Source: Virgibacillus sp. AGTR
GTDB taxonomy: Bacteria; Bacillota; Bacilli; Bacillales; Amphibacillaceae
DNA length: 64,000 nucleotides
Assembly (NCBI RefSeq): GCF_016919725.2
Contig: NZ_JAJERH010000004.1
Coordinates: 1-64,000 of the forward strand
Direction of reading: 5' to 3'
Shown here: piece by piece, positions 1 to 64,000 of the stretch
Layout: each line of letters begins with the position of its first letter
How positions within the stretch are numbered: the first letter of the stretch is position 1
The notes under the pieces: model-generated
Told to the model about the DNA's origin: nothing
Databases searched by the model: none
Seen by the model: the letters and a program-made list of their open reading frames with translations, nothing else
Translations under genes and position numbers: made by a program

Positions 1-120
1 TTCCTCATTGAATACCAAAGCGATGACGCCTTAGCCAACTACACCGTAGATCGAGAAGAACTCGCTGCAGAACGCGAACGTCAAGAGAAATTACGCGCAA
101 TCTTCGGTAAGAAGAAATAA
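1..120 (+). CDS. C-terminal end of an unidentified protein (5' end outside window)
   Basis: The window opens inside a frame that stays open for 39 codons and stops at TAA (118-120). The visible tail is highly charged, with a Glu/Arg-rich helical stretch (ELAAERERQEKLRAIF) ending in GKKK. No family can be named from this piece. A strong hairpin terminator follows about 90 nt later, so this is probably the last gene of its transcript. Confidence 0.6.
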   Translation, partial: FLIEYQSDDALANYTVDREELAAERERQEKLRAIFGKKK

Positions 121-212
121 CAAAAACGATATTCGTGTTCAAAACAAAACAAGTACGATAACCAGGGGCTGTCACAATCTTGTGATGTGACATCCTTTGT
201 TACCGTTTAGCA

Positions 213-252
213 CACAAAAAGCGATAGCCTTTAAAGGTTATCGCTTTTTGTG
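213..252 (+). terminator. Rho-independent terminator
   Basis: Near-perfect 20-bp inverted repeat (one G-T pair) with AAAAA on the left arm and TTTTT on the right, so it can work in both directions. It closes the gene that ends at 120. Confidence 0.75.
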
Positions 253-345
253 TTACGTAAATGTGTTATATCTTACGTAACACAACATGTATTACATATT
301 TCATAATAGTTAATCACAAGTGTAATAATACGCACCAGCAGATTT
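253..345. repeat. Short palindromes and TGTAATA-type motifs beside the par operon
   Basis: Two exact TTACGTAA palindromes (253-260 and 273-280) lie 20 bp apart, followed by TGTATTACAT and GTGTAATA. Similar TGTAATA/TATTACA motifs occur upstream of parA (1933-1999), and TTACGTAA recurs near 34.98 kb. They could be binding sites for the RHH partition protein (operator or centromere half-sites). That link is inference; no regular array was seen. Confidence 0.3.
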
Positions 346-544
346 TTTTGTATTTACCATATAACCATTGTATGAAGTTTGTATGTATCTGGAATATCAA
401 TCCCTATTAATACGCATGACATTAAAACGCTTACTACCGATAACACTGAAAAATACCGTTTCAATAAACTCTTATCTAATAAATTTACTTTTATTTTCAT
501 TTTGATACCCCACATGTTTTCTCTCCGCAACCATTATACCAGAT

Positions 545-590
545 CTTTTTTTAAAAAAAGAGAGACGAATCCCTGATAGGGATCGCCTCT
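545..590 (-). terminator. Terminator of the partition operon
   Basis: Read on the minus strand, GAGGCGATCCC pairs with GGGATTCGTCTC around a short loop and is followed by a run of about seven T. It lies just downstream of the 599-1084 stop codon. Confidence 0.8.
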
Positions 591-598
591 ACCTTCTC

Positions 599-1084
599 TC
601 AATCATACTCTTCTTCTTCCATTTCATCCAACATCACTTCAATGGCTTGATTAATAAACATTGTTTTGAACCCTCGTTTTCCTGCAGACAATCGATCCAA
701 ACGCGCTCGTAAGTCTTTTCGAAACAAAAACGTAGATCGTTGGTGGGTTTCCTCAACCGTTTTCTTGTTACTTTTTTCATCATACATAGCCATAATACTG
801 TTTGTAACATCTTTTACGGTTTTTTCAGATGTTTCAGTATTTGTATTACGTTCAGGTATTACATCTTTTGTATACGTATCTTGATTACGTTTTACTGTTT
901 CATTGTTTGGAATATCTTGTTTATTATGAATAGGAGTTATATCAGATGTTTCCTGTTTTGGTTGAACATTATCTTTTTTGTTTTCCTTACTTGTAAACGT
1001 ATTTTCACTTTCATTTCCGTATTCTTCTTCCGATTCCTCAAATTGATTAAAAGCACCTGCTAATGATTTACTTTTGCGTGCCAT
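599..1084 (-). CDS. ParB-like partition partner, ribbon-helix-helix type
   Basis: 161 residues. The first ~110 are low complexity (Glu, Asn, Thr, Lys) and probably disordered. The C-terminal ~45 read RSTFLFRKDLRARLDRLS followed by a helix ending in DEMEEEE, which looks like a ribbon-helix-helix DNA-binding fold. It lies 1 nt downstream of parA on the same strand, the usual layout of type Ib partition cassettes, where the small RHH protein binds the centromere and represses the operon. The RHH assignment rests on pattern and context only. Confidence 0.7.
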   Translation of the reverse strand: MARKSKSLAGAFNQFEESEEEYGNESENTFTSKENKKDNVQPKQETSDITPIHNKQDIPNNETVKRNQDTYTKDVIPERNTNTETSEKTVKDVTNSIMAMYDEKSNKKTVEETHQRSTFLFRKDLRARLDRLSAGKRGFKTMFINQAIEVMLDEMEEEEYD

Positions 1085-1085
1085 A

Positions 1086-1892
1086 TTACACCTGTCCTTT
1101 CACTGATTCAATTTCTAAAAACTCTTTAGCAACATCGTCATATGAATTTACGAGTTTATTCTTCGATTCCGAGGAGAGAATAGCCGGAACATTACTGTAC
1201 GCCACCGCCTTAGCAAAAGCGATTGATTTAGGAATAATCGTATCATACATGTAAATATTCGACTGATTACAATATCGTCTCGCTTCCTGAAGCATTTCCG
1301 AGTGAAGAGATGTGCTCGACTCCACTTTCATCCCAATAACACCAGCAACCTCCAAAGACGGATTGTAATCATTTCTAAACTCCGCGATAGCTTTTATAAC
1401 CCGGATCAATCCTTTCACATCATACATTTCAGGTACAAATGGAATAATCACGTGATTTGCATACGTCAAACAATTACCAGCTACAAACCCAAGTGACGGT
1501 GGTGTGTCAATGAAGATATAATCATAGTCTTTTTCTATATCCTTCATTCCGTCCTTCAGTAAGTAATATGGTCTGGAATATTTATCAAGATGAGGCAGAA
1601 CGTCAAACTCCAAAAAATTCATATCATCATTTGCTGGTAATAAATCAATATTTTTTTTCATTGTATGGATCGCATTTTTAGGATTACAGCCGTTCAACAT
1701 GACATCATAAATCGTATTTTCAAAACTATAGGGGTTTTGTCCGAATGCTATGCTACTATTTCCTTGAGCATCCGTGTCGATAATCAAAACCTTCTTCTTA
1801 TGTTTTTTCGCTAGTATAGAAGCTAGATTCGTCACAAGAGAGGTTTTTCCAACACCACCTTTATTCATACTAATGGAATAGACTTCAGCCAC
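1086..1892 (-). CDS. parA: ParA partition ATPase
   Basis: 268 residues from a GTG start at 1892, chosen because AGAAGGG sits 6 nt upstream; an ATG at 1898 is too close to that site. Deviant Walker A motif KGGVGKTS lies near the N-terminus, Walker A' is LIIDTDAQGNSS, and Walker B is YDYIFIDTPPSLG. No N-terminal DNA-binding domain is present, as in short ParA (type Ib/Soj-like). The ATPase forms dynamic patterns on nucleoid DNA and positions plasmid copies through its RHH partner encoded just downstream. Confidence 0.92.
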   Translation of the reverse strand: MAEVYSISMNKGGVGKTSLVTNLASILAKKHKKKVLIIDTDAQGNSSIAFGQNPYSFENTIYDVMLNGCNPKNAIHTMKKNIDLLPANDDMNFLEFDVLPHLDKYSRPYYLLKDGMKDIEKDYDYIFIDTPPSLGFVAGNCLTYANHVIIPFVPEMYDVKGLIRVIKAIAEFRNDYNPSLEVAGVIGMKVESSTSLHSEMLQEARRYCNQSNIYMYDTIIPKSIAFAKAVAYSNVPAILSSESKNKLVNSYDDVAKEFLEIESVKGQV

Positions 1893-1932
1893 ACACATCA
1901 CCCTTCTATTAATGATACTTCTATTCTATAAG

Positions 1933-2012
1933 TGTAATAGACTAACGTCAACATAGAACATAAACGTATTATGTAAGATGTAATACTATTATGTAATACA
2001 AATAACAACATT
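1933..2012. promoter_or_regulatory. Putative par operator/centromere upstream of parA
   Basis: AT-rich leader of the par operon with three TGTAATA(C/G) motifs and two ATTATGTAA motifs, including the inverted pair GTATTA...TAATAC. The density right in front of parA suggests operator or parS half-sites. The spacing is irregular, so the call is tentative. Confidence 0.35.
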
Positions 2013-2430
2013 TTAGATCATAAATCGACAATAATACTTATATTTTAAATATACGTGACATTATTAAGGCAGCCAATCGCGGCTGTAGGATTTCTTTTGC
2101 TTTCGTGACATAAACTTGTACTTTTGGATCTCTATGATGAATCGTTGACGAGGACCTCCGGCGTCGGAATTAAGCACTAATTCCAGTTAATATTCATTTT
2201 TTAGTTGCTATCTTAATAAAATAACCCTCTCTTCTTTGACAGAAAAGGGCAGACATATTATAATAAAATTGATATTAAATGCATATTACGGCTTCTAGAC
2301 CGGCCGATAAACTTCCTTGTTCCCTAACAGGAAGTTTTTTTTCTGTTTTACAATATCATAATGTGCATTATTATGTAAGAGTAATAGAATGATAGCATTT
2401 TATAAGAATCACATGTACTAGAATTACATC
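2013..2430. other. Non-coding stretch with a decayed coding remnant and a terminator
   Basis: On the minus strand a frame over 2045-2180 reads plausible protein (RSSSTIHHRDPKVQVYVTKA, then EILQPRLAALI) but lacks a start. It may be the 3' relic of a gene that I cannot identify. A hairpin terminator sits at 2310-2345. Nothing else was seen. Confidence 0.35.
2310..2345 (+). terminator. Rho-independent terminator
   Basis: AACTTCCT pairs with AGGAAGTT around a short loop and is followed by eight T. No intact + strand gene lies just upstream, so it may be the relic of a lost gene. Confidence 0.65.
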
Positions 2431-2598
2431 ATGAGTAGATTTTTTAATCAAACACGAAATGCCGCGTCATCCCGTGTCGAAATCACGGCTGAACTGTCGC
2501 CCATCAGGCGACCAGTGAAGGGTTCAAAAATCAATCAGCATTTCCCAGAAACCGATTGGCTTAACCCAGCGACGGTCGTTTTTCTCAATATTCTTTAA
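2431..2598 (+). CDS. Small open frame of doubtful status
   Basis: 55 codons from ATG to TAA with a higher GC than the flanks (beginning MSRFFNQTRNAASS). No clear ribosome binding site precedes it. It might be the 5' piece of a truncated gene. No function can be given. Confidence 0.25.
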   Translation: MSRFFNQTRNAASSRVEITAELSPIRRPVKGSKINQHFPETDWLNPATVVFLNIL

Positions 2599-2821
2599 TC
2601 AATCGTAGCGATCGTCTCATATTCATAAAAACTGATCTGGATGAATTACCTACCGAAAAACCCACCATAATCCTGTTCCATATTTATAACAATCCACCTG
2701 GGAAATAACCCTAAAGAATTAGGTATTTCGGATTAAAAAAAGGAAATGACTAGGAAATATAGAAATTAAAATGAGGAGGCCAATAATTGGGTATATAAAA
2801 ATCAAATCGGGAGGCTGAATC

Positions 2822-3058
2822 ATGACAAAGAAAAAAGCGGAAATTATATTCAGGATTTCCGTCGTCGATAAAGAAGGCGGAGAAGATTTGAAAATTTCCG
2901 TTGATCTAAAAGGAACAAACAATGAAGTGATGGAAATAGCGGAAATTGCCCAGAACCTCGATATTATTGGAGAGGCGGGCGTAGAAAATATTCTTGTCAA
3001 TATCCTCAATGAAGAAAAACCATTACTTTCAAACAACCCAAACGGACCGATCCATTAA
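2822..3058 (+). CDS. Small acidic hypothetical protein
   Basis: 78 residues with alternating beta-strand-like segments (AEIIFRISVV, DLKISVDLKG) and an acidic helix. A GGGAGG motif 6 nt upstream supports the ATG. It ends about 50 nt before the RNase H gene on the same strand, so the two are probably co-transcribed. Not recognised. Confidence 0.65.
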   Translation: MTKKKAEIIFRISVVDKEGGEDLKISVDLKGTNNEVMEIAEIAQNLDIIGEAGVENILVNILNEEKPLLSNNPNGPIH

Positions 3059-3110
3059 ATCAAAAAGGATCGGTTCTTTCTATATTCAAATAAAAAAGGT
3101 AGGGATAGGT

Positions 3111-3734
3111 ATGGCAAAAACGAAATTTTACACGGTACGAAAAGGACGCAGACCCGGGGTGTATAACTCATGGGCGGAATGCGAAGCACAGGTGAAAGGT
3201 TTCAAAGGTGCTGAATTCAAGAGTTTTGCGAGCAAAAGTATTGCAGAACACGCACTAACGCACGGATGGGAGATCGGATCGAAACCTAATAGTGGGTCAC
3301 AGAAAAAGAATGTAGTCGAACCGCAAGGTTATATTAAAAAGAGTATCTCCGTGGACGCTGCCTGCAGCGGGAATCCCGGCGAGATGGAATTTCAGGGAGT
3401 CGATACCGATACCGGTGCGCAAATCTTTGCGTCGGATGTATACCCGGTTGGTACGAATAACCTGGGTGAGTTCCTCGCTGTGGTTCGTGCTCTAAAACAT
3501 CTGTACGAACTAAATTCAGATATACCAGTCTACTCAGACTCTGTTAGTGCTATTGCGTGGGTAAGAAATATACGCGTCAACACCAATCTGAAACGAAACG
3601 CTGATACTAAGAAATTATGGCAGGATATCGATGCTGCTATCCAATGGCTGTACGATCACGATTATCAAAATCCTGTACTGAAATGGGAGACAAAGGTGTG
3701 GGGGGAGGTTAAAGCAGATTTCGGTCGGAAATAG
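3111..3734 (+). CDS. RNase H family protein with N-terminal viroplasmin-like domain
   Basis: 207 residues from ATG 3111; the frame is open further upstream, but this ATG matches the usual MAKTKFYTVRKGRRPGVY start of the family. Residues 1-55 resemble the caulimovirus VI/RNase H1 hybrid-binding domain. The second half has the RNase H acidic residues in order: D in SVDAACSGNPG, E in NNLGEFLAV, D in VYSDSVSA and a final D in KADFGRK. RNase H cleaves RNA in RNA-DNA hybrids, which fits primer or R-loop removal during plasmid replication. Confidence 0.85.
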   Translation: MAKTKFYTVRKGRRPGVYNSWAECEAQVKGFKGAEFKSFASKSIAEHALTHGWEIGSKPNSGSQKKNVVEPQGYIKKSISVDAACSGNPGEMEFQGVDTDTGAQIFASDVYPVGTNNLGEFLAVVRALKHLYELNSDIPVYSDSVSAIAWVRNIRVNTNLKRNADTKKLWQDIDAAIQWLYDHDYQNPVLKWETKVWGEVKADFGRK

Positions 3735-3926
3735 TTGAATTTGTATTTTGTGCTTTTCTTATTTAACTCTTTGTTTAGCATGATAATATTTTTATGTTAA
3801 AATTATACATACTGTATAGTGAATAGGCTTTAAGAGATTTAACTTAAGATTAAGAGTATAAAGGTTATCTACAATTTCAAAGCAAAATAGATTAGTATAA
3901 ACAAAATGAAAAAGGGGGAAACACAT

Positions 3927-4433
3927 TTGAATGCAACATTCAATATAACTGACGAAGACTTAATTGCTCAGCAAAAAAATGCTATAAAGAACACTAAATT
4001 CCATAGAAAATCTAGAATTATGCAATTAATTGTGTTTTTTATCTTTGTAATATTTATATTTGTAACTAGTGGTTTCTCAACAAATGATTTACTGTTTGGG
4101 TTAGCGCTCTGTTTAATTCCTGCTCCTTTAGTATGGAAGTCTTATGAGATTGCTATAATAAGACGATATAAAAGAGATATTCTTAAACAACATAAAAATA
4201 AGAAAGGTACTTTTACTTTGACCTTATCCGAAGAAGAATTGATTAAAGAATCCAATAATTTAACCGAAAAAATTCAATGGGATGACATAAGTGAATTTAA
4301 AGAAGACGAAACTCGTTATTTTCTATATACTACAGACCTACATGCAATTACAATCAAAAAGGAACCAGATAACTTGAGTGAAGAAGAAATTAAGGAATAT
4401 CAAGCATTTATAAAAAGAAAAGTAAGTGTTTAG
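3927..4433 (+). CDS. YcxB-like membrane protein
   Basis: About 168 residues from a TTG start placed 6 nt after AAGGGGGAAA; the earlier in-frame ATG (3906) overlaps this site and has none of its own. Two hydrophobic segments (MQLIVFFIFVIFIFV and LLFGLALCLIPAPLVW) are followed by a cytosolic domain containing LTEKIQWDDISEF and a run of beta strands. This is the layout of YcxB/DUF-type PH-like membrane proteins of Bacillus. Exact role unknown. Confidence 0.6.
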   Translation: MNATFNITDEDLIAQQKNAIKNTKFHRKSRIMQLIVFFIFVIFIFVTSGFSTNDLLFGLALCLIPAPLVWKSYEIAIIRRYKRDILKQHKNKKGTFTLTLSEEELIKESNNLTEKIQWDDISEFKEDETRYFLYTTDLHAITIKKEPDNLSEEEIKEYQAFIKRKVSV

Positions 4434-4440
4434 AAAGTGG

Positions 4441-4468
4441 AAAGCTCCACCGTGGTGGAGCTTTTTGT
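4441..4468. terminator. Bidirectional terminator
   Basis: AAAGCTCCACC/GGTGGAGCTTT with a T run on the right and A run on the left, between two convergent genes. It can serve both. Confidence 0.85.
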
Positions 4469-6669
4469 TATGATTCATTATCATCTATGTCGTCTTCATC
4501 TCCGATTAACAAAGCAACAATCGTACCAACACCTAAAGCAGCTATGACAGGAATACCGTGCGTAACTGCTAAATAAAGTAAAAAAACAAAACCTAACGTA
4601 GTTGCTGCAGCCTTTACCTCTTTTGAACTAAACGCATCTAATACAGGAGTTAGATCAATATCGACCGTAAATATTACTGTGACCGCAAGTTGAAGATTTC
4701 CTCCACCTTCTACTGGGATTTCTTCTTTGAAAGCAGTTACACGAAGTTCTGCATTAGTTCCTGATCCTGTTAGACTCAACTGGATAGCACCAGTACCTAT
4801 CGAAGCCGCCATATTATCTATAAAATCTTCATAAAATCCAAGTCGTTTTTGAGTAAATTGCGCCATGCTTTCTCCAAGCAAACTCTCAAGACTGCCGTTT
4901 ACTCCATTATTTGTGACTTGCAGTGTAGCTGTCGCCCCTCCATCACTAGGAGGATTTAACTGTTCACTGAATTCAACATCTATAGAGAATACATTTGCAA
5001 TTTCAGTAATTCGATACGTATGACTAAAATTAATATTCGTTACTAATAATTCTGAACCAAACTTTTGCAATCCTGGTATATTCTTACCCATTTCTACAAA
5101 CGCATTGTGTTTTGCTCGATATTCTTCGCTAATTTCTGGATTACCCGGAGGGTTTACTGCTGAAACACCTGGATCTTTGCCTGAATAATCATTTTTGTCG
5201 ATACCAAGCAATCCCATACCAGAACCAATTGCTGTTTCATGGAATTGATTAAAGGACCAATTCTTAGGCATCGTAAATCCTAAGTTTCCACTAAAACCTG
5301 TGGACATGTTTCCTACAAAACTGTAATCTGCTAACACACTGTTATTTGACTGTGCTCTTATACAAGTATTACGAGAACCATAAACACCAAGTTTGTATTC
5401 TGGTAAGCCCTCTTCGCCCTTAATAATATTCAACACATCACGAACTTCTGCTAAATAAGGAAGAATATTATTCGTTACTTCAAAATCATAAGCGTCATAA
5501 TCAACAGCAAAATAAATTGTTGTACCAGATGGAAATCCAAATTCGTTTGCTGCTCTAATGGCTTTCCATGCATCCTCTGTACCTTTCCCTGGTTTGAAGT
5601 ACTCCGCATACCACCCACCATCTTGGTATATAGGGAATACACGTATACCGTTTACCGCAAGAATGTTTAGTTCCTCATGGGTCATTGCTTTTGAACGACG
5701 TTCGGCTCCAGTTCCTACATAACCTGTTAGATAACGACCGATAATCTGGTAGTTATAATCAAGTAAGGTATTAGCAGTTGTTTGATTAATAACCGTAGAT
5801 GCATCACAAGCGATTGCCGTCCGACCTGTATACCCATTGCTTGTTAGTAATTGCTTGATGGTTGGCATATCAGCAACCCCATTAGCAGGAAGGGTCATAA
5901 ACTCCTTAAACAAGTTTATGGCTGTTTCTACTTGCGGATCAAAATCTCCATCATAAGGATGTGTATCGTATAAAGGACTATTACACGCGAGCGACCACTG
6001 CAAAATCCTTGTGAATTTCGCTGGTGCATCACCATAGCTTAGGGTAGGGCAATTATCAATAGTTGAAGGACCAAAATTACCATTTGCTATATGGCCGATT
6101 CCTTCTTCATGCTGCAAGGCGTATATTAAAGCCTTGTTTGACTTTCTTTCATAAATCCCATTCGTTGGAATGTAATCAAAATAATTACCATATTCCTTAT
6201 TAAGTGATTGTTGTATTTCTCTAACATTTTGTCGTCCGGAACTAATGCTTAATACAAAACCATCTGTATTCAATATTGCTTTCATTAACTTTGATGTTAC
6301 ATATCCAGTTGGTTCAACCCCGACATCAATTTCAAAGTCTTTAACTTTATTTTCCGTATCCCCAAAGAAATTTCCTGAAAAACCTCCTGGATCATAACCC
6401 TTACACCAGAATCCACCTTGAAGGATTTTATTCAAATTATTCGGTTTTGCACCATCTTCCTGTCTTGCCAATCCAGGAAATTCTCTAGTCGTAGCCGGAC
6501 CAAATGATGGTACCGGGTTTGGTATACCAAGCTCTATTTGTAAACCAATAATTAAAGCCCCTACTGTTGTATTACCTGTTGTACCATCTTCTGGTATAGG
6601 TGAAAAGCCTTTTCTTCCCGTATACGTATCATTCAGCCATTTCTGTACCTCTAGTACCATTTCATCCAT
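4468..6669 (-). CDS. Glycoside-hydrolase-like (DUF1906) protein with peptidoglycan-binding-like repeats and C-terminal membrane anchor
   Basis: 733 residues; start supported by AAAGGAGG 7 nt upstream. The N-terminal ~280 residues contain three or four repeats typical of PG_binding_1 modules. A DUF1906/Rv2525c-like TIM-barrel region follows from about 285 to 500 (AIACDASTVINQTTANTLL, RVFPIYQDGGW, TIYFAVDYDAYD). Next is a region of unknown fold and a hydrophobic C-terminal segment (LGFVFLLYLAVT, VIAALGVGTIVALLIG). No signal peptide is visible. It probably acts on or binds cell-wall glycan. A YvrJ-family gene lies upstream on the same strand. Confidence 0.75.
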   Translation of the reverse strand: MDEMVLEVQKWLNDTYTGRKGFSPIPEDGTTGNTTVGALIIGLQIELGIPNPVPSFGPATTREFPGLARQEDGAKPNNLNKILQGGFWCKGYDPGGFSGNFFGDTENKVKDFEIDVGVEPTGYVTSKLMKAILNTDGFVLSISSGRQNVREIQQSLNKEYGNYFDYIPTNGIYERKSNKALIYALQHEEGIGHIANGNFGPSTIDNCPTLSYGDAPAKFTRILQWSLACNSPLYDTHPYDGDFDPQVETAINLFKEFMTLPANGVADMPTIKQLLTSNGYTGRTAIACDASTVINQTTANTLLDYNYQIIGRYLTGYVGTGAERRSKAMTHEELNILAVNGIRVFPIYQDGGWYAEYFKPGKGTEDAWKAIRAANEFGFPSGTTIYFAVDYDAYDFEVTNNILPYLAEVRDVLNIIKGEEGLPEYKLGVYGSRNTCIRAQSNNSVLADYSFVGNMSTGFSGNLGFTMPKNWSFNQFHETAIGSGMGLLGIDKNDYSGKDPGVSAVNPPGNPEISEEYRAKHNAFVEMGKNIPGLQKFGSELLVTNINFSHTYRITEIANVFSIDVEFSEQLNPPSDGGATATLQVTNNGVNGSLESLLGESMAQFTQKRLGFYEDFIDNMAASIGTGAIQLSLTGSGTNAELRVTAFKEEIPVEGGGNLQLAVTVIFTVDIDLTPVLDAFSSKEVKAAATTLGFVFLLYLAVTHGIPVIAALGVGTIVALLIGDEDDIDDNES

Positions 6670-6867
6670 ACTTTAGCCTCCTTTACATATGAGCTTTTTT
6701 CAAGCTCTTAGTTACATAATAGTAAAAGGCGCTTTGGTAAAAGTATCGGGAAAGTATAGAAAAAGTAATCTAAAGACAAATATTAATTAATTATTATGAA
6801 TCAATACCTTAGCCTTGTTTGAGGTTAGAGATTTCTTGAAAACAAATACAAATATAAGAGGGATTAA

Positions 6868-7038
6868 TTAATCCCCCTTACTTTTAAGACTTTTTATAAC
6901 TGAAGATAATTCCAATATTACTTTTTCTAAATGATCTATCTTACGTTCAAATCGAACAAATAGATATACAGTTATAGCAATTGGAAATCCAAAGTTGCCT
7001 ATAATACTAGTCCAAACTGGAACGTCTTCTGGTATCAT
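6868..7038 (-). CDS. YvrJ family protein
   Basis: 56 residues beginning MIPEDVPVWTSIIGNFGFP, then a single membrane helix (IAITVYLFVRFE) and a short amphipathic tail. This matches the YvrJ family of tiny Bacillus membrane proteins in length and in the NFGFPIAI motif. CAGGGGAG precedes the ATG. It is about 200 nt upstream of the DUF1906 gene and codirectional with it. Function of the family is unknown. Confidence 0.75.
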   Translation of the reverse strand: MIPEDVPVWTSIIGNFGFPIAITVYLFVRFERKIDHLEKVILELSSVIKSLKSKGD

Positions 7039-7386
7039 TTTAACTCCCCTGAAAACAATATTAAAAGAATTTTACGTAATAAACGTATTGAAAAAGTAAT
7101 TTCAAAGTAAGAAGGTGCACTGATGCGAAATTTCGCATCAAAAGATTTATCTTAAAATGTCGCTCTATGAAACTACGAGCGACCGGTAAACCGCATGAAA
7201 TTAAAAATATCAATTGTTTTCATAAAAGGAGCTGTTATTCATGAAACAAATTAAAGATGAGGGGTCTTCGGAATATATAGTGGAATAATGGATTAATTAA
7301 ACCATACTATAATCAAATTCTTTTAAAAAAGAACTTGAAAAACATTTTAAATCGAATTACCTTATCTAAGAAAGGAGGATTAAAAA
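7039..7386. other. Intergenic region with relic-like short frames
   Basis: A 15-codon frame at 7241-7288 has a good ribosome binding site (AAAGGAG) but stops at once. A further open stretch over 7290-7380 in another frame (GLIKPYYNQILLKK) has no start. Together they look like a frameshifted remnant of a small gene. No promoter is assigned. Confidence 0.3.
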
Positions 7387-7836
7387 ATGAAAATAACTAT
7401 TGAAGAATTACCTGAATCAAGGATTGCTTATTTCCGAAATGTTGGGGAATATGGTGAAAAGCAAAACAAAGAATTAATGGAGAATTTTAAAAAGTGGGCA
7501 AAATCGAATGGTGTATTTGATAATTCTACAATTTTAGGTATACCGCAAGATAACCCAGAGATTACTCCTAAAGAGGAATGTCGTTATGATGTTTGCGTTG
7601 TTATAAATAAAGATTTTAATGTGGAAAAACCAGCTCAAGTTGGTGAATTTTCTGGTGGGAAATACGCTGTTTTCTTGCTTGACCATACAAAAGAGGCAGT
7701 CAGTGAATTTTGGGGCAATATTTTTTCTGAGATAGAAAGAAATAATTTATCAATAAGAGAACAACCAATTATAGAAAGATATACTTCACAAATGATTGAT
7801 AATCATTTGTGTGAAATATTAGTTCCTATACAGTAA
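7387..7836 (+). CDS. GyrI-like small-molecule-binding domain protein
   Basis: 149 residues, preceded by AAAGGAGG. It matches the effector-binding fold of AraC-type regulators and SbmC/GyrI: MKITIEELPESRIAYFRNVG at the start, a central EECRYDVCVVI strand, KYAVFLLDH, and EFWGNIFSEI near the end. It stands alone without a DNA-binding domain. Relatives bind hydrophobic drugs or inhibit gyrase; which applies here cannot be decided. Confidence 0.75.
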   Translation: MKITIEELPESRIAYFRNVGEYGEKQNKELMENFKKWAKSNGVFDNSTILGIPQDNPEITPKEECRYDVCVVINKDFNVEKPAQVGEFSGGKYAVFLLDHTKEAVSEFWGNIFSEIERNNLSIREQPIIERYTSQMIDNHLCEILVPIQ

Positions 7837-7837
7837 C

Positions 7838-7867
7838 GAAGCAGGGACAATTCCCACCTTCTGTTTA
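7838..7867 (+). terminator. Likely terminator of the GyrI-like gene
   Basis: Imperfect hairpin GAAGCAGGG/CCCACCTTC just after the stop codon, followed by TGTTT. Short T tract, so moderate support. Confidence 0.5.
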
Positions 7868-7880
7868 AAGGATGAACAAC

Positions 7881-9044
7881 ATGACAGACCTACTATGTCT
7901 TTCAGATCTAACTGCAATTGAACCACAGACGATACAAGTGTCGTGAATGCGGATCTACCTTCTGGGAACGCCTAATATCCGTTGATGAAAAGCGTAGTAT
8001 GACCAAAAGGCTTTTAAAGTCCATTCAAGAGCAATCCATGTCTAAGACCTTTGTAGAAGTCGCAGAAAGCGTTGGTGTTGACGAGAAAACCGTTAGGAAC
8101 GTCTTTAAGGATTATGTGGCACTCAAAGAACGTGAATACCAGTTTGAGACTCCTAAATGGCTTGGGATAGACGAGATACATATTATTCGTAAACCTCGGC
8201 TTGTATTGACTAATGTTGAACGCAGGACTATCTATGACATAAAGCCTAACCGTAACAAGGAAACAGTCATCCAACGTCTTTCAGAAATCAGTGACAGGAC
8301 TTATATTGAGTACGTCACAATGGATATGTGGAAGCCCTACAAAGACGCAGTGAACACTGTCCTTCCACACGCTAAAGTTGTCGTAGATAAGTTCCATGTA
8401 GTTAGAATGGCTAATCAAGCCTTAGATAACGTCAGAAAGTCTTTGAAAACCCAAATGAGTCAAAAAGAAAGACGTACCCTTATGCGTGAAAGGTTTATCC
8501 TTCTAAAGCGTAAACACGATCTAAATGAACGTGAATTATTCCTCTTAGAGACTTGGTTAGATAATCTTCCTGCTTTGAAAGAAGCCTATGAACTTAAAGA
8601 AGAGTTTTACTGGATTTGGGATACTCCTGATCCAGATGAAGGTCTACTTCGTTATAGTCAATGGAGACACAGTTGTATGTCCAGTAACTATAAAGACGCT
8701 TATAAAGACCTTGTGAGAGCCGTAGACAACTGGCAAGAAGAAATATTTAACTACTTTGATAAAAGGCTCACTAACGCTTATACGGAGTCAATTAATAGCA
8801 TTATTAGGCAGGTAGAGCGAATGGGTAGAGGTTACTCTTTTGATGCCTTACGAGCCAAAATCCTGTTCAATGAGAAGCTCCATAAGAAGCGTAAACCACG
8901 ATTTAATTCGAGTGCTTTTAACAAAGCTATGCTATACGATACGATACTTTCAATTGGTTTGAAGTGACTGATCACGACATTACAGACAACTTTGGTGTCG
9001 ATATTTCCACACTTATTAAGAATTTGGAGAAGGGTGATTTATAA
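7881..9044 (+). pseudogene. ISL3-family transposase, internally deleted and frameshifted
   Basis: The frame starting at ATG 7881 (MTDLLCLSDLTAIE) is the usual N-terminus of this family but stops after 21 codons. The family body resumes in another frame from about 7921 (HRRYKCRECGSTFWE, second zinc-finger pair) and runs to TGA 8967. It includes the DDE-type core (LGIDEIHI, VTMDMWKPY, VVDKFHVVRMAN) and the C-terminal acidic site (NAYTESINSIIR). Typical members have about 60-80 more residues here, carrying the first zinc finger, so a deletion joins the two pieces. The C-terminal tail (ITDNFGVDISTLIKNLEKGD) continues in a third frame to 9044. Probably inactive. Confidence 0.8.
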
Positions 9045-9088
9045 GCCCTTTTCCACCATAAAATCCGAATACCCAAGATGAGCAGGAA

Positions 9089-9268
9089 ATGATGGAAAGA
9101 ATCGATATATTGTCAGATCAATATGATAAGGCACTATTTCAAATTGCGCGTTACAGACAAGCAATTCAAAAAGCTTTAAACGAATTAAGTTGGAGCGAAG
9201 TTGATCAAGCATTAGAAAGAGCAGGCGAAATATTAAAGGACATATTGGATGGTGGTTATGATATATAA
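9089..9268 (+). CDS. Small helical protein, possibly 5'-truncated
   Basis: 59 residues (MMERIDILSDQYDKALFQI...), almost wholly helical and charged, directly downstream of the ISL3 remnant. The frame stays open a few codons upstream without a better start and the ribosome binding site is weak. The gene may have lost its 5' end when the IS inserted. Not recognised. Confidence 0.4.
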   Translation: MMERIDILSDQYDKALFQIARYRQAIQKALNELSWSEVDQALERAGEILKDILDGGYDI

Positions 9269-9270
9269 AC

Positions 9271-9333
9271 GGTTAGAATATCCCTCCTCTCCATGGGACG
9301 TAGAGGAGTAAGTGTACGATTACACTTCTAACC
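9271..9333 (+). ncRNA. Three-way-junction RNA element
   Basis: Three perfect helices can form together: outer GGTTAGAA (9271-9278) with TTCTAACC (9326-9333), CTCCTCT (9284-9290) with AGAGGAG (9302-9308), and GTGT (9312-9315) with ACAC (9322-9325). Few bases are left unpaired. It starts 2 nt after the 9268 stop and is followed 40 nt later by a terminator, so it would lie at the 3' end of that transcript. Function unknown. Confidence 0.4.
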
Positions 9334-9369
9334 ACCAAAGGTTCTGTGTATCAATTGCATTGACTACTA

Positions 9370-9405
9370 AAAACCGGTACGAAATTTCGTACCGGTTTTC
9401 TTTTC
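9370..9405 (+). terminator. Rho-independent terminator
   Basis: Perfect 15-bp palindrome centred on GAAATTTC, flanked by AAAA and followed by TTTTCTTTTC. Confidence 0.85.
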
Positions 9406-9709
9406 TAATGAACAAAGCAACAGACCACACACCTGACGCACACCGCGGCGTATAACGGTGATACCTCTCATGCGCACCCCATGGACATGTTACACACAAA
9501 GCATCTTTTTATATATTATATGTGCACGGTGTACGATACGTGATACGCATAAGCACACAAAAAAACAACAGCCAGATCGTGTCATTATATTAAAAGGCAA
9601 TCACCACGAATCATTTGGCGGTCAGTTGAACGCCTTAAAAGTAAACGAAAACAAGGACAACATGCAGATCAATGCTATCCCTACTATTCATAATAAGGAG
9701 GGGAATAAC
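9400..9709. other. Intergenic region, no gene supported
   Basis: A frame from 9458 joins the gene at 9710, but its upstream part has biased, unlikely composition (Cys, His, Thr). A short stretch near 9590-9640 reads like protein (KGNHHESFGGQLNALKV) and may be a relic. No clear promoter. Confidence 0.3.
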
Positions 9710-9874
9710 TTGAGAAAAAAGTATATTCTATGGGTTACGAGAAAAGATGAATTTGGATACGGTTCCTATTGGTACGGTTGGAGCTGTAACTTAATTTTAA
9801 GTTACGAAGAGGCCGTTAAAAAAAGAGAACAGATTGTTAACAAGTTCGATGATGTAACCATCGTTGAATTTTAG
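9710..9874 (+). CDS. Small hypothetical protein
   Basis: 54 residues from a TTG start preceded by AAGGAGGGG at 6 nt, which decides the start over longer in-frame options. The sequence alternates aromatic strands (KKYILWVTRKDEFGYGSYW) and a helix (LSYEEAVKKREQIVNKF). It looks like a small alpha/beta domain. Not recognised. Confidence 0.55.
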   Translation: MRKKYILWVTRKDEFGYGSYWYGWSCNLILSYEEAVKKREQIVNKFDDVTIVEF

Positions 9875-10427
9875 CAGACAGAAATCTCTTTCCGATTTTT
9901 TATGATTCAAGAAAACCTGGTTCTCTCCTCGTTTTTCATTTAGTTGTTTGGAATAAATGTAGAATTTATTTTTGATCGTTTTAATAGATTAATTTTCAGT
10001 TCCCTAAATAATAAGTAAAAACCTTTATTAATCCCTTTTTCAATATCATAGATCAAAACAATAATATAAAAACATGAATAAAAATACTTACTGAAGCCTG
10101 TTCTATCAGTATTCCTTTTTAAAATATGTAACCGAATTAACAAAATACCATTCGATACTACATTATCAACGCTGAATCCTTTAAATTAACAAATTTATAT
10201 TCTAAATTAACATGTTTATATTAAAACTTCACAACAAGTAACGTTAAATTCACAGACACTCTAGTGTTAATAAATGAGGGTTTAGCTTTTAAACCCTCTT
10301 ATTCAAATGCCGTTTTCTATTATTTTTTCTCATTAAATCCATCTCAGTTATTTTAATAAAAAAATATTTCACGACAAATAAACTTTGACACTTGCGCCAA
10401 AGCATCCGAATTTTTGTTTTATGAGAC
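9875..10427. other. AT-rich intergenic region with one hairpin
   Basis: Very AT-rich. GAGGGTTTA/TAAACCCTC at 10276-10298 could terminate transcription from either side. The only open frame (minus strand, about 67 codons) has no ribosome binding site and is not called. Confidence 0.4.
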
Positions 10428-11744
10428 TTAAGTAAAAACAAATCTCATATTTATCGTATCAATATATTGTTTAACCTGTTCCATCCAGTCAGCTAAATAT
10501 GAGTTCTTTCTGATTAATTTTGTGTAATTATTCTCTAATTTTCGAATGGTTGTAGTCAAAGTATGAACAATATTATGTATTGTATCTTTTAGATTATTAT
10601 TATGCTGCTCACTCGCCTCATTGATCTCTCCTCGATTAGATTCTTTTTTATGCACCCTAGATGTCACCCAATTCCTACACCAGCTTTCAAGTACTTCAGC
10701 AATAGACTGATGCTCCAAGATAAGTTGTTCGGACTCAGACTTTATATCTGTACGTGCAATCTCTACTAAAGATTGGATTGTATCCGCCTGATGTTGGTGC
10801 TTCGCCATTTCCTCTGCCATTACAGAAAATAAAACGGCGCTAAAATAAGCTGATAATGCTCCAGTATCCTCATTTTCATCCAATACCTTATATAAAGACT
10901 TAGATAGTTTTACTAAAGCCTTTTCGTAAACATATCGCGCTATATTCATCATTGTATCTATTAAGCCAGTTACATTACGATTTTCTTTTGTTACTTGCTT
11001 TGCGCCTGTGATTAGAGAATTAAACACATATTTTGCGACGCGCTCTATTTCTATACAATAATCATCTGATACATAGTCCTCGAATCCATGTTCAAATAGA
11101 ACCTTTCTTAACTCGAAACGCTCTGTATGGTTATGCACCACCTGTTCTAAATAAGATGCATCAAAGGAAACTCGAATGACCTCTTTTTTAAGAAAAAAAC
11201 TGGTCGCCAAAGAAACCTTTAATTTGCTACTAAAGATGGTATTAATTTCTTCTATTGTACGATATAACGTAGATTTACTTGGGATTAGTCCTGTAGAAAC
11301 CTCATCTCGATATACAAAATTAGATACTCTTAAAGATGCAGTAGTTTTATTAGAAAGGGAAACATCCATTACTGCAGTTAAAATAATTCTCTTCGCATAT
11401 ACTGATAGCGTTTGAAATTCCTTGGAATACAAAAACCCGTACTTTTTTCCATACTTATCCCCTTTATTATAAAATAGAGAGGATTTCCCAAGCACCATTA
11501 CGTATGGGAAATCGGGATCGGAATTATCTACTTTTAATATATGCTTTCCTCTTTTTAATGAAGTGAATTTATGTATTATCTCTTTTACATACTTCTTGGT
11601 TGTCCCTACTCGCTTTGATAGAGTAGAAATATCGATTCGTAACCGACCATTCCAATCCGTATTTCTAATCATCTCTAGTATTATATCTATTTCTTTAGCA
11701 GATGCTTTTTTCAACAAAAAATTGTATACATCTTCATATATCAT
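10428..11744 (-). CDS. Large protein of the replication locus, iteron-proximal
   Basis: 438 residues. The N-terminal third resembles tandem winged-helix segments (RLRIDISTLSKRVGTTKKYV) of plasmid initiators. The C-terminal third is long helix (SEQLILEHQSIAEVL, TTTIRKLENNYTKLI). Its start lies about 65 nt from the nearest of nine iterons, which separate it from the codirectional RepA-like gene. It could be a second initiator, a helicase-loader-like helper or a copy-number regulator. I do not recognise a named family. Confidence 0.6.
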   Translation of the reverse strand: MIYEDVYNFLLKKASAKEIDIILEMIRNTDWNGRLRIDISTLSKRVGTTKKYVKEIIHKFTSLKRGKHILKVDNSDPDFPYVMVLGKSSLFYNKGDKYGKKYGFLYSKEFQTLSVYAKRIILTAVMDVSLSNKTTASLRVSNFVYRDEVSTGLIPSKSTLYRTIEEINTIFSSKLKVSLATSFFLKKEVIRVSFDASYLEQVVHNHTERFELRKVLFEHGFEDYVSDDYCIEIERVAKYVFNSLITGAKQVTKENRNVTGLIDTMMNIARYVYEKALVKLSKSLYKVLDENEDTGALSAYFSAVLFSVMAEEMAKHQHQADTIQSLVEIARTDIKSESEQLILEHQSIAEVLESWCRNWVTSRVHKKESNRGEINEASEQHNNNLKDTIHNIVHTLTTTIRKLENNYTKLIRKNSYLADWMEQVKQYIDTINMRFVFT

Positions 11745-11810
11745 AGTATTCCCCTACCTATTTCCCTCTGTTAACAACAATTTACACCATTAAAAGATAG
11801 AATTCTATAC

Positions 11811-12263
11811 TGTACCACTACGGACATTTGACAACTCAAAATTGTCTTCTATTGTACCTTCACGGACACTTAAATTCCAAATAAATTGTCGAATATTGGC
11901 AGGAATACTGTACCTTCACGGACACTTAAACTTGCTTGTAGATTGTCTAATTTAAGAAGAAAACACTGTACCTCCACGGACACTTCTTTTTTTACTTTTT
12001 TCGACTTACTAAAGTCCTATTGTACCTTCACGGACGCTTTGGTTTTAAAAGTCTTATATAAAGGGGATCGTATTTTTGCTTACTACTGTACCAGTACGGA
12101 CACTATAATTTTTATATTTGGACTCTTTTCATCACTTACTGTACCTCCACGGACACTTCCGATTCCTTTTATGTCTATGAACCCATCATTAAATTACTGT
12201 ACCTCCACGGACACTTAAAAATTAATGAAATTTCATTCCGATACTGTACTATTACGGACACTT
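11811..12263 (+). repeat. Nine 19-bp iterons, probable replication origin
   Basis: Direct repeats with consensus TGTACCTYCACGGACACTT start at 11811, 11853, 11909, 11967, 12021, 12087, 12140, 12198 and 12245. Spacing is 42-66 bp. All copies point the same way; TGTAC and ACGGAC are invariant while the middle YNNY varies. The array lies between two replication genes in AT-rich DNA, the classic layout of an iteron-controlled theta origin. Which protein binds it is inferred. Confidence 0.85.
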
Positions 12264-12299
12264 TATTCCGAAAAAAATTTTAAAAAAAATTATCCCCAA

Positions 12300-12332
12300 A
12301 AAAAATCTCCACTTTAAAGGGAGTTTTTTTGT
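12300..12332. terminator. Terminator downstream of the RepA-like gene
   Basis: CTCC-ACTTTAAAG-GGAG hairpin with a run of A on one side and T on the other, directly after the minus-strand stop codon at 12334. It would insulate the iterons from rep transcription. Confidence 0.6.
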
Positions 12333-12333
12333 T

Positions 12334-13530
12334 TTATTCTATATCACTAAAAGAAAGTTGTTTTATTCTTCTACTAACGTCAATATAATCTTTTTTGCCT
12401 AACACATCTTTTAACCAATCTGTTATTTCAATTACTAATTTTGTGTACGATCTTCCTTCTTTAATAAAAGAGAATGTTTTTATTATATCGATGCTTTTTA
12501 ACTCCTCACACCCCTTTTCTACTACCGCTTTGTTTTTTGGATTCCTATCTTCTAAAAATAAAGTACCATAAACTTCTACAAGAGGTATTTCAAAAACCCC
12601 ATCCGATTTGATGTATCTACTTGTACTTTCCATACTTGCTATTCCCGATATCATTACATATAGAGCCTGAGCCGATTCTACATCTAACTCATTAAATACT
12701 GCGATGCTGATAAAAGTGTAATATCCATGGGTAAAGGACTTTTCAATATGTGGGGAAAATTGAATCCTATACTGCTTTGCATTAACATCTCCCGATTTCG
12801 TCAGCTCTATTGTGGACTCATCCGCTATAATTAAATCAAATCTTTCTGTCTTTACACGCTTTCCTGTTTCGATTTCATGTGCCTCCTGAAAAACAACAGA
12901 AGTGTTTCGTAGCTTTTCTAAGGAACTCCTTACAATTTGATATTGCTTACCACCCATCCCCATATCAAGTCTATCTACAATCTGGTACTCCGTAAATGTT
13001 ACCCATTCACCGTAATTTTGTTCTTCCCATATAGAGAACAATGCAAATAGCGTCTTAGCATCAGCCATTGTTAGCATGTGACCTAAGTTATTTTGGTAAG
13101 TCATTTTACGAATACCCTCTTTATCTATCTTTATGTAACCTTCTTTTTTAGCTTGGTCTTTTCTTTTTTTCGACCCTCCAACGAAATATGGCGCATGCGT
13201 AAGTAAATTTGTTTCAATTCTGTTTGTCTTTTTATTCTTTTCTCTACGATACTCTTTTGCTTTTTGAACTACTTTCTTACAGGTATCTAATAGTTGAGAA
13301 CCCTTTGTTATTTCTTCATCTGATATATCCGATTTATATAGAGCTAACTCATCATTTGTTAGTTGATTTATTGCTTCTTCGTAATCTTTTATTCTATACT
13401 TGCGTGACTTTTCTATCTCACTTGCTATTTTTGGTATTCCATCAATATATCCATAGGGATTATCCTCTATCATACTACTCACTTCTTTTTTTACATGCAT
13501 AAGTAGTTTCAAAACCGGTTTTTTGAGCAT
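12334..13530 (-). CDS. RepA/TrfA-like plasmid replication initiator
   Basis: 398 residues from ATG 13530, which has GGAGGG 6 nt upstream; the open frame extends further but without support. The central region (GHMLTMADAKTLFALFSIWEE, then WVTFTEYQIVDRLDMGMGG, YQIVRSSLEKLRNTSVVF) has the winged-helix pattern of RepA/TrfA-type initiators. A second winged-helix-like region follows (GYYTFISIAVFNELDVESAQ). The nine iterons begin about 70 nt past its stop. It likely binds them to open the origin and load the host helicase. Family assignment is by pattern. Confidence 0.75.
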   Translation of the reverse strand: MLKKPVLKLLMHVKKEVSSMIEDNPYGYIDGIPKIASEIEKSRKYRIKDYEEAINQLTNDELALYKSDISDEEITKGSQLLDTCKKVVQKAKEYRREKNKKTNRIETNLLTHAPYFVGGSKKRKDQAKKEGYIKIDKEGIRKMTYQNNLGHMLTMADAKTLFALFSIWEEQNYGEWVTFTEYQIVDRLDMGMGGKQYQIVRSSLEKLRNTSVVFQEAHEIETGKRVKTERFDLIIADESTIELTKSGDVNAKQYRIQFSPHIEKSFTHGYYTFISIAVFNELDVESAQALYVMISGIASMESTSRYIKSDGVFEIPLVEVYGTLFLEDRNPKNKAVVEKGCEELKSIDIIKTFSFIKEGRSYTKLVIEITDWLKDVLGKKDYIDVSRRIKQLSFSDIE

Positions 13531-14032
13531 TAAAATCCCTCCAAAATAACTATCGTATTTATATATTAAATCAAAAGTGAAAATATTAACATCCCTATAA
13601 AGCAAAAATAGCCCCTATACTAATTAGAAGCCATTCCCTATATGTTATCTATCTTCTACTTTATAAAAGTTCACATTATATATTTATTTTTATTAAATAT
13701 ATCCGTAATATTACAATTGTTTTCTATTATTCTAGTTTATTTATACGGAACTTGCTACCATTTCATATATCCAAAGCAAATTCTTAACGATGACCGGGGT
13801 TCGTCACAAATTTGTGGTTTGAGCCTCCTGCATCGTAGCAGTATTCAAAGGTGAATTTGTGACCCAACTTTGAGTGAGTAAATATCTGCCTCCCCTTATA
13901 TATACCCAAATATGATTAAGATTTCAAAGAATCTTTTCTGTGGCTGATTTATTGTCATAGACCCATACTTTCTGCTTATTGTAATTTTTCTAACAATAAT
14001 GTTTAATATGCGTTAAGGAGGAGGTGAAAACA
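13531..14032. other. AT-rich intergenic region with a long structured hairpin
   Basis: Holds the leader of the rep gene and of the secreted protein at 14033. At 13803-13863 GTCACAAATT pairs with AATTTGTGAC, and inside it TTGA/TCAA and CTGC/GCAG pairs stack in order, giving one long hairpin. It could be an IS end, a regulatory RNA or a small repeat element. No gene is supported. Confidence 0.45.
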
Positions 14033-14422
14033 ATGTTCAAAAAATGTTTCGCTGCTTTCGTGATGTCCTTTGCACTCGTTTTTGCATTTACTGGGATTTC
14101 ATCAACGGTATTTGCGGATGACGGGACTATTCAAAACATAAGAGCATTTCAATTCGCTACAGGTGATGGACAATGGGACGGATATGTGTCAAGTTCCAGC
14201 CCGTTTGATGTGAACATTGAAGTTGATGCGCCATACGCTGCTACAATTATGGTTCGTTTGTGTAACGCTAATACAGGAAACTGCACAAAGTACAAGTGGT
14301 TGACACAAGCGAATAGAACTGAATTTCTCAGCATGTTACCAGGAACATACTACGGTGACATTATTACAGCGGGATTTAATGAAACATCTGGTACTGTGAT
14401 TTATAGAGGTGGTTTTGATTAA
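14033..14422 (+). CDS. Small secreted protein
   Basis: About 129 residues from ATG 14033; AAGGAGG lies 11 nt upstream, whereas the GTG at 14024 is too close. A clear signal peptide (FKKCFAAFVMSFALVFAFTG) ends near STVFA-DDG. The mature part is beta-rich with two cysteines (RLCNANTGNCTKYKW) and a C-terminal GGFD. Not a known family to me; it resembles small secreted beta-sandwich proteins. Its last codons and 3' flank are duplicated 4.7 kb downstream. Confidence 0.65.
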   Translation: MFKKCFAAFVMSFALVFAFTGISSTVFADDGTIQNIRAFQFATGDGQWDGYVSSSSPFDVNIEVDAPYAATIMVRLCNANTGNCTKYKWLTQANRTEFLSMLPGTYYGDIITAGFNETSGTVIYRGGFD

Positions 14423-14474
14423 GCAACAATTTGGTATTCGTACTAATAATTTATAAGAGAAGAATCCATTTTGA
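14402..14474 (+). repeat. 73-bp direct repeat, left copy
   Basis: Identical over 73 bp, except one base, to 19087-19159. It covers the last six codons of the 14033 gene and its 3' flank. In this copy the sequence after TCCATTTTGA diverges, so the terminator hairpin is lost. The two copies bracket the bacteriocin cassette. Confidence 0.9.
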
Positions 14475-14663
14475 AAATTATATCCTAATTCTTTCATGTT
14501 AAGCGACAACATTCGACAACATTACTTTCAATTGTATGTTACATTATCAATACTTATTATATTTTTTGTAAATAATACATTAAATGTAAAGTATTGAATT
14601 TTTTGTAAAATTAAAGTATGATTAATTGGTATCAAAATAACTGGTAGAGAGGAGGTCATATAC

Positions 14664-14945
14664 ATGAAAAAAAGAACAATTACTTTTTTCTTAGCCGCTT
14701 TATTGATAATAGGTGCAATAGTACCTCTGTCAGTTTCAGCAGCTTCAACTTGGAATTATGGATACAACAAATCAACAATGCAGAATTATAATGAATACTA
14801 TCATTCTAGTTTAAGACATTCTAATTCTATGACAAAAAATGATGTTATGTATTTTTCTCCTGTTGCAAGCGGTGGATATTGGGCAAAGCTATATTTAGAT
14901 TACACTGGTCCTTACAGAGTTACTTATGCAAAATACGATCTCTAG
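14664..14945 (+). CDS. Lactococcin 972 family bacteriocin precursor
   Basis: 93 residues. Signal peptide (MKKRTITFFLAALLIIGAIV, cleavage near SVSA-AST) followed by a 66-residue mature part without Cys, rich in Tyr, Ser and His. The blocks YNEYYHSSLRHSNS and GGYWAKL match the YYHP...HSS...GKWAKA pattern of the lactococcin 972 family, which acts on septum formation through lipid II. AGAGGAGG precedes the ATG. The ABC and large membrane genes downstream are the usual immunity/export partners. Confidence 0.75.
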   Translation: MKKRTITFFLAALLIIGAIVPLSVSAASTWNYGYNKSTMQNYNEYYHSSLRHSNSMTKNDVMYFSPVASGGYWAKLYLDYTGPYRVTYAKYDL

Positions 14946-15016
14946 TTTAAAATCTTGTTTATACTTTTTACAGAAATATAAGTTTTTATGAATTAATTAA
15001 TATGAGCGAATATCAA

Positions 15017-15056
15017 GGGGGGATTTATATATTTAATATATAAATCCCCCGAAAAT
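15017..15056 (+). terminator. Strong intercistronic hairpin (attenuator or mRNA stabiliser)
   Basis: Perfect 14-bp stem with GGGGGATTTATATA on the left arm. It sits between the bacteriocin gene and its ABC gene and lacks a U tract. It could limit read-through, so that bacteriocin mRNA exceeds transporter mRNA. Confidence 0.6.
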
Positions 15057-15075
15057 ATTCTAAGGGGTTTTTAGT

Positions 15076-15699
15076 ATGATTCTAATAAAAAATATGAATA
15101 AAAAATTCAATGAGAAATCAATATTTGAAGATTTTAATTTAGAGATAAATTCCGGAGAATTTGTTGGAATAATTGGAAAGAGTGGAAAAGGTAAAACAAC
15201 TCTTTTAAATATAATTGGTACATTGGAGGAGGCTGATTCTGGAATAGTAAAGGTAATGGGTAAAGATATACATAAAAAAAGGATTAAGAGATATTTATTA
15301 AGGCATCACTTAGGGTTTATTTTTCAGAACTATGCTTTAATCGATAATGCATCAGTTAATGATAACTTAGAACTTGCACTGAAACATAAAAAAATTAGTA
15401 AAAAAGAAAAAATGGAATCTATAACCTTAGTACTAGAGGAAGTTGGCCTTAATAATTATAGTAAAGAAAAAGTCCATACTCTAAGTGGGGGAGAACAACA
15501 ACGTATCGCAATTGCGAGATTACTTTTAAAAGATCCTGATATAATTTTAGCAGATGAACCAACTGGATCATTGGATAACGAAAACCGGGATATTATTGTA
15601 TCGTTATTTAAGAATCTATATAAGCAAGGAAAAACAATTATAATGGTTACTCATGACAAAGACTTAGCCCATCATTTCTCTAAGGTAATACAATTATAA
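15076..15699 (+). CDS. ABC transporter ATPase, lactococcin 972 immunity/export type
   Basis: 207 residues with Walker A (GKSGKGKTTLLN), Q-loop (HLGFIFQNYALI), signature (HTLSGGEQQRIAIARLL), Walker B plus Glu (DIILADEPTGSLD) and H-loop (MVTHD). It belongs to the MacB/LolD-like group used by L972-type bacteriocin operons. The partner membrane protein is likely the 720-residue gene downstream. The two are separated by about 660 bp of decayed IS DNA, which is unusual for this operon. Confidence 0.85.
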   Translation: MILIKNMNKKFNEKSIFEDFNLEINSGEFVGIIGKSGKGKTTLLNIIGTLEEADSGIVKVMGKDIHKKRIKRYLLRHHLGFIFQNYALIDNASVNDNLELALKHKKISKKEKMESITLVLEEVGLNNYSKEKVHTLSGGEQQRIAIARLLLKDPDIILADEPTGSLDNENRDIIVSLFKNLYKQGKTIIMVTHDKDLAHHFSKVIQL

Positions 15700-15750
15700 A
15701 AAAAGTATTTCTGTAATTAAGGAATATGAGGGGAAATCGAAGTACATAAG

Positions 15751-15791
15751 AAAAAGCTCCTTTAGTTTTCACACAAATTGAGCTTTTTACG
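15751..15791 (+). terminator. Terminator after the ABC gene
   Basis: AAAAAGCTC pairs with GAGCTTTTT around a ~20-nt loop. With this present, the downstream membrane gene probably needs its own promoter. Confidence 0.6.
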
Positions 15792-15802
15792 CAAATCAAT
15801 GA

Positions 15803-16292
15803 AAGTCGTTAATAATCGATGTCGATGAGGCAAAGAAAAAACACACAGTTCTCGCTATCCATGATCAAAGAATAGATTTAGCGAATACTCTTCTTCTCCA
15901 TTGCGAGGGCTAAAACTCGTGCCTAGAGCTAATCATATGGTCGATATAAAAGGTATTAGTACCCTAACCATGATTGTTTTTTCGCTGAAGTTTTGCGATC
16001 TATGATTCTAAAAGGACCCACGTCATACCAAATCATTAAATTAGCGCGACTAAATATAATGGTGAATCAATCTCATCAAGATATTCCACATCTATCCAAT
16101 GTGCGTACGATCTATTAAAAATAAAAATCAGATTTTTATTTTTAAAAAAGCATGGAGTATCCGGTCATATTTTATTTATAAGGGATGGTCGCCGAAGGAA
16201 TTTTCGTGCGATTCGCCAAGAAAAATGGGAGAGTTTATTCACCCGTAACTTTGTTTAACCAAATTTATCAGTCGTTAGGAAGTGAAACTTGA
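15803..16292 (+). pseudogene. Decayed transposase DNA (possibly IS110-like)
   Basis: A frame at 15815-15913 reads IDVDEAKKKHTVLAIHDQ, like the N-terminal DEDD motif of IS110-family transposases, then stops. Short protein-like bits follow in several frames (KKHGVSGHILFIRDGRRRN, SPVTLFNQIYQSLG). No intact gene remains. The insertion splits the bacteriocin operon. The family name is tentative. Confidence 0.4.
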
Positions 16293-16360
16293 TCTTATCC
16301 ACAATGGATGGTTAAGAAAGCTTAAGAAAAATCTTAATTTATAGAGGAAGGAATTATAAT

Positions 16361-18523
16361 ATGAAAAGACTAATATTTCTTCTGTTGACTACAACTTTTT
16401 TAATTATAAGTTTTTTATCTGTTAAGCAGTTTGAATTTTTGCAGTTTCAATCATTTAATTATCATAATAATGAGGAAAAATGGAATATAAATATAGAAGA
16501 GGGGAATGCTGAGAGAAATAGATTAGAAAATTATCAATTATTAACAGAAGCTGCTAGAAAGGCTAAAGTAAACTTACAGCGTATTTCATATGAAAGAAAT
16601 AATGACAATAAAGATAAAATAGTATACTATGTGACCTTTTATGCTTCTGATACTTACTTTGAAGAAACAAATTTAAAGCTTAAAAACGGAAATTTACTAG
16701 ATGAAAACAGTAATGCTAATGATTTTTTATCAACTGTACAAACAAAAAACAAGCACCAAATAGGACAGTTAGAAATATTTCATAGTTTTGACCCAATTGA
16801 AATTCGTCCAATGATCGCTGCTGAAAAAACCAAAGACATAAAAGGAGTGTACACTCTAAATAACAAAGACAAAGCTAAAAGATTTAAAAAAATAGCGACT
16901 GATTATGGTTTTTTAGTCACAATATCAAATCAGCAAAATGAAACTTATTTTACAAATTATCCATATCAAGACATGATTTATATTGTAACTTTTGTTCTGT
17001 GTTTACTAATACTGTTGGCGATGCTATACGATATAGTTAAAGAGTATAAATCTATTGGTGTTAGGTATATGTTAGGCGATGCTCCCTTACATATATTAAT
17101 TTATTTATTTCTCAGATATACTAAAATCATCTTATGGTCATTGTTTGTTATGATAATAGGATTGGTAATATTTTTATACTATTATAATCAATATCAGCAA
17201 TTTTTACCTTTTTTGAATTTTTGGTTTGAAAATATTAAATTAATACTATTTATAATAGTTATTATAATTTTACTCGCATGGATAGGAACAAAGAGTATTC
17301 ATATTTCTCAAATGATTAAAAATAAAAAGCCAGTAAAATTAATATTCTTTATGAATATATTTGTCCGTCTTATATTAGCTGTTTTTCTTACTTTAGGTCT
17401 GCAACAAGTAGTTGGTACTTTTCAAGAATTAAAGTCAGCAAGTAATCAACAAGAAAAATGGGAAATATTAAAGGAATATTCATATTTAGGGGTTATAAAT
17501 GAACAGGAGTTTCTTGATTTTCAGAGTGAAGAAAAAAGGGATCGTTTTAGACAATTTTATAGAGAATTAGAATCTAATGGGGCTTTTTATATATCTCCAT
17601 CTATATTTTATTTAAATCCAGAATTGAAAAATAAAAATCAAGATCAAGATCTTAATACTAACCCTTGGGGAATGGAAGGAAGAAAAGTAGAAGTAGATAA
17701 GAATTACCTATTAATAAACCCAATATATGGTATTGATAATAAACAAGTTAAGATTTCAAAACCAAATGAGAATGAAATTATAGTTTTGGTGCCTCAAAAA
17801 TATCAAAAACACCAAGAGGCTATTGAGGAGGTAATCAGTAGAGATTATCATGGAGCTTTCAATCTAAATGATCCTAAAGCAGTTAACGTTAATATTATAT
17901 ATGTTAAAGATGACCAATCCTATTTTTCGTTCTCTCCTCAAATGGCTGCCGAAAATAACTATTACATAACTGATCCAATTGCTGTAGTTGTTAATTACAA
18001 ATTCGACCCAGTTTTATTGTCTAATACAATATCTAGAGGATACGGTTATTATACTAAAAATAGTAGTGAGCATAACCCATTTAAAGACACAAATGAGGCT
18101 TTAACTAAATACAAGTTAGATAATACTTGGGAAACAGTATCTATAGCTTATTCAAGTGTAGAACAAAAAATCGAAAACAACAAAGAAGCATTACAATTAA
18201 CTACTATTTATTGTATAATATTCTTAATATTAACAGCTGTTTTATTGTTTTTTTCAGCAATGTTCTATATAGAAATGAATAAACAATTACTAGCATTACA
18301 ATGGATTTTTGGTTATAGATTTCATGAAAAACATTTGTTCGTATATTTATCTATATTAGTTTTCTGGTATTTATCATTCATGATTTGTTACTCTATATTA
18401 AATAGCTTATCATTACTTATGATGATTACTATTGTATTACTTTGTTTTGATGTTATATTAGTTAGCATTATTTTCTTGACAAAAGAGTTCAAAATCACTA
18501 AGCAAATTTTAATTGAGAAGTAA
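16361..18523 (+). CDS. Bacteriocin-associated integral membrane protein (putative immunity/permease)
   Basis: 720 residues. N-terminal membrane segment (LIFLLLTTTFLIISFLSV), a ~180-residue extracytoplasmic domain, a cluster of four membrane helices at about 205-350 (MIYIVTFVLCLLILLAML, IILWSLFVMIIGLVIFLYYY), a second large outer domain, and three C-terminal helices. Size and topology match the seven-helix putative immunity protein (DUF1430 type) of lactococcin 972 clusters, the permease partner of the ABC ATPase. AGAGGAAGGA supports the ATG. Assignment rests on topology and context. Confidence 0.7.
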   Translation: MKRLIFLLLTTTFLIISFLSVKQFEFLQFQSFNYHNNEEKWNINIEEGNAERNRLENYQLLTEAARKAKVNLQRISYERNNDNKDKIVYYVTFYASDTYFEETNLKLKNGNLLDENSNANDFLSTVQTKNKHQIGQLEIFHSFDPIEIRPMIAAEKTKDIKGVYTLNNKDKAKRFKKIATDYGFLVTISNQQNETYFTNYPYQDMIYIVTFVLCLLILLAMLYDIVKEYKSIGVRYMLGDAPLHILIYLFLRYTKIILWSLFVMIIGLVIFLYYYNQYQQFLPFLNFWFENIKLILFIIVIIILLAWIGTKSIHISQMIKNKKPVKLIFFMNIFVRLILAVFLTLGLQQVVGTFQELKSASNQQEKWEILKEYSYLGVINEQEFLDFQSEEKRDRFRQFYRELESNGAFYISPSIFYLNPELKNKNQDQDLNTNPWGMEGRKVEVDKNYLLINPIYGIDNKQVKISKPNENEIIVLVPQKYQKHQEAIEEVISRDYHGAFNLNDPKAVNVNIIYVKDDQSYFSFSPQMAAENNYYITDPIAVVVNYKFDPVLLSNTISRGYGYYTKNSSEHNPFKDTNEALTKYKLDNTWETVSIAYSSVEQKIENNKEALQLTTIYCIIFLILTAVLLFFSAMFYIEMNKQLLALQWIFGYRFHEKHLFVYLSILVFWYLSFMICYSILNSLSLLMMITIVLLCFDVILVSIIFLTKEFKITKQILIEK

Positions 18524-18543
18524 ATAGAAACGGAGGAATTCTG

Positions 18544-19023
18544 ATGAAAAATAAGAAAATGGTTTTTATTACCTCAATGTTAGCAATAATTGTATTGTCA
18601 ATAGGAACTTATTTTATTTTTGCAAATAATAACAAGGATAATATTGACAGTACAAGTAACAGTGTTAAATTGCCTATGGATGAAGATCCTTTAATAAATG
18701 CAAATGGATTAATAGGAAAGGAACATGAAGGAAAAGAAAATAAATATTATATTGTATATGTAGAACATAATGGAGGAGCATCTTCTTCATTCGTTCCTAA
18801 AAATTTAAATCCTGGTTATGAACCTGATTCTGATACACATGTAAGTATTTCATTTAATGATGATGGTACTGTTATAAATGATGGGAAAATAATCGTCATA
18901 AAAGATTATGAACTGTCTGATTCAAACAAAAATAAAATTAAAGAAATAACGGGAGATGGAAATTACGATAAGGCCTTAAAAGAAATTGAGGAAGGAATAA
19001 AAGAAGCTAGAAAAAATATTTAA
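18544..19023 (+). CDS. Small membrane-anchored or secreted protein of the bacteriocin cassette
   Basis: 159 residues: N-terminal membrane anchor or signal (MVFITSMLAIIVLSIGTYFI), no lipobox, then a hydrophilic outer domain with beta strands (YYIVYVEHNG) and an acidic helical tail. It starts 20 nt after the membrane gene with its own GGAGG, so it is translationally linked. It may be an immunity accessory resembling YxeA-type proteins, but I cannot confirm that family. Confidence 0.55.
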   Translation: MKNKKMVFITSMLAIIVLSIGTYFIFANNNKDNIDSTSNSVKLPMDEDPLINANGLIGKEHEGKENKYYIVYVEHNGGASSSFVPKNLNPGYEPDSDTHVSISFNDDGTVINDGKIIVIKDYELSDSNKNKIKEITGDGNYDKALKEIEEGIKEARKNI

Positions 19024-19086
19024 AAGTATTACATCCTAATTAAGTGATGGCTTATATTAGGATACTTTTAAGGTATTATCGATTAG

Positions 19087-19159
19087 TATAGAGGTGGTAT
19101 TGATTAAGCAACAATTTGGTATTCGTACTAATAATTTATAAGAGAAGAATCCATTTTGA
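19087..19159 (+). repeat. 73-bp direct repeat, right copy
   Basis: Second copy of 14402-14474 with one mismatch (19099 A versus 14414 T). Here the repeat runs on into a complete terminator hairpin, so this is probably the original junction downstream of the secreted-protein gene. Confidence 0.9.
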
Positions 19160-19186
19160 TTATAATTTTCAAAATGGATTCTTTGT
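19146..19186 (+). terminator. Rho-independent terminator
   Basis: AGAATCCATTTTGA pairs with TCAAAATGGATTCT around an AT loop, followed by TTGTGTTTTT. The left arm is part of the 73-bp repeat. Confidence 0.75.
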
Positions 19187-19241
19187 GTTTTTCCACAATA
19201 TTAAAGATAACTTAATGATTTTTTGATAAATCTTTATTCAT

Positions 19242-19922
19242 CTATTTTGTATCTTGAAAAGGGTTTTCATTAAAGTAATTATCAAGCTCGTGTAATATAT
19301 TGTGAATATCATTTAATTTTTTGTTCCCAATTATCACATCTTCTTTTATTGCTTGATTAGTTAGTTTTATTACCTCTTGAAGCTGTTCTTCTTTTTCACC
19401 TTCATACTTAATCTTGCTTAAACTTTCATTAATGCTTTCCAATATGCTTTTGACTTCCTCTTTCCCAAGTGGTTCTCCTTTATTATCAACGCTCGTATTA
19501 TTTGTAAGACCTGCAGAGGCAAGATGAGCCATATATAGATGAAAATTAGAAGAATATTCTGCTGGGTTAGCCTTCCCCCCAACAGTTAAATATTCTTCTG
19601 CTTCATCAGAGGATAGTTTCTCCTTTTTTTGTTGTTCATCAACATATTCTTTGTGTGACTGAATAGGTCCACCAGAATTTACTCCACCATTATTTAAGAA
19701 ATTAGTTTTATCCCCGCTAGTAATACCAATTCCTATAAAAATTAAAGCTGCTACTATAGCCGCTGTAATTATTTTTGGAAATAAATGATACATTCGATTA
19801 CGATGCGGATTTGATTTACCGTTTCTAATTCTCTCTAATATTTCATGTTTATCCACCCCTGTGAAAGAGGTAGGGATTTTATTCTCAATGTCAGTATTTA
19901 AATTTTCTAATCGTTTATTCAT
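19242..19922 (-). CDS. Membrane anti-sigma factor (predicted)
   Basis: 226 residues: an N-terminal cytosolic ~45 residues, one membrane helix (IITAAIVAALIFIGIGIT), then an outer domain rich in Lys and Glu. It lies 6 nt downstream of the ECF sigma gene on the same strand. A single-pass protein next to an ECF sigma is the usual arrangement of sigma/anti-sigma pairs. No zinc-binding HxxxCxxC motif is present, so the call depends on context and topology. Confidence 0.7.
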   Translation of the reverse strand: MNKRLENLNTDIENKIPTSFTGVDKHEILERIRNGKSNPHRNRMYHLFPKIITAAIVAALIFIGIGITSGDKTNFLNNGGVNSGGPIQSHKEYVDEQQKKEKLSSDEAEEYLTVGGKANPAEYSSNFHLYMAHLASAGLTNNTSVDNKGEPLGKEEVKSILESINESLSKIKYEGEKEEQLQEVIKLTNQAIKEDVIIGNKKLNDIHNILHELDNYFNENPFQDTK

Positions 19923-19928
19923 TATTAA

Positions 19929-20504
19929 TCATCGCTCCTTATTATGAAGGTTTTTTAACTTATCACGTCCTCTAAGCAATCTTGTTCGTACAGTCGGTTC
20001 CTTCACATTCAAAATATAACTAATTTCTTTAATTGATAAATCCTTAAGATAATACAGCACAATAATTTCTCTATACTTTACGGATAGCTTCATTACACTA
20101 TCTAATAGCTCTTGTGCTTCCTCTTTTTTTATTGTGAAATCTATAGGATTTTCAACTTGTATTTTTGAAATATGAACTGAATTTGTTAATGTATCTTTTA
20201 ACTTTTTATTTCGAAATTGCCACTTTCTTAAATAATCTTTACATTTATTTATTGCAATTGAATAAATCCAACTTTTTAATGATGATTTACCTTTAAAAGT
20301 ATCTAACTTTTGGTGAATAGTAATGAATACTTCTTGTGTAATATCATCTGTATCAGCTGTATTTTTAACGTATGTGTAAATTAATTTTTTAATTTCATCC
20401 CCATATGCATCCATAATGTTTTCAATTACCTCTGTTGAATCCTTTTGAAAAATAGCAATGTCCTGCTGTTCGTAAAATTGATGAGAATCTTCCGAGAAGA
20501 ACAC
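19929..20504 (-). CDS. ECF-type RNA polymerase sigma factor
   Basis: 191 residues from a GTG start at 20504, which has AAAGGAGGG 6 nt upstream; the longer frame to 20528 overlaps that site. Region 2 (LIYTYVKNTADTDDITQEVFI, FKGKSSLKSWIYSIAINKCKD) and region 4 (LSVKYREIIVLYYLKDLSIKE, VKEPTVRTRLLRGRDKLK) are both clear. It probably directs transcription of its own operon and perhaps of the small secreted or structural genes nearby, under control of the membrane protein downstream. Confidence 0.88.
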   Translation of the reverse strand: MFFSEDSHQFYEQQDIAIFQKDSTEVIENIMDAYGDEIKKLIYTYVKNTADTDDITQEVFITIHQKLDTFKGKSSLKSWIYSIAINKCKDYLRKWQFRNKKLKDTLTNSVHISKIQVENPIDFTIKKEEAQELLDSVMKLSVKYREIIVLYYLKDLSIKEISYILNVKEPTVRTRLLRGRDKLKNLHNKER

Positions 20505-20540
20505 ATTTATCCCTCCTTTTTTTAACACCTCTATATATAA

Positions 20541-20567
20541 GACGTAATGATTTCTAAACGTAGTTCA
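20541..20567 (-). promoter_or_regulatory. Candidate ECF promoter of the sigma/anti-sigma operon
   Basis: On the minus strand TGAACT and CGTC are separated by 17 nt, upstream of the sigma gene. This fits the ECF consensus (TGAAC-like -35, CGTC-like -10) and suggests autoregulation. Confidence 0.55.
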
Positions 20568-20755
20568 AAATTCAAGAATAATTCTGGAATAATCAATTAA
20601 AAACAACTTCCTATGTAATAAACTATTATTTTTAGTTCATATTTTTCTTACTTAATTAGGCACCGAAGCAACTAAAAAGACAGTTATATTATTGGTACAA
20701 CCTTAGAACATGTTATTTAAGGTTTAACAATAACGTATTGAGAGGAGGTAAAAAA

Positions 20756-21112
20756 ATGGCTCATTTTTCATATGAAGCAAACCATGATTGGGGAATCGCT
20801 GATAAGTGGATTGCCATCAATGGGAGTACAGATTACAATGTCTATTCAGAAAATGCAACAACTATCGATTTTGAAATGAGCAAGATATACTCTACTTACG
20901 TGTATAGAGTGTATTATACACTTTGTGCAGAATGGTATAACGGTAGCTATTGGGAATGTGTAGACATGCAAGACGGTTACTTTGATAAAAGAGTTACAAA
21001 ACATATCTATCTAAAGGGTAAGCCAGCAGGTAATTATCGTATGCGTGCTTATATCACCTACAACGGTAGTAATTCTCAAAATATCACACCGGCATTCTTA
21101 GTAAGACGGTAA
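20756..21112 (+). CDS. Small beta-rich protein without signal peptide
   Basis: 118 residues from ATG 20756 after AGAGGAGG. Rich in Tyr, Asn and Thr with strand-like repeats (YSTYVYRVYYTLCAEWYNGS, NYRMRAYITYNGS) and two Cys. It resembles small all-beta secreted or toxin-like proteins but lacks a signal peptide. It is transcribed divergently from the ECF operon and may be one of its targets. Not recognised. Confidence 0.6.
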   Translation: MAHFSYEANHDWGIADKWIAINGSTDYNVYSENATTIDFEMSKIYSTYVYRVYYTLCAEWYNGSYWECVDMQDGYFDKRVTKHIYLKGKPAGNYRMRAYITYNGSNSQNITPAFLVRR

Positions 21113-21223
21113 TATCCATAAAAGGGGGATGGAATTATAAAAATCAATGTATAAATTTTTAGCAGTCTTTTATAAGAATCCCCTAAATTATATCTAGCAG
21201 AAAATATAATAACACTTTAAAAT

Positions 21224-21262
21224 GCGGTCTTTCCACGTTAATTCTGAGGGAAGACCGCTAAA
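21224..21262 (+). terminator. Hairpin terminator
   Basis: GCGGTCTTTCC pairs with GGGAAGACCGC (one mismatch), about 110 nt after the preceding stop codon. The T tract is weak (TAAATTTG). Confidence 0.55.
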
Positions 21263-21389
21263 TTTGTTGAAAAAAAAGATGAAAAATCAACAAACATAAT
21301 ACTAATTACTAATAAGCGTTAGTTTGTATTAGCCAATATGTACTAACAGAGTGATAGTATCTTTTATCTGTAAAATCTAAATTCTATAG

Positions 21390-21854
21390 TTACTCAAGAA
21401 ATAAAAGACCATTTAATGAGATTAATAGTTTATTTAGGACTTGTTTTCTTATATTGAAAATATATTTTTCACTATAACCTAATTCTAAAGAAGTTTGTAT
21501 AATAGAATAGTTTTCAATATAACGACAAACAACAAAATTATAATCTATTTCATTTAATTCTTCTATCGCTTCGTCAATTGAATTAACGATAACTCTATAA
21601 TAAAACAGGTATTCGCATAATTTAATTGCTTTTTCTTTAGATATGTTGTCTAAAGTAGTTTCTTGCTCAAGGGATAATCTAAAGTTCTTATTGAAACAGC
21701 TATTTTTATATTTAACTATTAATTCTGGTACTAGAAATTCTAATTGTTTTTGTAAATTTCTTATTGCTGATTTATATATTTTATAATTTTTCAAATGGCT
21801 TTCTAACTTCTTTAAGTTCTGTTTATGTATAATTTCCTTACTGCTTTTTACCAA
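21390..21854 (-). CDS. ArpU/sigma-70-region-4-like transcriptional regulator
   Basis: 154 residues. The C-terminal half has the phage ArpU/RinA pattern: IDEAIEELNEIDYNFVVCRY followed by an HTH-like ENYSIIQTSLELGYSEKYIF. The N-terminal half is coiled-coil-like (KKLESHLKNYKIYKSAI). The same organisation, on the opposite strand, is seen in the gene at 22329, so the two are divergent paralogues. Such proteins usually control late phage or conjugation genes. Confidence 0.6.
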   Translation of the reverse strand: MVKSSKEIIHKQNLKKLESHLKNYKIYKSAIRNLQKQLEFLVPELIVKYKNSCFNKNFRLSLEQETTLDNISKEKAIKLCEYLFYYRVIVNSIDEAIEELNEIDYNFVVCRYIENYSIIQTSLELGYSEKYIFNIRKQVLNKLLISLNGLLFLE

Positions 21855-22328
21855 AATAAGGTCCCCCTTCTAAATGTTGATTCAATTACAATAATAATTA
21901 AATTATTAATTTCAAAGTTTTAACAAAGTATGAAAAAAATGCAAAATATGTCGAGGGGGTTATAGTCTAAGTGCTATAATAAATACAAAGGGGGTGGTAT
22001 CTTAATTAGCAATCGTAGTCTAAAACAGTATAAAATTATGAATAGGAGTCAATAATATAAGACAAATAAATTTAATCAAAATTAAAAGGCATGAGTCCAA
22101 TACAATACCGAACTCATACCCTAGAAGGCTAATTATTTTGTAAAATCTTATGGCTGATTATTTGTTTTATCATTCTTCAAATGGAATTCTATTTTAAAAA
22201 TTCCCGCGTAGTTTATTTTCTCAAAAATCAAATACTTCTAATTGAATAGTTGTTCTGTCAATAAGTTTTACAAATCAACGAGTGAAATTAATTGAGATAT
22301 TATAATAAATACAAAGGCTGATAGGTGA
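21855..22328. promoter_or_regulatory. Divergent regulatory region with duplicated promoter-like box
   Basis: The 17-bp sequence TATAATAAATACAAAGG is present twice (21975-21991 and 22301-22317). The second copy is directly upstream of the 22329 gene, and the first has an extended -10 (TGC before TATAAT). GGGGGTGG follows the first copy without a good start codon. An inverted repeat (GCATGAGT/ACTCAT) lies near 22089-22118. No further gene is supported. Confidence 0.45.
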
Positions 22329-22739
22329 ATGCGAAAATCCAAACAAAGAAAAATAAAAATTATTGAACATTATCTGTATAATTTTAACAATTATAAAATC
22401 GCTCAAAAAAATTTATTAAATCAATTAGAACTTCTGACTTCTTGTAGTAACGATTTTTTGACTGATCATGTATCGCAACGGCCTGAAAAATGCATACGTA
22501 GTCTTGTAAGTCGATATGAAAAAACTACGTTCATTGTTAATACAGTTGAATCTTGTTTAGAAAGATTAAATAATAAAGAAAAAGAGTTTATTCACTACCG
22601 TTATTACAAAAACTTATCTGTAGATAGAATCTCTCGAATAATTGATTGCAGTCAGTCTTCCGTATTTCTATTAAGACGTAACACAATGGATAAACTGCTG
22701 TTTAATCTGAACAATTATAAATTAGAAAACGATTCATGA
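22329..22739 (+). CDS. ArpU/sigma-70-region-4-like transcriptional regulator, second copy
   Basis: 136 residues. Shares the scheme of the 21390-21854 protein: N-terminal helix (KIIEHYLYNFNNYKIAQKN), a middle ESCLERLNNKEKEFIHYRYY, then an HTH-like NLSVDRISRIIDCSQSSVF. The two proteins are divergently oriented. The start has a weak ribosome binding site (GATAGGTG). Confidence 0.6.
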   Translation: MRKSKQRKIKIIEHYLYNFNNYKIAQKNLLNQLELLTSCSNDFLTDHVSQRPEKCIRSLVSRYEKTTFIVNTVESCLERLNNKEKEFIHYRYYKNLSVDRISRIIDCSQSSVFLLRRNTMDKLLFNLNNYKLENDS

Positions 22740-22817
22740 ATTTTATCACTATCTTTTAATATAAACAATTCACTCCAATTTTCTATTAGATCTCTTTACA
22801 TAGCCCTGAAAAGTGTA

Positions 22818-22846
22818 ATAAAAAAAGGAAACGCTAAGCGATTCCT
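22818..22846 (-). terminator. Terminator of the AbrB-like gene
   Basis: On the minus strand GGAATCGC-TTA-GCGTTTCC is followed by seven T, about 15 nt past the stop codon. Confidence 0.7.
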
Positions 22847-22862
22847 GTACTGTTGAACTCTT

Positions 22863-23120
22863 TTAGAGATATTTTTTGAGAATTTCTTTTCCTTTCTGGC
22901 TTATATACTGACCACCAGGTAATTCTATATTCTCGTCACTTATTTCTCCAGTAATAAAACATGTCTTACTTGCTTTGTATTTCTGCAGGATAACTCGTTC
23001 TTCATCTACGAAAATCTCTAAGGGATCTTTTACCTGTATGTCTAAACTTCTGCGCAACTCTATTGGGAGAACAACTCGGCCTAATTCATCCACTTTCCTT
23101 ACAATGCCGGTACTTTTCAT
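22863..23120 (-). CDS. AbrB-family transition-state regulator
   Basis: 85 residues: N-terminal swapped-hairpin domain (MKSTGIVRKVDELGRVVLPI, ELRRSLDIQVKDPLEIFVDE) with the conserved GRVVLPIELR motif, and a C-terminal CFITGEISDENIELPGG module as in B. cereus-group AbrB paralogues. It binds AT-rich promoters. Good match in length and sequence; plasmid copies are common in this group. Confidence 0.92.
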   Translation of the reverse strand: MKSTGIVRKVDELGRVVLPIELRRSLDIQVKDPLEIFVDEERVILQKYKASKTCFITGEISDENIELPGGQYISQKGKEILKKYL

Positions 23121-23369
23121 TATGTGCGCCCCTTTCTCTTACAAATATCTTTACCCTATTCGTACAATAAAAAGACAATAAAGTAATGTATTTACAGTTT
23201 AATAGAAAAAGAGACGAAAGCCAAGAAACTTAATTGTTTTTTCTTTATACGAAAGTCGCGCCAAGCGAAACCAGTAAAGTATGTGAACGTAAAAGCTGAT
23301 ACAATCAACGCTAGTTCCCCTTTATTTAAGTATAGGGTTTTTCTTTTTGTAAAGGAGGTCTTTAGTAGT

Positions 23370-23609
23370 ATGAACGTCAACGATTTAAGCTATCGACTAA
23401 AGAATGTACTATGGTCAGATGCGGCACTCACTCTAATACCCGGTTTCGGATGGAATGACGGACGATGTCGCTCCCTCATGAAAGCTTTTATTTTATGGCT
23501 TGGATCAAATAATTTACATACGTATCAAATTGTGAAATCGCCGCAGCAATACCATTCTCGGGTCATTAAAGAAGTAGCTTTCCTCACCCGTTGCAGAGGC
23601 AACCGATAA
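23370..23609 (+). CDS. N-terminal piece of an unidentified gene fused to the rtcB relic
   Basis: About 79 residues from ATG 23370 with AAAGGAGG upstream (MNVNDLSYRLKNVLWSDAAL, then IPGFGWNDGRCRSLM). The sequence looks like a genuine protein start, but it stops at a TAA and the same frame then continues as rtcB-like sequence. It is likely a gene start truncated by the recombination that brought in the rtcB fragment. Confidence 0.45.
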   Translation: MNVNDLSYRLKNVLWSDAALTLIPGFGWNDGRCRSLMKAFILWLGSNNLHTYQIVKSPQQYHSRVIKEVAFLTRCRGNR

Positions 23610-24371
23610 AACATAGGAAGCCAAAAGGAGGAATATGAACTTGAAGATAAGGTTGTTCTTGTCATTCATTCCGGTTCACGTCATTTAGGGAAACAAATTG
23701 CGGAATACTACCAAAATCGGGCTTATGATGAACTAATGAATCTAAAAGATAAGAAACAGGAAATCATCACACGATTAAAGTCAGAAGGTCGAGAACGCGA
23801 TATTCATGAAGCCTTACGAGGCATCAAAAATCCAAAAATCAGCAAACAACTCGCCTATTTAGAGGGTGATAGCTTTAACGATTACATGAAAGATATGAAG
23901 ATAGCACAGTAATATGCGCTATTAAATAGAAAAGCCATGGTGAACGAAATTGTTACTCGAATGGGGTGGAATTTAGTGGATGGGTTCACGACAATCCACA
24001 ATTATATCGATATGGACAATATGATACTTCGAAAAGGCGCTATTTCCGCACAGGCAGGAGAACGAGTCATCATCCCGATCAACATGAGAGACGGATCTAT
24101 TATTGCCACGGGTAAAGGTAATGAAGACTGGAACTTCTCGGGTCCTCATGGGGCAGGTCGAGTGCTAAGCCGTTCGAGAGCAAAAGAACAGTTAAACTTA
24201 GAGGAATTTACAAAAACAATGGAAGGTGTGTGGTCTTCGAGTGTAAGTGAGAGCACCTTAGACGAGTCACCAATGGCATACAAACCAATCGATGAAATCA
24301 TAGATAGCATCGATGGTTCAGTTGAAATCAACCACATCGTAAAACCTTTATATAATTTCAAAGCCAACTAG
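23610..24371 (+). pseudogene. rtcB: rtcB RNA ligase, truncated and with a nonsense codon
   Basis: The frame reads the C-terminal two thirds of RtcB: VVLVIHSGSRHLGKQIAEYY, an in-frame TAA at 23910-23912 (KIAQ*YALLNRKAM), then HNYIDMDNMILRKGAIS, the guanylylation-region motif FSGPHGAGRVLSRSRA and the end. The N-terminal domain is absent. RtcB joins 2',3'-cyclic phosphate and 5'-OH RNA ends using GTP. This copy lacks essential parts, so it is very likely inactive unless the 23937 restart has some other use. Confidence 0.85.
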
Positions 24372-24416
24372 CATTGTTCGAATATCCTTGCGAACTTAAA
24401 TATTACTAACACAGCG

Positions 24417-24446
24417 AAACCCTCTTTAATTAAAAGGGGGTTTTTC
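24417..24446 (+). terminator. Terminator after the rtcB relic
   Basis: AAACCCTCTTT pairs with AAAGGGGGTTT around AATT (one G-T/mismatch), followed by TTTCTTTT. Confidence 0.8.
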
Positions 24447-24577
24447 TTTTGTAACCAGGCGCCACGCAATTTACGCCTACGTAAAACCGCCTTAAAGGCC
24501 GTCGCGCCTAATGCGCAACCGAAAAAGCGAGTGACGATTCTACCTAAGAACGTGAAAAAAACGCAAAAGGAGTGTAC

Positions 24578-24925
24578 ATGATGGCCATAAAAGTAGTGAT
24601 CGTAAAAGTAGACGAGGAAGAACTTGAAAGAAATAATCCAGATAGCAGCTTTGAAGAGGAAATGGGCTGGGTTGAAGAAAGCGGTCTTCACATGCAGAAT
24701 TCTATTGATATCCCAATAGAAGCAGAAAACCATGACCCAATCGAAACAGCGTGGATTATGAGTGAGATCAATCAACAAATCGAACATCTCAAAGAATCCG
24801 ATGAAATCACGGATATCACACCGGAAAACTATATCAAAATCGTAAAAGAAATCCAAGGTAACTACGAGCCCATTGAACAAGATATGATTTGGAAAATCAA
24901 CGATATTTTGGGTGTCAAGCAGTAA
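24578..24925 (+). CDS. Acidic hypothetical protein
   Basis: 115 residues from ATG 24578, 6 nt after AAAGGAG. Very acidic, with a beta-strand start (MMAIKVVIVKVDEEEL) and helices around ETAWIMSEINQQIEHL. The stretch just upstream (24455-24577) is open in another frame with basic residues (KKRVTILPKNVKKTQKE) and ends at the overlapping ATGA, so a 5'-truncated partner may precede it. Not recognised. Confidence 0.6.
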   Translation: MMAIKVVIVKVDEEELERNNPDSSFEEEMGWVEESGLHMQNSIDIPIEAENHDPIETAWIMSEINQQIEHLKESDEITDITPENYIKIVKEIQGNYEPIEQDMIWKINDILGVKQ

Positions 24926-25099
24926 TCGCCAAAAAACTATGCTGAAATACGATTGCACCTCCCCGCTAAACTAGGGTAGAGATGCATCGTCCTTTTTTTT
25001 AGTATTTTTTCACTCGAACATTGAGCGATAATGCATTAAAACGCTGAATTATCAGTCGTTTAATATTATAATCACACTATAGAAAAGAGGTGAAATGAC

Positions 25100-26251
25100 A
25101 TGAACGTTCACAAAGCATACAAGTTTCGTATCTATCCGAATAAGTCTCAAGAAACGCTTATTATGAAAACAATCGGTTGTTCCCGTTTTGTATTTAATCA
25201 TTTCTTGGCGAAATGGAATCACACGTATCAGGAGAAAGGGAAGGGTTTGACGTATAACACTTGTTCTTCACAATTACCCCAACTGAAAAAAGAGTTGAAA
25301 TGGTTAAAAGAAGTGGATAGCGTTGCGCTTCAATCATCGCTAAAAAACTTAGCTGATTCGTATGCGCGTTTCTTTAAAATGCAAAACAAAGCGCCTCGGT
25401 TTAAATCTAAAAAGAATAACGTGCAATCTTATACAACGAAATGTACGAACGGCAATATTACGCTTATAGACAGCAAAATTAAGCTACCCAAACTAGGCTT
25501 AATCAAATTTGCGAAAAGTCGGGAGGTCGAAGGACGTATCATAAGCGCAACGATCCGACGCAATCCAAGCAATAAATATTTTGTCTCTATTTTAGTTGAG
25601 ACCGATGTGCAATCCTTCGAAAAGACGGATTCCGTTGTTGGTATAGATGTAGGGCTAAAAGATTTCGCTATTTTGTCAGACGGAACAATACACAAGAATC
25701 CTAAGTATTTCCGCACATTAGAAAAGAAATTAGCAAAGGCTCAACGTGTTTTGTCAAGACGAAAAGAACTAGCGATAAAGCAAAAACGAAAATTGAGCGA
25801 AGCAAAAAACTATCAAAAACAAAAACGAAACGTTGCCCGCATTCATGAGAAGATCTCGAACAAGCGAGCGGACTACTTGCATAAAATTTCTACTGAAATT
25901 ATCAAAAATCACGATATTATCGGTATTGAAGACTTGCAGGTGTCTAACATGCTTAAAAATCATAAATTAGCAAAAGTCATTAGCGAAGTGAGCTGGTCAC
26001 AATTTAGATCCATGCTTGAATATAAAGCGGAATGGTACGGCAAGCAAGTCGTTGCAGTATCGAGAACATTCGCAAGTTCACAACTATGTTCGTGCTGTGG
26101 TTATCAACATAAAGACGTTAAGAATCTTGCATTGCGTGAATGGGATTGCCCACAATGCCATGCGCATCATGATCGAGATATTAACGCAAGTATAAATCTT
26201 AAAAACGAAGCCATGCGGCTTCTAACTGCGGGGACCGCAGGGATAGCCTAA
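25100..26251 (+). CDS. tnpB: TnpB RNA-guided nuclease
   Basis: 383 residues. N-terminal [17 protein letters not shown], RuvC-I Asp in [12 protein letters not shown] (~182), RuvC-II Glu in [12 protein letters not shown] (~277), zinc ribbon CSCCG...CPQC (~331-353) and RuvC-III Asp in [12 protein letters not shown] (~357). All catalytic residues are present, so it is likely active. TnpB cuts DNA guided by a right-end RNA (omega/reRNA) and helps the element persist. Start supported by AAAAGAGG. Confidence 0.92.
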
Positions 26252-26279
26252 CGCATAACTTTCGGTTACGAAGGTGTTC
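26100..26279 (+). ncRNA. Putative omega (re)RNA overlapping the tnpB 3' end
   Basis: Known family biology places the guide RNA scaffold across the tnpB 3' end and right end. Here CTGCGG/CCGCAG (near 26225-26240) and GTAACC-type pairing around 26260 give hairpins right at the expected place. The guide would be the DNA beyond the right end, i.e. the helicase relic. Boundaries are approximate. Confidence 0.4.
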
Positions 26280-26621
26280 TTAGGAATCTCCATCTTCATT
26301 TTTTGTCAAAAGTAAGGTGGAGTAGTTCAAAGTGGCCGTAGCATAAAGTAGGGATCGTTTATTAAATGTTTTATTTCTCATTTCACTTAATACAGGAACT
26401 AACGCTCCCAGCGATTTCCCTGTACCTACTGGTGCTTCAATAACCATCACGTTATCTGTATTGTCATCTTGGATAAAATTAGCAATATCCATTACCATTT
26501 GTATTTACGAAGTCCTTTTTGAAATTGATTTGTAATAGTTTGGTATCTTTTCTTCGAAGTATTTAAAAATCTCCTCGTACTTTTGAAATGGATAATCCGT
26601 TTTAAGTGATAGCAAAAAGAG
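26280..26621 (-). pseudogene. DinG-like helicase, N-terminal fragment with nonsense codon
   Basis: Reading leftwards: TDYPFQKYEEIFKYFEEKIP, then SISKRTS, an in-frame TAA (26505-26507, probably a former CAA), IQMVMDIANFIQ, and Walker A in VIEAPVGTGKSLGALVPVL. The protein stops at the presumed TnpB element end. The layout (short lead, then Q motif, then GTGKS) is that of XPD/DinG-type helicases. Most of the gene is missing. Confidence 0.65.
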
Positions 26622-27027
26622 CTAGGAGGTCCGTTGCTTATATCGTGCGTGTGTGGTGAGAGTGGTTTACGGTACGATATATGTATATAGGATAATGTCG
26701 CAAGGAGTATGCATTAAATGAAACACAATACGTGCATATAGTTCAATAAGGTATGTCATATTGAATGCGCAAAAGACCTAGCTACCCAATTCTCGTCGCA
26801 ACCCAATAGAATAAACGATTAGTTACTTCTGATCCACCCCTTTTCTTCGGTGAGATTGCCGGAGAGAGGGTCTCTTTTTGTGTATCAGACCGGGGGATTT
26901 TCGGCAAAACCAGATAACCAAAAAGCTTTTCGGTCAGGTAATTGTGGACAACAAACCCACGGTTGCTATGCGCAACCCAGTGAAAAATCCGAAGCGAAAA
27001 TCTTTAAAAAATAAGGAGCGATTAATT
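26622..27027. repeat. Non-coding region with palindromic TATCG/CGATA and GCATA motifs
   Basis: Contains several motifs of the type seen in the larger array at 29.53-29.96 kb (TATCGTGCG, CGATATATG, GTATGCAT, GTGCATATAG). A frame joined to the 27028 gene runs from 26878 but lacks a start signal. No gene is supported. Confidence 0.35.
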
Positions 27028-27522
27028 ATGGCAGATTATCAATATATTGGATTAGCCGTATATATCAAAGAGAACGAAGAAAATATGGAGAAATTAAACG
27101 TTTTAGCAAGCGCGATTGGCATTTTACAATATCGAGTGGCGGATGTATCATTCGACCAAGAAAAATACCAAGATATTGTCGAGTCAGACGCTTTTCGATA
27201 CCTGCATGACCACGATTACGTATGTTCTCCACACAACTCGGAAGTTCCAAGGAATACACCTGAAAAGTACATACGTGTGGCGGTAGATGGTGTGAACATC
27301 AAGGGTGTATCGATGTTAAAGATTTACGTACCGGCTGTTGCCAAAGACGAAGACCTTATCCGTTATTTTATCTATAACGCGCTACACCCCGTACTTATAA
27401 ACATATTTCAAAATGATATAATGAGTATGAAAACCAAAGAAGGTATCGAATATGAGGACTTTCAGGACGGAAAAGAAACTATCTTAATACCTGTGAAAGA
27501 TAAAGTAAAACAACCAGCCTAA
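27028..27522 (+). CDS. Hypothetical protein
   Basis: 164 residues from ATG 27028, preceded by AAGGAG at 8 nt, which beats the longer open frame. Compact alpha/beta pattern (YQYIGLAVYIKENEENMEKL, IRVAVDGVNIKGVSMLKIYV, IEYEDFQDGKETILIP). It lies between two terminator-bounded units. Not recognised. Confidence 0.65.
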   Translation: MADYQYIGLAVYIKENEENMEKLNVLASAIGILQYRVADVSFDQEKYQDIVESDAFRYLHDHDYVCSPHNSEVPRNTPEKYIRVAVDGVNIKGVSMLKIYVPAVAKDEDLIRYFIYNALHPVLINIFQNDIMSMKTKEGIEYEDFQDGKETILIPVKDKVKQPA

Positions 27523-27527
27523 ACGCT

Positions 27528-27566
27528 AAACCGACAACCATTTCATAAGGTTGTTGGTTTTCTTTT
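27528..27566 (+). terminator. Rho-independent terminator
   Basis: CCGACAACC pairs with GGTTGTTGG, loop ATTTCATAA, then TTTTCTTTTT. Confidence 0.8.
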
Positions 27567-27731
27567 TGGTATGACCTATGCAAATTATCGCATACCGTAT
27601 GTCACAGGGGATATATACGTGCCATTATTTGCCCCGATATAATCGGGTCCGGTAAATCATAAAATACCTTGCAAATACGAACCTCAGGGGTAAAATAAAT
27701 CAAAAAATAATAATTAGAAAGGATGAAATAC

Positions 27732-28316
27732 ATGAAACCCATCATCAAAGAAATTGCGGTCATGTTGGATCTAACCACCAACGCCAGGCTCAAAATTGTG
27801 ACATATCTATTCGAAACACTAAGCACAAATGGTAATGTCCTGAAAATAACCATAAGAGAACTATCAGAGGTACTCAATGTCTGTACCAATACCGTTACTC
27901 TCACCCTTAAAAAACTAGAACAAGAAAATATTATCAAGCGTCGGACTGGTACGATTATGCTACATTCAGACATTCTAAGCCAGTGGGATACCGGCAGAAA
28001 CCATGACGGGTCCGATCATGGCGTAAACATCAACATCCAGATGAATCAAAAGCATTATGGGATTGACCAGCATCCCAATCAAAAGAAACAATACGAAACC
28101 CGAGAAGAAAAACGCGAGACCGCGTTCACGGCACTTGTTCAACAAAAGAACGCCGAAACACTAAAAAAATACAAAAGCGAACTCAGTGAACGGGAAAAAG
28201 CCGTATGGAAACGAGAGAAGGCCTGTGATTTACAAGAGGCTTCTTTGATAGAAAAAGAAAAAAACTTACGACAATGGGAAAAAAGATTAGACGCCTTATT
28301 AGGATTGGAAGGATGA
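27732..28316 (+). CDS. RepL-like winged-helix protein with C-terminal coiled coil
   Basis: 194 residues from ATG 27732; the ATG at 27723 overlaps the AAAGGA site. Residues ~10-75 match the winged-helix of RepL-type small-plasmid initiators: a recognition-helix region ITIRELSEVLNVCTNTVTL and IIKRRTGTIMLHSDI. The rest is charged helix with heptad-like repeats (KAVWKREKACDLQEASLIEK). It may be a repurposed Rep or a copy-control/transcription factor. The C-terminal extension is unusual for RepL. Confidence 0.65.
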   Translation: MKPIIKEIAVMLDLTTNARLKIVTYLFETLSTNGNVLKITIRELSEVLNVCTNTVTLTLKKLEQENIIKRRTGTIMLHSDILSQWDTGRNHDGSDHGVNINIQMNQKHYGIDQHPNQKKQYETREEKRETAFTALVQQKNAETLKKYKSELSEREKAVWKREKACDLQEASLIEKEKNLRQWEKRLDALLGLEG

Positions 28317-28363
28317 ACCTTACCCCTTTAAATTATGCCAAAAGTGTTTTGATAAAGCAGAGC

Positions 28364-28404
28364 AGCCCACACTGTATCATACGGTGTGGGCTTTCTTTTT
28401 TACA
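28364..28404 (+). terminator. Rho-independent terminator
   Basis: AGCCCACAC pairs with GTGTGGGCT, followed by TTCTTTTTT. Confidence 0.85.
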
Positions 28405-28865
28405 CGGTATGAATGAACACTTGTGCGTAAATTCAGTATGGTATACAGCACCGTCTGCAAGTGAAATGAAGTCGCATGGTATGTCACATGGGATAAAATC
28501 ATGTATCTCCCTAAAACACTAAATTGGTAGTCGTTTCATCTGCTGTCATTCTTTTTTTGGTCAGCAGATCCATATTGTTTCAAATACCAGAACCCCCCCC
28601 TTATTTTGACAACGTTTCAAGTATGCTCCGTGAACTTTCTTATTGGTAAGCGCTTTGTACTACGATCATTATATTTTGATCAAAACGCAGTACACTTAAT
28701 GGTTTGCAACAGACAGTAGGGAATCACACGCAATGTATCAATGCTAAATAGATTAAAAATGGAACAATCACTCCGATCACGCAGGTACTTTATAGAAAGG
28801 GTCACCATCGATAACCAATGAAAAACCAAAAACTGTCGCGATAACCCGCGCGACCGGGAAAAAGA
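28405..28865. other. Intergenic region with scattered palindromes
   Basis: Holds GTATGGTATAC- and CATGGTATGTCACATG-type motifs like those at 29.5 kb, a TCTGCTG/CAGCAGA hairpin (about 28540-28567), and a run of eight C. No frame with a start and ribosome binding site was found on either strand. Confidence 0.4.
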
Positions 28866-29018
28866 ATGACAGTAAGAGCTCACGGGTTTCAAGATATTGC
28901 AGATGATGTCATTTACATGGAGCTACCAAAAGACCAAGAGGAAATAGACCACGTATTTCAAAACAGCCGCTATATTAAACGGCTTTATGAAAAAAACTTA
29001 AGAACTAGGAGTGATTGA
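28866..29018 (+). CDS. Small hypothetical protein
   Basis: 50 residues (MTVRAHGFQDIADDVIYMEL...) ending 1 nt before the next start codon, which suggests translational coupling. Its own ribosome binding site is weak (GGGAAAAAG), so it may be the 3' end of a longer lost gene. Confidence 0.45.
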   Translation: MTVRAHGFQDIADDVIYMELPKDQEEIDHVFQNSRYIKRLYEKNLRTRSD

Positions 29019-29019
29019 T

Positions 29020-29331
29020 ATGCTCAAATTTATCAAGAAATTATTCAACAAAAAGGAAATTGCAAGAATCAAGGAACTAGAAGTAGAAAACGAAAAACTA
29101 AAAAAAGAATTAGAAAAATTAAGCGAGTATGCTGCGGAAATGGAATATTGTATAGAGATGAATGAAAGGGAGGAAGAGCAACAAGAATTAGAAGCTACCA
29201 CCGAAAAATGTTCTTGTGGTGGTCATCTGATACCCATGTACGAGGATCATCCTAATTGGATTACAATTTGCACTTCTTGTGATAAAAGAAGTGCAAATAC
29301 TGATATGTCACCAATAAAAGAGCCTGCTTAA
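29020..29331 (+). CDS. Coiled-coil protein with zinc-ribbon-like tail
   Basis: 103 residues from ATG 29020 after AGGAG. Residues ~10-60 form a strong coiled coil (EIARIKELEVENEKLKKELE). The end carries CSCGGHLIPM and CTSCD, i.e. two Cys pairs that can bind zinc. Probably a small regulatory or adaptor protein coupled to the preceding gene. Not a known family. Confidence 0.6.
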   Translation: MLKFIKKLFNKKEIARIKELEVENEKLKKELEKLSEYAAEMEYCIEMNEREEEQQELEATTEKCSCGGHLIPMYEDHPNWITICTSCDKRSANTDMSPIKEPA

Positions 29332-29352
29332 AAAACGACAAATACATAGCTT

Positions 29353-29390
29353 AAACCTACACTATTTCATATGGTGTAGGTTTTTCTTTT
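29353..29390 (+). terminator. Rho-independent terminator
   Basis: AAACCTACAC pairs with GTGTAGGTTT, loop TATTTCATATG, then TTTCTTTT. Its loop resembles that of the terminator at 27528. Confidence 0.85.
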
Positions 29391-29524
29391 GATAGCATAT
29401 AAACACATTATGTATTACATCATAAAACCCCATATATCAAACGATAAGGAGAATACCCCATAACCTTATCCGTAGATTCAAAAAATAAGAAGTATATTTG
29501 AAATATTTCATACGTATATCATCG

Positions 29525-29970
29525 GCATGCGATCTTGTTGAAAACCCGATGGTTATATCATGCATCATGAGGTGTGTACGAAATATCGCTCCATATGCAA
29601 ATTGGTATGGGATGTCCTGGATGCGTTAGATATACGGTACTGTATGCATATATGCTGGGATACAATGTATGTATAAAATATGCAAGATATCAAGAATTAT
29701 ATAGCTATGCGTATATCGTGTCGTATTATATATCGCATAGTGTATCACGAAGAGTACTCTTATTAATATGCGCATGATGTGCCACATGAAATAAGTATAT
29801 TGTTTGATATATTATGCATATAAAGGTTATGAATATATCGTGTGATATGTAATGTGCATATCATATGGCATTAAATATTAATGGTGTAACATTGCGTATA
29901 TCATGCGGATAATATGCGTATAATATAACGCATGGTATATAGATAATTATAAGTGTGGAATATGACATGA
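29525..29970. repeat. Dense array of degenerate ATATGC/GCATAT and ATATCG palindromes
   Basis: About 440 bp in which GCATAT/ATATGC, CGCATA/TATGCG and TATCGTG/CACGATA-like hexamers recur roughly every 20-40 bp on both strands, often as palindromes (TATGCATATATGC, ATATGCGTATAAT). Open frames here have very biased composition and are not believable. It could be a centromere, an origin element or a protein-binding array. Confidence 0.5.
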
Positions 29971-30095
29971 TATAATTATCCTGAAAATACTTCTTTTTTT
30001 GTAACACCAGACCGGTATTTGATTCGAAGTACCAGACAACTATCACCTTGATCCAAAAACCCCGAACAGCTTTCTTGTCAGCAGTTGCTGCGCAT

Positions 30096-30398
30096 TTCGG
30101 AGCGGGTCCCGCCTTCCGATCGGTGGTGTTTCTCGACTCTCTCCCTTCGGTCGTATAACCGCTCCCGGAAGCCCGCTCCGAATTCACGCAAAAGGGCCAT
30201 CTAATCAAGAGAAGCCAGTGCTTTTCGCGTGGGTCCCGCGTCGGTCGGTGGTGCTTCTTGACTCTCTCGCTACGCTCGTATAACCGCTCCCTCCTTCCCA
30301 CACGAAAAGCACTGAAACACCCTTCTTACAAAAAGCGCGGAGCCTCCCTTCGTCCGGTGGTTTTTCCTGACTTTTTCAGCTCGTCCCTCTTTATTCAA
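30096..30398. repeat. Three large related hairpin repeats
   Basis: Unit 1 (30096-30182) is closed by TTCGGAGCGGG/CCCGCTCCGAA. Unit 2 (30217-30313) is closed by AGTGCTTTTCG/CGAAAAGCACT. Unit 3 (about 30335-30398) is partial. Inside, all share CGGTGGTG-TTCT-GACTCTCTC-TCGTATAACCGCTCCC-like sequence, so arms differ while the interior is conserved. This looks like a repeat-element family or structured RNA. GC is higher than in the flanks. Confidence 0.6.
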
Positions 30399-31319
30399 AT
30401 CGGTACGTACAGAAAACGATTTTTTGACATACAACCGCCTCCCTCAGTCCACGCTGTTTGACGAAGTGTGAATTTCTTGAAGGTCTTTTCTTGACGCTCC
30501 ACATTCGTTTCGCTACCACTTTTTTGACAACTTCCCCTACACGATTTTTTTGCAGCTCCTCCCACGAAATCTGAAGTGTAGCACGTTTACCGTTCAGCTC
30601 TATACGTTCGAATTCCAGCACGAAACCCGCCCCGAAAAACGAAGCTATTTTGGGGTAACCGGGGCGAAATACGCGCCAGGAACCTCCCACTATGCCGTCA
30701 TACACGTTTTCTGTCCGCAAGGGGTCGGCATAGTCGGGCGACCGCATAACGGCGCGGTTTATCGGGGGTGGACTATGCGGCATAGTCGGTATGTCTCTCG
30801 TCCCGATGTAGTCTGAACGTTGTCGCGCCGGGGTTTCGCGCGGTGTTTGACATCCCTGACTTATTTTCGTGACGTGTAGGGGAAAGAGCATAAGGGGGAC
30901 GTATGACAAGCCTCGCTTCGCTCGTTTGTCAGTCAGCATAGCTGACCGTCCCCCTTACTGCGATTTATGAACGCTTACGCGTCCATAAATCTTGCCCCTT
31001 CGGGGTGCTCATTCGAAAGCTCCTATTCGTCGCTTTCTATTTAATAATCATTCCTGCTCTCCTCCAGCGATCCATCGGGATCACTGGTTACGTTTCGGTA
31101 AAAATAAGGGCTTCACCTAGTCCGTATTCCCGCAAAACGCCCGCGCCTTTTACGTACATACGTAATAAACAAATCGGTACACACACCTGTCAGAAATACC
31201 GGACCGACATGCCTATACATGTCTGCTTCGAAGAACATATTCGGTGTGTGAAAAGGACCAAATACCAAACGAAAATACTTGCGTATTTTTATAAAAAAAA
31301 CAGCCATTGTGCATACACA
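30399..31319. other. Non-coding, inverted-repeat-rich region
   Basis: Includes GACTATGCCG-type inverted repeats (30685-30790). Large hairpins follow: TAAGGGGGACG (30891-30901) with CGTCCCCCTTA (30947-30957) enclosing smaller ones, GATTTATG/CATAAATC (30962-30991) and CCCCTTCGGGG. A minus-strand frame (30391-30939) contains a protein-like part (FVLEFERIELNGKRATLQIS) but overlaps these repeats and has no good start. I leave it uncalled at about 0.2. Confidence 0.45.
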
Positions 31320-31325
31320 ATGGCC
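31290..31325 (-). terminator. Minus-strand terminator without an obvious gene
   Basis: GCCATTGTG/CACAATGGC with loop TATG, followed on the minus strand by TGTTTTTTTTAT. No minus-strand gene lies to its right, so it might end an antisense or small RNA. Confidence 0.5.
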
Positions 31326-31677
31326 AATAAACAGAATAAATCAGAACAAAAAAAGGAGGTGGGAATCATTCTATCCTCCCTCAAGCGAATCATAAAACCA
31401 AAAAATATGATCAATTGTTTAACATATTTTCGCAAAATAACTAGTATAATCCAAATTTTATGTTAGAATAAGAACGTGTGTTCCTGTTTTACAATAACAA
31501 AAAATAGCATAGGAACAACTTCAAAAATGCTTGTACGACCATTTCCTTACACGGCGTATCATGTAAAACCGCCTGACCCTCTAAACCACTAAAAGCCAGA
31601 TAAGACATGTCGCTGACATGTCCAATAAACGAAACGAGTAAAAATTAATTCGTATTGTATACATAGGAGTGATAGAG

Positions 31678-32088
31678 ATGGATATAGAAACAATCAAACA
31701 AATGGAAGTTATTTACTTTCTAGACCGCAACGCATGGAATGTCAACGACCCTGAGGCTCTTATCGTTGAAATGGAAATCATCGAAGAAGATGGTCAGTTA
31801 CTCGCATACGCCGAACAGGGGCATATTACCCTCCAGTTCGAGTTAACCGATGACCTTGTCGCTCAGGTGACAGAAGGTAAACGCAAATACCTGTTTGAAA
31901 CGAGAAAAGAAGCCCGGGCACATTACAATGATGAACTCCGAAAAGAAGTACAAGTAATTCGCGACATGCCAAAAACCACCCTACTTCGGCAATTCTTCGA
32001 TGAATGGAAAGGGGAATGCTTTCACGACATCGAGATTATTAACGCCATGAAAGCAAAAATCAAGAATGAGTTCGGTGTAGATGTTTAA
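31678..32088 (+). CDS. Hypothetical protein
   Basis: 136 residues from ATG 31678, after AGGAG. Acidic, alpha/beta start (IETIKQMEVIYFLDRNAWNV), a strand-rich middle (ALIVEMEIIEEDGQLLAYAE) and helical end. First gene of the long + strand phage-like block. Not recognised. Confidence 0.65.
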   Translation: MDIETIKQMEVIYFLDRNAWNVNDPEALIVEMEIIEEDGQLLAYAEQGHITLQFELTDDLVAQVTEGKRKYLFETRKEARAHYNDELRKEVQVIRDMPKTTLLRQFFDEWKGECFHDIEIINAMKAKIKNEFGVDV

Positions 32089-32106
32089 ACCAACCCGATA
32101 AACCAA

Positions 32107-32138
32107 CACGCAGCGAAATTCCGCTGCGTGTTTTTTTC
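32107..32138 (+). terminator. Rho-independent terminator
   Basis: CACGCAGCG/CGCTGCGTG plus seven T. Confidence 0.9.
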
Positions 32139-32314
32139 TAAGACGAGATAAAATACATGATTTCATAAGGCACATAGTCACAAATAGAATCTTCCACTCT
32201 CACTCTCAAAAGTGCATGACATATGGCGCTATCCTCCAGTTTGTTTCAAGATAGAGCAGATCTGGTACAGGTTAGTCTTGGTCTGATGTCGAGGCAAACA
32301 AAGAAATTGCTGTA

Positions 32315-32641
32315 ATGGATCACTATCGTCAGAGAATCAACAAATACAGTTTATTTCCAAGCAAAAAGGAATTAGCGCTTGAGAAACAGCTTTATCAAAA
32401 ACAAAGCAAAAGTAAAAAAGATGACGTTCGTCAATACGCTGAAACGCGCAGACAAAGGCTTAGCATATACAACAAGCAAGAAGAACACATGGTAGCAAAA
32501 GAGATCGCTGATTGGAAACAAGCACAGTACGGCGGTGAAAATGAATACGATACGATGGTTGCCAAGTACAAAAATCGCACTATCCCTGCGATCAAAAACA
32601 TCATCGACGAAGCAAAAAAGCAACCTAACTACAACGCGTAA
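32315..32641 (+). CDS. Basic helical hypothetical protein
   Basis: 108 residues, rich in Lys, Gln and Arg, wholly helical (KELALEKQLYQKQSKSKKDD). No ribosome binding site precedes ATG 32315 and the upstream frame carries TAG codons, so the gene may be truncated at its 5' end. A terminator follows. Confidence 0.5.
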   Translation: MDHYRQRINKYSLFPSKKELALEKQLYQKQSKSKKDDVRQYAETRRQRLSIYNKQEEHMVAKEIADWKQAQYGGENEYDTMVAKYKNRTIPAIKNIIDEAKKQPNYNA

Positions 32642-32652
32642 TTAAAAAACTA

Positions 32653-32690
32653 AAACACATGACGAATGATCGTTATGTGTTTTTTTGTGT
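32653..32690 (+). terminator. Rho-independent terminator
   Basis: AACACATGACG/CGTTATGTGTT hairpin (one mismatch), then seven T. Confidence 0.85.
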
Positions 32691-32888
32691 GATTTTGTTT
32701 ATGAATTTTTTAAATAAGGCTTCGCCCGATAAAAAATATAATATAAAAAAACAATATACATAATAGAGGTGTTAATACGCGATTACTTAAAGGGCACTTA
32801 TGGGGAAATAGCCATTCATCCCCCAAAATACTAGAAGGAAACACTAAGGATAAAAATCAACACCGTTATTCCATATTTTGCATACAAA

Positions 32889-32993
32889 ATGAAAATGCCA
32901 TACGGCCTATTTGAACGAAACGGTCATAAATACCAAGCCATCGGAACGTATTGTTTTCCGTTTGCAATACGACATCTCAAGAAAATAGATTAA
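32889..32993 (+). CDS. Tiny open frame, possibly a gene remnant
   Basis: 34 codons (MKMPYGLFERNGHKYQAIGT...). The frame is open for about 18 more codons upstream without a start, and no ribosome binding site is present. Composition is protein-like. Probably the 3' end of a decayed gene. Confidence 0.3.
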   Translation: MKMPYGLFERNGHKYQAIGTYCFPFAIRHLKKID

Positions 32994-33030
32994 CGCTCAT
33001 TTTTTGCGACATAGGAAAGGGGGAAATCTA

Positions 33031-33582
33031 ATGAAAAAGACCCTACGCTTCACGTACGACCCACTAACACTCATGCGGCTCACGATGGACATGTTCGCAG
33101 AAGAATTGGAAGGAAAGCACACAAAAGCCATACAATTCGCTCGGTACGAATACCTTCGCACTATGACTAACGACGAACTGATCGCTCTATTGGAGCGTTA
33201 CATGAAGGAACAAAACCTGGATGCCATTACGCTCAAAGACTGGCGTAAAGATTGCGGGTGCCTGTTCCAATATATCTACGAATCCGACCGTTATAAAACA
33301 CTGGAATTCAAATTTAACAAGCAGGGGTACGGCTATACTGGTATGGGTGTCGTAGACACATCGGACAATACGTTTTATCATTGTGGTTTCACCCAACACT
33401 GGCCGACCATCATGGGAATCATTGAAACGAAATACCCGGACCTTCATCAAGCACTCAATGCCATGTACTTACATGATACACTAGACGAATACGACGGTGT
33501 ATCCCGTAAAGAGCTAGATGACTTTATCACGAACCGGTTTGAGCTCATCGGCGGATATAAGCCGATTCATGATTACATGTGA
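33031..33582 (+). CDS. Hypothetical phage-type protein
   Basis: 183 residues from ATG 33031 after GGAAAGGGGG. Helical N-terminal half (DPLTLMRLTMDMFAEELEGK) and a Cys/Gly/Tyr-rich middle (WRKDCGCLFQYIYE). Ends with the tandem stop TGATAA. Not recognised. Confidence 0.65.
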   Translation: MKKTLRFTYDPLTLMRLTMDMFAEELEGKHTKAIQFARYEYLRTMTNDELIALLERYMKEQNLDAITLKDWRKDCGCLFQYIYESDRYKTLEFKFNKQGYGYTGMGVVDTSDNTFYHCGFTQHWPTIMGIIETKYPDLHQALNAMYLHDTLDEYDGVSRKELDDFITNRFELIGGYKPIHDYM

Positions 33583-33644
33583 TAAAGAGTACGGGTACTG
33601 TCCAATAAATACAGTAATAACCCATTCCAAAGGAGTGTCTATTC

Positions 33645-34136
33645 ATGCCAATTACTATCAAAAACGGAACCATTCTTCATGCAGACGAGCATATCATCGC
33701 CCACCAGGTCAACGGACTTGGCGTTATGGGTGGCGGTGTCGCTCGTCAAATAAAACAGGCCTATCCGGGCGTATTCAGAAGATATAAAACCTTTGTAGAT
33801 AATCACAGCTCTCCCGAGGAACTACTCGGCCGGAACCTAATGATTGTGACTGACGGAAAACCCGTATACCAATACGATCCATCAGATGGAGCCAAAATTA
33901 TCAGTAACCTGTTCGGGCAGGCGCGCATCAGTACGTCACAAAAGCAAACAAGCGAAGAAGCACTTAAAAAGGCACTTGAGCACCTAGTGGAATTTGCCAA
34001 AATGGATAATTTATCAGTCGCTATGCCTTACGGTATTGGTTGCGGTCTCGGTGGAGGTAATTGGAACGAGATCCGGGTCATCATAGAGGACGTCTTTGGG
34101 AATTATCCCGTGACGCTATATCGTTACACAGAGTAA
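33645..34136 (+). CDS. Macro-domain protein (ADP-ribose phosphatase/hydrolase type)
   Basis: 163 residues, one macro domain. The adenosine/ribose-binding loops are visible: IIAHQVNGLGVMGGGVARQI near residues 17-36 and MPYGIGCGLGGGNW near 125-138. It resembles the Poa1p/YmdB-like branch that removes phosphate or ADP-ribose groups. On a phage-like element it may process NAD-derived signals or undo ADP-ribosylation. Confidence 0.85.
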   Translation: MPITIKNGTILHADEHIIAHQVNGLGVMGGGVARQIKQAYPGVFRRYKTFVDNHSSPEELLGRNLMIVTDGKPVYQYDPSDGAKIISNLFGQARISTSQKQTSEEALKKALEHLVEFAKMDNLSVAMPYGIGCGLGGGNWNEIRVIIEDVFGNYPVTLYRYTE

Positions 34137-34168
34137 ATAACACATTTATTAAAAAAAGGAGAATCGCA

Positions 34169-34576
34169 ATGTCTCACGAAACGAAACGTCTAACCAACGC
34201 TGAACTAATGCAAATACACGAACGTACGGAAAAAGCTACGGAGGGTCCGTGGTGAATCGGAAAACAGTCACCAAACGGTGCAAATAACGTAGGAACTCTA
34301 AGCGGGTTACTGACTGCACAAACAACGAACAGTGAAAACGCAGTCTTCATCGCAAGCGCCCGGACTGATATTCCGAAATTGCTCTTGCATATCACTCAAC
34401 AAGAGATTGAAATTGATACCATTCAAGAATACAAGTCCACTATACGAAATATGGATGCTCTTGCTGATTCCATTAGATACGGTGTGACACAAACGCCTTC
34501 GAGTACAACATATGTCGTGGACGAAATTGTCCGACTGATATCGGAGTTAGAAGAAAAAGTGGGCGATATAACATAA
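34169..34576 (+). CDS. Phage-type small protein interrupted by one in-frame TGA
   Basis: Starts at ATG 34169 after AAAAGGAGAA and reads ...RTEKATEGPW, then TGA (34253-34255), then IGKQSPNGANNVG and NAVFIASARTDIPKLLLHI to TAA. The N-terminal RTEKATEGPW and the AxFIAxARTDIPxLL block are both parts of a widespread phage protein (Ea22-like) and lie in one frame, so the TGA is internal. It falls next to a Trp, where readthrough as Trp would be harmless. It is either a recoded/leaky codon or a point-mutated gene. Confidence 0.65.
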
Positions 34577-34736
34577 GAAAAGTGAACCGTGCAACATTCG
34601 AACAGCCTCAAATACACCACCTCCTTCCTCTCACTAAGTATATTATGGAAAAAAGGAATGTTCATTATTTCCCTATCCGCAGAACGATATGAGAATCAAA
34701 CAAAATCAAAACTAAATACAAAGGAGGCGGTACACT

Positions 34737-34955
34737 ATGGGATTCCTTAGTAATACCGACAGTCACATCATAGCTCTAATCATCGGAGCACTTATGCTTC
34801 TAGGGAGCTTTGCCACAATTGGTAATGGAAGCGCATCAAAATTCGACCACGACTTTGCCCTGATCCTACTTATTACGGGTGTTATATGTCTCGGATTCGG
34901 ACTTGGACTTATTGACCTGTCGCAGTTGAAGGATCTATGGCCGAGAAACGAATAA
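34737..34955 (+). CDS. Small two-helix membrane protein
   Basis: 72 residues with two hydrophobic helices (IIALIIGALMLLGSFATIG and FALILLITGVICLGFGLGLI). Strong AAGGAGGCGG upstream. Might be holin-like or a superinfection/immunity membrane peptide; nothing decides. Confidence 0.65.
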   Translation: MGFLSNTDSHIIALIIGALMLLGSFATIGNGSASKFDHDFALILLITGVICLGFGLGLIDLSQLKDLWPRNE

Positions 34956-35031
34956 ATATGTATATTACATATTACGTAATACGGAATACAAAACTTATTT
35001 TGTATGTTTTATATGAAGGAGGTGATTTTGA

Positions 35032-35256
35032 TTGTCTTTCTTAGACAGAATCGCGGACCCATTCAATCGAAAACCCGGCTATACGTTCTGGGATTTCATA
35101 CGCGGAGCCGATCACCGATGTACGAAATGCAATAAATACGTCCATCGTGACAATTACACCCGGGACTTAAAAATTTGTGACAACTGTGGCATTTTGGGAA
35201 CCCTCAGAAACGAACTCAAAAAAACCTGTGAACCGGAACATCTTCCGAAAAAATAA
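35032..35256 (+). CDS. Zinc-ribbon-like small protein
   Basis: 74 residues from a TTG start, chosen because GAAGGAGGTGAT lies 9 nt upstream. Contains CTKC and CDNC Cys pairs about 23 residues apart (DHRCTKCNKYV...LKICDNCG), likely binding zinc. It is followed after 13 nt by an HTH-like gene. Confidence 0.65.
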   Translation: MSFLDRIADPFNRKPGYTFWDFIRGADHRCTKCNKYVHRDNYTRDLKICDNCGILGTLRNELKKTCEPEHLPKK

Positions 35257-35269
35257 AGAAGGGAGTTGC

Positions 35270-35626
35270 ATGGCCATGCCTGCGACTATCGACAAACTGA
35301 GCATCCGTAAACACGGAACCAATGAAAAACTTGATCGACGCATCAAACTGACGACCGACGACAAAGAAGCTATCCGGACTCAGTACTTCAACGCCCATGA
35401 GGGTGAACGTCCCACCATGACATCGCTCGCCGCCAAATATAACGTTGATCGCCGATTAATTCAATTCATACTGTTCCCCGAACGGGAAGACCTCCAAAAA
35501 AAACAGGCGAGTCTTAGGCAAAAAGACGGACGGTATTACAACAAGGAAAAAGGCCGAAAAAATATGCAAGAATACCGTGATTACAAGCGCAAACTCGTCA
35601 AGGATGGGAAACTCAAGTCGTCTTAG
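35270..35626 (+). CDS. HTH-containing basic protein
   Basis: 118 residues from ATG 35270, 5 nt after GGGAG. Residues ~30-65 look like a helix-turn-helix (TDDKEAIRTQYFNAHEGERP, then TSLAAKYNVDRRLIQFILFP), as in Hin/resolvase-type DNA-binding ends. The tail is strongly basic. Probably a regulator. Confidence 0.6.
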   Translation: MAMPATIDKLSIRKHGTNEKLDRRIKLTTDDKEAIRTQYFNAHEGERPTMTSLAAKYNVDRRLIQFILFPEREDLQKKQASLRQKDGRYYNKEKGRKNMQEYRDYKRKLVKDGKLKSS

Positions 35627-35826
35627 AGAAACGAGAACTATTGAATTAAATATAAAAAAAAGAACCGAATAATGGTTGAAGAGCCAATACGAACAACAAA
35701 AACCCAATACTAGGAAAAGATAGACAGGCCCAGGACATGCTTTTTTATTTTCAAAACAATCCGTCCCGTCAGCAAAATAAACGATAAATCACATGCTATT
35801 CAATTTCACAAAAAGGGGCGGAACAT

Positions 35827-36375
35827 ATGCAAAAATCAAAAATCCACATCGGTTTCACTGGTCACAGACCGAACAAACTTGGAGGATACGACCTCACGGT
35901 AGATGGATACATACATCTGCAGGAGGACCTCGAAACGTACATCAAACGGAATCTTGACGTGTTCGATGTAGTTGTCGGTCATTCGGGACTTGCACTTGGA
36001 GGCGACACGGTCTGGTCGAAAGCGATTCTTGCTATGAAAGAAAAATATCCTGGACGAGTGCTGTTTCACGCAGAAATTCCGATGATGGAACAGGCGAGTG
36101 CGTGGTTCAAGCAGTCCGACATTGATTTTTGGCATGAACAGGTTGAGCGCGCTGATTTCACATCGGTATACGGATCGCTAGAAAGCGTTGAGGAACACAA
36201 ACGCCGAGCGCTCGCCGCGAAATTCTTGAATCTACGGAACGAAGGCATGCTTGGTCACTCTGACGTGCTTCTCGCGCTTCACAACGGGACATCTGGCGGA
36301 ACTGGGAACGCAGTGGAATACGCCAAAAAAATCAATCTTGTGACCCACACAGTTCATCCGAACGTCTATTTCTGA
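35827..36375 (+). CDS. SLOG/YpsA-like nucleotide-binding protein
   Basis: 182 residues. The YpsA/SLOG Rossmann pattern is clear: IGFTGHRPNKLGGYD (residues ~8-22), a GLALGGDTVWSKA loop, and ALHNGTSGGTGNAVEYAKK near the end. SLOG proteins bind NAD- or ADP-ribose-derived nucleotides. Together with the macro and NADAR proteins it points to handling of such molecules. Preceded by AAAAGGGGCGG. Confidence 0.8.
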   Translation: MQKSKIHIGFTGHRPNKLGGYDLTVDGYIHLQEDLETYIKRNLDVFDVVVGHSGLALGGDTVWSKAILAMKEKYPGRVLFHAEIPMMEQASAWFKQSDIDFWHEQVERADFTSVYGSLESVEEHKRRALAAKFLNLRNEGMLGHSDVLLALHNGTSGGTGNAVEYAKKINLVTHTVHPNVYF

Positions 36376-36395
36376 CGTTCGGCTTTCTGTTTTAT
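36358..36395 (+). terminator. Terminator overlapping the SLOG gene end
   Basis: CCGAACGTC/GACGTTCGG flanks the stop codon and is followed by CTTTCTGTTTT. Confidence 0.7.
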
Positions 36396-36442
36396 CTATT
36401 TCCAACTGGACACAGAATACGACACAAGGAGAGAAATAATCA

Positions 36443-36617
36443 ATGACAATAACTTATATATCTACTACTTATTGCATTTTTAATAGGGTTTAGATTAGGT
36501 GAGGCATACATTTTAAAAGGATTAACTCTCAGGGGTGAGTAGTTATATCATGAGGGAGATTATCAAAAGTCTCGGATGATTGATGGTGTCTTGGAAAGAT
36601 ACAAAAATGAGATGTGA
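36443..36617 (+). pseudogene. Small membrane-protein gene, frameshifted and with TAG
   Basis: ATG 36443 has AAGGAGAG upstream but soon stops. In the next frame YLLLIAFLIGFRLGEAYIL (a membrane helix), an in-frame TAG (36540-36542) and YHEGDYQKSRMIDGVLERYK run on to TGA 36617. This reads like one short phage-type gene carrying a frameshift and one nonsense codon. Confidence 0.45.
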
Positions 36618-36825
36618 AGCAAGGAGGGATTTTAAAAAGGTAACGATTGAAGGAAATAAGAAATCTGTAATTATTACTGTCTTAGAAGGAGTAGGAAATG
36701 GTTATAAAGGGCTAAGTGCCAGCATATCTAAAGAAGTTCTTGTTAATAAGCTAATTCAAGAAGGCGTATTGGAAGATGGCGAATCAGTGCATTTTGATGA
36801 ACACTCCGACAGTATAACGACCTAA
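36583..36825 (+). CDS. Hypothetical protein, uncertain start
   Basis: About 80 residues with a strand-rich middle (KKVTIEGNKKSVIITVLEGV). An AAGGAGGG at 36621-36628 has no ATG/GTG/TTG at a normal distance, so the true start is unclear. ATG 36583 and 36607 are in frame but overlap the previous relic. Confidence 0.5.
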   Translation: MVSWKDTKMRCEARRDFKKVTIEGNKKSVIITVLEGVGNGYKGLSASISKEVLVNKLIQEGVLEDGESVHFDEHSDSITT

Positions 36826-36844
36826 CTTAAAAGGAGGCATTTCT

Positions 36845-37204
36845 ATGAATATCAAAGAATTTGCGGGTGTAAACGCCTTAAATGAAAAGTCAAACGGTGA
36901 AAAGATGTCACACGAAGAATTATTCACCAAAGTTGTCAACGGTATTGGGCTGGAAGTTTGTGAGAATTATATGCCCGTACCAATAGAAGAATTGCGCAAC
37001 GCCTTAGAAAAAGACCCCCACCTAAATAACATTAAACTCAAAAAGTGGGATAATATGCACGGAGTGTTCCGTCACACCTTCTCCCGTATCAACGTCAACC
37101 GCCTCACCATGAGCGATATAAACTGTACGCTTAAACAGGCAGCGCGTATGCTTGTCGAAAGAGACTATCCGAGAGTAACCACCATAAAACTTATTACAAC
37201 ATAA
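36845..37204 (+). CDS. Hypothetical protein
   Basis: 119 residues, preceded by AAAAGGAGG. Helical with a Lys-Trp rich centre (LNNIKLKKWDNMHGVFRHTF). It resembles other small proteins of this block in layout (an acidic helix, then a KxWD loop). Not recognised. Confidence 0.65.
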   Translation: MNIKEFAGVNALNEKSNGEKMSHEELFTKVVNGIGLEVCENYMPVPIEELRNALEKDPHLNNIKLKKWDNMHGVFRHTFSRINVNRLTMSDINCTLKQAARMLVERDYPRVTTIKLITT

Positions 37205-37221
37205 ACAAAGGCGGGGATCGC

Positions 37222-37479
37222 ATGACTAAACCAATAAGTATAAACGGAACTCTGTGGCGTTGTATAGACGAACACATGAAAGAATTTGGCATGACATGTA
37301 TCGTCATCGACGGGGAAGTTCGCCCGGATTATAACGGTGATAATGACATTAAAATAAAATACGAGGACGATTCCATCGCCTTCATGAAATTCAGACGGTT
37401 TGCAACGCGTTTTAAACGCATCAAACCAACCGACAAAGGGGCGAATAAGCAATCACGCTGTCGCCCCTTCTTTTTTTGA
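37222..37479 (+). CDS. Hypothetical protein, convergent with recJ
   Basis: 85 residues (MTKPISINGTLWRCIDEHMK...). Its last codons form the left arm and T tract of the terminator shared with recJ, so the two genes overlap by 27 bp tail to tail. Not recognised. Confidence 0.6.
   Translation: MTKPISINGTLWRCIDEHMKEFGMTCIVIDGEVRPDYNGDNDIKIKYEDDSIAFMKFRRFATRFKRIKPTDKGANKQSRCRPFFF
37436..37478. terminator. Bidirectional terminator between convergent genes
   Basis: AAGGGGCGA/TCGCCCCTT with TTCTTTTTTT to the right. It lies inside both coding ends. Confidence 0.75.
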
Positions 37480-39432
37480 TTCATCTAATGGCGTAATGTC
37501 ACAAACATCCGTGGCGATAAGCTGAAGGGATTCATCTCCATTAAATCGATTGATACCGAGCGTTCCTGTGACGACAAACATCCGATCATCTGGTGCTGGG
37601 TTTCCTTCCTTATCCGTTTCGACTGGTTCGGGTCTTGCGAACAACTTGGCCCCATTCCATTGAATCACGGTAAGCCCATTCGATAACATCAACTTTGCAT
37701 GTTGTTTTTCGGCACCCATATAAAAAATACGCGACACATCCTGCATCGCAATAGCGACGCTAAACGATGGTCTTGGGAATCCGTTTCCGAACGGCTCTAA
37801 TTGCTCAAAAAACCGCACCGCATCCCAAAGTGTCTGATTCGTGAATACCGATGTATTTCTGTGAAGGGGAACCACTTCGCTTTTATGTGTGGCACCACCC
37901 TGCATTAAACGGTCATATGCATCGGTCGTAAGGACGTATTCTCCATTAAATGCTGACGATTCTTCCTGGTGAGTCATCTGTTCAGCCATGACAGCTATAA
38001 ACCGGCTTGTAAACACAGCTCTGAACTGATCATACTTCTCCGCTCGGATGGTGATCCCGGCAGCTTGAGCATGACCGCCCCATTTCTCAATCAATCCCGG
38101 ATATGCTGTATCAATATCAGTTAAAAACCCGTGAAGGTCAAACGTTTCGGGAGAACGAGCAGAACCGGTTAAGAATTGCCTGCCCGTTATATCGACATTG
38201 ATTCGGTCATGTTTATTCTGTGACATCCCTTCGTCTAAACCAAAAGCAATGCTTGGGAGACCGAACTTTTTTGTGAAATTTCCGGAAAGAAGCCCTGCAA
38301 TCCCTTCACGCATCCGTGCATTGAAAATCATATAATCAAGTGGTCTGCCCCCATGTTCTTTCATATAGGAGAAGAGCGCTGTCGTAAGCATTTGTACGTA
38401 TACTTTGCGCTGTTCATTAATCACAAACAAATCATCGCTCGGGAATGAACGCCGCGTATCCGCGATGTCGCTTCGTTTCGATTGAAACAATTGGAATGAG
38501 AGTTCGCTCTCCCCCATCATTCGCCGTGGACTGTTCAACATCGGGCCGATAATAAAACCAAACGTATCGGCATCTATGCCATATTTCAGCTTTCCGTGCT
38601 GGTTGAGTGTCGTCACAAGCAAATCCACACCCCGATAATACTGATGAAGCGGTGTGTCATCATAACCAAGAACACGTCCCACACTGTACCCCTCAATGAA
38701 ATAGGTCAACATTCTTACGGATTCCTTGACGTAATAACGATTTTCATTGACTAAAGGCATCACATCACTAATGGTCGAAATACCAACGAGAAGCACTAGA
38801 GAATGAAAATCATGCCACACATCCGGGTTCTTCACATACTTGTGTGCATACGCAGCAAGCGTTTTATAAATGACTGCTGTACCACTAATGTGTGTGAACG
38901 GGTACGTATTATCGCCATGACCATTTGGATTAACAACAGCATCTGCACAAGGCGGGTGTTCCGCCAGGTGATGGTCCGTAACCAAGACTATTAATCCCTT
39001 CTCTTTCGCATACAAAACACCATCGTGTGCGTTACTGCCGTTATCAGTGGTTACAATGACCGATATATCGGGCCGTGCTTGCAACACGTTGTCTATGCTC
39101 TTCTTCGACAACCCGTACCCGTCACGTGTCTTTGGAGGGTAAAGATAAGCATCTCCGAATCCGAACAGGGATAAACCAACACGCGCAAGCGTACCAGAAA
39201 GCACACCATCCGCATCATAGTCTGGAATGATAGCAATAGAATGCCCCTTCACGCTATGCAAAACGTCAATCCACCTGCCGACACCCTTTAATAGAAACGG
39301 ATCGTGCTGGTGGGTTTCGTTCGGATTTAATAAGTATGTAACGTCCTGTGTTGTGAGATCACGTCTATGTAAAAAAGAATGAATAATTGGATTTTGCATT
39401 TGCTGTGTAAGTATGATCTGTGTTTGCGTCAT
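37453..39432 (-). CDS. recJ: RecJ-type single-strand DNA exonuclease
   Basis: 659 residues from ATG 39432. DHH-family motifs: motif I AIIPDYDADGVLSG, motif II VIVTTDNGSNAHDG, motif III VTDHHLAEHPP and the DHHA1 region with GGHAQAAG. A C-terminal OB-like part follows (FVVTGTLGINRF). RecJ degrades 5'-ended single-stranded DNA in recombination and repair. It is the only minus-strand gene in the right half, facing the GGAACA repeat region. Confidence 0.92.
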   Translation of the reverse strand: MTQTQIILTQQMQNPIIHSFLHRRDLTTQDVTYLLNPNETHQHDPFLLKGVGRWIDVLHSVKGHSIAIIPDYDADGVLSGTLARVGLSLFGFGDAYLYPPKTRDGYGLSKKSIDNVLQARPDISVIVTTDNGSNAHDGVLYAKEKGLIVLVTDHHLAEHPPCADAVVNPNGHGDNTYPFTHISGTAVIYKTLAAYAHKYVKNPDVWHDFHSLVLLVGISTISDVMPLVNENRYYVKESVRMLTYFIEGYSVGRVLGYDDTPLHQYYRGVDLLVTTLNQHGKLKYGIDADTFGFIIGPMLNSPRRMMGESELSFQLFQSKRSDIADTRRSFPSDDLFVINEQRKVYVQMLTTALFSYMKEHGGRPLDYMIFNARMREGIAGLLSGNFTKKFGLPSIAFGLDEGMSQNKHDRINVDITGRQFLTGSARSPETFDLHGFLTDIDTAYPGLIEKWGGHAQAAGITIRAEKYDQFRAVFTSRFIAVMAEQMTHQEESSAFNGEYVLTTDAYDRLMQGGATHKSEVVPLHRNTSVFTNQTLWDAVRFFEQLEPFGNGFPRPSFSVAIAMQDVSRIFYMGAEKQHAKLMLSNGLTVIQWNGAKLFARPEPVETDKEGNPAPDDRMFVVTGTLGINRFNGDESLQLIATDVCDITPLDESKKEGATA

Positions 39433-39573
39433 GATATTGACACCCACCTCTCTTACCTTTCCTATGTATCGGTTCCGTTCATAGGTAACTGTAATATTTT
39501 GGTAAATATATTATATCACATTAAAACCGCTGTGTATACAGTGTTATTATTATAAAAGGATATACTTCATTAA

Positions 39574-39747
39574 GACTTCTATTGCAGTATTGAATTTGAA
39601 ATAATACAGGGTAACCAATGCGAAAAACCGTATTTAGAACATGATTTATCAAGACAACTGTTTCACGATTTTAGGGCAGTTCTAAATACCGATAAAGATA
39701 GAGAAGATGAAAAAACTATTAGAAAATATCTCCATTATCAGAAGTAA
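39574..39747 (+). pseudogene. Orphan 3' coding fragment
   Basis: A frame without a start codon reads SIEFEIIQGNQCEKPYLEHD then LSRQLFHDFRAVLNTDKD and KTIRKYLHYQK to TAA. The composition is clearly protein-like. Probably the tail of a deleted gene. Confidence 0.4.
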
Positions 39748-39884
39748 GATGATTGTACGAAAAAAACATCTAAACCAAACACTTCACGCATTCTATGGGA
39801 ATTCCATTTCATGGGGTGTTTTTTATTTCATTTACCAAGTCACGCATCTACATCGCCTGTTGGACAATTGCTTGATTTTATAAA

Positions 39885-40470
39885 ATGTTCCTCCGTTCCT
39901 CATTTTTTTGAGAAAACTTTATATGCGTGACATACTGCTATTATATATTTTTTATTATAGTCTTTAATTAAAAGAAGTAGGAACAAAGGAACATAAACGT
40001 GTGACCTATTGGTATAGAAGGGTTTAGTTGTACCTTTTTGCTAAAAATATGCAGGGACATTTGAGGAACATTTTAGGGTAAAAAGGAACAAAGTTCCAAA
40101 AAACACTTGCATATATGCAAAACGAATCATTTGTTCGCGTGACCTTAGAGGAGCGGAAAGCCTTAAAACTACTTGCATGTATGCAAAATCGACCTCAAAA
40201 AAGGAACATATCGACAAAAAAGGAACATTATATGGGAAAAAGGAACAAAAACAGGAACAAAAAAGACCTCATAATATACAATCATATGTTCGTTTTACTG
40301 CTTATTTGTTTAACATTTGGAAATATAAATGGGTGTGGTAGGTATATATCGATGTGGAATATACAGCAATAAATGAATTACTATGTCCTTTTCTTATTAA
40401 AGGAAGGAACAAAGGAACATAACCAACTAAACACTTAAATCGAAAGGGTTTAGTTGTACCTATTTTATAC
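39885..40470. repeat. GGAACA repeat array, possible second origin
   Basis: About eleven copies of (A)GGAACA(AA), mostly direct, occur at 39890-39905 (inverted), 39982-39997, 40061, 40083, 40201, 40219, 40242, 40255 and 40406-40420. Two longer units share AGGAACAAAGGAACATAA plus AAGGGTTTAGTTGTACCT, 428 bp apart. Two TTGCATNTATGCAA palindromes (40108 and 40174) lie among them. The array precedes the tandem-HTH, helicase and polymerase genes, so it may be their origin or operator. Confidence 0.6.
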
Positions 40471-40763
40471 AATCAAACAGTCACACATAAGTTGAAAACG
40501 AAACGTCTTCACGCCACTCATAAGACCTTCAATGCAGGATTTACGGTAACCATTCGCCATGTAATATCCAGAAAAAGCAACATACACCAAAAAATAAAAA
40601 TGTCAACCCCGATATAGGAAAATACTTGCACATTTGTGAAAGATTTTTTATAAAATTTTTTTGCAATACTTTCTCCCACCTCTATATACTGGGCATGGGG
40701 TGAGATAAATTACCACATTTAACCATACAGACGAATCGGAAAGTGATGAAGGAGGGAATCTAT

Positions 40764-41348
40764 ATGTCAGTAATCGACAGTGTAAAAGCAAAACAAATAT
40801 CCTTATATGACATGCGCCTATCTTCCAGAATAACCGGATCGGTTGTCGCCCAGTTTTGCAGGACAACCTACCGCTCTCTTCGGAACTGGGAAAAAGGAAC
40901 GACAATACCTAACATCGTGAATGTGCATGACTTACTGCAGATTTACGACCATTCGTTTTACGACCTAGACCTTACACTTTACACCGCACGAAAAGATCGT
41001 ACCTCCATACAACAAAGAATAGACAACGCGTTACAGAACAAAATGCAGGTGGGTAAACCAATAACTAATCTTTCGTTGCAAGACATGCGTCAACATTGCG
41101 GATATTCTGGTGCTGCAGTCGCAGAAATCTGCGAAGTATCGTATCGTTCTATTCGAAATTGGGAAACGGGAGCATTCATCCCGAATGTAATTCATGCAAA
41201 CGACCTGCTCACGCTTTACGGTTATGCATTTTATGACCTTGACTTGACACCGTTTTATACCATGTTGGAAACACGTTTAAAAAGAAAGGGGGAACGGACC
41301 GTACAGATGATAGATAACCTATTTACGGATAAAACAATTTTAAAGTAA
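40764..41348 (+). CDS. Tandem helix-turn-helix DNA-binding protein
   Basis: 194 residues from ATG 40764 after AAGGAGGG. Made of two similar XRE-like halves: GSVVAQFCRTTYRSLRNWEK and GAAVAEICEVSYRSIRNWET, each followed by IPN...DLL.IY...FYDLDLT. The internal duplication suggests binding of paired or repeated sites, such as the GGAACA array just upstream. It probably regulates or initiates the replication module that follows. Confidence 0.7.
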   Translation: MSVIDSVKAKQISLYDMRLSSRITGSVVAQFCRTTYRSLRNWEKGTTIPNIVNVHDLLQIYDHSFYDLDLTLYTARKDRTSIQQRIDNALQNKMQVGKPITNLSLQDMRQHCGYSGAAVAEICEVSYRSIRNWETGAFIPNVIHANDLLTLYGYAFYDLDLTPFYTMLETRLKRKGERTVQMIDNLFTDKTILK

Positions 41349-41419
41349 GAACTAGAAATATAGAAGAAAACACCAAACAATAACACGGAAAAGCGATAAG
41401 AAAGGAGACGGAACGAACG

Positions 41420-43102
41420 ATGTCAACTGCTACTGTTACTGCCATAAAACTACCATCACTTCCAAAAGGAATTTATATACCTGATTATCTAGCAGACTAT
41501 TTGATCTCTTACCTATCAGGCGTGACTGTACCTGATGGTATCGATATGACGTTTCTATTAGATCTCGGTATCGGCGCATTAAAAGCCAAAATTAAAAGCG
41601 TAGAAGAATTTAACTTAACGTATAAATCGGGAAAAAAGCGAATCCCAGATAAATTAACGTTTGATGAAGTGGCCATCATCCTGATGACCTTGTTCATATT
41701 CAAAAACATACAAATGACCGATCGGACAGACGACACATTGCTCGGTATTTACATTAACGAAAAATCGTCAGATAAATATGGTACGTATGTCACCAACACC
41801 AAATACATGTATGAAATCATGGAACGAATTGTACCCAATTTCAAAAACAAGGATATGCAGGACGTCCTGGATAAGATTGAACGATCAGCTCCGACAATCG
41901 AACAAACGAAAGACCGGCATTTATTTGTTGTAAAAAATGGCATCTACGATCAACGAGCTGGAAAATTGCTAGATTTCAGCCCTGAATACGTCTACCTAAC
42001 GAAAATTCCTGTGGATTATATTGACAATCCGATTAATCCAGTTCTTACTGCACCAGACGGCTATCAATGGGATGTAGAATCATGGATCAAGGAGTTAGCT
42101 GTCGATGATGACGCCGCAACACTCATATGGCAAGTCATCGCTGATTGTTTACAACCACACTATTCTCGTTATAAATCCATCTGGTTTTATTCTGAAAAAG
42201 GAAACAATGGAAAAGGGACCATCGGACAACTCATCAAGAACCTGCTCGGAAAAGGAAATTACGCGTCATTATCCGTTGCGGATTTCAACCATGAATTTTT
42301 AAAAGAAACCTTGGTGGGATCTGCCGCCAACATATCAGATGAAAACGACGTAAACGTCTTTATTGACTCAATTAAAGACTATAAGGCAAGTGTTACGGGT
42401 GATGACATCAACATTAACCGAAAATACGAAAAACCACTACGAATTCAATTTCTAGGCACAAACATCCAAATGATGAACGGCCTACCAAAGACGAAAGATA
42501 AATCCGATTCTTTTTACCGTAGACTTATCATTGTACCGTTCCTGAAATCCTTCACGAACAATGGTGAACGAAAATACATCAAGACCGACTACATCCATGA
42601 AACCGCCGTCCTGCAATACGTTTTATTCAAAGCATTAAACATGGAATTCGACGAGTACATCACACCACAAAGCTCTGCAGTTCTGTTGGAATCGTACAAA
42701 GAGAAAAACAACCCTGTTCTGGAATTCTGGAACGAGCTCCGTGAAGAATTCGTGTGGGATTTACTACCAACACAGTTCTTGTATGACTTATTCGTCAAAT
42801 GGTTCGACATTAATAATCCAAGCGGTAAAGTTATGTCCAAGCGAGCATTTAGCGACACCTTAACCAACGTAATTTACACGTTGGAAGACCCATGGGAACC
42901 GAAAACAGGTCAAAACGATAAAGTCCGCTCAGATAAACGAATGGACGCAGACGAACCCCTTATTACGCAATATGGACTTGATAAGCCAGATAGGGGTGGA
43001 AATCTGACTAGTTGGGTGGATCCTTCATATAACGGATCAATCGACCAGAAAAAGCGAGATTTTCCGCGTAAGAAGACATATAGAGGATTCCTTCGATTAT
43101 AA
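41420..43102 (+). CDS. D5/SF3-type helicase (phage/plasmid primase C-terminal type)
   Basis: 560 residues. Walker A GNNGKGTIGQL near residue 261, motif B-like NISDENDV, and the SF3 sensor region IQFLGTNIQMMNGLP, then SFYRRLIIVPF. Unlike full P4/D5 proteins it lacks a recognisable primase domain in the N-terminal ~200 residues. It sits directly upstream of the DNA polymerase gene and is likely the replicative helicase. Confidence 0.85.
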   Translation: MSTATVTAIKLPSLPKGIYIPDYLADYLISYLSGVTVPDGIDMTFLLDLGIGALKAKIKSVEEFNLTYKSGKKRIPDKLTFDEVAIILMTLFIFKNIQMTDRTDDTLLGIYINEKSSDKYGTYVTNTKYMYEIMERIVPNFKNKDMQDVLDKIERSAPTIEQTKDRHLFVVKNGIYDQRAGKLLDFSPEYVYLTKIPVDYIDNPINPVLTAPDGYQWDVESWIKELAVDDDAATLIWQVIADCLQPHYSRYKSIWFYSEKGNNGKGTIGQLIKNLLGKGNYASLSVADFNHEFLKETLVGSAANISDENDVNVFIDSIKDYKASVTGDDININRKYEKPLRIQFLGTNIQMMNGLPKTKDKSDSFYRRLIIVPFLKSFTNNGERKYIKTDYIHETAVLQYVLFKALNMEFDEYITPQSSAVLLESYKEKNNPVLEFWNELREEFVWDLLPTQFLYDLFVKWFDINNPSGKVMSKRAFSDTLTNVIYTLEDPWEPKTGQNDKVRSDKRMDADEPLITQYGLDKPDRGGNLTSWVDPSYNGSIDQKKRDFPRKKTYRGFLRL

Positions 43103-43110
43103 ACACAAAC

Positions 43111-43150
43111 GGTGCGTCATACCGTTATGAGATGACGCACCTTTATATTT
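43111..43150 (+). terminator. Terminator after the helicase gene
   Basis: GGTGCGTCAT pairs with ATGACGCACC and is followed by TTTATATTTATT. The polymerase gene may therefore have its own promoter. Confidence 0.65.
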
Positions 43151-43206
43151 ATTACGTATGAACGACCACACACATAAACTGAAAAACACGGAAAGGAACG
43201 ATACGC

Positions 43207-46200
43207 ATGCCTTACAGGTATAAACACGACGACATGTTTTATGATGTCGAATCACTATCTAATGTATTCACAGTCGCCTGGTGGCTCCCTCACCCGGACA
43301 TGAATGCCATTATCTTATCTTATCTGGACGATGACGGCATTATCCAAGGGGAATCCGATGAGGACTATATCCGACAATACATCTACAACCTACACCCGAG
43401 ACTCAAAAACACGGGAACCGAAATCGTATTTGAGAATATTAAACACACCGGGTGTATTAATGAATATGTCGGACAAAATGGAAATACGCACAGTGTTCTC
43501 GGTTTACAGAGCTTTGCAAAACGTATGGGTCTTGCTAATCAGACCACTTATTTGAATGCTCGCATCGACGAACGCCACAAAGAAGGTGGTGGATTGCAGT
43601 ACGATCCTGCCTTCTTTCCGGTCAAGCAAACCGATCCGGATTACGATGAAAACCGTCAAGGCTATCGGTTCGGTTATAACTCTACGAATTACGATTTAAC
43701 TGTCCTTGCTTATATACTGTCCGAATTGCATGACCAACATTTCGGTTGTGATTATACTAATCGTCCGGTGCAATGGGGTTCAAATATTCCGTTCACGGCA
43801 AATATGATTCGTAATTTTAACGATGAATTATTTGAGGATAGCTGGAAATCAAGAATGGCGATGAGACTGGCACATGTTCCCGGTTCTCACCCTGATTCCT
43901 TCGGGGATTTCACAAAACCAGGATGGATTTTACGAAAGAGCTGGCTACTCACTGGACGCTATATTGACGTGGCGCGTTTGAATGAAAAATTACAAAAAGT
44001 AGGCCTCAAACGTTTACTCGGCATGCTTGGGCTTCAGATCATGGAATCCGAAAAACTCGAAAACGATACAAAAATCAACAACCTGGAGGAATTTGCAGAC
44101 TTATTAGCGTACAACATTTCCGATGTCGTGAACCTGCAACTTCTGTTCGAGCATAAAGTCTACCAGAATGCATTTAACGTGCGTGGACAATTACTCAAAA
44201 CGTTCCCTGCGACAATTTACGGACAAAAGAGAGGGTATGCCCAGAACGGTCAGGAATTACCCGTAGACGAAGGGAATTACACGAATATCCGGAAAGATCG
44301 TCTCGCCCGTGACTCGACGAGTGCGAAGTTCGTTGAGTATGCTATTGCACCGTACAAGCCGATCAAAGACATCCCGGCAGTCTCACTCGTTTATCCGTCT
44401 AAATTAGAAGCAAAAAAGTTAGGTATAGAGCAGTCTGACATTCTAGAGGACACGAAGAAATTCTTTGAAGAAAACGTGACGGCGGACCCTGAACATCAGG
44501 CTCACAAGGATTTCATGGAAGTCTATAATTTTTATGACAACATTCGTGGTCATAACTTCAACGCCTCCAAAGCGTACATGCAGCATTATGGTAGTGAATC
44601 CATGGAAGCAAAAAATAACCAGTACATTCGAGGATTGATGGCAAAGTACAACACCAACCTGTTTTATCATCATAAAGATGAAAACGGAAATGTGTACCGT
44701 TCTTCTTGCTTAGCCAACTTCTCTATCGGTGGTATCCACGGGGCGGAAGTCAACACCACGTTATATAACCGTGACCTAACAGAGTATCAAAACGAAAAGG
44801 CGATTCAAGATTACGTCGAGAGTCTTTATCCGTCTGCAACAGACGCATTAAACGGACCTACCTACATCACGTTACCGGAATACTTTGAATTGACCGAGCG
44901 TGTAGCCGGCAAAATCAAAGACGATGGCACGATTAAGATTCGTGAGTTCGTAAAATCCGGTTCTACGAAAAAGAAAGCCGTATGGCGCGATGTACAACCA
45001 GTCGAACTATTCCAGAAGAACGCATCTGGTAACTGGGAAGTTAAGAAGAAATATACGTTCGTAAGTGTCGGACCAAGCCATCACGAAGATTTCACGTCTT
45101 ACTATCCATTGTTGTTATCACGTTTATCCGTGTTTATCAACCCAAGCTATCACGGATACAAAGACAATGGCGATCCGGCTGACCCGTATTACGAATTGTT
45201 CCTGACGCGTCTCAAGAAAAAGAAAGAAGCCAAGGATATGTCACTTACACAGGAACAGCGCGATCTTGCTCAAATTGAGCAAGAATCACGTAAACTCTTG
45301 ATTAACGCGGCATCCGGTGCGGGAGACGCTACGTTCGACAACAACATCCGAGCAAACAATGCCGTGATCTCGATGAGAATTATCGGACAGCTTTTTGCCT
45401 GGCGTATCGGTCAGGCGCAAGCACTCGCTGGCGCCCGCGTGCCAAGTACCAACACCGACGGGCTATACACAATGGGAATTTCTGCCGAAGTAAATGACCG
45501 TATTCTCGAAGACATCGCCAAAGACATGTACATTGGCATCGGGCCGGAACGCCTTGATCGCTTTGTCTCTAAAGATTCGAACAACCGTCTGGAAGTCTAC
45601 GACGGGGGAATCACATCGGCAAAAGGCGGAACCCTCAACTCATGGGGTGGTCCGCAGCCGACGCAAAGTTTAGACCATGCAGCTATTATTGACCATATCC
45701 TGGCGAAATACCTTGCCGATGAACGGCTAAAAAACCCGGCTAACCATGCATTCGACCGGGAGCATGCGGAGAAAATGTTCCACGAATTCATCCAAGAGCA
45801 CATCCAGAAAGATACACCGCAGGAAGCACTCAAGTTCTTCCAGTGGATTGTCGCAAGCTCCACAGGAACACATCGCTACACCTATGCAAAGCTAATGAAC
45901 AAACACACTGGAGAAACGATGATTAAAAACCTGCAACATTACAACCGCATTTTCTTAATAAAAGAAGTGAGCGAATCTGTCCGTCAGGAGGTTTATCTAG
46001 CTACGCGCCGCGTGATCGATAAAAAGACGTGGGTAAAACGCGAGAAAGAATACCAAAACGGTGAACGCATGCGGAACGACTTGTGGGAACATGATGAGGA
46101 CGCCCTCCAAATTCTTGTCGAAAACGGGCTTGATTTGAAGGCGCACAACGATAATCCGGCATCTGCCCATCATAAAGACGAAGCGAAAACGCAGAAGATT

Positions 46201-46353
46201 CGTACTATGCCTCAAAACCAACATATCGGTATCTACAATCAATCTATCGTAGATTTGCCAAATGAAACGGCCCTCCAGATGATAGGCTCACTTGATCTCG
46301 ACGCCTACACAGACATTCTGGCGCATACGTTCCGTTCCTGGTCGAATATCTAA
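43207..46353 (+). CDS. Family B DNA polymerase with 3'-5' exonuclease
   Basis: 1048 residues. Exo I FYDVES (D13/E15), Exo II GYNSTNYDLTVLA (~157), Exo III AYNISDVVNLQLLF (~301). Polymerase motif A DFTSYYPLLLS (~628), motif B region NNAVISMRIIGQL (~711) and motif C STNTDGLYTMG (~750; NTD rather than DTD). No clear TPR1/TPR2 inserts were seen, so protein priming is not supported. Large for a plasmid enzyme. With the helicase upstream it forms a host-independent replisome core. Confidence 0.9.
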   Translation: MPYRYKHDDMFYDVESLSNVFTVAWWLPHPDMNAIILSYLDDDGIIQGESDEDYIRQYIYNLHPRLKNTGTEIVFENIKHTGCINEYVGQNGNTHSVLGLQSFAKRMGLANQTTYLNARIDERHKEGGGLQYDPAFFPVKQTDPDYDENRQGYRFGYNSTNYDLTVLAYILSELHDQHFGCDYTNRPVQWGSNIPFTANMIRNFNDELFEDSWKSRMAMRLAHVPGSHPDSFGDFTKPGWILRKSWLLTGRYIDVARLNEKLQKVGLKRLLGMLGLQIMESEKLENDTKINNLEEFADLLAYNISDVVNLQLLFEHKVYQNAFNVRGQLLKTFPATIYGQKRGYAQNGQELPVDEGNYTNIRKDRLARDSTSAKFVEYAIAPYKPIKDIPAVSLVYPSKLEAKKLGIEQSDILEDTKKFFEENVTADPEHQAHKDFMEVYNFYDNIRGHNFNASKAYMQHYGSESMEAKNNQYIRGLMAKYNTNLFYHHKDENGNVYRSSCLANFSIGGIHGAEVNTTLYNRDLTEYQNEKAIQDYVESLYPSATDALNGPTYITLPEYFELTERVAGKIKDDGTIKIREFVKSGSTKKKAVWRDVQPVELFQKNASGNWEVKKKYTFVSVGPSHHEDFTSYYPLLLSRLSVFINPSYHGYKDNGDPADPYYELFLTRLKKKKEAKDMSLTQEQRDLAQIEQESRKLLINAASGAGDATFDNNIRANNAVISMRIIGQLFAWRIGQAQALAGARVPSTNTDGLYTMGISAEVNDRILEDIAKDMYIGIGPERLDRFVSKDSNNRLEVYDGGITSAKGGTLNSWGGPQPTQSLDHAAIIDHILAKYLADERLKNPANHAFDREHAEKMFHEFIQEHIQKDTPQEALKFFQWIVASSTGTHRYTYAKLMNKHTGETMIKNLQHYNRIFLIKEVSESVRQEVYLATRRVIDKKTWVKREKEYQNGERMRNDLWEHDEDALQILVENGLDLKAHNDNPASAHHKDEAKTQKIRTMPQNQHIGIYNQSIVDLPNETALQMIGSLDLDAYTDILAHTFRSWSNI

Positions 46354-46406
46354 TCTACACCCTCTATACCGGAGGGTATAGATTAATAGAAAGGGTTGAT
46401 AAACAC

Positions 46407-46610
46407 ATGTCCTTGATTTTAAAAGCCATTACTACACAAGAAGGAACGTTAAAAACAGATGATGGTTATGATAAACACATCGCATGTGAAGGAAGTAGGG
46501 AACATGTTCTTTCTTACACTAACAACGGTATACATTGTTCTCATAGAAACTGCATTGTGAATAAAAACAATCAATCTAATATTGAACATTGGATATTCAT
46601 TCAAGCATAA
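46407..46610 (+). CDS. Small Cys/His-containing hypothetical protein
   Basis: 67 residues (MSLILKAITTQEGTLKTDDG...) with C..H.......H....C spaced residues (HIACEG, HCSHRNC) that might bind metal. Preceded by AGAAAGGG; followed by a terminator. Confidence 0.55.
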   Translation: MSLILKAITTQEGTLKTDDGYDKHIACEGSREHVLSYTNNGIHCSHRNCIVNKNNQSNIEHWIFIQA

Positions 46611-46623
46611 TAAAACCAAAAAA

Positions 46624-46662
46624 AATAACGCCCTTGTAAACCATACAAGGGCGTTATTTATA
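46624..46662 (+). terminator. Rho-independent terminator
   Basis: AACGCCCTTGT/ACAAGGGCGTT, loop AAACCAT, then ATTTAT. Confidence 0.8.
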
Positions 46663-46814
46663 TTAAACGAATTCAAAGTCAAACGTCTGTGTGACATCCT
46701 CCATCATGTGGCACAGACAGCTCTGAAGATGAAAAAAGGTAGTAATTCATCATAACAAACGTACCCAGTCTGAATGGGGACGAAGACGAATTCCCCAATA
46801 CGGAGGCGAAAACA

Positions 46815-47180
46815 ATGAGTAAAATACTTAAACGGAAATACAGGAGCAAACGAGGCGAATTCAAAAACGACCTATATCAGCGGTGCAAGGACAACAAGAC
46901 ACTTGCCGTACTCATCGTCCAGACCTATACATCCTGGCATCACCGCAGACACATAATGCGCATATGGTCGATGATGTTCTGGAACCCGGAATACGACGCG
47001 TTCCGTCGGGATTACAATCAAAACCTGATGGGTAAGCATTTATCTGGACGGGATGACATTTGGAGGTCTTTATACTTCTCGGAAAGGGATCTATATGAAA
47101 AATTCAAGTATCACATTCCCGAAACATACGCCATGGGGGATGCCATCAGTGTCGCCTACGCCGTAATGAAAACCAAATAA
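46815..47180 (+). CDS. Basic hypothetical protein
   Basis: 121 residues, rich in Arg, Lys, Trp and Tyr (TYTSWHHRRHIMRIWSMMFW). The composition suggests nucleic-acid binding. A GGAGG motif precedes the ATG. Not recognised. Confidence 0.6.
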   Translation: MSKILKRKYRSKRGEFKNDLYQRCKDNKTLAVLIVQTYTSWHHRRHIMRIWSMMFWNPEYDAFRRDYNQNLMGKHLSGRDDIWRSLYFSERDLYEKFKYHIPETYAMGDAISVAYAVMKTK

Positions 47181-47201
47181 TAAAAGAAGGAACCATAAGG
47201 C

Positions 47202-47498
47202 ATGACAGAAAACGGAATATCCTCCGCACCGAGTCCGCGCACATTTAAAAACCTGTCGTGGAATCTCTCTCACGGCGTGCGAGTGCGGACGCACCAATAC
47301 GACGACACTTTGTACGCATTCGAAGTCACACAGCGTAACACATGCCTTGGCACCATAATCCCGCAAAACATTGGTGATATGGAACGTATGAAATACGTAC
47401 TTGATAACGACCTACCGATTGACGGGTTCGAATGCAACGACGATTTCGGGACCCTGATCCATGTGAATCATGTTAAACAGGCACCATCCAAAGGGTGA
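47202..47498 (+). CDS. Hypothetical protein
   Basis: 98 residues, strand-rich (VRVRTHQYDDTLYAFEVTQR), ending in tandem TGATAA. It follows the previous gene by 21 nt. Not recognised. Confidence 0.6.
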   Translation: MTENGISSAPSPRTFKNLSWNLSHGVRVRTHQYDDTLYAFEVTQRNTCLGTIIPQNIGDMERMKYVLDNDLPIDGFECNDDFGTLIHVNHVKQAPSKG

Positions 47499-47559
47499 TA
47501 AACGATGACCCATCAATAAATACTATAAAAATGGAGAAACAAAAGGAAGGAGCTGCAGT

Positions 47560-47862
47560 CTGATTCATAATCAAATTGAAATCAAAAGCGGAATTCATAG
47601 ACTCCGCAAAATGACCAAAACGCAAGTTCGAAACAGCATCTGGGACACCGGTTCATTCCACGGGTATATCTGTGGCAACCGAGTTCATCCCAAGCACATC
47701 GCCGACAGCTGGCATCTCGGTATGAGAATCGATGTGAATGACATCCAGCAATTCGAAACACAAGTTAGTGATTTTGAAACCAGTCTTACCGTATACCAAC
47801 CGGAACTAGGGCGATACCCACACTATTATCAAATTATAGACGAAATTGAAATCACAGGATAA
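47560..47862 (+). CDS. Hypothetical protein with a likely non-ATG start
   Basis: 100 residues if translation starts at CTG 47560, 7 nt after AAGGAAGGAG; an ATT at 47563 would also fit. The first ATG (47611) has no ribosome binding site, and the upstream residues (HNQIEIKSGIHRLRKM) read as part of the same protein. Contains DSWHLGMRIDVNDIQQFE. Not recognised. Confidence 0.55.
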   Translation: MIHNQIEIKSGIHRLRKMTKTQVRNSIWDTGSFHGYICGNRVHPKHIADSWHLGMRIDVNDIQQFETQVSDFETSLTVYQPELGRYPHYYQIIDEIEITG

Positions 47863-47930
47863 AAAAGTGGTGTCTTACAAGGCATCGCTTTTTCATGCGT
47901 CAAAAAATAGACGAATAGGAGCCAGTAACC

Positions 47931-48836
47931 ATGTTGAAACAAAAAGCGGTAAAGACTAAATCCAATGTAGCCATCAAGAACGCAGAAAAAATCATGGACA
48001 AAAAAAGAAACGCAAGTACCAAAATGTTCAAACAGACCAATCGTCGCAAACAGCGCCTACTCGAAAAAAAAGAAACTGAACGCATAGTAGATGAGTACGA
48101 CCAAGACCAGTGGGGGATGGATACAATGAATACGCTAAACACAAAACAACGATTTGACAGCAACCAACACCATAAATCAAGTCGAGTAATTCATTTGGAG
48201 CATCAACTCGCCATTTTGGGCTTTTCCGACTCGCTCCGGGCCTTTGATTTAGTCCTGACTGAAATGAACGCTGAGAACGGCTTCAAACGGCACGACGGCT
48301 TTCATTACTATTATCATCTTGTAGATGTTGCGCAGATTTTATTGAATTTCGGTATCAGTGACGAGGACATCATTACTGCCGCTCTACTTCACGATTTTAT
48401 CGAAGACGTCGAGTGGGCTACGTATGAATATGTTCAGGATCAGTTTAACATCCGTGTTGCTGACATTGTTCTGCTCCTGACAAAGAAAAAGAGTGTGGAC
48501 TACAAGCTCAATTTAAACGAAATGCAGCGATACCTAGCAGGTATTGCCAGTCGTTACGAAAGCGCCTTGATTAAGACGGCTGACCGGATTCACAATTTCA
48601 GCTCCATGTGCAATTCATCCAGGAACCACCGGGCGAAACAAGTGAGAGAAACCCGTGACTTTTACATCCCGTTCTTCAAGGAATGCAGGAACCGCTACGT
48701 CAGGTACAGCAACTTCTTCTTCTTTGCGAAGACGACGATTGAACCGATTCTGCACGAAATTGAGTATAATCTCACGAAAACCGAAGAACTTGAAAAAGAA
48801 ATCGAAAAACTCAAAACAAAACTGGATGCTAAATAA
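47931..48836 (+). CDS. HD-domain hydrolase, RelA/SpoT-HD (MESH1-like)
   Basis: 301 residues. A basic N-terminal ~60 residues precede the HD domain: HLVDVAQIL (~127), the HD pair in ALLHDFIEDVEW (~153), and KTADRIHNFSSM (~215). The pattern matches the ppGpp-hydrolase/MESH1 group. The C-terminus is a coiled coil (TEELEKEIEKLKTKL). It may clear alarmones made by the host or by defence systems, though other nucleotide substrates are possible. Confidence 0.8.
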   Translation: MLKQKAVKTKSNVAIKNAEKIMDKKRNASTKMFKQTNRRKQRLLEKKETERIVDEYDQDQWGMDTMNTLNTKQRFDSNQHHKSSRVIHLEHQLAILGFSDSLRAFDLVLTEMNAENGFKRHDGFHYYYHLVDVAQILLNFGISDEDIITAALLHDFIEDVEWATYEYVQDQFNIRVADIVLLLTKKKSVDYKLNLNEMQRYLAGIASRYESALIKTADRIHNFSSMCNSSRNHRAKQVRETRDFYIPFFKECRNRYVRYSNFFFFAKTTIEPILHEIEYNLTKTEELEKEIEKLKTKLDAK

Positions 48837-48917
48837 AAAACACATCCGACATACTCGGCGATAAAGAACATGGAATTGGAAAACCAATAAAGAAGGTATA
48901 GAAAGGCGGAATCTACT

Positions 48918-49343
48918 ATGAAAGCACAGGAAAAAGTGGAGAGTTTCCGAGGGGAACATTACTTTTTGAGCAACTTTTACCCAGCAACTGTAGTGTACGA
49001 CGGAGTCTGTTATGAAAATAACGAGGCAGCATTCCAGGCGCAGAAACAGCCAGAACGAGCAAAAGAATTCGCCTCCCTCCCACCAAACGAAGCCAAACGA
49101 CTCGGACGCCGGGTAAAACTACGCCCCGACTGGGAATCGGTGAAAAATGACATTATGGCTGACATAATCCGTGCAAAGTTTACCCAGAATGAAAATTTAC
49201 GCAAAAAATTAATCGAAACAAATCATGCAGAACTCATTGAGGGTAACCACTGGGAGGACACCTATTGGGGTGTTTGTCGAGGTAACGGTAGGAATGAACT
49301 CGGACAAATTCTGATGAAAGTACGAAGCGAACTCCATTCATGA
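48918..49343 (+). CDS. NADAR family protein (YbiA-like)
   Basis: 141 residues, single NADAR domain: GEHYFLSNFYPATVVYDGVC, NNEAAFQAQKQ, and ending WEDTYWGVCRGNGRNELGQI. Homologues act on ADP-ribosyl or NAD-related substrates, and some reverse ADP-ribosylation of guanine in DNA. Ends in tandem TGATAA. Fits with the macro and SLOG genes as a set. Confidence 0.88.
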   Translation: MKAQEKVESFRGEHYFLSNFYPATVVYDGVCYENNEAAFQAQKQPERAKEFASLPPNEAKRLGRRVKLRPDWESVKNDIMADIIRAKFTQNENLRKKLIETNHAELIEGNHWEDTYWGVCRGNGRNELGQILMKVRSELHS

Positions 49344-49404
49344 TAACGCAGGGGCTCACTCTCCCCTGCTTGACGCTATATTAACTTTACAAGGAGGAAG
49401 GATA

Positions 49405-49707
49405 ATGCCATTAATCAGCGGACTCCTATATTCACTACCGTACGAAAACTTACAATCTATCAAACACGCTAAGTCCTACGACGCCCAACATAAAACCCCA
49501 AGTGAACGGAACTTATTCGGCTACACCGCTATTAAACTCGAAGAAGACGTTACATTCTATGTCGGATGGCGACCTGATGACATGAAAGAATACCGGGCGA
49601 AAAAGGGCGAATATCTTGTCCAATGTCCCATGCAACCACCGAACATTATCAAGTCGTGGACGGAACTCAGAATGAAATATCATGTATTCCAGAATAAACC
49701 CCAATAA
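49405..49707 (+). CDS. Hypothetical protein
   Basis: 100 residues starting MPLISGLLYSLPYENLQSI, with a strand-rich middle (VTFYVGWRPDDMKEYRAKKG). AAGGAGGAAGG precedes the ATG. Not recognised. Confidence 0.6.
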   Translation: MPLISGLLYSLPYENLQSIKHAKSYDAQHKTPSERNLFGYTAIKLEEDVTFYVGWRPDDMKEYRAKKGEYLVQCPMQPPNIIKSWTELRMKYHVFQNKPQ

Positions 49708-49721
49708 AGGAGTGGATAACC

Positions 49722-49940
49722 ATGACGAATACTATTAAGAAAGGGTTGAACAACGCACCGTTCGATTTCAGCGATATGAAAGATCCAGACGCGTTTGTTA
49801 ACAACGGCTATCAGTTACAAGCCATGTCAACCAACGGCAACAACCTTATATCGTCCTATATTGCCAAATATAAAGGCAAGCGTATATATGGGTATTACGA
49901 TTATCAGAAAGGCGAATACATCGAAGAAATAATCTGTTAA
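49722..49940 (+). CDS. Hypothetical protein
   Basis: 72 residues, preceded by AAAGGAG, 14 nt after the previous gene. Ends in strand-like KRIYGYYDYQKGEYIEEI. Not recognised. Confidence 0.6.
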   Translation: MTNTIKKGLNNAPFDFSDMKDPDAFVNNGYQLQAMSTNGNNLISSYIAKYKGKRIYGYYDYQKGEYIEEIIC

Positions 49941-49974
49941 ACGGATCATTAATCACAAAAGGAGTGTATGAAAT

Positions 49975-50832
49975 ATGCTTCAACATTACCAAGTACAGAA
50001 AAAGCATGACGTGGTAACGATTAAAAATGTCGCATATATAAAACAATCAAAAAATGATGTATCATTATTCGATCAAAATGACAACATTATCGCCATGTTT
50101 CAACGAGATTCAATTACAAATATTGTACCAACAACCACATTACCGGCCACAGAAGAACAACTTGTAAGCAAAACGAGTCGTGGGGACTTACAATACGCTG
50201 GGTTCCGATATAAAAACATGAGCGTTCATGCGTTATACAGTAGAATGACTGGCGTTGTTTATGTCAAAAAAGGCGCACTTGTCATGAAAGAAATGAAAAA
50301 CTCTATACATCACCAAACAGGTTATCAACACATACGCGACCTACGTGAACAACTCATTCCTGCATACGTGGAGGACCATGACGAACAATATTACCAACTA
50401 ACCCAAAACATTGAATTCAACAGTCTGGCTCAAGCCCTCACTACACTAACAGGCGCAGGACTATCCGCCAAACAATATTGGAAAATAAACGAAAATCACC
50501 CACCAATAAACCATAAGCTACACATCGTAAAATTACATTTTGAAGATTTGACTGCTAACGGAATCTATAATGAAGCTACAAAAACAGTAATCATCAAAAG
50601 AGGGTCTCTTATGATGAAAGAAATACGCCAATCACTAAGTCAATCAAACTATTACTCGACAATTATTAACAAGCGCAATGAAATCATACAAGGCGGCATT
50701 GAAAACCATAACGAAAACTGTTGCCGTATATTACAGGATATAGAGTTCAGTAGTTTATCTCAAGCATCTGCAGCACTTACAGGGGCAAAACTTAACATGA
50801 ATTATTGGAAATTTATTGATAGCAAAAAGTAA
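49975..50832 (+). CDS. Protein with two DUF4357-like repeats
   Basis: 285 residues. A ~60-residue N-terminal part, then two similar halves each with VKKGALVMKEM / IKRGSLMMKEI, YxxIxxxRxxLI and a closing FNSLAQALTTLTGAGLSAKQYW / FSSLSQASAALTGAKLNMNYW block typical of DUF4357, a domain often attached to nucleases and methylases. No catalytic domain is visible here. Possibly a DNA-modification or restriction accessory. Confidence 0.65.
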   Translation: MLQHYQVQKKHDVVTIKNVAYIKQSKNDVSLFDQNDNIIAMFQRDSITNIVPTTTLPATEEQLVSKTSRGDLQYAGFRYKNMSVHALYSRMTGVVYVKKGALVMKEMKNSIHHQTGYQHIRDLREQLIPAYVEDHDEQYYQLTQNIEFNSLAQALTTLTGAGLSAKQYWKINENHPPINHKLHIVKLHFEDLTANGIYNEATKTVIIKRGSLMMKEIRQSLSQSNYYSTIINKRNEIIQGGIENHNENCCRILQDIEFSSLSQASAALTGAKLNMNYWKFIDSKK

Positions 50833-51073
50833 CCCATATAAGTAAGATATGGGCGAAAACTCGATGTTTTATAGTGTGCATATTTATGGTTCAGACATTC
50901 AATTGTTACAGTAGAAAACTTGCTCACTCGAAGAAGCAAAAAGCTAATTAATTGAATTAATGGGAGATCAAAGTATCACATGTCGTGAAGGCATAGTGGT
51001 ATTTGACTATCGCAACGATTATCTAGATTGTAAAAAAGAAATAAAAAAAAGACGGAAAGGACTGGAAGGAACA

Positions 51074-52345
51074 ATGAACCAACCTCTTGCCACACGTATG
51101 CGACCTACCTCCCTCTCCGAAGTCGTTGGTCAAGACCACCTTATCGGAGATCGTAAGGTATTAACTCGCATCGTTAACAGCCGTCAGATCGCTTCAATTG
51201 TCCTATACGGCCCCCCGGGTGTAGGCAAAACAAGCATTGCACATGCTTTATCAGGCGACCTCGGGGTCCCGTTCAGGTATTTCAATGCGGGCGCTCACTC
51301 CAAGAAAGATTTACAGACTATCGCCAAGGATGGTGCGCCTGGAAATCCTGCCATCATTTTAATCGATGAGGTGCATCGGCTCGATAAACCGAAACAAGAC
51401 TTTTTGTTAATGCAAATCGAGGATGGTTCGCTTATTATGGTCGGAGCGACCACAGAGAATCCGTATATGAGCATAAATCCTGCTTTGCGCTCGCGAAGTC
51501 ATATTTTCGAGCTAAAACCCATAAGCTCCAAAAACGTCGCAGAAAGGCTCTCTGTGGCACTGACAGACACTGAACGTGGACTAGGGAATATAAAAACAAA
51601 TATTGATAACAAGACGCTCCATCATATTGGTGAACAAACAAACGGTGATATCCGCAGCGCTCTTAACACGCTAGAGCTTGCTGTGATGTCTACGGAGCCT
51701 AAAAACGGGATATGTACTATTAATCGTGACATTATCAACACCTGCCTCCAGCAACGACAAATCGGTGGTGATAAAGATGGCGATTCGCATTACAATTTAC
51801 TGTCCGCATTCCAAAAATCAATACGGGGTTCCGATGCAGACGCTGCACTACATTACTTGGCACGGTTGATCCAGGCAGGCGATCTTATCAGTATCAACCG
51901 ACGGTTGCTTGTTATTGCTTACGAAGACATCAGCCTTGCAAGTCCCGAGCTGGGACAAGAAACACTCGCTGCCGTTACAGTTGCAGAACGGGTTGGCTTA
52001 CCAGAGGCTCGCATCCCACTCGCGCAAATTACAGTCCGATTAGCACTCAGTGCCAAGTCAAACATAGCATATAAAGCACTGGATAGAGCAACTGAAGCAC
52101 TAAATACTGGTCGAGACTTAACCGTGCCAAAACACTTGCAAGACGCACACTATCAGGGCGCATCAAAGCTCGGTCATGGTGTCGGTTATAAGTACCCGCA
52201 CAATTTTCGGTACGGGATTACAGACCAACAATACTTACCTGATGGCTTCTTATCCGACAGATACTTGCAGTTTAGAGATAGTCAGGATACAGAAATTATA
52301 CAAAACAGCTATTGTAAAATAAATGAAATCGTAAAGCGCGGGTAG
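51074..52345 (+). CDS. rarA: RarA/MgsA-type replication-associated recombination ATPase
   Basis: 423 residues from ATG 51074 after GGAAGGA. PLATRMRPTSLSEVVGQDHL start, Walker A YGPPGVGKTSIAHAL (~47), Walker B IDEVHRLDK (~97), sensor GATTENP, Arg finger region NPALRSRSHIFELKP, and the tetramerisation part YEDISLASPEL...GLPEARIPLA typical of RarA. It acts at stalled replication forks. Confidence 0.9.
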   Translation: MNQPLATRMRPTSLSEVVGQDHLIGDRKVLTRIVNSRQIASIVLYGPPGVGKTSIAHALSGDLGVPFRYFNAGAHSKKDLQTIAKDGAPGNPAIILIDEVHRLDKPKQDFLLMQIEDGSLIMVGATTENPYMSINPALRSRSHIFELKPISSKNVAERLSVALTDTERGLGNIKTNIDNKTLHHIGEQTNGDIRSALNTLELAVMSTEPKNGICTINRDIINTCLQQRQIGGDKDGDSHYNLLSAFQKSIRGSDADAALHYLARLIQAGDLISINRRLLVIAYEDISLASPELGQETLAAVTVAERVGLPEARIPLAQITVRLALSAKSNIAYKALDRATEALNTGRDLTVPKHLQDAHYQGASKLGHGVGYKYPHNFRYGITDQQYLPDGFLSDRYLQFRDSQDTEIIQNSYCKINEIVKRG

Positions 52346-52480
52346 TATGAAACAGATGAACAATTAAATCTATTGTATTGTCTTTCCCTTTTTAGTATAA
52401 ATACGGAGTTCGATGATAAAGGAAGTATAAGAAAGATTGAAATTTCAAGGTCAGCAAGATAATAAAAAGGAGTGTTCTTT

Positions 52481-52798
52481 ATGCTAAAAGTAATTATTGG
52501 TTACGTTATTGTTGCGTTTATATTGGGGGTATGGTTTAATTTATTCTTTCATATTTCGGAAAAGAAATTATGGCGTGTTGTAAATTGTACATGGGGGTTT
52601 GGAATTACAATTATTGCTCTTGGTTACCCAATTGTAAGTACATTTCAAGTTAGCTTTTCGATGGGATTTAAGCTTATAGTAGTTATTTCTATTCTTTCTA
52701 TCGGGGGACTAGTCATGATGAAATTTATATACATGCTAGTAGAAAAAGGTATAATGGCAATGGAAAAGATTGAACATAAATTTGAGGAAAAAGGATGA
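52481..52798 (+). CDS. Small membrane protein
   Basis: 105 residues from ATG 52481 after AAAGGAG, three membrane helices (VIIGYVIVAFILGVWFNLFF, GFGITIIALGYPIVSTF, LIVVISILSIGGLVMMKF). Lower GC than neighbours. Not recognised. Confidence 0.6.
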   Translation: MLKVIIGYVIVAFILGVWFNLFFHISEKKLWRVVNCTWGFGITIIALGYPIVSTFQVSFSMGFKLIVVISILSIGGLVMMKFIYMLVEKGIMAMEKIEHKFEEKG

Positions 52799-52803
52799 CT
52801 GGA

Positions 52804-52834
52804 AGCAGGCTTAAAATGCCTGCTTTATTTATTG
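52804..52834 (+). terminator. Rho-independent terminator
   Basis: AGCAGGC/GCCTGCT hairpin followed by TTATTTATT. Confidence 0.75.
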
Positions 52835-52936
52835 TAGACTTCTTTAGTGGCTTGTCCAGTAACTAGCCCTACCCTCTTTTTTTTTATTATGACCCACATG
52901 CAGAAATGACAAAATGCGAAATAAGAAGGAGAAATT

Positions 52937-53155
52937 ATGACCAAACAATATATCGCAAGTATCAAAAATAATACAAGGGGTACATGGGTAAAATCCATAG
53001 CAATTAATAGCTATACCGAGACTCTTTTTAAAAAAGAACGTCATATATTTAAAGACAAAAAGAGAGCGGAAAAAATACTCAAAATATTACAGGAAAGATA
53101 CCCTGATACATTCACTCTCTATTCCTGCAGACAAAACGGAGAAATTATACGCTAA
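52937..53155 (+). CDS. Basic hypothetical protein
   Basis: 72 residues, Lys/Arg-rich alpha/beta (KKRAEKILKILQERYPDTFT). AGAAGGAG precedes the ATG. Last gene before the structured RNA region. Confidence 0.6.
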   Translation: MTKQYIASIKNNTRGTWVKSIAINSYTETLFKKERHIFKDKKRAEKILKILQERYPDTFTLYSCRQNGEIIR

Positions 53156-53171
53156 GCAAATTCCAGCAATG

Positions 53172-53210
53172 AAGCCAATTGCTTGTACGCTAAGAAATTG
53201 GCTTTTTTAG
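53172..53210 (+). terminator. Rho-independent terminator
   Basis: AAGCCAATT/AATTGGCTT then TTTT. It separates the preceding gene from the RNA region. Confidence 0.75.
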
Positions 53211-53419
53211 ATGTTTTTGAAATGGTACCTCTACATTAAATAAAATAAGGATTATTCACCTAATTGTAGTATACACTACATCAATGGCAGTTGATTGTAC
53301 TGTTTGTTATTTCGTTTTACCCAAAAACCCTAAAAGAAAAATCGTGTTCATTCAAATAACATGAAAAGTGAACACCGATACAATAATCGAGAAAACAATA
53401 CCTGCATTTTCTCATTGCA

Positions 53420-53800
53420 TGCCAAGTATACAACATCCTATTACAACGTGTAGCAGGTCACAGATCAAACAACGTACGTATGTGTGGGGACACCTCTATG
53501 TACACGGGAAGATTCGCAGACTTTGACATTTAGTAGTGAGCCGTACCTGTCACATCTGAGCGCTGAGCTCCTTATTTATTGTCAGGACGAGCAACTGGGG
53601 CGAGTCGCATCACGGACTGGTTGTCTGTGAACTAATGGTATCGGGGAAGATTACAATGTGATGTGTATGATGACGAATCATCGGGTGTAATCGCAAACAG
53701 GTTGGTTACCTTGTGACACCTCTGTATATTGCTATAGGCCAACTATTAAGGGCCACTCATTCGCCGAGGGCAATATAGGCGAACAGAGGTGTATTTTTAA
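53420..53800 (+). ncRNA. Large structured non-coding RNA, 5' domain
   Basis: No open frame of note on either strand, GC above the flanks, and many compatible helices: GAGC/GCTC, TCACGGAC/GTCTGTGA, GATTACA (53649) with TGTAATC (53686), GATGA-CGAA-TCATC, and a long closing stem ACACCTCTGT (53724) / ACAGAGGTGT (about 53786) with inner TATATTGC/GCAATATA. A phage-like setting, length and tRNA-like 3' neighbour recall the GOLLD and ROOL classes of giant phage RNAs. Class membership is unproven. Confidence 0.5.
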
Positions 53801-53824
53801 AAAATTTCGAAACAACGCTATGAA

Positions 53825-54037
53825 AAAAATACGATATCAGCGCGAGGGTTCCCCTTTTAGACTTTACAGACACCCTCATCAAAAGGGGTAAGAATAAAGT
53901 CAGGTTCGCCATAAGTCCACGCAACCGCCTGTGAAATTTGCGGGGTTTCAGTAGGGCTGCAGACCGAACATAACTAGCGGTCAAGCGGGTAAATGGGTTG
54001 GGAAAATGGCAACTCTCGCGGTGATACTGTATCAACA
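53825..54037 (+). ncRNA. Large structured non-coding RNA, central domain
   Basis: A ~200-nt domain is closed by TATCAGCGCGAG (53835-53846) against CTCGCGGTGATA (54015-54026), one mismatch, extended by ATAC/GTAT. Inside, GAGGGT, CCCCTTTT and GACTTTA (53844-53866) are each complementary to ACCCTC, AAAAGGGG and TAAAGTC (53872-53901) in the same order, so the helices interleave. GACCG/CGGTC and CCGC/GCGG hairpins follow. This density is far beyond chance for a non-coding spacer. Confidence 0.55.
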
Positions 54038-54039
54038 AT

Positions 54040-54151
54040 GAAGCGGTAGCGGAATAGGTAGACGCAGCTAAGCTCATTACGTAACCAAAGGGAGCAGGCA
54101 AAATGTCAAACAACAAAGGTTTCATGCAGGGTGCAAATCCCTGCCGCTTTT
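54040..54151 (+). ncRNA. tRNA-like domain (Leu-type D arm, aberrant anticodon region)
   Basis: Acceptor GAAGCGG (54040-54046) pairs with CCGCTTT (54144-54150). The D arm GCGGAATAGGTAGACGC is nearly that of bacterial tRNA-Leu, and the T arm is CAGGG-TGCAAAT-CCCTG. Between D and T arms there are about 60 nt, too many for a normal tRNA. The anticodon stem pairs poorly (at best 3 of 5) and AACC/GGTT could form an enlarged variable arm. A tRNA relic or a tRNA mimic at the 3' end of the upstream RNA. Confidence 0.55.
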
Positions 54152-54189
54152 TAATTCAAAAAAAAAGAACTACTACATTTCCGCGATAT

Positions 54190-54423
54190 TTGGTAGAAAT
54201 AGGAGGTCATCCCATAAAGACAGTTCAATTATGGACAGACGTCGAAGGAATGAAACTCGCCGCTAAAGGCGATAACTTCTTTGCCTGGAAGGAAAAACAA
54301 AGTCACACAAGCATACAACTTGAAGTCGATAAAAATCTTCTTATGGAATCAAACATAGGCGGTGCATATTACGTTTCACCTGCCATGCATATTGGTTTTA
54401 ACAGTTTAAACAAAAAGAGGTGA
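54190..54423 (+). CDS. Small hypothetical protein, uncertain start
   Basis: 69-77 residues (IKTVQLWTDVEGMKLAAKGD...). AGGAGGT at 54200-54206 points to a start around 54214, where the codon is ATA. TTG 54190 is the nearest standard codon but lies before that site, and the ATG at 54103 falls inside the tRNA-like domain. Ends at TGA overlapping the next gene's ribosome binding site. Confidence 0.5.
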   Translation: MVEIGGHPIKTVQLWTDVEGMKLAAKGDNFFAWKEKQSHTSIQLEVDKNLLMESNIGGAYYVSPAMHIGFNSLNKKR

Positions 54424-54427
54424 AAAC

Positions 54428-55303
54428 ATGATAATAATAGGCATTCTACTATTACTCGTCAGTATGACGCTCTTTATTTACATAATTAAGGAAAATGGGA
54501 CAATTGATATGCCTGACCCAATAGTGGCCTCTATTGTCTTGCTTTTCGGGGGTGTGTATGCGACAGCCGAGGGGATTATCGGACCAATAATCGACCTAAC
54601 GCAAAACAAAACCATCACTTCATTCGAGAAATTGTGGATCGGTGTTGTCCCCCCGTTTATTTCATTAGTTGTCATCGGTACAATTATCGGCGCGCAATTG
54701 CGGTATAAAAAATATGGTAATCAAAAGAAACGGAAGGAAAGAAAAACAAGGGGTAGTGATCTTTTAATGAACTACGAAAACAAGGGTATGCAATACGCCG
54801 AGAAGCATGGCATCGTGGGATATGAAGTAAACGGAAACATCATGACCTACAAAGAGTCGTTCCCCACCGAAGGGGATACTTACACTGTCTCCGTAGATCT
54901 CGATACGATGAAAGAAACGCGAAATGTCCTTGAGACAGACTATCCGAACAAGGTCACTCTTTTGGAATTAGCTGAAAACCGTGAAACCGAGGTGTTTGAT
55001 TACTTACAAGCGAAAAATTACATTACGTGTGATTACGATACATTTCAAAAATCTACTCAAGTTTACCAGACACCGCATGGAGTCTATATAAACACACCAA
55101 TTTCCGAGGTTGAAAGAGATAATATAGTCAACAAACTATTGAACGTAACAACCAATGAGTTAGAAGGATACAAAAACGCAGTGGATTGGCTCGTACAACA
55201 AAATAAACACGTCTATTACATCGAAGCCTTCAATTTATATGTACGAGTATGCGACACATCGAAGGTCACGATTATTATACCGGAGGAGAGTGACGCATCT
55301 TGA
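54428..55303 (+). CDS. Membrane protein with cytosolic C-terminal domain
   Basis: 291 residues. Three membrane helices in the first 95 (IIIGILLLLVSMTLFIYII, PIVASIVLLFGGVYATAEGI, PPFISLVVIGTIIGAQL), a basic linker (RYKKYGNQKKRKERKTR) and a ~180-residue acidic domain. It starts 4 nt after the preceding gene and ends in tandem TGATGA, right before the second structured region. No family recognised. Confidence 0.65.
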   Translation: MIIIGILLLLVSMTLFIYIIKENGTIDMPDPIVASIVLLFGGVYATAEGIIGPIIDLTQNKTITSFEKLWIGVVPPFISLVVIGTIIGAQLRYKKYGNQKKRKERKTRGSDLLMNYENKGMQYAEKHGIVGYEVNGNIMTYKESFPTEGDTYTVSVDLDTMKETRNVLETDYPNKVTLLELAENRETEVFDYLQAKNYITCDYDTFQKSTQVYQTPHGVYINTPISEVERDNIVNKLLNVTTNELEGYKNAVDWLVQQNKHVYYIEAFNLYVRVCDTSKVTIIIPEESDAS

Positions 55304-55439
55304 TGAGTATACGGTTCTTATACAAACGAATGACCATACGACACCATCAACCCCCATAGCGTACTATCCGTAAGACCAATTTATCGTTTTGTAAATTTAT
55401 ATGAAACTCATATTCCATTTCATGAATATAAACATTGAG
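55304..55439. other. Short spacer, no feature
   Basis: AT-rich with no frame or strong helix. It might carry the promoter of the RNA that follows; TATATT-like boxes are too common here to choose one. Confidence 0.3.
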
Positions 55440-55830
55440 TGACAGACGCTTAATGAAAAATCCAACCCACACGTAGATGTATATATCAGATAAAAGGGAT
55501 TGTATTTGGTGTGGGTTGGTGCAGGCGTTCGATCCAATGAGCCTGGCATCGGAAAGGATCAGAGCGTCCTGACAATATCATCGTCCATGGAGGATCACTC
55601 ATCTTGCATCAGAGGATATCTGGGGTAGAGAGCTACGATCAGATCAGAATCAGCAACAGGATAATCGAGAAGCTTCAGTTCGGAAATTATTACTGAGGTG
55701 CAGGACTAGTGATGAGCTCTCGAGGGGACGTCATCCGGGAGCTAACATGATTACAGCCGGGACTCGAATCCAAATCGGGAGGTCTTCGGGCCTGAGCACA
55801 AATTTCCGAGGACACGGAAAACGATAAATG
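55440..55830 (+). ncRNA. Second large structured non-coding RNA, upstream of the reverse transcriptase
   Basis: About 390 nt, GC-richer than its flanks and stop-rich. Visible helices: CCAACCCACAC (55462-55472) with GTGTGGGTTGG (55509-55519), CAGGC/GCCTG, CTTCAGT/ACTGAGG, GATGA/TCATC, an AGGTC-TTCG-GGCCT hairpin with a classic cUUCGg loop, and a 3' TTTCCG/CGGAAA. No open frame crosses it. It lies about 450 nt before a retron-like RT gene, so it may be the RT template RNA or a separate ornate RNA. Confidence 0.55.
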
Positions 55831-55900
55831 AACTAAACAATATATTTAATTAGATACGAACGTTCAGTTAAACAAAAATGCGAAGTAATGCGGTGATTAA
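55831..55900. other. AT-rich spacer
   Basis: Short AT-rich link between the structured RNA and the first TGA-containing gene. GCGGTGA at about 55890 may be its ribosome binding site. Confidence 0.3.
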
Positions 55901-56038
55901 ATGAGGGTTGTTTATTGTGAATGGCATAACAACTATGACTTTGTTCTAGGTGAAGAATACGAGGCTCAACAATATAAAAAGGGTTGACTATTGATAAAAG
56001 GTCAATTGTACCGTCAAAAGTGCTTCCAAAGAATTTAA
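55901..56038 (+). CDS. Tiny gene with an in-frame TGA
   Basis: ATG 55901 reads MRVVYCEWHNNYDFVLGEEY...QQYKKG, then TGA (55985-55987), then LLIKGQLYRQKCFQRI to TAA 56038. Both halves look like one small domain (strand, turn, G-x-LLIKGQLY strand, C-terminal Cys). A Trp at the TGA would complete the common GW.LI.GQLY motif. It is either a leaky or recoded codon or a recent mutation. 45 residues if read through. Confidence 0.5.
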
Positions 56039-56077
56039 GTCACATTCCGACTAAAACCTAACATAAGGGAGAATTAT

Positions 56078-56248
56078 ATGTTTCAATTAAAGCTTCAATA
56101 TAATTATGGTACTTGCATAGAGAACTGATCTTCTCATTGGATTAATGAGGCGAAAGTAAAAAAGAAAATCAAACGTATATATTCTAAAGGCGCTATTAAT
56201 ATAAGAGTGATTCAAGCAGTTAATGCTACAAAGAAATTTATAACTTAA
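56078..56248 (+). CDS. Tiny basic gene with an in-frame TGA
   Basis: ATG 56078 after AAGGGAGAA reads MFQLKLQYNYGTCIEN, TGA (56126-56128), then SSHWINEAKVKKKIKRIYSK and INIRVIQAVNATKKF to TAA. The downstream half is too well formed (basic helix, strands) to be random. A single internal TGA splits it. Second such gene in a row, directly upstream of the RT gene. Confidence 0.5.
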
Positions 56249-56277
56249 TAGACACAAATACGAAACGAGGGAGAACG

Positions 56278-57267
56278 ATGAGTAGCGAAAACCCATACAC
56301 ACTACCCTTAATTCAAGACGGTCGAAAGCTACTTCACATAACCGACGACCGTCTGATTCGAAGATTCAAAATCAAAAATAAAGGGAAACTCCGGGACGTC
56401 AACGATCCGGTTCCCGAATTGAAAAACATATTAAAGGGCTGGAACGGGACGCTTACGGACTATTATGCCCAGCAGTTGCAGGAAAACGACGTGGCACATG
56501 TCGCCCATGCGTATCTACCTAATAAGTCGATTCAGACGAACGCACAGGCGCATCTCCATTCCCCTATCATCCAGTTCGATTTCAAAGGATTCTACGATTC
56601 TTGTAAATTCGACTACTTCAAGGACGTGTTGCGTGACCTTGACCCGACGCTCGACGATCAAAACGAAGACGTGATAAAGCGCCTGCTCATTGACCCGAAT
56701 ACCGGTGGTGTGACGCAGGGGCTTCCCGTTTCGGGCGCTCTTGCAGGACTCTCCCTGATACCTTTCTGGGTGGAGCTTGCGAAAACACTGCCTGAGAACA
56801 TCCGATTCACCCAGTATTCTGATGATTTAACGTTTAGCTATGTAGGTCAGGTACCATCCAGATTTACGATACCAGCGTTGACACAAAAAATTTACGAAGC
56901 GCTGAAAAATACAGGGTTAGACTTTAAACTAAATGCCGACAAAACACGCACGCAGAAAGAGCAATACCGAAAAATAACGGGGATTCGCATTAACCATCAC
57001 AACCAAACGACCCCGTCCCGAAACGATTATCGATTCTTGCGACATGCTTTGTATATACTTTCTAAATCTAACGATTTAGACAAAGAACTTACTGAATGGG
57101 GCTTCGCTTCAAAATCGGCATTCGTCGGCAAAGTGAGCTATATGCGTTCGATAGATTCCACCGGTAAGATCGACCGGCTCATCATGAAATACCGCACCGC
57201 CTGTCGGAAGCATGATTTTTTTACGACGTGGATTGATCAAGTATACAAAAGAAGTGCTTTTGCTTGA
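56278..57267 (+). CDS. Retron-like reverse transcriptase
   Basis: 329 residues with a full RT core: NAQAHLHSPIIQFDFKGFYDS (retron-type NAxxH then the first Asp), GVTQGLPVSGALAGLSLIPF (RT4), QYSDDLTFSYVG (catalytic YSDD, ~179), LNADKTRTQ (RT6) and ITGIRINHHN, which matches the VTG motif of the retron template-binding region. No maturase or endonuclease domain, so not a group II intron. Retron RTs make a DNA from a linked RNA, often for phage defence. The linked RNA would be expected just upstream. Confidence 0.88.
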   Translation: MSSENPYTLPLIQDGRKLLHITDDRLIRRFKIKNKGKLRDVNDPVPELKNILKGWNGTLTDYYAQQLQENDVAHVAHAYLPNKSIQTNAQAHLHSPIIQFDFKGFYDSCKFDYFKDVLRDLDPTLDDQNEDVIKRLLIDPNTGGVTQGLPVSGALAGLSLIPFWVELAKTLPENIRFTQYSDDLTFSYVGQVPSRFTIPALTQKIYEALKNTGLDFKLNADKTRTQKEQYRKITGIRINHHNQTTPSRNDYRFLRHALYILSKSNDLDKELTEWGFASKSAFVGKVSYMRSIDSTGKIDRLIMKYRTACRKHDFFTTWIDQVYKRSAFA

Positions 57268-57303
57268 TGTTACCACGGTGAAAAGAGGAGGAAATAAAAC
57301 AAC

Positions 57304-57600
57304 ATGACAAATGACTATGAAACACCACGCATGCTCGTTTTATCTACTGCCCATCTTACAAATGATGACCGCAAGTGGTTAAATGAACAAACTGTTCACA
57401 ACAACCCTCGTTTGGTGGTATACCCAAAGTCTGAATACGGCTGGTTTATTCCAATCATAGAGGATAGTGATTTTCTCAAAGAAGACGTACCAGAAAACAT
57501 TGTAAAATTACTACAGTTCACCCGTGTAACGAGATGTACATGGCTCATGTTAGACCGTGATGCGGACATCATCAATGAATTACCTATTTATAGGGATTAA
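57304..57600 (+). CDS. Hypothetical protein
   Basis: 98 residues (MTNDYETPRMLVLSTAHLTN...), preceded by AGAGGAGG. Alpha/beta, with RLVVYPKSEYGWFIPIIED. It lies 37 nt after the RT gene and could be co-transcribed with it, as retron effectors often are, but no effector domain is recognised. Confidence 0.6.
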   Translation: MTNDYETPRMLVLSTAHLTNDDRKWLNEQTVHNNPRLVVYPKSEYGWFIPIIEDSDFLKEDVPENIVKLLQFTRVTRCTWLMLDRDADIINELPIYRD

Positions 57601-57615
57601 AAAGGAGTTATACCT

Positions 57616-57726
57616 ATGCCATTGATGGAACGAAAGAATCCTAAAACAGAATTCCGTGAAACTACCACATACACAGGACCTATCGCCAACAAACCAAAAG
57701 AATGGAAAATCATCACGGAAAAATAA
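57616..57726 (+). CDS. Tiny hypothetical protein
   Basis: 36 residues (MPLMERKNPKTEFRETTTYT...), with AAAGGAG 8 nt before ATG, 16 nt after the previous gene. Basic and probably unstructured. Confidence 0.5.
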   Translation: MPLMERKNPKTEFRETTTYTGPIANKPKEWKIITEK

Positions 57727-57753
57727 CGCAAACATACAAATAAAAAGATGTTG

Positions 57754-57796
57754 AAAAGCGAATTCCTGCAATTCATAGGGGTTCGCTTTTTTTATT
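57754..57796 (+). terminator. Rho-independent terminator
   Basis: AAAAGCGAA/TTCGCTTTT hairpin followed by TTTATT. It closes the RT transcript. Confidence 0.75.
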
Positions 57797-57946
57797 ATCT
57801 TATGGGTCGCGACGATGTTCATAGGAATACCATTCTTTTACACCATATTCTTTTCTCACGGGACCCGTCGCCTATCAACTATAAGAAATCTAAACAGAAA
57901 AGATAACCATCACGCTTTTTACTCACACAAAAAGGAGCTGAACACC

Positions 57947-58168
57947 ATGGACCACCCAATGGTTGTAAAAATGAACCAGTGCGGCTATCTTGGCACAGTC
58001 GAACAGGAAAACATCATCGAAACGTGTAAATGCTGTGACAAACCATTACAACGGGGAACCGACATTGTCGAATTTCAAGGCCACCTATATTGTGATACCG
58101 ACTGTCTTACTGATGCGTTCTGTGATGATCCAGAAGCCTTTGGTATGGAAAAAACGGAAATAACTTAA
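57947..58168 (+). CDS. Small Cys-rich zinc-finger protein
   Basis: 73 residues from ATG 57947 with AAAAGGAGCTG upstream; the longer frame is hydrophobic noise. CKCCDKPL...LYCDTDCL gives four to five Cys in a LIM/zinc-ribbon-like spacing. Likely a regulator. Confidence 0.65.
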   Translation: MDHPMVVKMNQCGYLGTVEQENIIETCKCCDKPLQRGTDIVEFQGHLYCDTDCLTDAFCDDPEAFGMEKTEIT

Positions 58169-58198
58169 TTCATTACACTAAGAAGGAGTCGAAAATCT

Positions 58199-58558
58199 GT
58201 GAGTAAAAATCCGCGCGAATCCAAAATCGAAACCTACTTGAAAGAACAAATAAAAGCCGTCGGTGGATTATGCTACAAATGGAAAAGTACAGTCAACGGC
58301 GTACCAGACCAAATCGTAATTTTTGACGGCAATGTTCATTTTATCGAAGTGAAACGACCAGGAGAAAAACCACGGGCAAACCAGATCATTATTCATGAAA
58401 AGATTCAAAAACAAAGCGTTCCTGTCTACACCATTGATACGGAAGCATCTGTAGACGCTTTTATCAAGGACGTCTTGAGCGCAGAACCGAAGATGTCATC
58501 TAAACCAAGAGAAACGATCATCAAATCTAAAAACCAATTCAAACATATACAGGGATAA
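58199..58558 (+). CDS. VRR-NUC domain nuclease
   Basis: 119 residues from GTG 58199 after AAGGAGTC. Motif set of the VRR-NUC (FAN1-like) PD-(D/E)XK family: GVPDQIVIF (Asp), HFIEVKRPGEKP (Glu-x-Lys) and NQ after it, with ESKIETYLKEQIKAVGGLCY before. Stand-alone VRR-NUC proteins of phages and plasmids act on structured DNA, probably at replication or recombination intermediates. Confidence 0.88.
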   Translation: MSKNPRESKIETYLKEQIKAVGGLCYKWKSTVNGVPDQIVIFDGNVHFIEVKRPGEKPRANQIIIHEKIQKQSVPVYTIDTEASVDAFIKDVLSAEPKMSSKPRETIIKSKNQFKHIQG

Positions 58559-58559
58559 A

Positions 58560-58603
58560 GGGAAAGGTGTTGTATAAGACCCCCTCCCCTTTTCTTGCTA
58601 TTC
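58560..58603 (+). terminator. Probable terminator
   Basis: GGGAAAGG and CCCCTCCCC can pair imperfectly around a loop, then TTTTCTTG. Moderate. Confidence 0.5.
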
Positions 58604-58648
58604 TTAAATTAATAACATAAAAGAAAAAAATTAGAGGTGAATTTCGAT

Positions 58649-59407
58649 ATGGATTTACAATTAGAAAATTCAAATTTAGATTGGTTAGGAGAAAGAACTA
58701 TTCTGTTAGCACCGACAGGTAGTTACGCTTATGGGACAAATACGGAGAATTCCGATAAAGACTATAAAGGCGTTTGTATCCCTCCAATTGATTATTATCT
58801 AGGATTGGAATCATTCAATGAGTACAACACAAGCGGTGGAAAGAACTTCAAGAACACAAAAGATGATATTGATGTAAACATCATTCATGTTAATAAATTC
58901 GTAAAAGACGCCATGCAAGGTGTCCCAAATAATATCGAAATTCTTTTTGTCCATCCAGAGGATTGTTTAAAAATTACGCCTTTGGGACAGAAATTGTTAG
59001 ATCATCGACATTTGTTTTTATCAAAAGCGATTAAAAAGAAATTTGGCGGATATGCCTATTCTCAAATTCAGAAATTAAAAGCGAAAAATTCAAATGGAAC
59101 GGGAAGGCAAGATTTAATTCAGAAGTTTGGATACGATACGAAATTTTTCATGCACAGTATCAGACTATTAACCAGTGGAATTGAAATTCTGGAGACAGGT
59201 GACTTCCAAACGCTTCGTCCAAACAGACAACTGTTATTGGATTGTCGAAATGGACTTTATCCATTCAATGAAGCATTAGAAATGATAAATGTCTACGATG
59301 AAAAACTACAAACAGTTTTTGAAGAATCCACACTACCGACAAAACCAGATTATAAGAAAATCAATGATTTACTCATTGAAATAAATAAAGAAGGGCTTGC
59401 ACTATAA
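58649..59407 (+). CDS. RlaP-type nucleotidyltransferase (pol-beta superfamily)
   Basis: 252 residues from ATG 58649. The nucleotidyltransferase motif is plain: APTGSYAYGTNTENSDKDYK (Gly-Ser, then DxD), followed by a helical domain. It matches the YcgL/RlaP family linked to RNA repair in some bacteria and phages. A truncated rtcB lies elsewhere in the window. Substrate unknown. Confidence 0.82.
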   Translation: MDLQLENSNLDWLGERTILLAPTGSYAYGTNTENSDKDYKGVCIPPIDYYLGLESFNEYNTSGGKNFKNTKDDIDVNIIHVNKFVKDAMQGVPNNIEILFVHPEDCLKITPLGQKLLDHRHLFLSKAIKKKFGGYAYSQIQKLKAKNSNGTGRQDLIQKFGYDTKFFMHSIRLLTSGIEILETGDFQTLRPNRQLLLDCRNGLYPFNEALEMINVYDEKLQTVFEESTLPTKPDYKKINDLLIEINKEGLAL

Positions 59408-59420
59408 AGCCTTTTCTTTA
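59391..59420 (+). terminator. Terminator overlapping the gene end
   Basis: AAGGGCTT/AAGCCTTT around the stop codon, then TCTTTAT. Confidence 0.6.
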
Positions 59421-59479
59421 TGCGCTTTAAAATTTAAAAAAAAGATGAATTAGCTCAGAAAAAAGGAGTTACGAACACA

Positions 59480-60424
59480 ATGACACAAGGAATTAACCAC
59501 TACAACGTCGGAGAAGCCTTTGAAGGGTTTCTATTAATCAAAAACGTAACGAATGGAACAACAAGCGCCGGTAAGCCGTTTCTGACTCTACAACTCGGTG
59601 ATACCACTGGCAGTATTGACGCGAAATTATGGAACGTGACAGAAGATGATATCACCACCTATACAAACGGGACGGTCGTGGAATTAAAAGCAAATATCAT
59701 TGACTTTCGTGGGAGCGCCCAGCTTCAAATGCAACAAATTCTAGTCAGTGATGCGACCAAAGAGATGTTACCTGAAGATTTTATGGAAAAAGCGCCTATT
59801 AGCAAAAGAGAACTCCAAGATGAAATCGACCAGACAATTTTTGAAATACAAAACACGACAATCCGAGGTATCGTCCGCTCTTTCATCGAGCGCTACAATC
59901 ACGAATTCTTCGTATACCCAGCAGCGGCGTCGATTCATCATGCCTTTATTTCTGGTCTCGCCTATCACACCGTGACCATGCTACGTATCGCGAAATCGTT
60001 GTGCAGTATTTATCCGGAACTAAACAAAGACTTGTTGTATGCGGGTGTCATCCTACATGACATCGGAAAAATTCATGAATTTACGAGTGCAACCGACACG
60101 ACAAGGTCTCGTGACGGGAACCTGCTTGGCCACATCCCTATCATGGCGTCTGAAATCAAAGAAGTAGCAAACGAACTATCCATTGAAAAAGACAATGAAG
60201 AAATCGCTTTGTTGCAACATATGGTCCTATCCCACCACGGAAAACCTGAATGGGGAAGCGCCCGTACACCATTGATTCAGGAGGCGGAAATCTTACACAT
60301 GATCGATAACATCGACGCGAAAATGAACACAATGACAAAGGTGTTGAGTAAAACAAACGCCGGTGAATTCACCGAGAAAATGTTCGCACTTGATAACCGC
60401 TCTTTCTACAAACCACTGATTTAA
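59480..60424 (+). CDS. OB-fold plus HD nuclease, YhaM-like
   Basis: 314 residues. OB-fold (FLLIKNVTNGTTSAGKPFL...GDTTGSIDAKLWN) in the first ~95 residues, then an HD domain: AASIHHAFISGLAYHTVTML (~150), VILHDIGKIHEF (HD at ~194), HMVLSHHGKPEWGS and IDNIDAKM. Same architecture as the Bacillus 3'-5' exonuclease YhaM, which degrades RNA and single-stranded DNA. Part of the nucleic-acid processing set here. Confidence 0.88.
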   Translation: MTQGINHYNVGEAFEGFLLIKNVTNGTTSAGKPFLTLQLGDTTGSIDAKLWNVTEDDITTYTNGTVVELKANIIDFRGSAQLQMQQILVSDATKEMLPEDFMEKAPISKRELQDEIDQTIFEIQNTTIRGIVRSFIERYNHEFFVYPAAASIHHAFISGLAYHTVTMLRIAKSLCSIYPELNKDLLYAGVILHDIGKIHEFTSATDTTRSRDGNLLGHIPIMASEIKEVANELSIEKDNEEIALLQHMVLSHHGKPEWGSARTPLIQEAEILHMIDNIDAKMNTMTKVLSKTNAGEFTEKMFALDNRSFYKPLI

Positions 60425-60486
60425 CCAACGGTTTAAGTATTCGCGCCATTTTATAGATATCACATAGATAGGAGGTGACGTCGAAA

Positions 60487-60792
60487 ATGAATAAAGAACA
60501 AACGCGTGCAGTTGGAACAAAAAGTAAGCAAAATGGATATAAATTTATCGATTTAGTGTTTTTTGCAATGTACGTAATATTCATTTCTGGAATTCTTTGG
60601 TTTAATGAATTCAAAACTTCCCTTATGGGACTCCTTTTAGCAACGTTATTTTTATCTATTATGGCATACACTTCAGATGATAGGGAAAATCGAATGAAGA
60701 TAGGTTTAAAAGTTGTATTTTTCGGTACTTTATTACCTTTCTTCGTTTTTATTACCCCAATGTTGTTATTAAATATAATGGAATTACTATAG
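60487..60792 (+). CDS. Small membrane protein
   Basis: 101 residues from ATG 60487 with GGAGGTGA upstream; three to four hydrophobic helices (FIDLVFFAMYVIFISGIL, LLLATLFLSIMAYT, VVFFGTLLPFFVFITPM). Lower GC than neighbours. Not recognised. Confidence 0.6.
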   Translation: MNKEQTRAVGTKSKQNGYKFIDLVFFAMYVIFISGILWFNEFKTSLMGLLLATLFLSIMAYTSDDRENRMKIGLKVVFFGTLLPFFVFITPMLLLNIMELL

Positions 60793-60853
60793 ACTTTTCT
60801 TTAAAAAATTTAAATGAGAGCTAACAAACGTATCGATCTGGATTCGGTCTTAA

Positions 60854-60886
60854 TAACCGCTGATTAAATCAGCGGTTTTTTGGTGC
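60854..60886 (+). terminator. Rho-independent terminator
   Basis: AACCGCTGATT/AATCAGCGGTT plus six T. Confidence 0.9.
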
Positions 60887-60927
60887 GCGCATATTCAGAT
60901 AAGACACGGAAAGGAGAATACCCAATT

Positions 60928-61032
60928 ATGAATAGAAACGATTATTCATTCAACGGGGATGACAGAACGGAAAATACACACATGGAAACCACATACATCA
61001 TCTTACTCCCTGATGGTTATCAGGCCGAATAG
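60928..61032 (+). CDS. Tiny hypothetical protein
   Basis: 34 residues (MNRNDYSFNGDDRTENTHME...), AAAGGAG 8 nt upstream. Its TAG overlaps the AGGAGG of the SNF2 gene, so the two are coupled. Confidence 0.5.
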   Translation: MNRNDYSFNGDDRTENTHMETTYIILLPDGYQAE

Positions 61033-61043
61033 GAGGAACTCAC

Positions 61044-62441
61044 ATGAAAGCGACACTCTATGATTATCAACGATTCTGTGCGGAGTTTATAAAACATGTC
61101 CCCCGGTCTGCTCTATTTCTTGATGTGGGTTTAGGGAAAACACTCATCACGCTAACCGCTTTCGTCGAACTGGCACAAATAAACCGGCTACATGGACACA
61201 TTCTGGTCATCGCGCCAAAGCGAATCGCCATTAATACTTGGCCCGACGAAATCCTAAAATGGGATCACACGAAACACGGCACGTTCACTCAGCTCGCGGG
61301 GTTACCCAAGAAAAAACGCGATAAAATTCTTGATGGAGTAGAAACTGACTCGCCAACAATTTACATTATCAACCGGGAACTTATCCCGAAGCTCGTTAAA
61401 CGTTTTCCTGGAGAGAAATGGCCATTCTTGAACGTCGTCATCGACGAAGCACAGAGTTTCAAAGGATACAATACGAGCGGTTTTAAAGCACTGAAATCCA
61501 TCGCACCGTATACAATGCGTTGGATTGAACTGACCGGAACCCCGTCTCCAAATGGGCTCATGGACATCTGGGCATTAGTTTACTTAATCGATGGCGGACA
61601 GCGACTTGGGCATAACATCACCGAATACCGCAATCGTCACTTCATCCCCGGTAGAAGAACACCGGAAGGGTATCCCTACGAGTGGTTATTGATTCACGGT
61701 CATGACCACTACATTCATCACGCCATAAAAGATGTGACCATCAGCATGATGAAGAAAGACTATCTTGACTTGCCACCAGTCACCCATAACGTTATCGAGC
61801 TTGAAATGACGAAGAAAGAATATGACATCTACAAACAGCTCAAAAAGGATAAAGTCCTCCCTCTTTTAAGTGGAGACGCCATCGAAGCAGCAAACTCTGC
61901 TGTGTTATCCGGGGCATTGCTCCAACTCTCCAACGGTGCGATTTACGCGGATGAGGAACGAAAAGAGATCATAGAGCTTCACGATCATAAAATTAAAGCG
62001 CTGGAAGAAATTGTAGAGGGTTCAAATGGACAGCCGATTCTCTGTTTCTATTGGTTCAAACACGACATCATACGGCTGAAAAAACATTTCCCGGATGCTG
62101 AAGTATTTACTGGTAATCCCGAGCAGTTAAAACGATGGAATAATAAAGAGATCCCGTTATTGTTCGCACATCCCGCAAGCGCAGGTCACGGATTAAATTT
62201 CCAGTACGGCGGTCACATCCTGGTTTTCTTTGTTGTCCCCCGCTCTCTCGAACTGTATTTACAGTCAATCGGACGCCTAGACCGCAACGGACAGACTGAA
62301 CCCGTCATCGTACATTATCTTAAAATGCGTGGCACTGTTGAAGACCGGGTTATCGCAACACTTTTAGACAAACAAGATGTCCAGCAAGCCCTTATCGACG
62401 CTGTAAAAGTGGAAATCGGGGGTATGCAATCCGTGCCGTAA
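61044..62441 (+). CDS. SNF2-family helicase/ATPase, phage type
   Basis: 465 residues. Walker A FLDVGLGKTLI (~25), motif II VVIDEAQSFKG (~131), motif III LTGTPSPNG, motif V HPASAGHGLNFQ (~375) and motif VI QSIGRLDRNGQ (~408). The compact form with DEAQ and QSxGRLxRxGQ is common in phages. It translocates on double-stranded DNA and may assist replication or recombination. Confidence 0.9.
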   Translation: MKATLYDYQRFCAEFIKHVPRSALFLDVGLGKTLITLTAFVELAQINRLHGHILVIAPKRIAINTWPDEILKWDHTKHGTFTQLAGLPKKKRDKILDGVETDSPTIYIINRELIPKLVKRFPGEKWPFLNVVIDEAQSFKGYNTSGFKALKSIAPYTMRWIELTGTPSPNGLMDIWALVYLIDGGQRLGHNITEYRNRHFIPGRRTPEGYPYEWLLIHGHDHYIHHAIKDVTISMMKKDYLDLPPVTHNVIELEMTKKEYDIYKQLKKDKVLPLLSGDAIEAANSAVLSGALLQLSNGAIYADEERKEIIELHDHKIKALEEIVEGSNGQPILCFYWFKHDIIRLKKHFPDAEVFTGNPEQLKRWNNKEIPLLFAHPASAGHGLNFQYGGHILVFFVVPRSLELYLQSIGRLDRNGQTEPVIVHYLKMRGTVEDRVIATLLDKQDVQQALIDAVKVEIGGMQSVP

Positions 62442-62449
62442 ACCCATGA

Positions 62450-62490
62450 GAAACCTACAGGAAGGATACGCTACCGCCCTTCCTGTTCTC
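62450..62490 (+). promoter_or_regulatory. Hairpin just upstream of the next start codon
   Basis: GAGAAACCTACAGGAAGG pairs with CCTTCCTGTTCTC, and the ATG of the next gene follows at once. A similar hairpin (ACAGGAGGG/CCCTCCCTGT) lies at 63098-63127 before the last gene. Both enclose the ribosome binding region, so they may limit translation. Confidence 0.4.
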
Positions 62491-62491
62491 T

Positions 62492-63076
62492 ATGGAAGCA
62501 TACCATTATAAAAAGGTTGTGATTCAAACGGAAACCAAAACATCAACTGAATACAAAATAGCTATCAGCGTTGTTACAGGAACAGGACTCGTGGCAGCTT
62601 CTACAGCCCCTGAATTCGTACGGTATTGGGTTGATGCTCAATTCGCAGAACAGAACCCCCTAACTATGATCATAGCGATGACCGTTACGCTATTCATTGG
62701 AATAATCCTCGTACTAAGCATCGCAGAATTATTACGAGTTCTCCTCTCAACGATTTGCGTGAGGAACAAAATTTATGAAATACAGCACATCAGTTCAGAA
62801 ACAGAACCAGGCGGTTTCGGCGCATTCGGAAGATGGGAAACCCGAGCAGTTACCCTAAAAGACACAAAATCAGGGAAAACCAAAGTGCTTGACGTATACC
62901 CGAACTTTGTTGCGAATTTGCATGCGGGTGATCGGGTAGGGCTCGTAAAACGACCCGCGGAACACACCTACGAAATCGACAAGTATTACCTCATACCCGA
63001 ATCCGAATTTAACGTAAAAGCGGAACGAAAAAAATACGTATACGGAACCAGTATGAATATCGAAAAATACAACTGA
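62492..63076 (+). CDS. Membrane protein with beta-rich cytosolic tail
   Basis: 194 residues: two membrane helices (IAISVVTGTGLVAASTAPEF and LTMIIAMTVTLFIGIILVL), then a strand-rich domain (TRAVTLKDTKSGKTKVLDVY). The ATG follows a hairpin and no free ribosome binding site is seen. Not recognised. Confidence 0.55.
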   Translation: MEAYHYKKVVIQTETKTSTEYKIAISVVTGTGLVAASTAPEFVRYWVDAQFAEQNPLTMIIAMTVTLFIGIILVLSIAELLRVLLSTICVRNKIYEIQHISSETEPGGFGAFGRWETRAVTLKDTKSGKTKVLDVYPNFVANLHAGDRVGLVKRPAEHTYEIDKYYLIPESEFNVKAERKKYVYGTSMNIEKYN

Positions 63077-63152
63077 ATCAACATCATAAAACATTACAGG
63101 AGGGATGCTATGCTCCCCCTCCCTGTTTCACACAAAAAAGGAGGAACCAAAC

Positions 63153-64000
63153 ATGAAACAACCCAAAAGAAAAATCCTAAACCTAACCAAGCGTGACATC
63201 GGCCTGGTTATCGGTATCGGGACCCTGGCTGCTATTCTGAACGTCTACCCTTACCCATTCATCGCTGCCGCAGCCGTCGTTATCGGTATTCTGTTGCTAC
63301 GACTCACCGAAACTCGGGAAGAAATCGAACCGGAAACGGTAGAGAAATCCGTACCTGAATCCCATCCGGAAACAACCGTCGAACAGAAATCCGCACAGGA
63401 AATTATCACAGAAAAACTGAACGGTGGGATCATCGAAAAAGCCATCGAAGAACAATTTGGAAAAACGGTAAACAAAGTAGTGAGTGACCTATTCGGTATT
63501 CACGGTGACATCACGCGTGAAATACAAAAACGACTGAAAGAAACCATGTCACCGTACATCGAACAATACGACTTTGGCAAGTACAACGTCAAGCTTGAGC
63601 ATTTCCTAAATGAGTTGGTTACTAACGTAACCAATGATCAAGGGCGTATCATCAAAAACGTCAAAGAAATCATGGGTGTCGAGCCTGTGAAAGAAGTCAA
63701 AACGAGCGAACTGTTCGATAAATACACCGAATTTATCAGTGGTGCTATAGCAACGGAAAAGCTCGAAATCGACGAAGATGACACACCGAGATATGTACCG
63801 CTAAATGCACACTTGCAAACATTGGATAAACGAAGTTACGGTTCTTCCAGTGAAAGAAAAGTTATCTCATTTACCTGTGAAGAAGATGAAGAACTGAACC
63901 TATCTGTCGTCATCCATCGATGGACAGACTCCATCTTAGGGAATGATTGGACAATCGAGAGCATCGAGCGCCCCACAAGCGATGGTAAAACCATTTATGC
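63153..64000 (+). CDS. Membrane-anchored hypothetical protein (3' end outside window)
   Basis: At least 282 residues from ATG 63153, AAGGAGG upstream. One or two N-terminal membrane segments (IGLVIGIGTLAAILNVYPYP, FIAAAAVVIGILLLRL), an acidic linker, then a long helical region (DITREIQKRLKETMSPYIEQ) and a strand region (SVVIHRWTDSILGNDW). The frame runs off the window. Not recognised. Confidence 0.6.
   Translation, partial: MKQPKRKILNLTKRDIGLVIGIGTLAAILNVYPYPFIAAAAVVIGILLLRLTETREEIEPETVEKSVPESHPETTVEQKSAQEIITEKLNGGIIEKAIEEQFGKTVNKVVSDLFGIHGDITREIQKRLKETMSPYIEQYDFGKYNVKLEHFLNELVTNVTNDQGRIIKNVKEIMGVEPVKEVKTSELFDKYTEFISGAIATEKLEIDEDDTPRYVPLNAHLQTLDKRSYGSSSERKVISFTCEEDEELNLSVVIHRWTDSILGNDWTIESIERPTSDGKTIY

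Follow-up and report, generated by a model that had tools for sequence, protein, structure and literature searches.

The window analysed here, the whole 64,000-nt stretch of DNA from Virgibacillus sp. AGTR, is part of a 157,889-bp contig (C150) of a 4.7-Mb genome. Replication, partition, integrase and transposase genes are present among the PHROG families listed for 49 ORFs of the window and 70 further ORFs of the contig. Terminase, portal and capsid are absent among the families listed (25 of 59 for the window and 25 of 60 for the rest of C150), and a phrog_2 terminase search gives matches on other contigs of the genome only, with none on C150. We infer that the carrier of the RNA locus described below is a plasmid-like or phage-derived element.

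The original prediction regarded positions 53420-54151 as a stretch without believable genes which encodes one giant structured non-coding RNA ending in a tRNA-like domain. The lack of genes is borne out: from the end of a 72-aa ORF at 53155 to the start of a 106-aa ORF at 54103, a range that includes 53420-54040, a conserved gene is not found. Three ORFs with 50 aa or more overlap the stretch, one of 52 aa (+), one of 122 aa (-) and the 106-aa ORF (+), which begins within the tRNA-like domain. No PHROG family matches the antisense 122-aa ORF, and its sole similarity to an ORF of the viral contig L152 is 18 residues, which by our reading are the conserved D-arm DNA beneath; the 106-aa ORF has neither a PHROG nor a Pfam match. 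A blastn search with the whole region against plasmids and phages gives no match, ARAGORN detects neither a tRNA nor a tmRNA in the window, and the tmRNA model does not match there. Folding of the complete 732 nt is significant (z -2.45, 0 of 20 shuffles as low), with 53420-53508 receiving no support from any test applied. Promoter-like sites in the surrounding 2 kb number 11 against 6.1 expected (sd 2.5). Within the stretch, only the T-arm together with the T-rich sequence behind it (54126-54144) scans as a terminator, so the transcript end may coincide with the tRNA-like element. The following features are distinguished:

53511..53629, plus strand: Module A, with homologues in L152 (also in G123) and L154 and compensated pairs
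53511-53517 with 53600-53606, plus strand: Module A closing stem P1, 7 bp
Within Module A, plus strand: invariant AGACUUUGAC...UGAGCCG, then the P2/P3 arm, then the strand CGAGCAAyUGGG
About 53610-53630, plus strand: Module A hairpin P4, loop UGGUU
53716..53792, plus strand: Module B, z -4.84, with a counterpart in L152
53716-53724/53784-53792, plus strand: Module B outer stem
53725-53732/53770-53777, plus strand: Module B inner stem closing two hairpins
53836..54025, plus strand: Module D, a branched fold closed by a long-range stem (53836-53850/54011-54025), z -3.83
54040..54150, plus strand: tRNA-like RNA without anticodon arm, covariance model R1 64.4 bits, E 3.5e-15
54040-54046/54144-54150, plus strand: acceptor stem, base 54144 being assignable to the T-stem or the acceptor
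54049-54065, plus strand: D-arm
54066-54125, plus strand: variable insert of 60 nt replacing the anticodon arm, with stem 54081-54086/54118-54123
54087..54098, plus strand: conserved insert motif AAAGGGAGCAGG, identical in the window, G012 (L132), L152 and L153
54132-54138, plus strand: T-arm loop UGCAAAU

The two long-range closing stems that had been read by eye are both found, at 53716-53724/53784-53792 and at 53836-53850/54011-54025, the latter with 14 of 15 pairs intact. Significant folding, in line with the original prediction, holds for the stretch as a whole and for modules B (z -4.84) and D (z -3.83, 0 of 200 shuffles as low). Neither the tRNA-like domain nor module A is unusually stable; for the latter z is -1.23, a value reached by 27 of 200 shuffles. 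The evidence for module A is comparative: 15 of its 25 pairs are changed on both sides in three sequences and 98.5% of 65 cells pair (0 of 500 shuffles), in a structure drawn from those same three sequences and with two arms present in only two of them. L152, the sequence of which is also contained within G123, a genome of the window's bacterial family, carries relatives of both module A and module B; for module A, comparing the two sequences with each other gives 80% over 55 nt (E 7e-10). In L154, from a phage contig of which the 9.8 kb examined contain 11 predicted tRNAs, module A occurs without the tRNA-like element. Module B was compared by separate folds, a two-row MAFFT alignment that misplaced the stems being set aside, and the same long inner stem and two hairpins are observed in the window and in L152; the proposed outer stem, GCGTG/CACGC, is missing from the minimum-energy fold of the latter. 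No homologue of module D was found, and the independent relatives thus number two for module A, one for module B and none for module D.

Further members were sought in several ways. Pattern scans for module A return 2 viral contigs and 2 of 159 genomes of the family and, with one mismatch allowed, 1 of 397 genomes of the order, the window's own. Applied to 128 sources, namely 127 loci and the window, a covariance model of module A, R2, turns up no additional member, the best other score being 13.2 bits, and a genus-wide search with the window region gives short matches only. Matches in G004 and G005 over window positions 53559-53587 were dropped as module A homologues as they look protein-coding. 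Rfam has no above-threshold family for modules A and B in L152 and L154, and an intron or riboswitch reading of the window RNA was set aside, with sub-threshold matches only. The modules are ordered A-B-D-tRNA-like in the window and B-A-tRNA-like in L152, a swap that speaks for a cluster of RNA modules rather than for a single giant RNA of fixed layout. A single RNA of ~730 nt, as originally proposed, is not confirmed, being weakened by the swap and by the lone module A of L154. The broader proposal of a large structured non-coding RNA fares better, being supported by conservation with compensatory changes and by the occurrence of ROOL in the equivalent place in another locus, L072; comparison supports the reading of the upstream stretch as a conserved, folded non-coding RNA composed of modules.

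The tRNA-like 3' domain was correctly recognized. R1, a covariance model trained without the window, finds it as its only match in the 64 kb, and it is a member of a phage family in which the anticodon arm is missing; its acceptor stem, D-arm and T-arm are present by comparison, and it starts 14 nt beyond the end of module D (54025 to 54040). Folded alone, the sequence is not unusually stable (z -1.58, 13 of 200 shuffles as low) and its minimum-energy fold differs from the cloverleaf core, so the cloverleaf in the window rests on comparative support. The copy is slightly off-type, with TA for TG at positions 8-9 and an acceptor/T helix one pair short, and could still be inactive. RF00005 at its gathering score does not match over the element in the window or in 50 other elements scanned. 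The window insert type is common to G012, L152 and L153. Over the whole element in these four sequences 10 of 22 pairs are changed on both sides (0 of 500 shuffles), further pair types not rising above shuffles in the same test (214 of 500); of the six pairs of the insert stem by the T-arm, one is changed on both sides, one on one side and one is broken in the window.

The family was assembled with the D-arm 17-mer, which brought in at least 120 IMG/VR stretches; loci with a T-arm and a pairing acceptor were kept and loci with an ARAGORN tRNA-Leu set aside. Selection for a T-arm and at least five acceptor pairs gives 68 distinct sequences, including the window copy, and all seven acceptor pairs are intact in 55 of them. 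A second set comprises 70 elements with at least six acceptor pairs, the window copy left out, L130 and L131 having been added to the loci later. The T-loop GGTGCAAATCC (UGCAAAU) is observed in 67 of the 70, variants having been allowed; the base directly after the acceptor is A in 41 of 70, and the commonest 3' ends lack an encoded CCA, which is untypical of tRNA. Covariation is extensive over 42 elements, with 12 of 16 pairs changed on both sides, among them 7 of 7 acceptor and 4 of 6 T-stem pairs, and with 99.0% of cells pairing versus 75.0% in shuffles and 34-41% with slid partners. These values are inflated as the elements were chosen for pairing, the slid control and the window match being less affected.

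A canonical anticodon arm (5-bp stem, 7-nt loop, T33) does not follow the D-arm in any of the 70 elements, a set that excludes the window copy, and five pairs with any loop occur there once (1.65 in shuffles). A short hairpin in place of the anticodon arm, seen in 22 of 70 against a shuffled mean of 13.05 and maximum of 22, is a weak signal. Insert length ranges from 8 to 192 nt. In L061, with an insert of only 8 nt, the element is an almost bare elbow of acceptor, D-arm and T-arm; in L036 and L074 the inserts contain ordinary-looking T-arms. Of the 70 elements a single one, that of L088 (4904-5104), is overlapped by an ARAGORN call, a tRNA-Lys (4968-5040) situated inside the insert. The acceptor GTGCTTG is common to loci with quite different inserts, one of which, L022, matches Lactobacillus phages, and the phages SPP1 and Grass have the same insert type (93% over 44 nt) and also a common hairpin preceding the element. 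Inserts thus behave as exchangeable cassettes.

R1 scores the window element well above the other matches in related genomes. At E <= 0.01 it gives a match in 60 of 61 genomes (the window's own and its 60 relatives), and among the matches listed those beyond the window and G012 (66.5 bits) score 29-39 bits, well under the 64.4 bits of the window; they are presumably tRNA-Leu genes. Of 121 genomes of the class, 5 have a match that passes E 1e-7, and in two of these, the own genome and G667, the score exceeds 60 bits. No Rfam family describes the element in the 51 copies scanned, window included; a badly aligned tail of an rliG match enters the element in L120, and a tmRNA match touches its first base in L159. 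No description of the element was recognized in the open literature searched or in Rfam 15; the uncatalogued 'Lacto-int' motif of Lactobacillales phages (PMC2864571) might be related. A recurrent phage RNA can therefore escape both tRNA finders and known RNA models.

All of the 16 loci picked from DNA matches score with R1, at 57.7 to 82.9 bits; they include Bacillus phages SPP1, Grass, phi3T and KLEB27-1; Lactobacillus phages LP65, phiJL-1 and Lenus; Latilactobacillus phage TMW 1.1365 P3; Leuconostoc phage Ln-9; Listeria phages 188 and LP-114; Enterococcus phage Ben; and Paenibacillus phage Pd_22F, with Lenus and KLEB27-1 being close to R1 training sequences. The phage annotations examined have no RNA feature over the element, and small hypothetical ORFs overlap it in LP65 (orf80), phi3T (phi3T_57) and KLEB27-1 (gp112). 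The consulted portion of the revisited SPP1 genome paper makes no mention of an RNA between genes 9 and 11 (PMC6316719). An RNA with a tRNA core and no anticodon is thus unannotated as RNA even in the model phages SPP1 and phi3T. Just past the SPP1 element (after position 1604 of L157), a short acceptor/T-arm-like sequence, ACGGAC...GTCCGT around GGGTTCAATTCCC, resembles a tRNA without D and anticodon arms. In LP65 the annotated tRNA genes are on the strand opposite to the cmscan tRNA matches.

Several of these elements directly adjoin other structured RNAs. In the prophage locus L072, a ROOL RNA (667-1248, 260.7 bits) ends 13 nt before the element (1262-1384, 86.9 bits). In Enterococcus phage Ben (L159) a tmRNA (1478-1828, 149.5 bits) abuts the element, which starts at 1828, with ROOL-like sequence several kb off. 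Listeria phage 188 (L161) has rliG (1750-1897) 4 nt upstream of the element (1902-2031), a Listeria prophage (L120:3553-4013) has the order rliG, tRNA-like element, mcrA RNA, and in LP-114 (L162) the element is followed by mcrA RNA. rliG is placed within prophage A118 of strain EGD-e (PMC3556495). ARAGORN tRNAs are situated upstream at coordinate differences of 2 (L040), 2 (L068) and 11 (L084), and downstream at 8 (L089). A DUF3800-VIII RNA is also observed in the phi3T locus and cow-rumen-4 RNA in the L040 and L089 loci. In the sequences compared, the same element therefore recurs directly 3' of several unrelated RNAs, namely ROOL, tmRNA, rliG and modules A/B. This arrangement is not general, as only 19 of 85 loci have a same-strand tRNA or tmRNA within 1000 nt and less than 500 nt of ORF-free sequence lies upstream in 28 of the 43 elements with enough sequence, so many elements are without a long RNA before them. 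At the level of sequence comparison, the covariation, the family and the repeated position of the element are established.

ROOL near tRNAs was also seen elsewhere. A ROOL-like match ends 16 nt before an annotated tRNA-Met in Enterococcus phage EfV12-phi1, and in Porthos a ROOL-like tail precedes a weak tRNA-like match, whose 29 bits do not exceed the scores of tRNA genes; in both phages ROOL-like denotes blastn likeness to L072 and not a ROOL-model score. In Porthos (L175:3060-3700) the tail occurs twice, ~0.5 kb apart, the second copy preceding a tRNA. A ROOL search in 81 genomes of the phylum found no match, and none in controls either. Passages of a paper on ROOL and GOLLD describe these RNAs as 'often near tRNA islands', with GOLLD env-38 downstream of a Met-tRNA and GOLLD linkers that can hold tRNAs, and leave the tRNA-like element unmentioned (PMC12286853).

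With respect to gene neighbourhood, 252 of 309 flanking mechanically called ORFs (69 loci) are co-oriented with the element. The nearest upstream ORFs (n=111) belong most often to phrog_248 (transcriptional activator, 16) and phrog_36 (13), with 4 in an Alt-like activator family and 2 in a sigma factor family; among the 111 nearest downstream ORFs, HNH endonuclease and terminase families are commonest, each with at most 5 members and overlapping. None of these families is among the 25 of 69 listed for 61 distant control ORFs (> 5 kb away). These counts treat related loci separately. In SPP1 and L152 the element precedes the scaffold gene, and the leaders before this gene are 75% alike. That the element of many phages is placed close to scaffold, terminase or HNH genes points to a possible late-infection role.

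Comparison with known systems delimits what the locus is. ROOL (RF03087) is likewise a large structured phage or prophage RNA, with the typical, not defining, trait of lying near tRNA genes, to which the 14-nt gap of the window corresponds; it has no gathering match in the window. GOLLD, OLE and HEARO also have Rfam models. In a scan of 4227 Rfam 15 families none of these four models was reported, and the suggestion of a divergent GOLLD or ROOL is unsupported, neither being among the six matches at E <= 10. As in tRNA-Leu and other class II tRNAs (RF00005), the element has an acceptor, a D-arm (GCGGAAUAGGUAGACGC), which we take to be tRNA-Leu-like, and a long region before the T-arm. Class II tRNAs have a UUCRANN T-loop and an anticodon arm, whereas the element has UGCAAAU, no anticodon arm, usually a 6-bp T-stem and an insert of 8-192 nt. 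tmRNA (RF00023) is likewise a tRNA-like domain without a usable anticodon and with an insert; the element differs in its full D-arm, and the window has no tmRNA call or match. rliG (RF02415), 5' of the element in L161 and L120, and mcrA RNA (RF03010), 3' of it in L162 and L120, have models of which neither describes the element. The layout, a long non-coding RNA followed by a tRNA-like element, is the same as in MALAT1/mascRNA of animals and viral tRNA-like structures, which are eukaryotic systems with no homology implied; processing of MALAT1/mascRNA includes an RNase P step. The tRNA-like transcripts are described as enzymatically generated (PMC9777231).

The reading we prefer, to which we give about an even chance, is that of a phage-type non-coding RNA locus in which modules A/B/D are followed by a tRNA-like RNA that is cut out by RNase P, setting the 3' end of the upstream RNA. 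The locus would be transcribed as one precursor, RNase P would cleave at 54039/54040, the 5' end of the element as judged from its shape and position, the upstream RNA would gain its 3' end by this cut, and on the other side trimming by RNase Z or an exonuclease would release the tRNA-like RNA. The element keeps the parts read by tRNA-processing enzymes (acceptor/T helix, D-loop GG and T-loop) and, with no anticodon arm, should not decode. With tRNAs 2-11 nt from the element exact tRNA-type cuts would be needed, and the spacing of a few nucleotides to tRNAs, tmRNA and ROOL seems hard to explain otherwise. The predicted cut at the 5' end of the tRNA-like domain further weakens the idea of one ~730-nt RNA. 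Against this reading are the untypical T-loop UGC rather than UUC and the lack of an encoded CCA, the other settings in which the majority of elements sit, the few relatives of modules A, B and D, the off-type window copy with its non-cloverleaf minimum-energy fold, and the inserts, since a mere processing signal would not explain their being conserved yet varied; the order of GOLLD env-38 relative to Met-tRNA is also opposite (PMC12286853). In a more tentative generalization, which we consider somewhat less apt to hold than to fail, phages with named hosts so far mainly in the Bacillota would carry tRNA mimics that lack an anticodon and have structured inserts open to exchange, a class undescribed in the open literature searched and Rfam 15 with Lacto-int aside. 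As a bacterial counterpart of MALAT1/mascRNA, they would form the 3' ends of large phage RNAs and release them (ROOL, rliG, the window RNA and even tmRNA), and they would also be effector RNAs of the late phase, the window RNA being the first of a second, modular class of large phage RNA using such a device. The element right behind ROOL in one prophage offers a handle on 3'-end formation of large phage RNAs, and the element itself a handle on the purpose of tRNA mimicry late in infection.

Other readings account for parts of these data. The tRNA-like domain may stay attached and cap an ornate RNA of ~640 nt that serves as a cage or scaffold, the role put forward for ROOL and GOLLD, a reading consistent with the long-range stems, the significant folding and the equivalent position of ROOL in L072; the reversed A/B order in L152, the solitary module A in L154 and the short ORF-free sequence upstream of 28 of 43 elements make it unlikely. 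We find it rather improbable, if a serious candidate, that the tRNA-like RNA is a free-standing late-phase RNA with the upstream RNA a mere neighbour, for instance one that regulates the late operon or one that takes part in packaging, with a role comparable to that of phi29 pRNA. The co-oriented flanking ORFs, the phrog_248 and phrog_36 genes upstream, the HNH endonuclease and terminase genes downstream, neither kind being among the families listed for the distant controls, and the scaffold genes of SPP1 and L152 all point in this direction. These same counts include related loci separately and are set against controls with 25 of 69 families listed, the start of a late operon also gathers promoters and RNAs, the element sits among tRNA genes in several Herelleviridae, and no packaging gene is among the families listed for the window.

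The inserts raise the further idea of a decoy, a tRNA-like RNA which sequesters some enzyme of the host, or a defence factor, that recognizes the tRNA elbow, with insert diversity reflecting an arms race. Different inserts behind the same acceptor GTGCTTG and the insert type common to SPP1 and Grass are in keeping with it; anticodon nucleases would find no anticodon to cut, and we consider this quite unlikely. Finally, the tRNA-Leu-like D-arm and the 29-39-bit matches in related genomes would suit a decayed tRNA-Leu pseudogene beside unrelated intergenic sequence. Set against retention of UGCAAAU in 67 of 70 elements and double-sided changes in 7 of 7 acceptor and 4 of 6 T-stem pairs, in elements chosen for pairing, this is hardly credible, and for the family it is refuted as far as the covariation of the 42 elements goes; the single window copy may nonetheless be inactive.

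Other genes of the window lie in the vicinity of the RNA locus. A NADAR-domain gene (48918-49340) and a MgsA/RarA-type AAA+ gene (50960-52342) are close to it. A reverse transcriptase gene is encoded at 56278-57264 (PF00078, E 8.5e-08; phrog_2825); the ~1 kb preceding it is without a convincing gene, and this is possibly a retron or defence reverse transcriptase with its own RNA.
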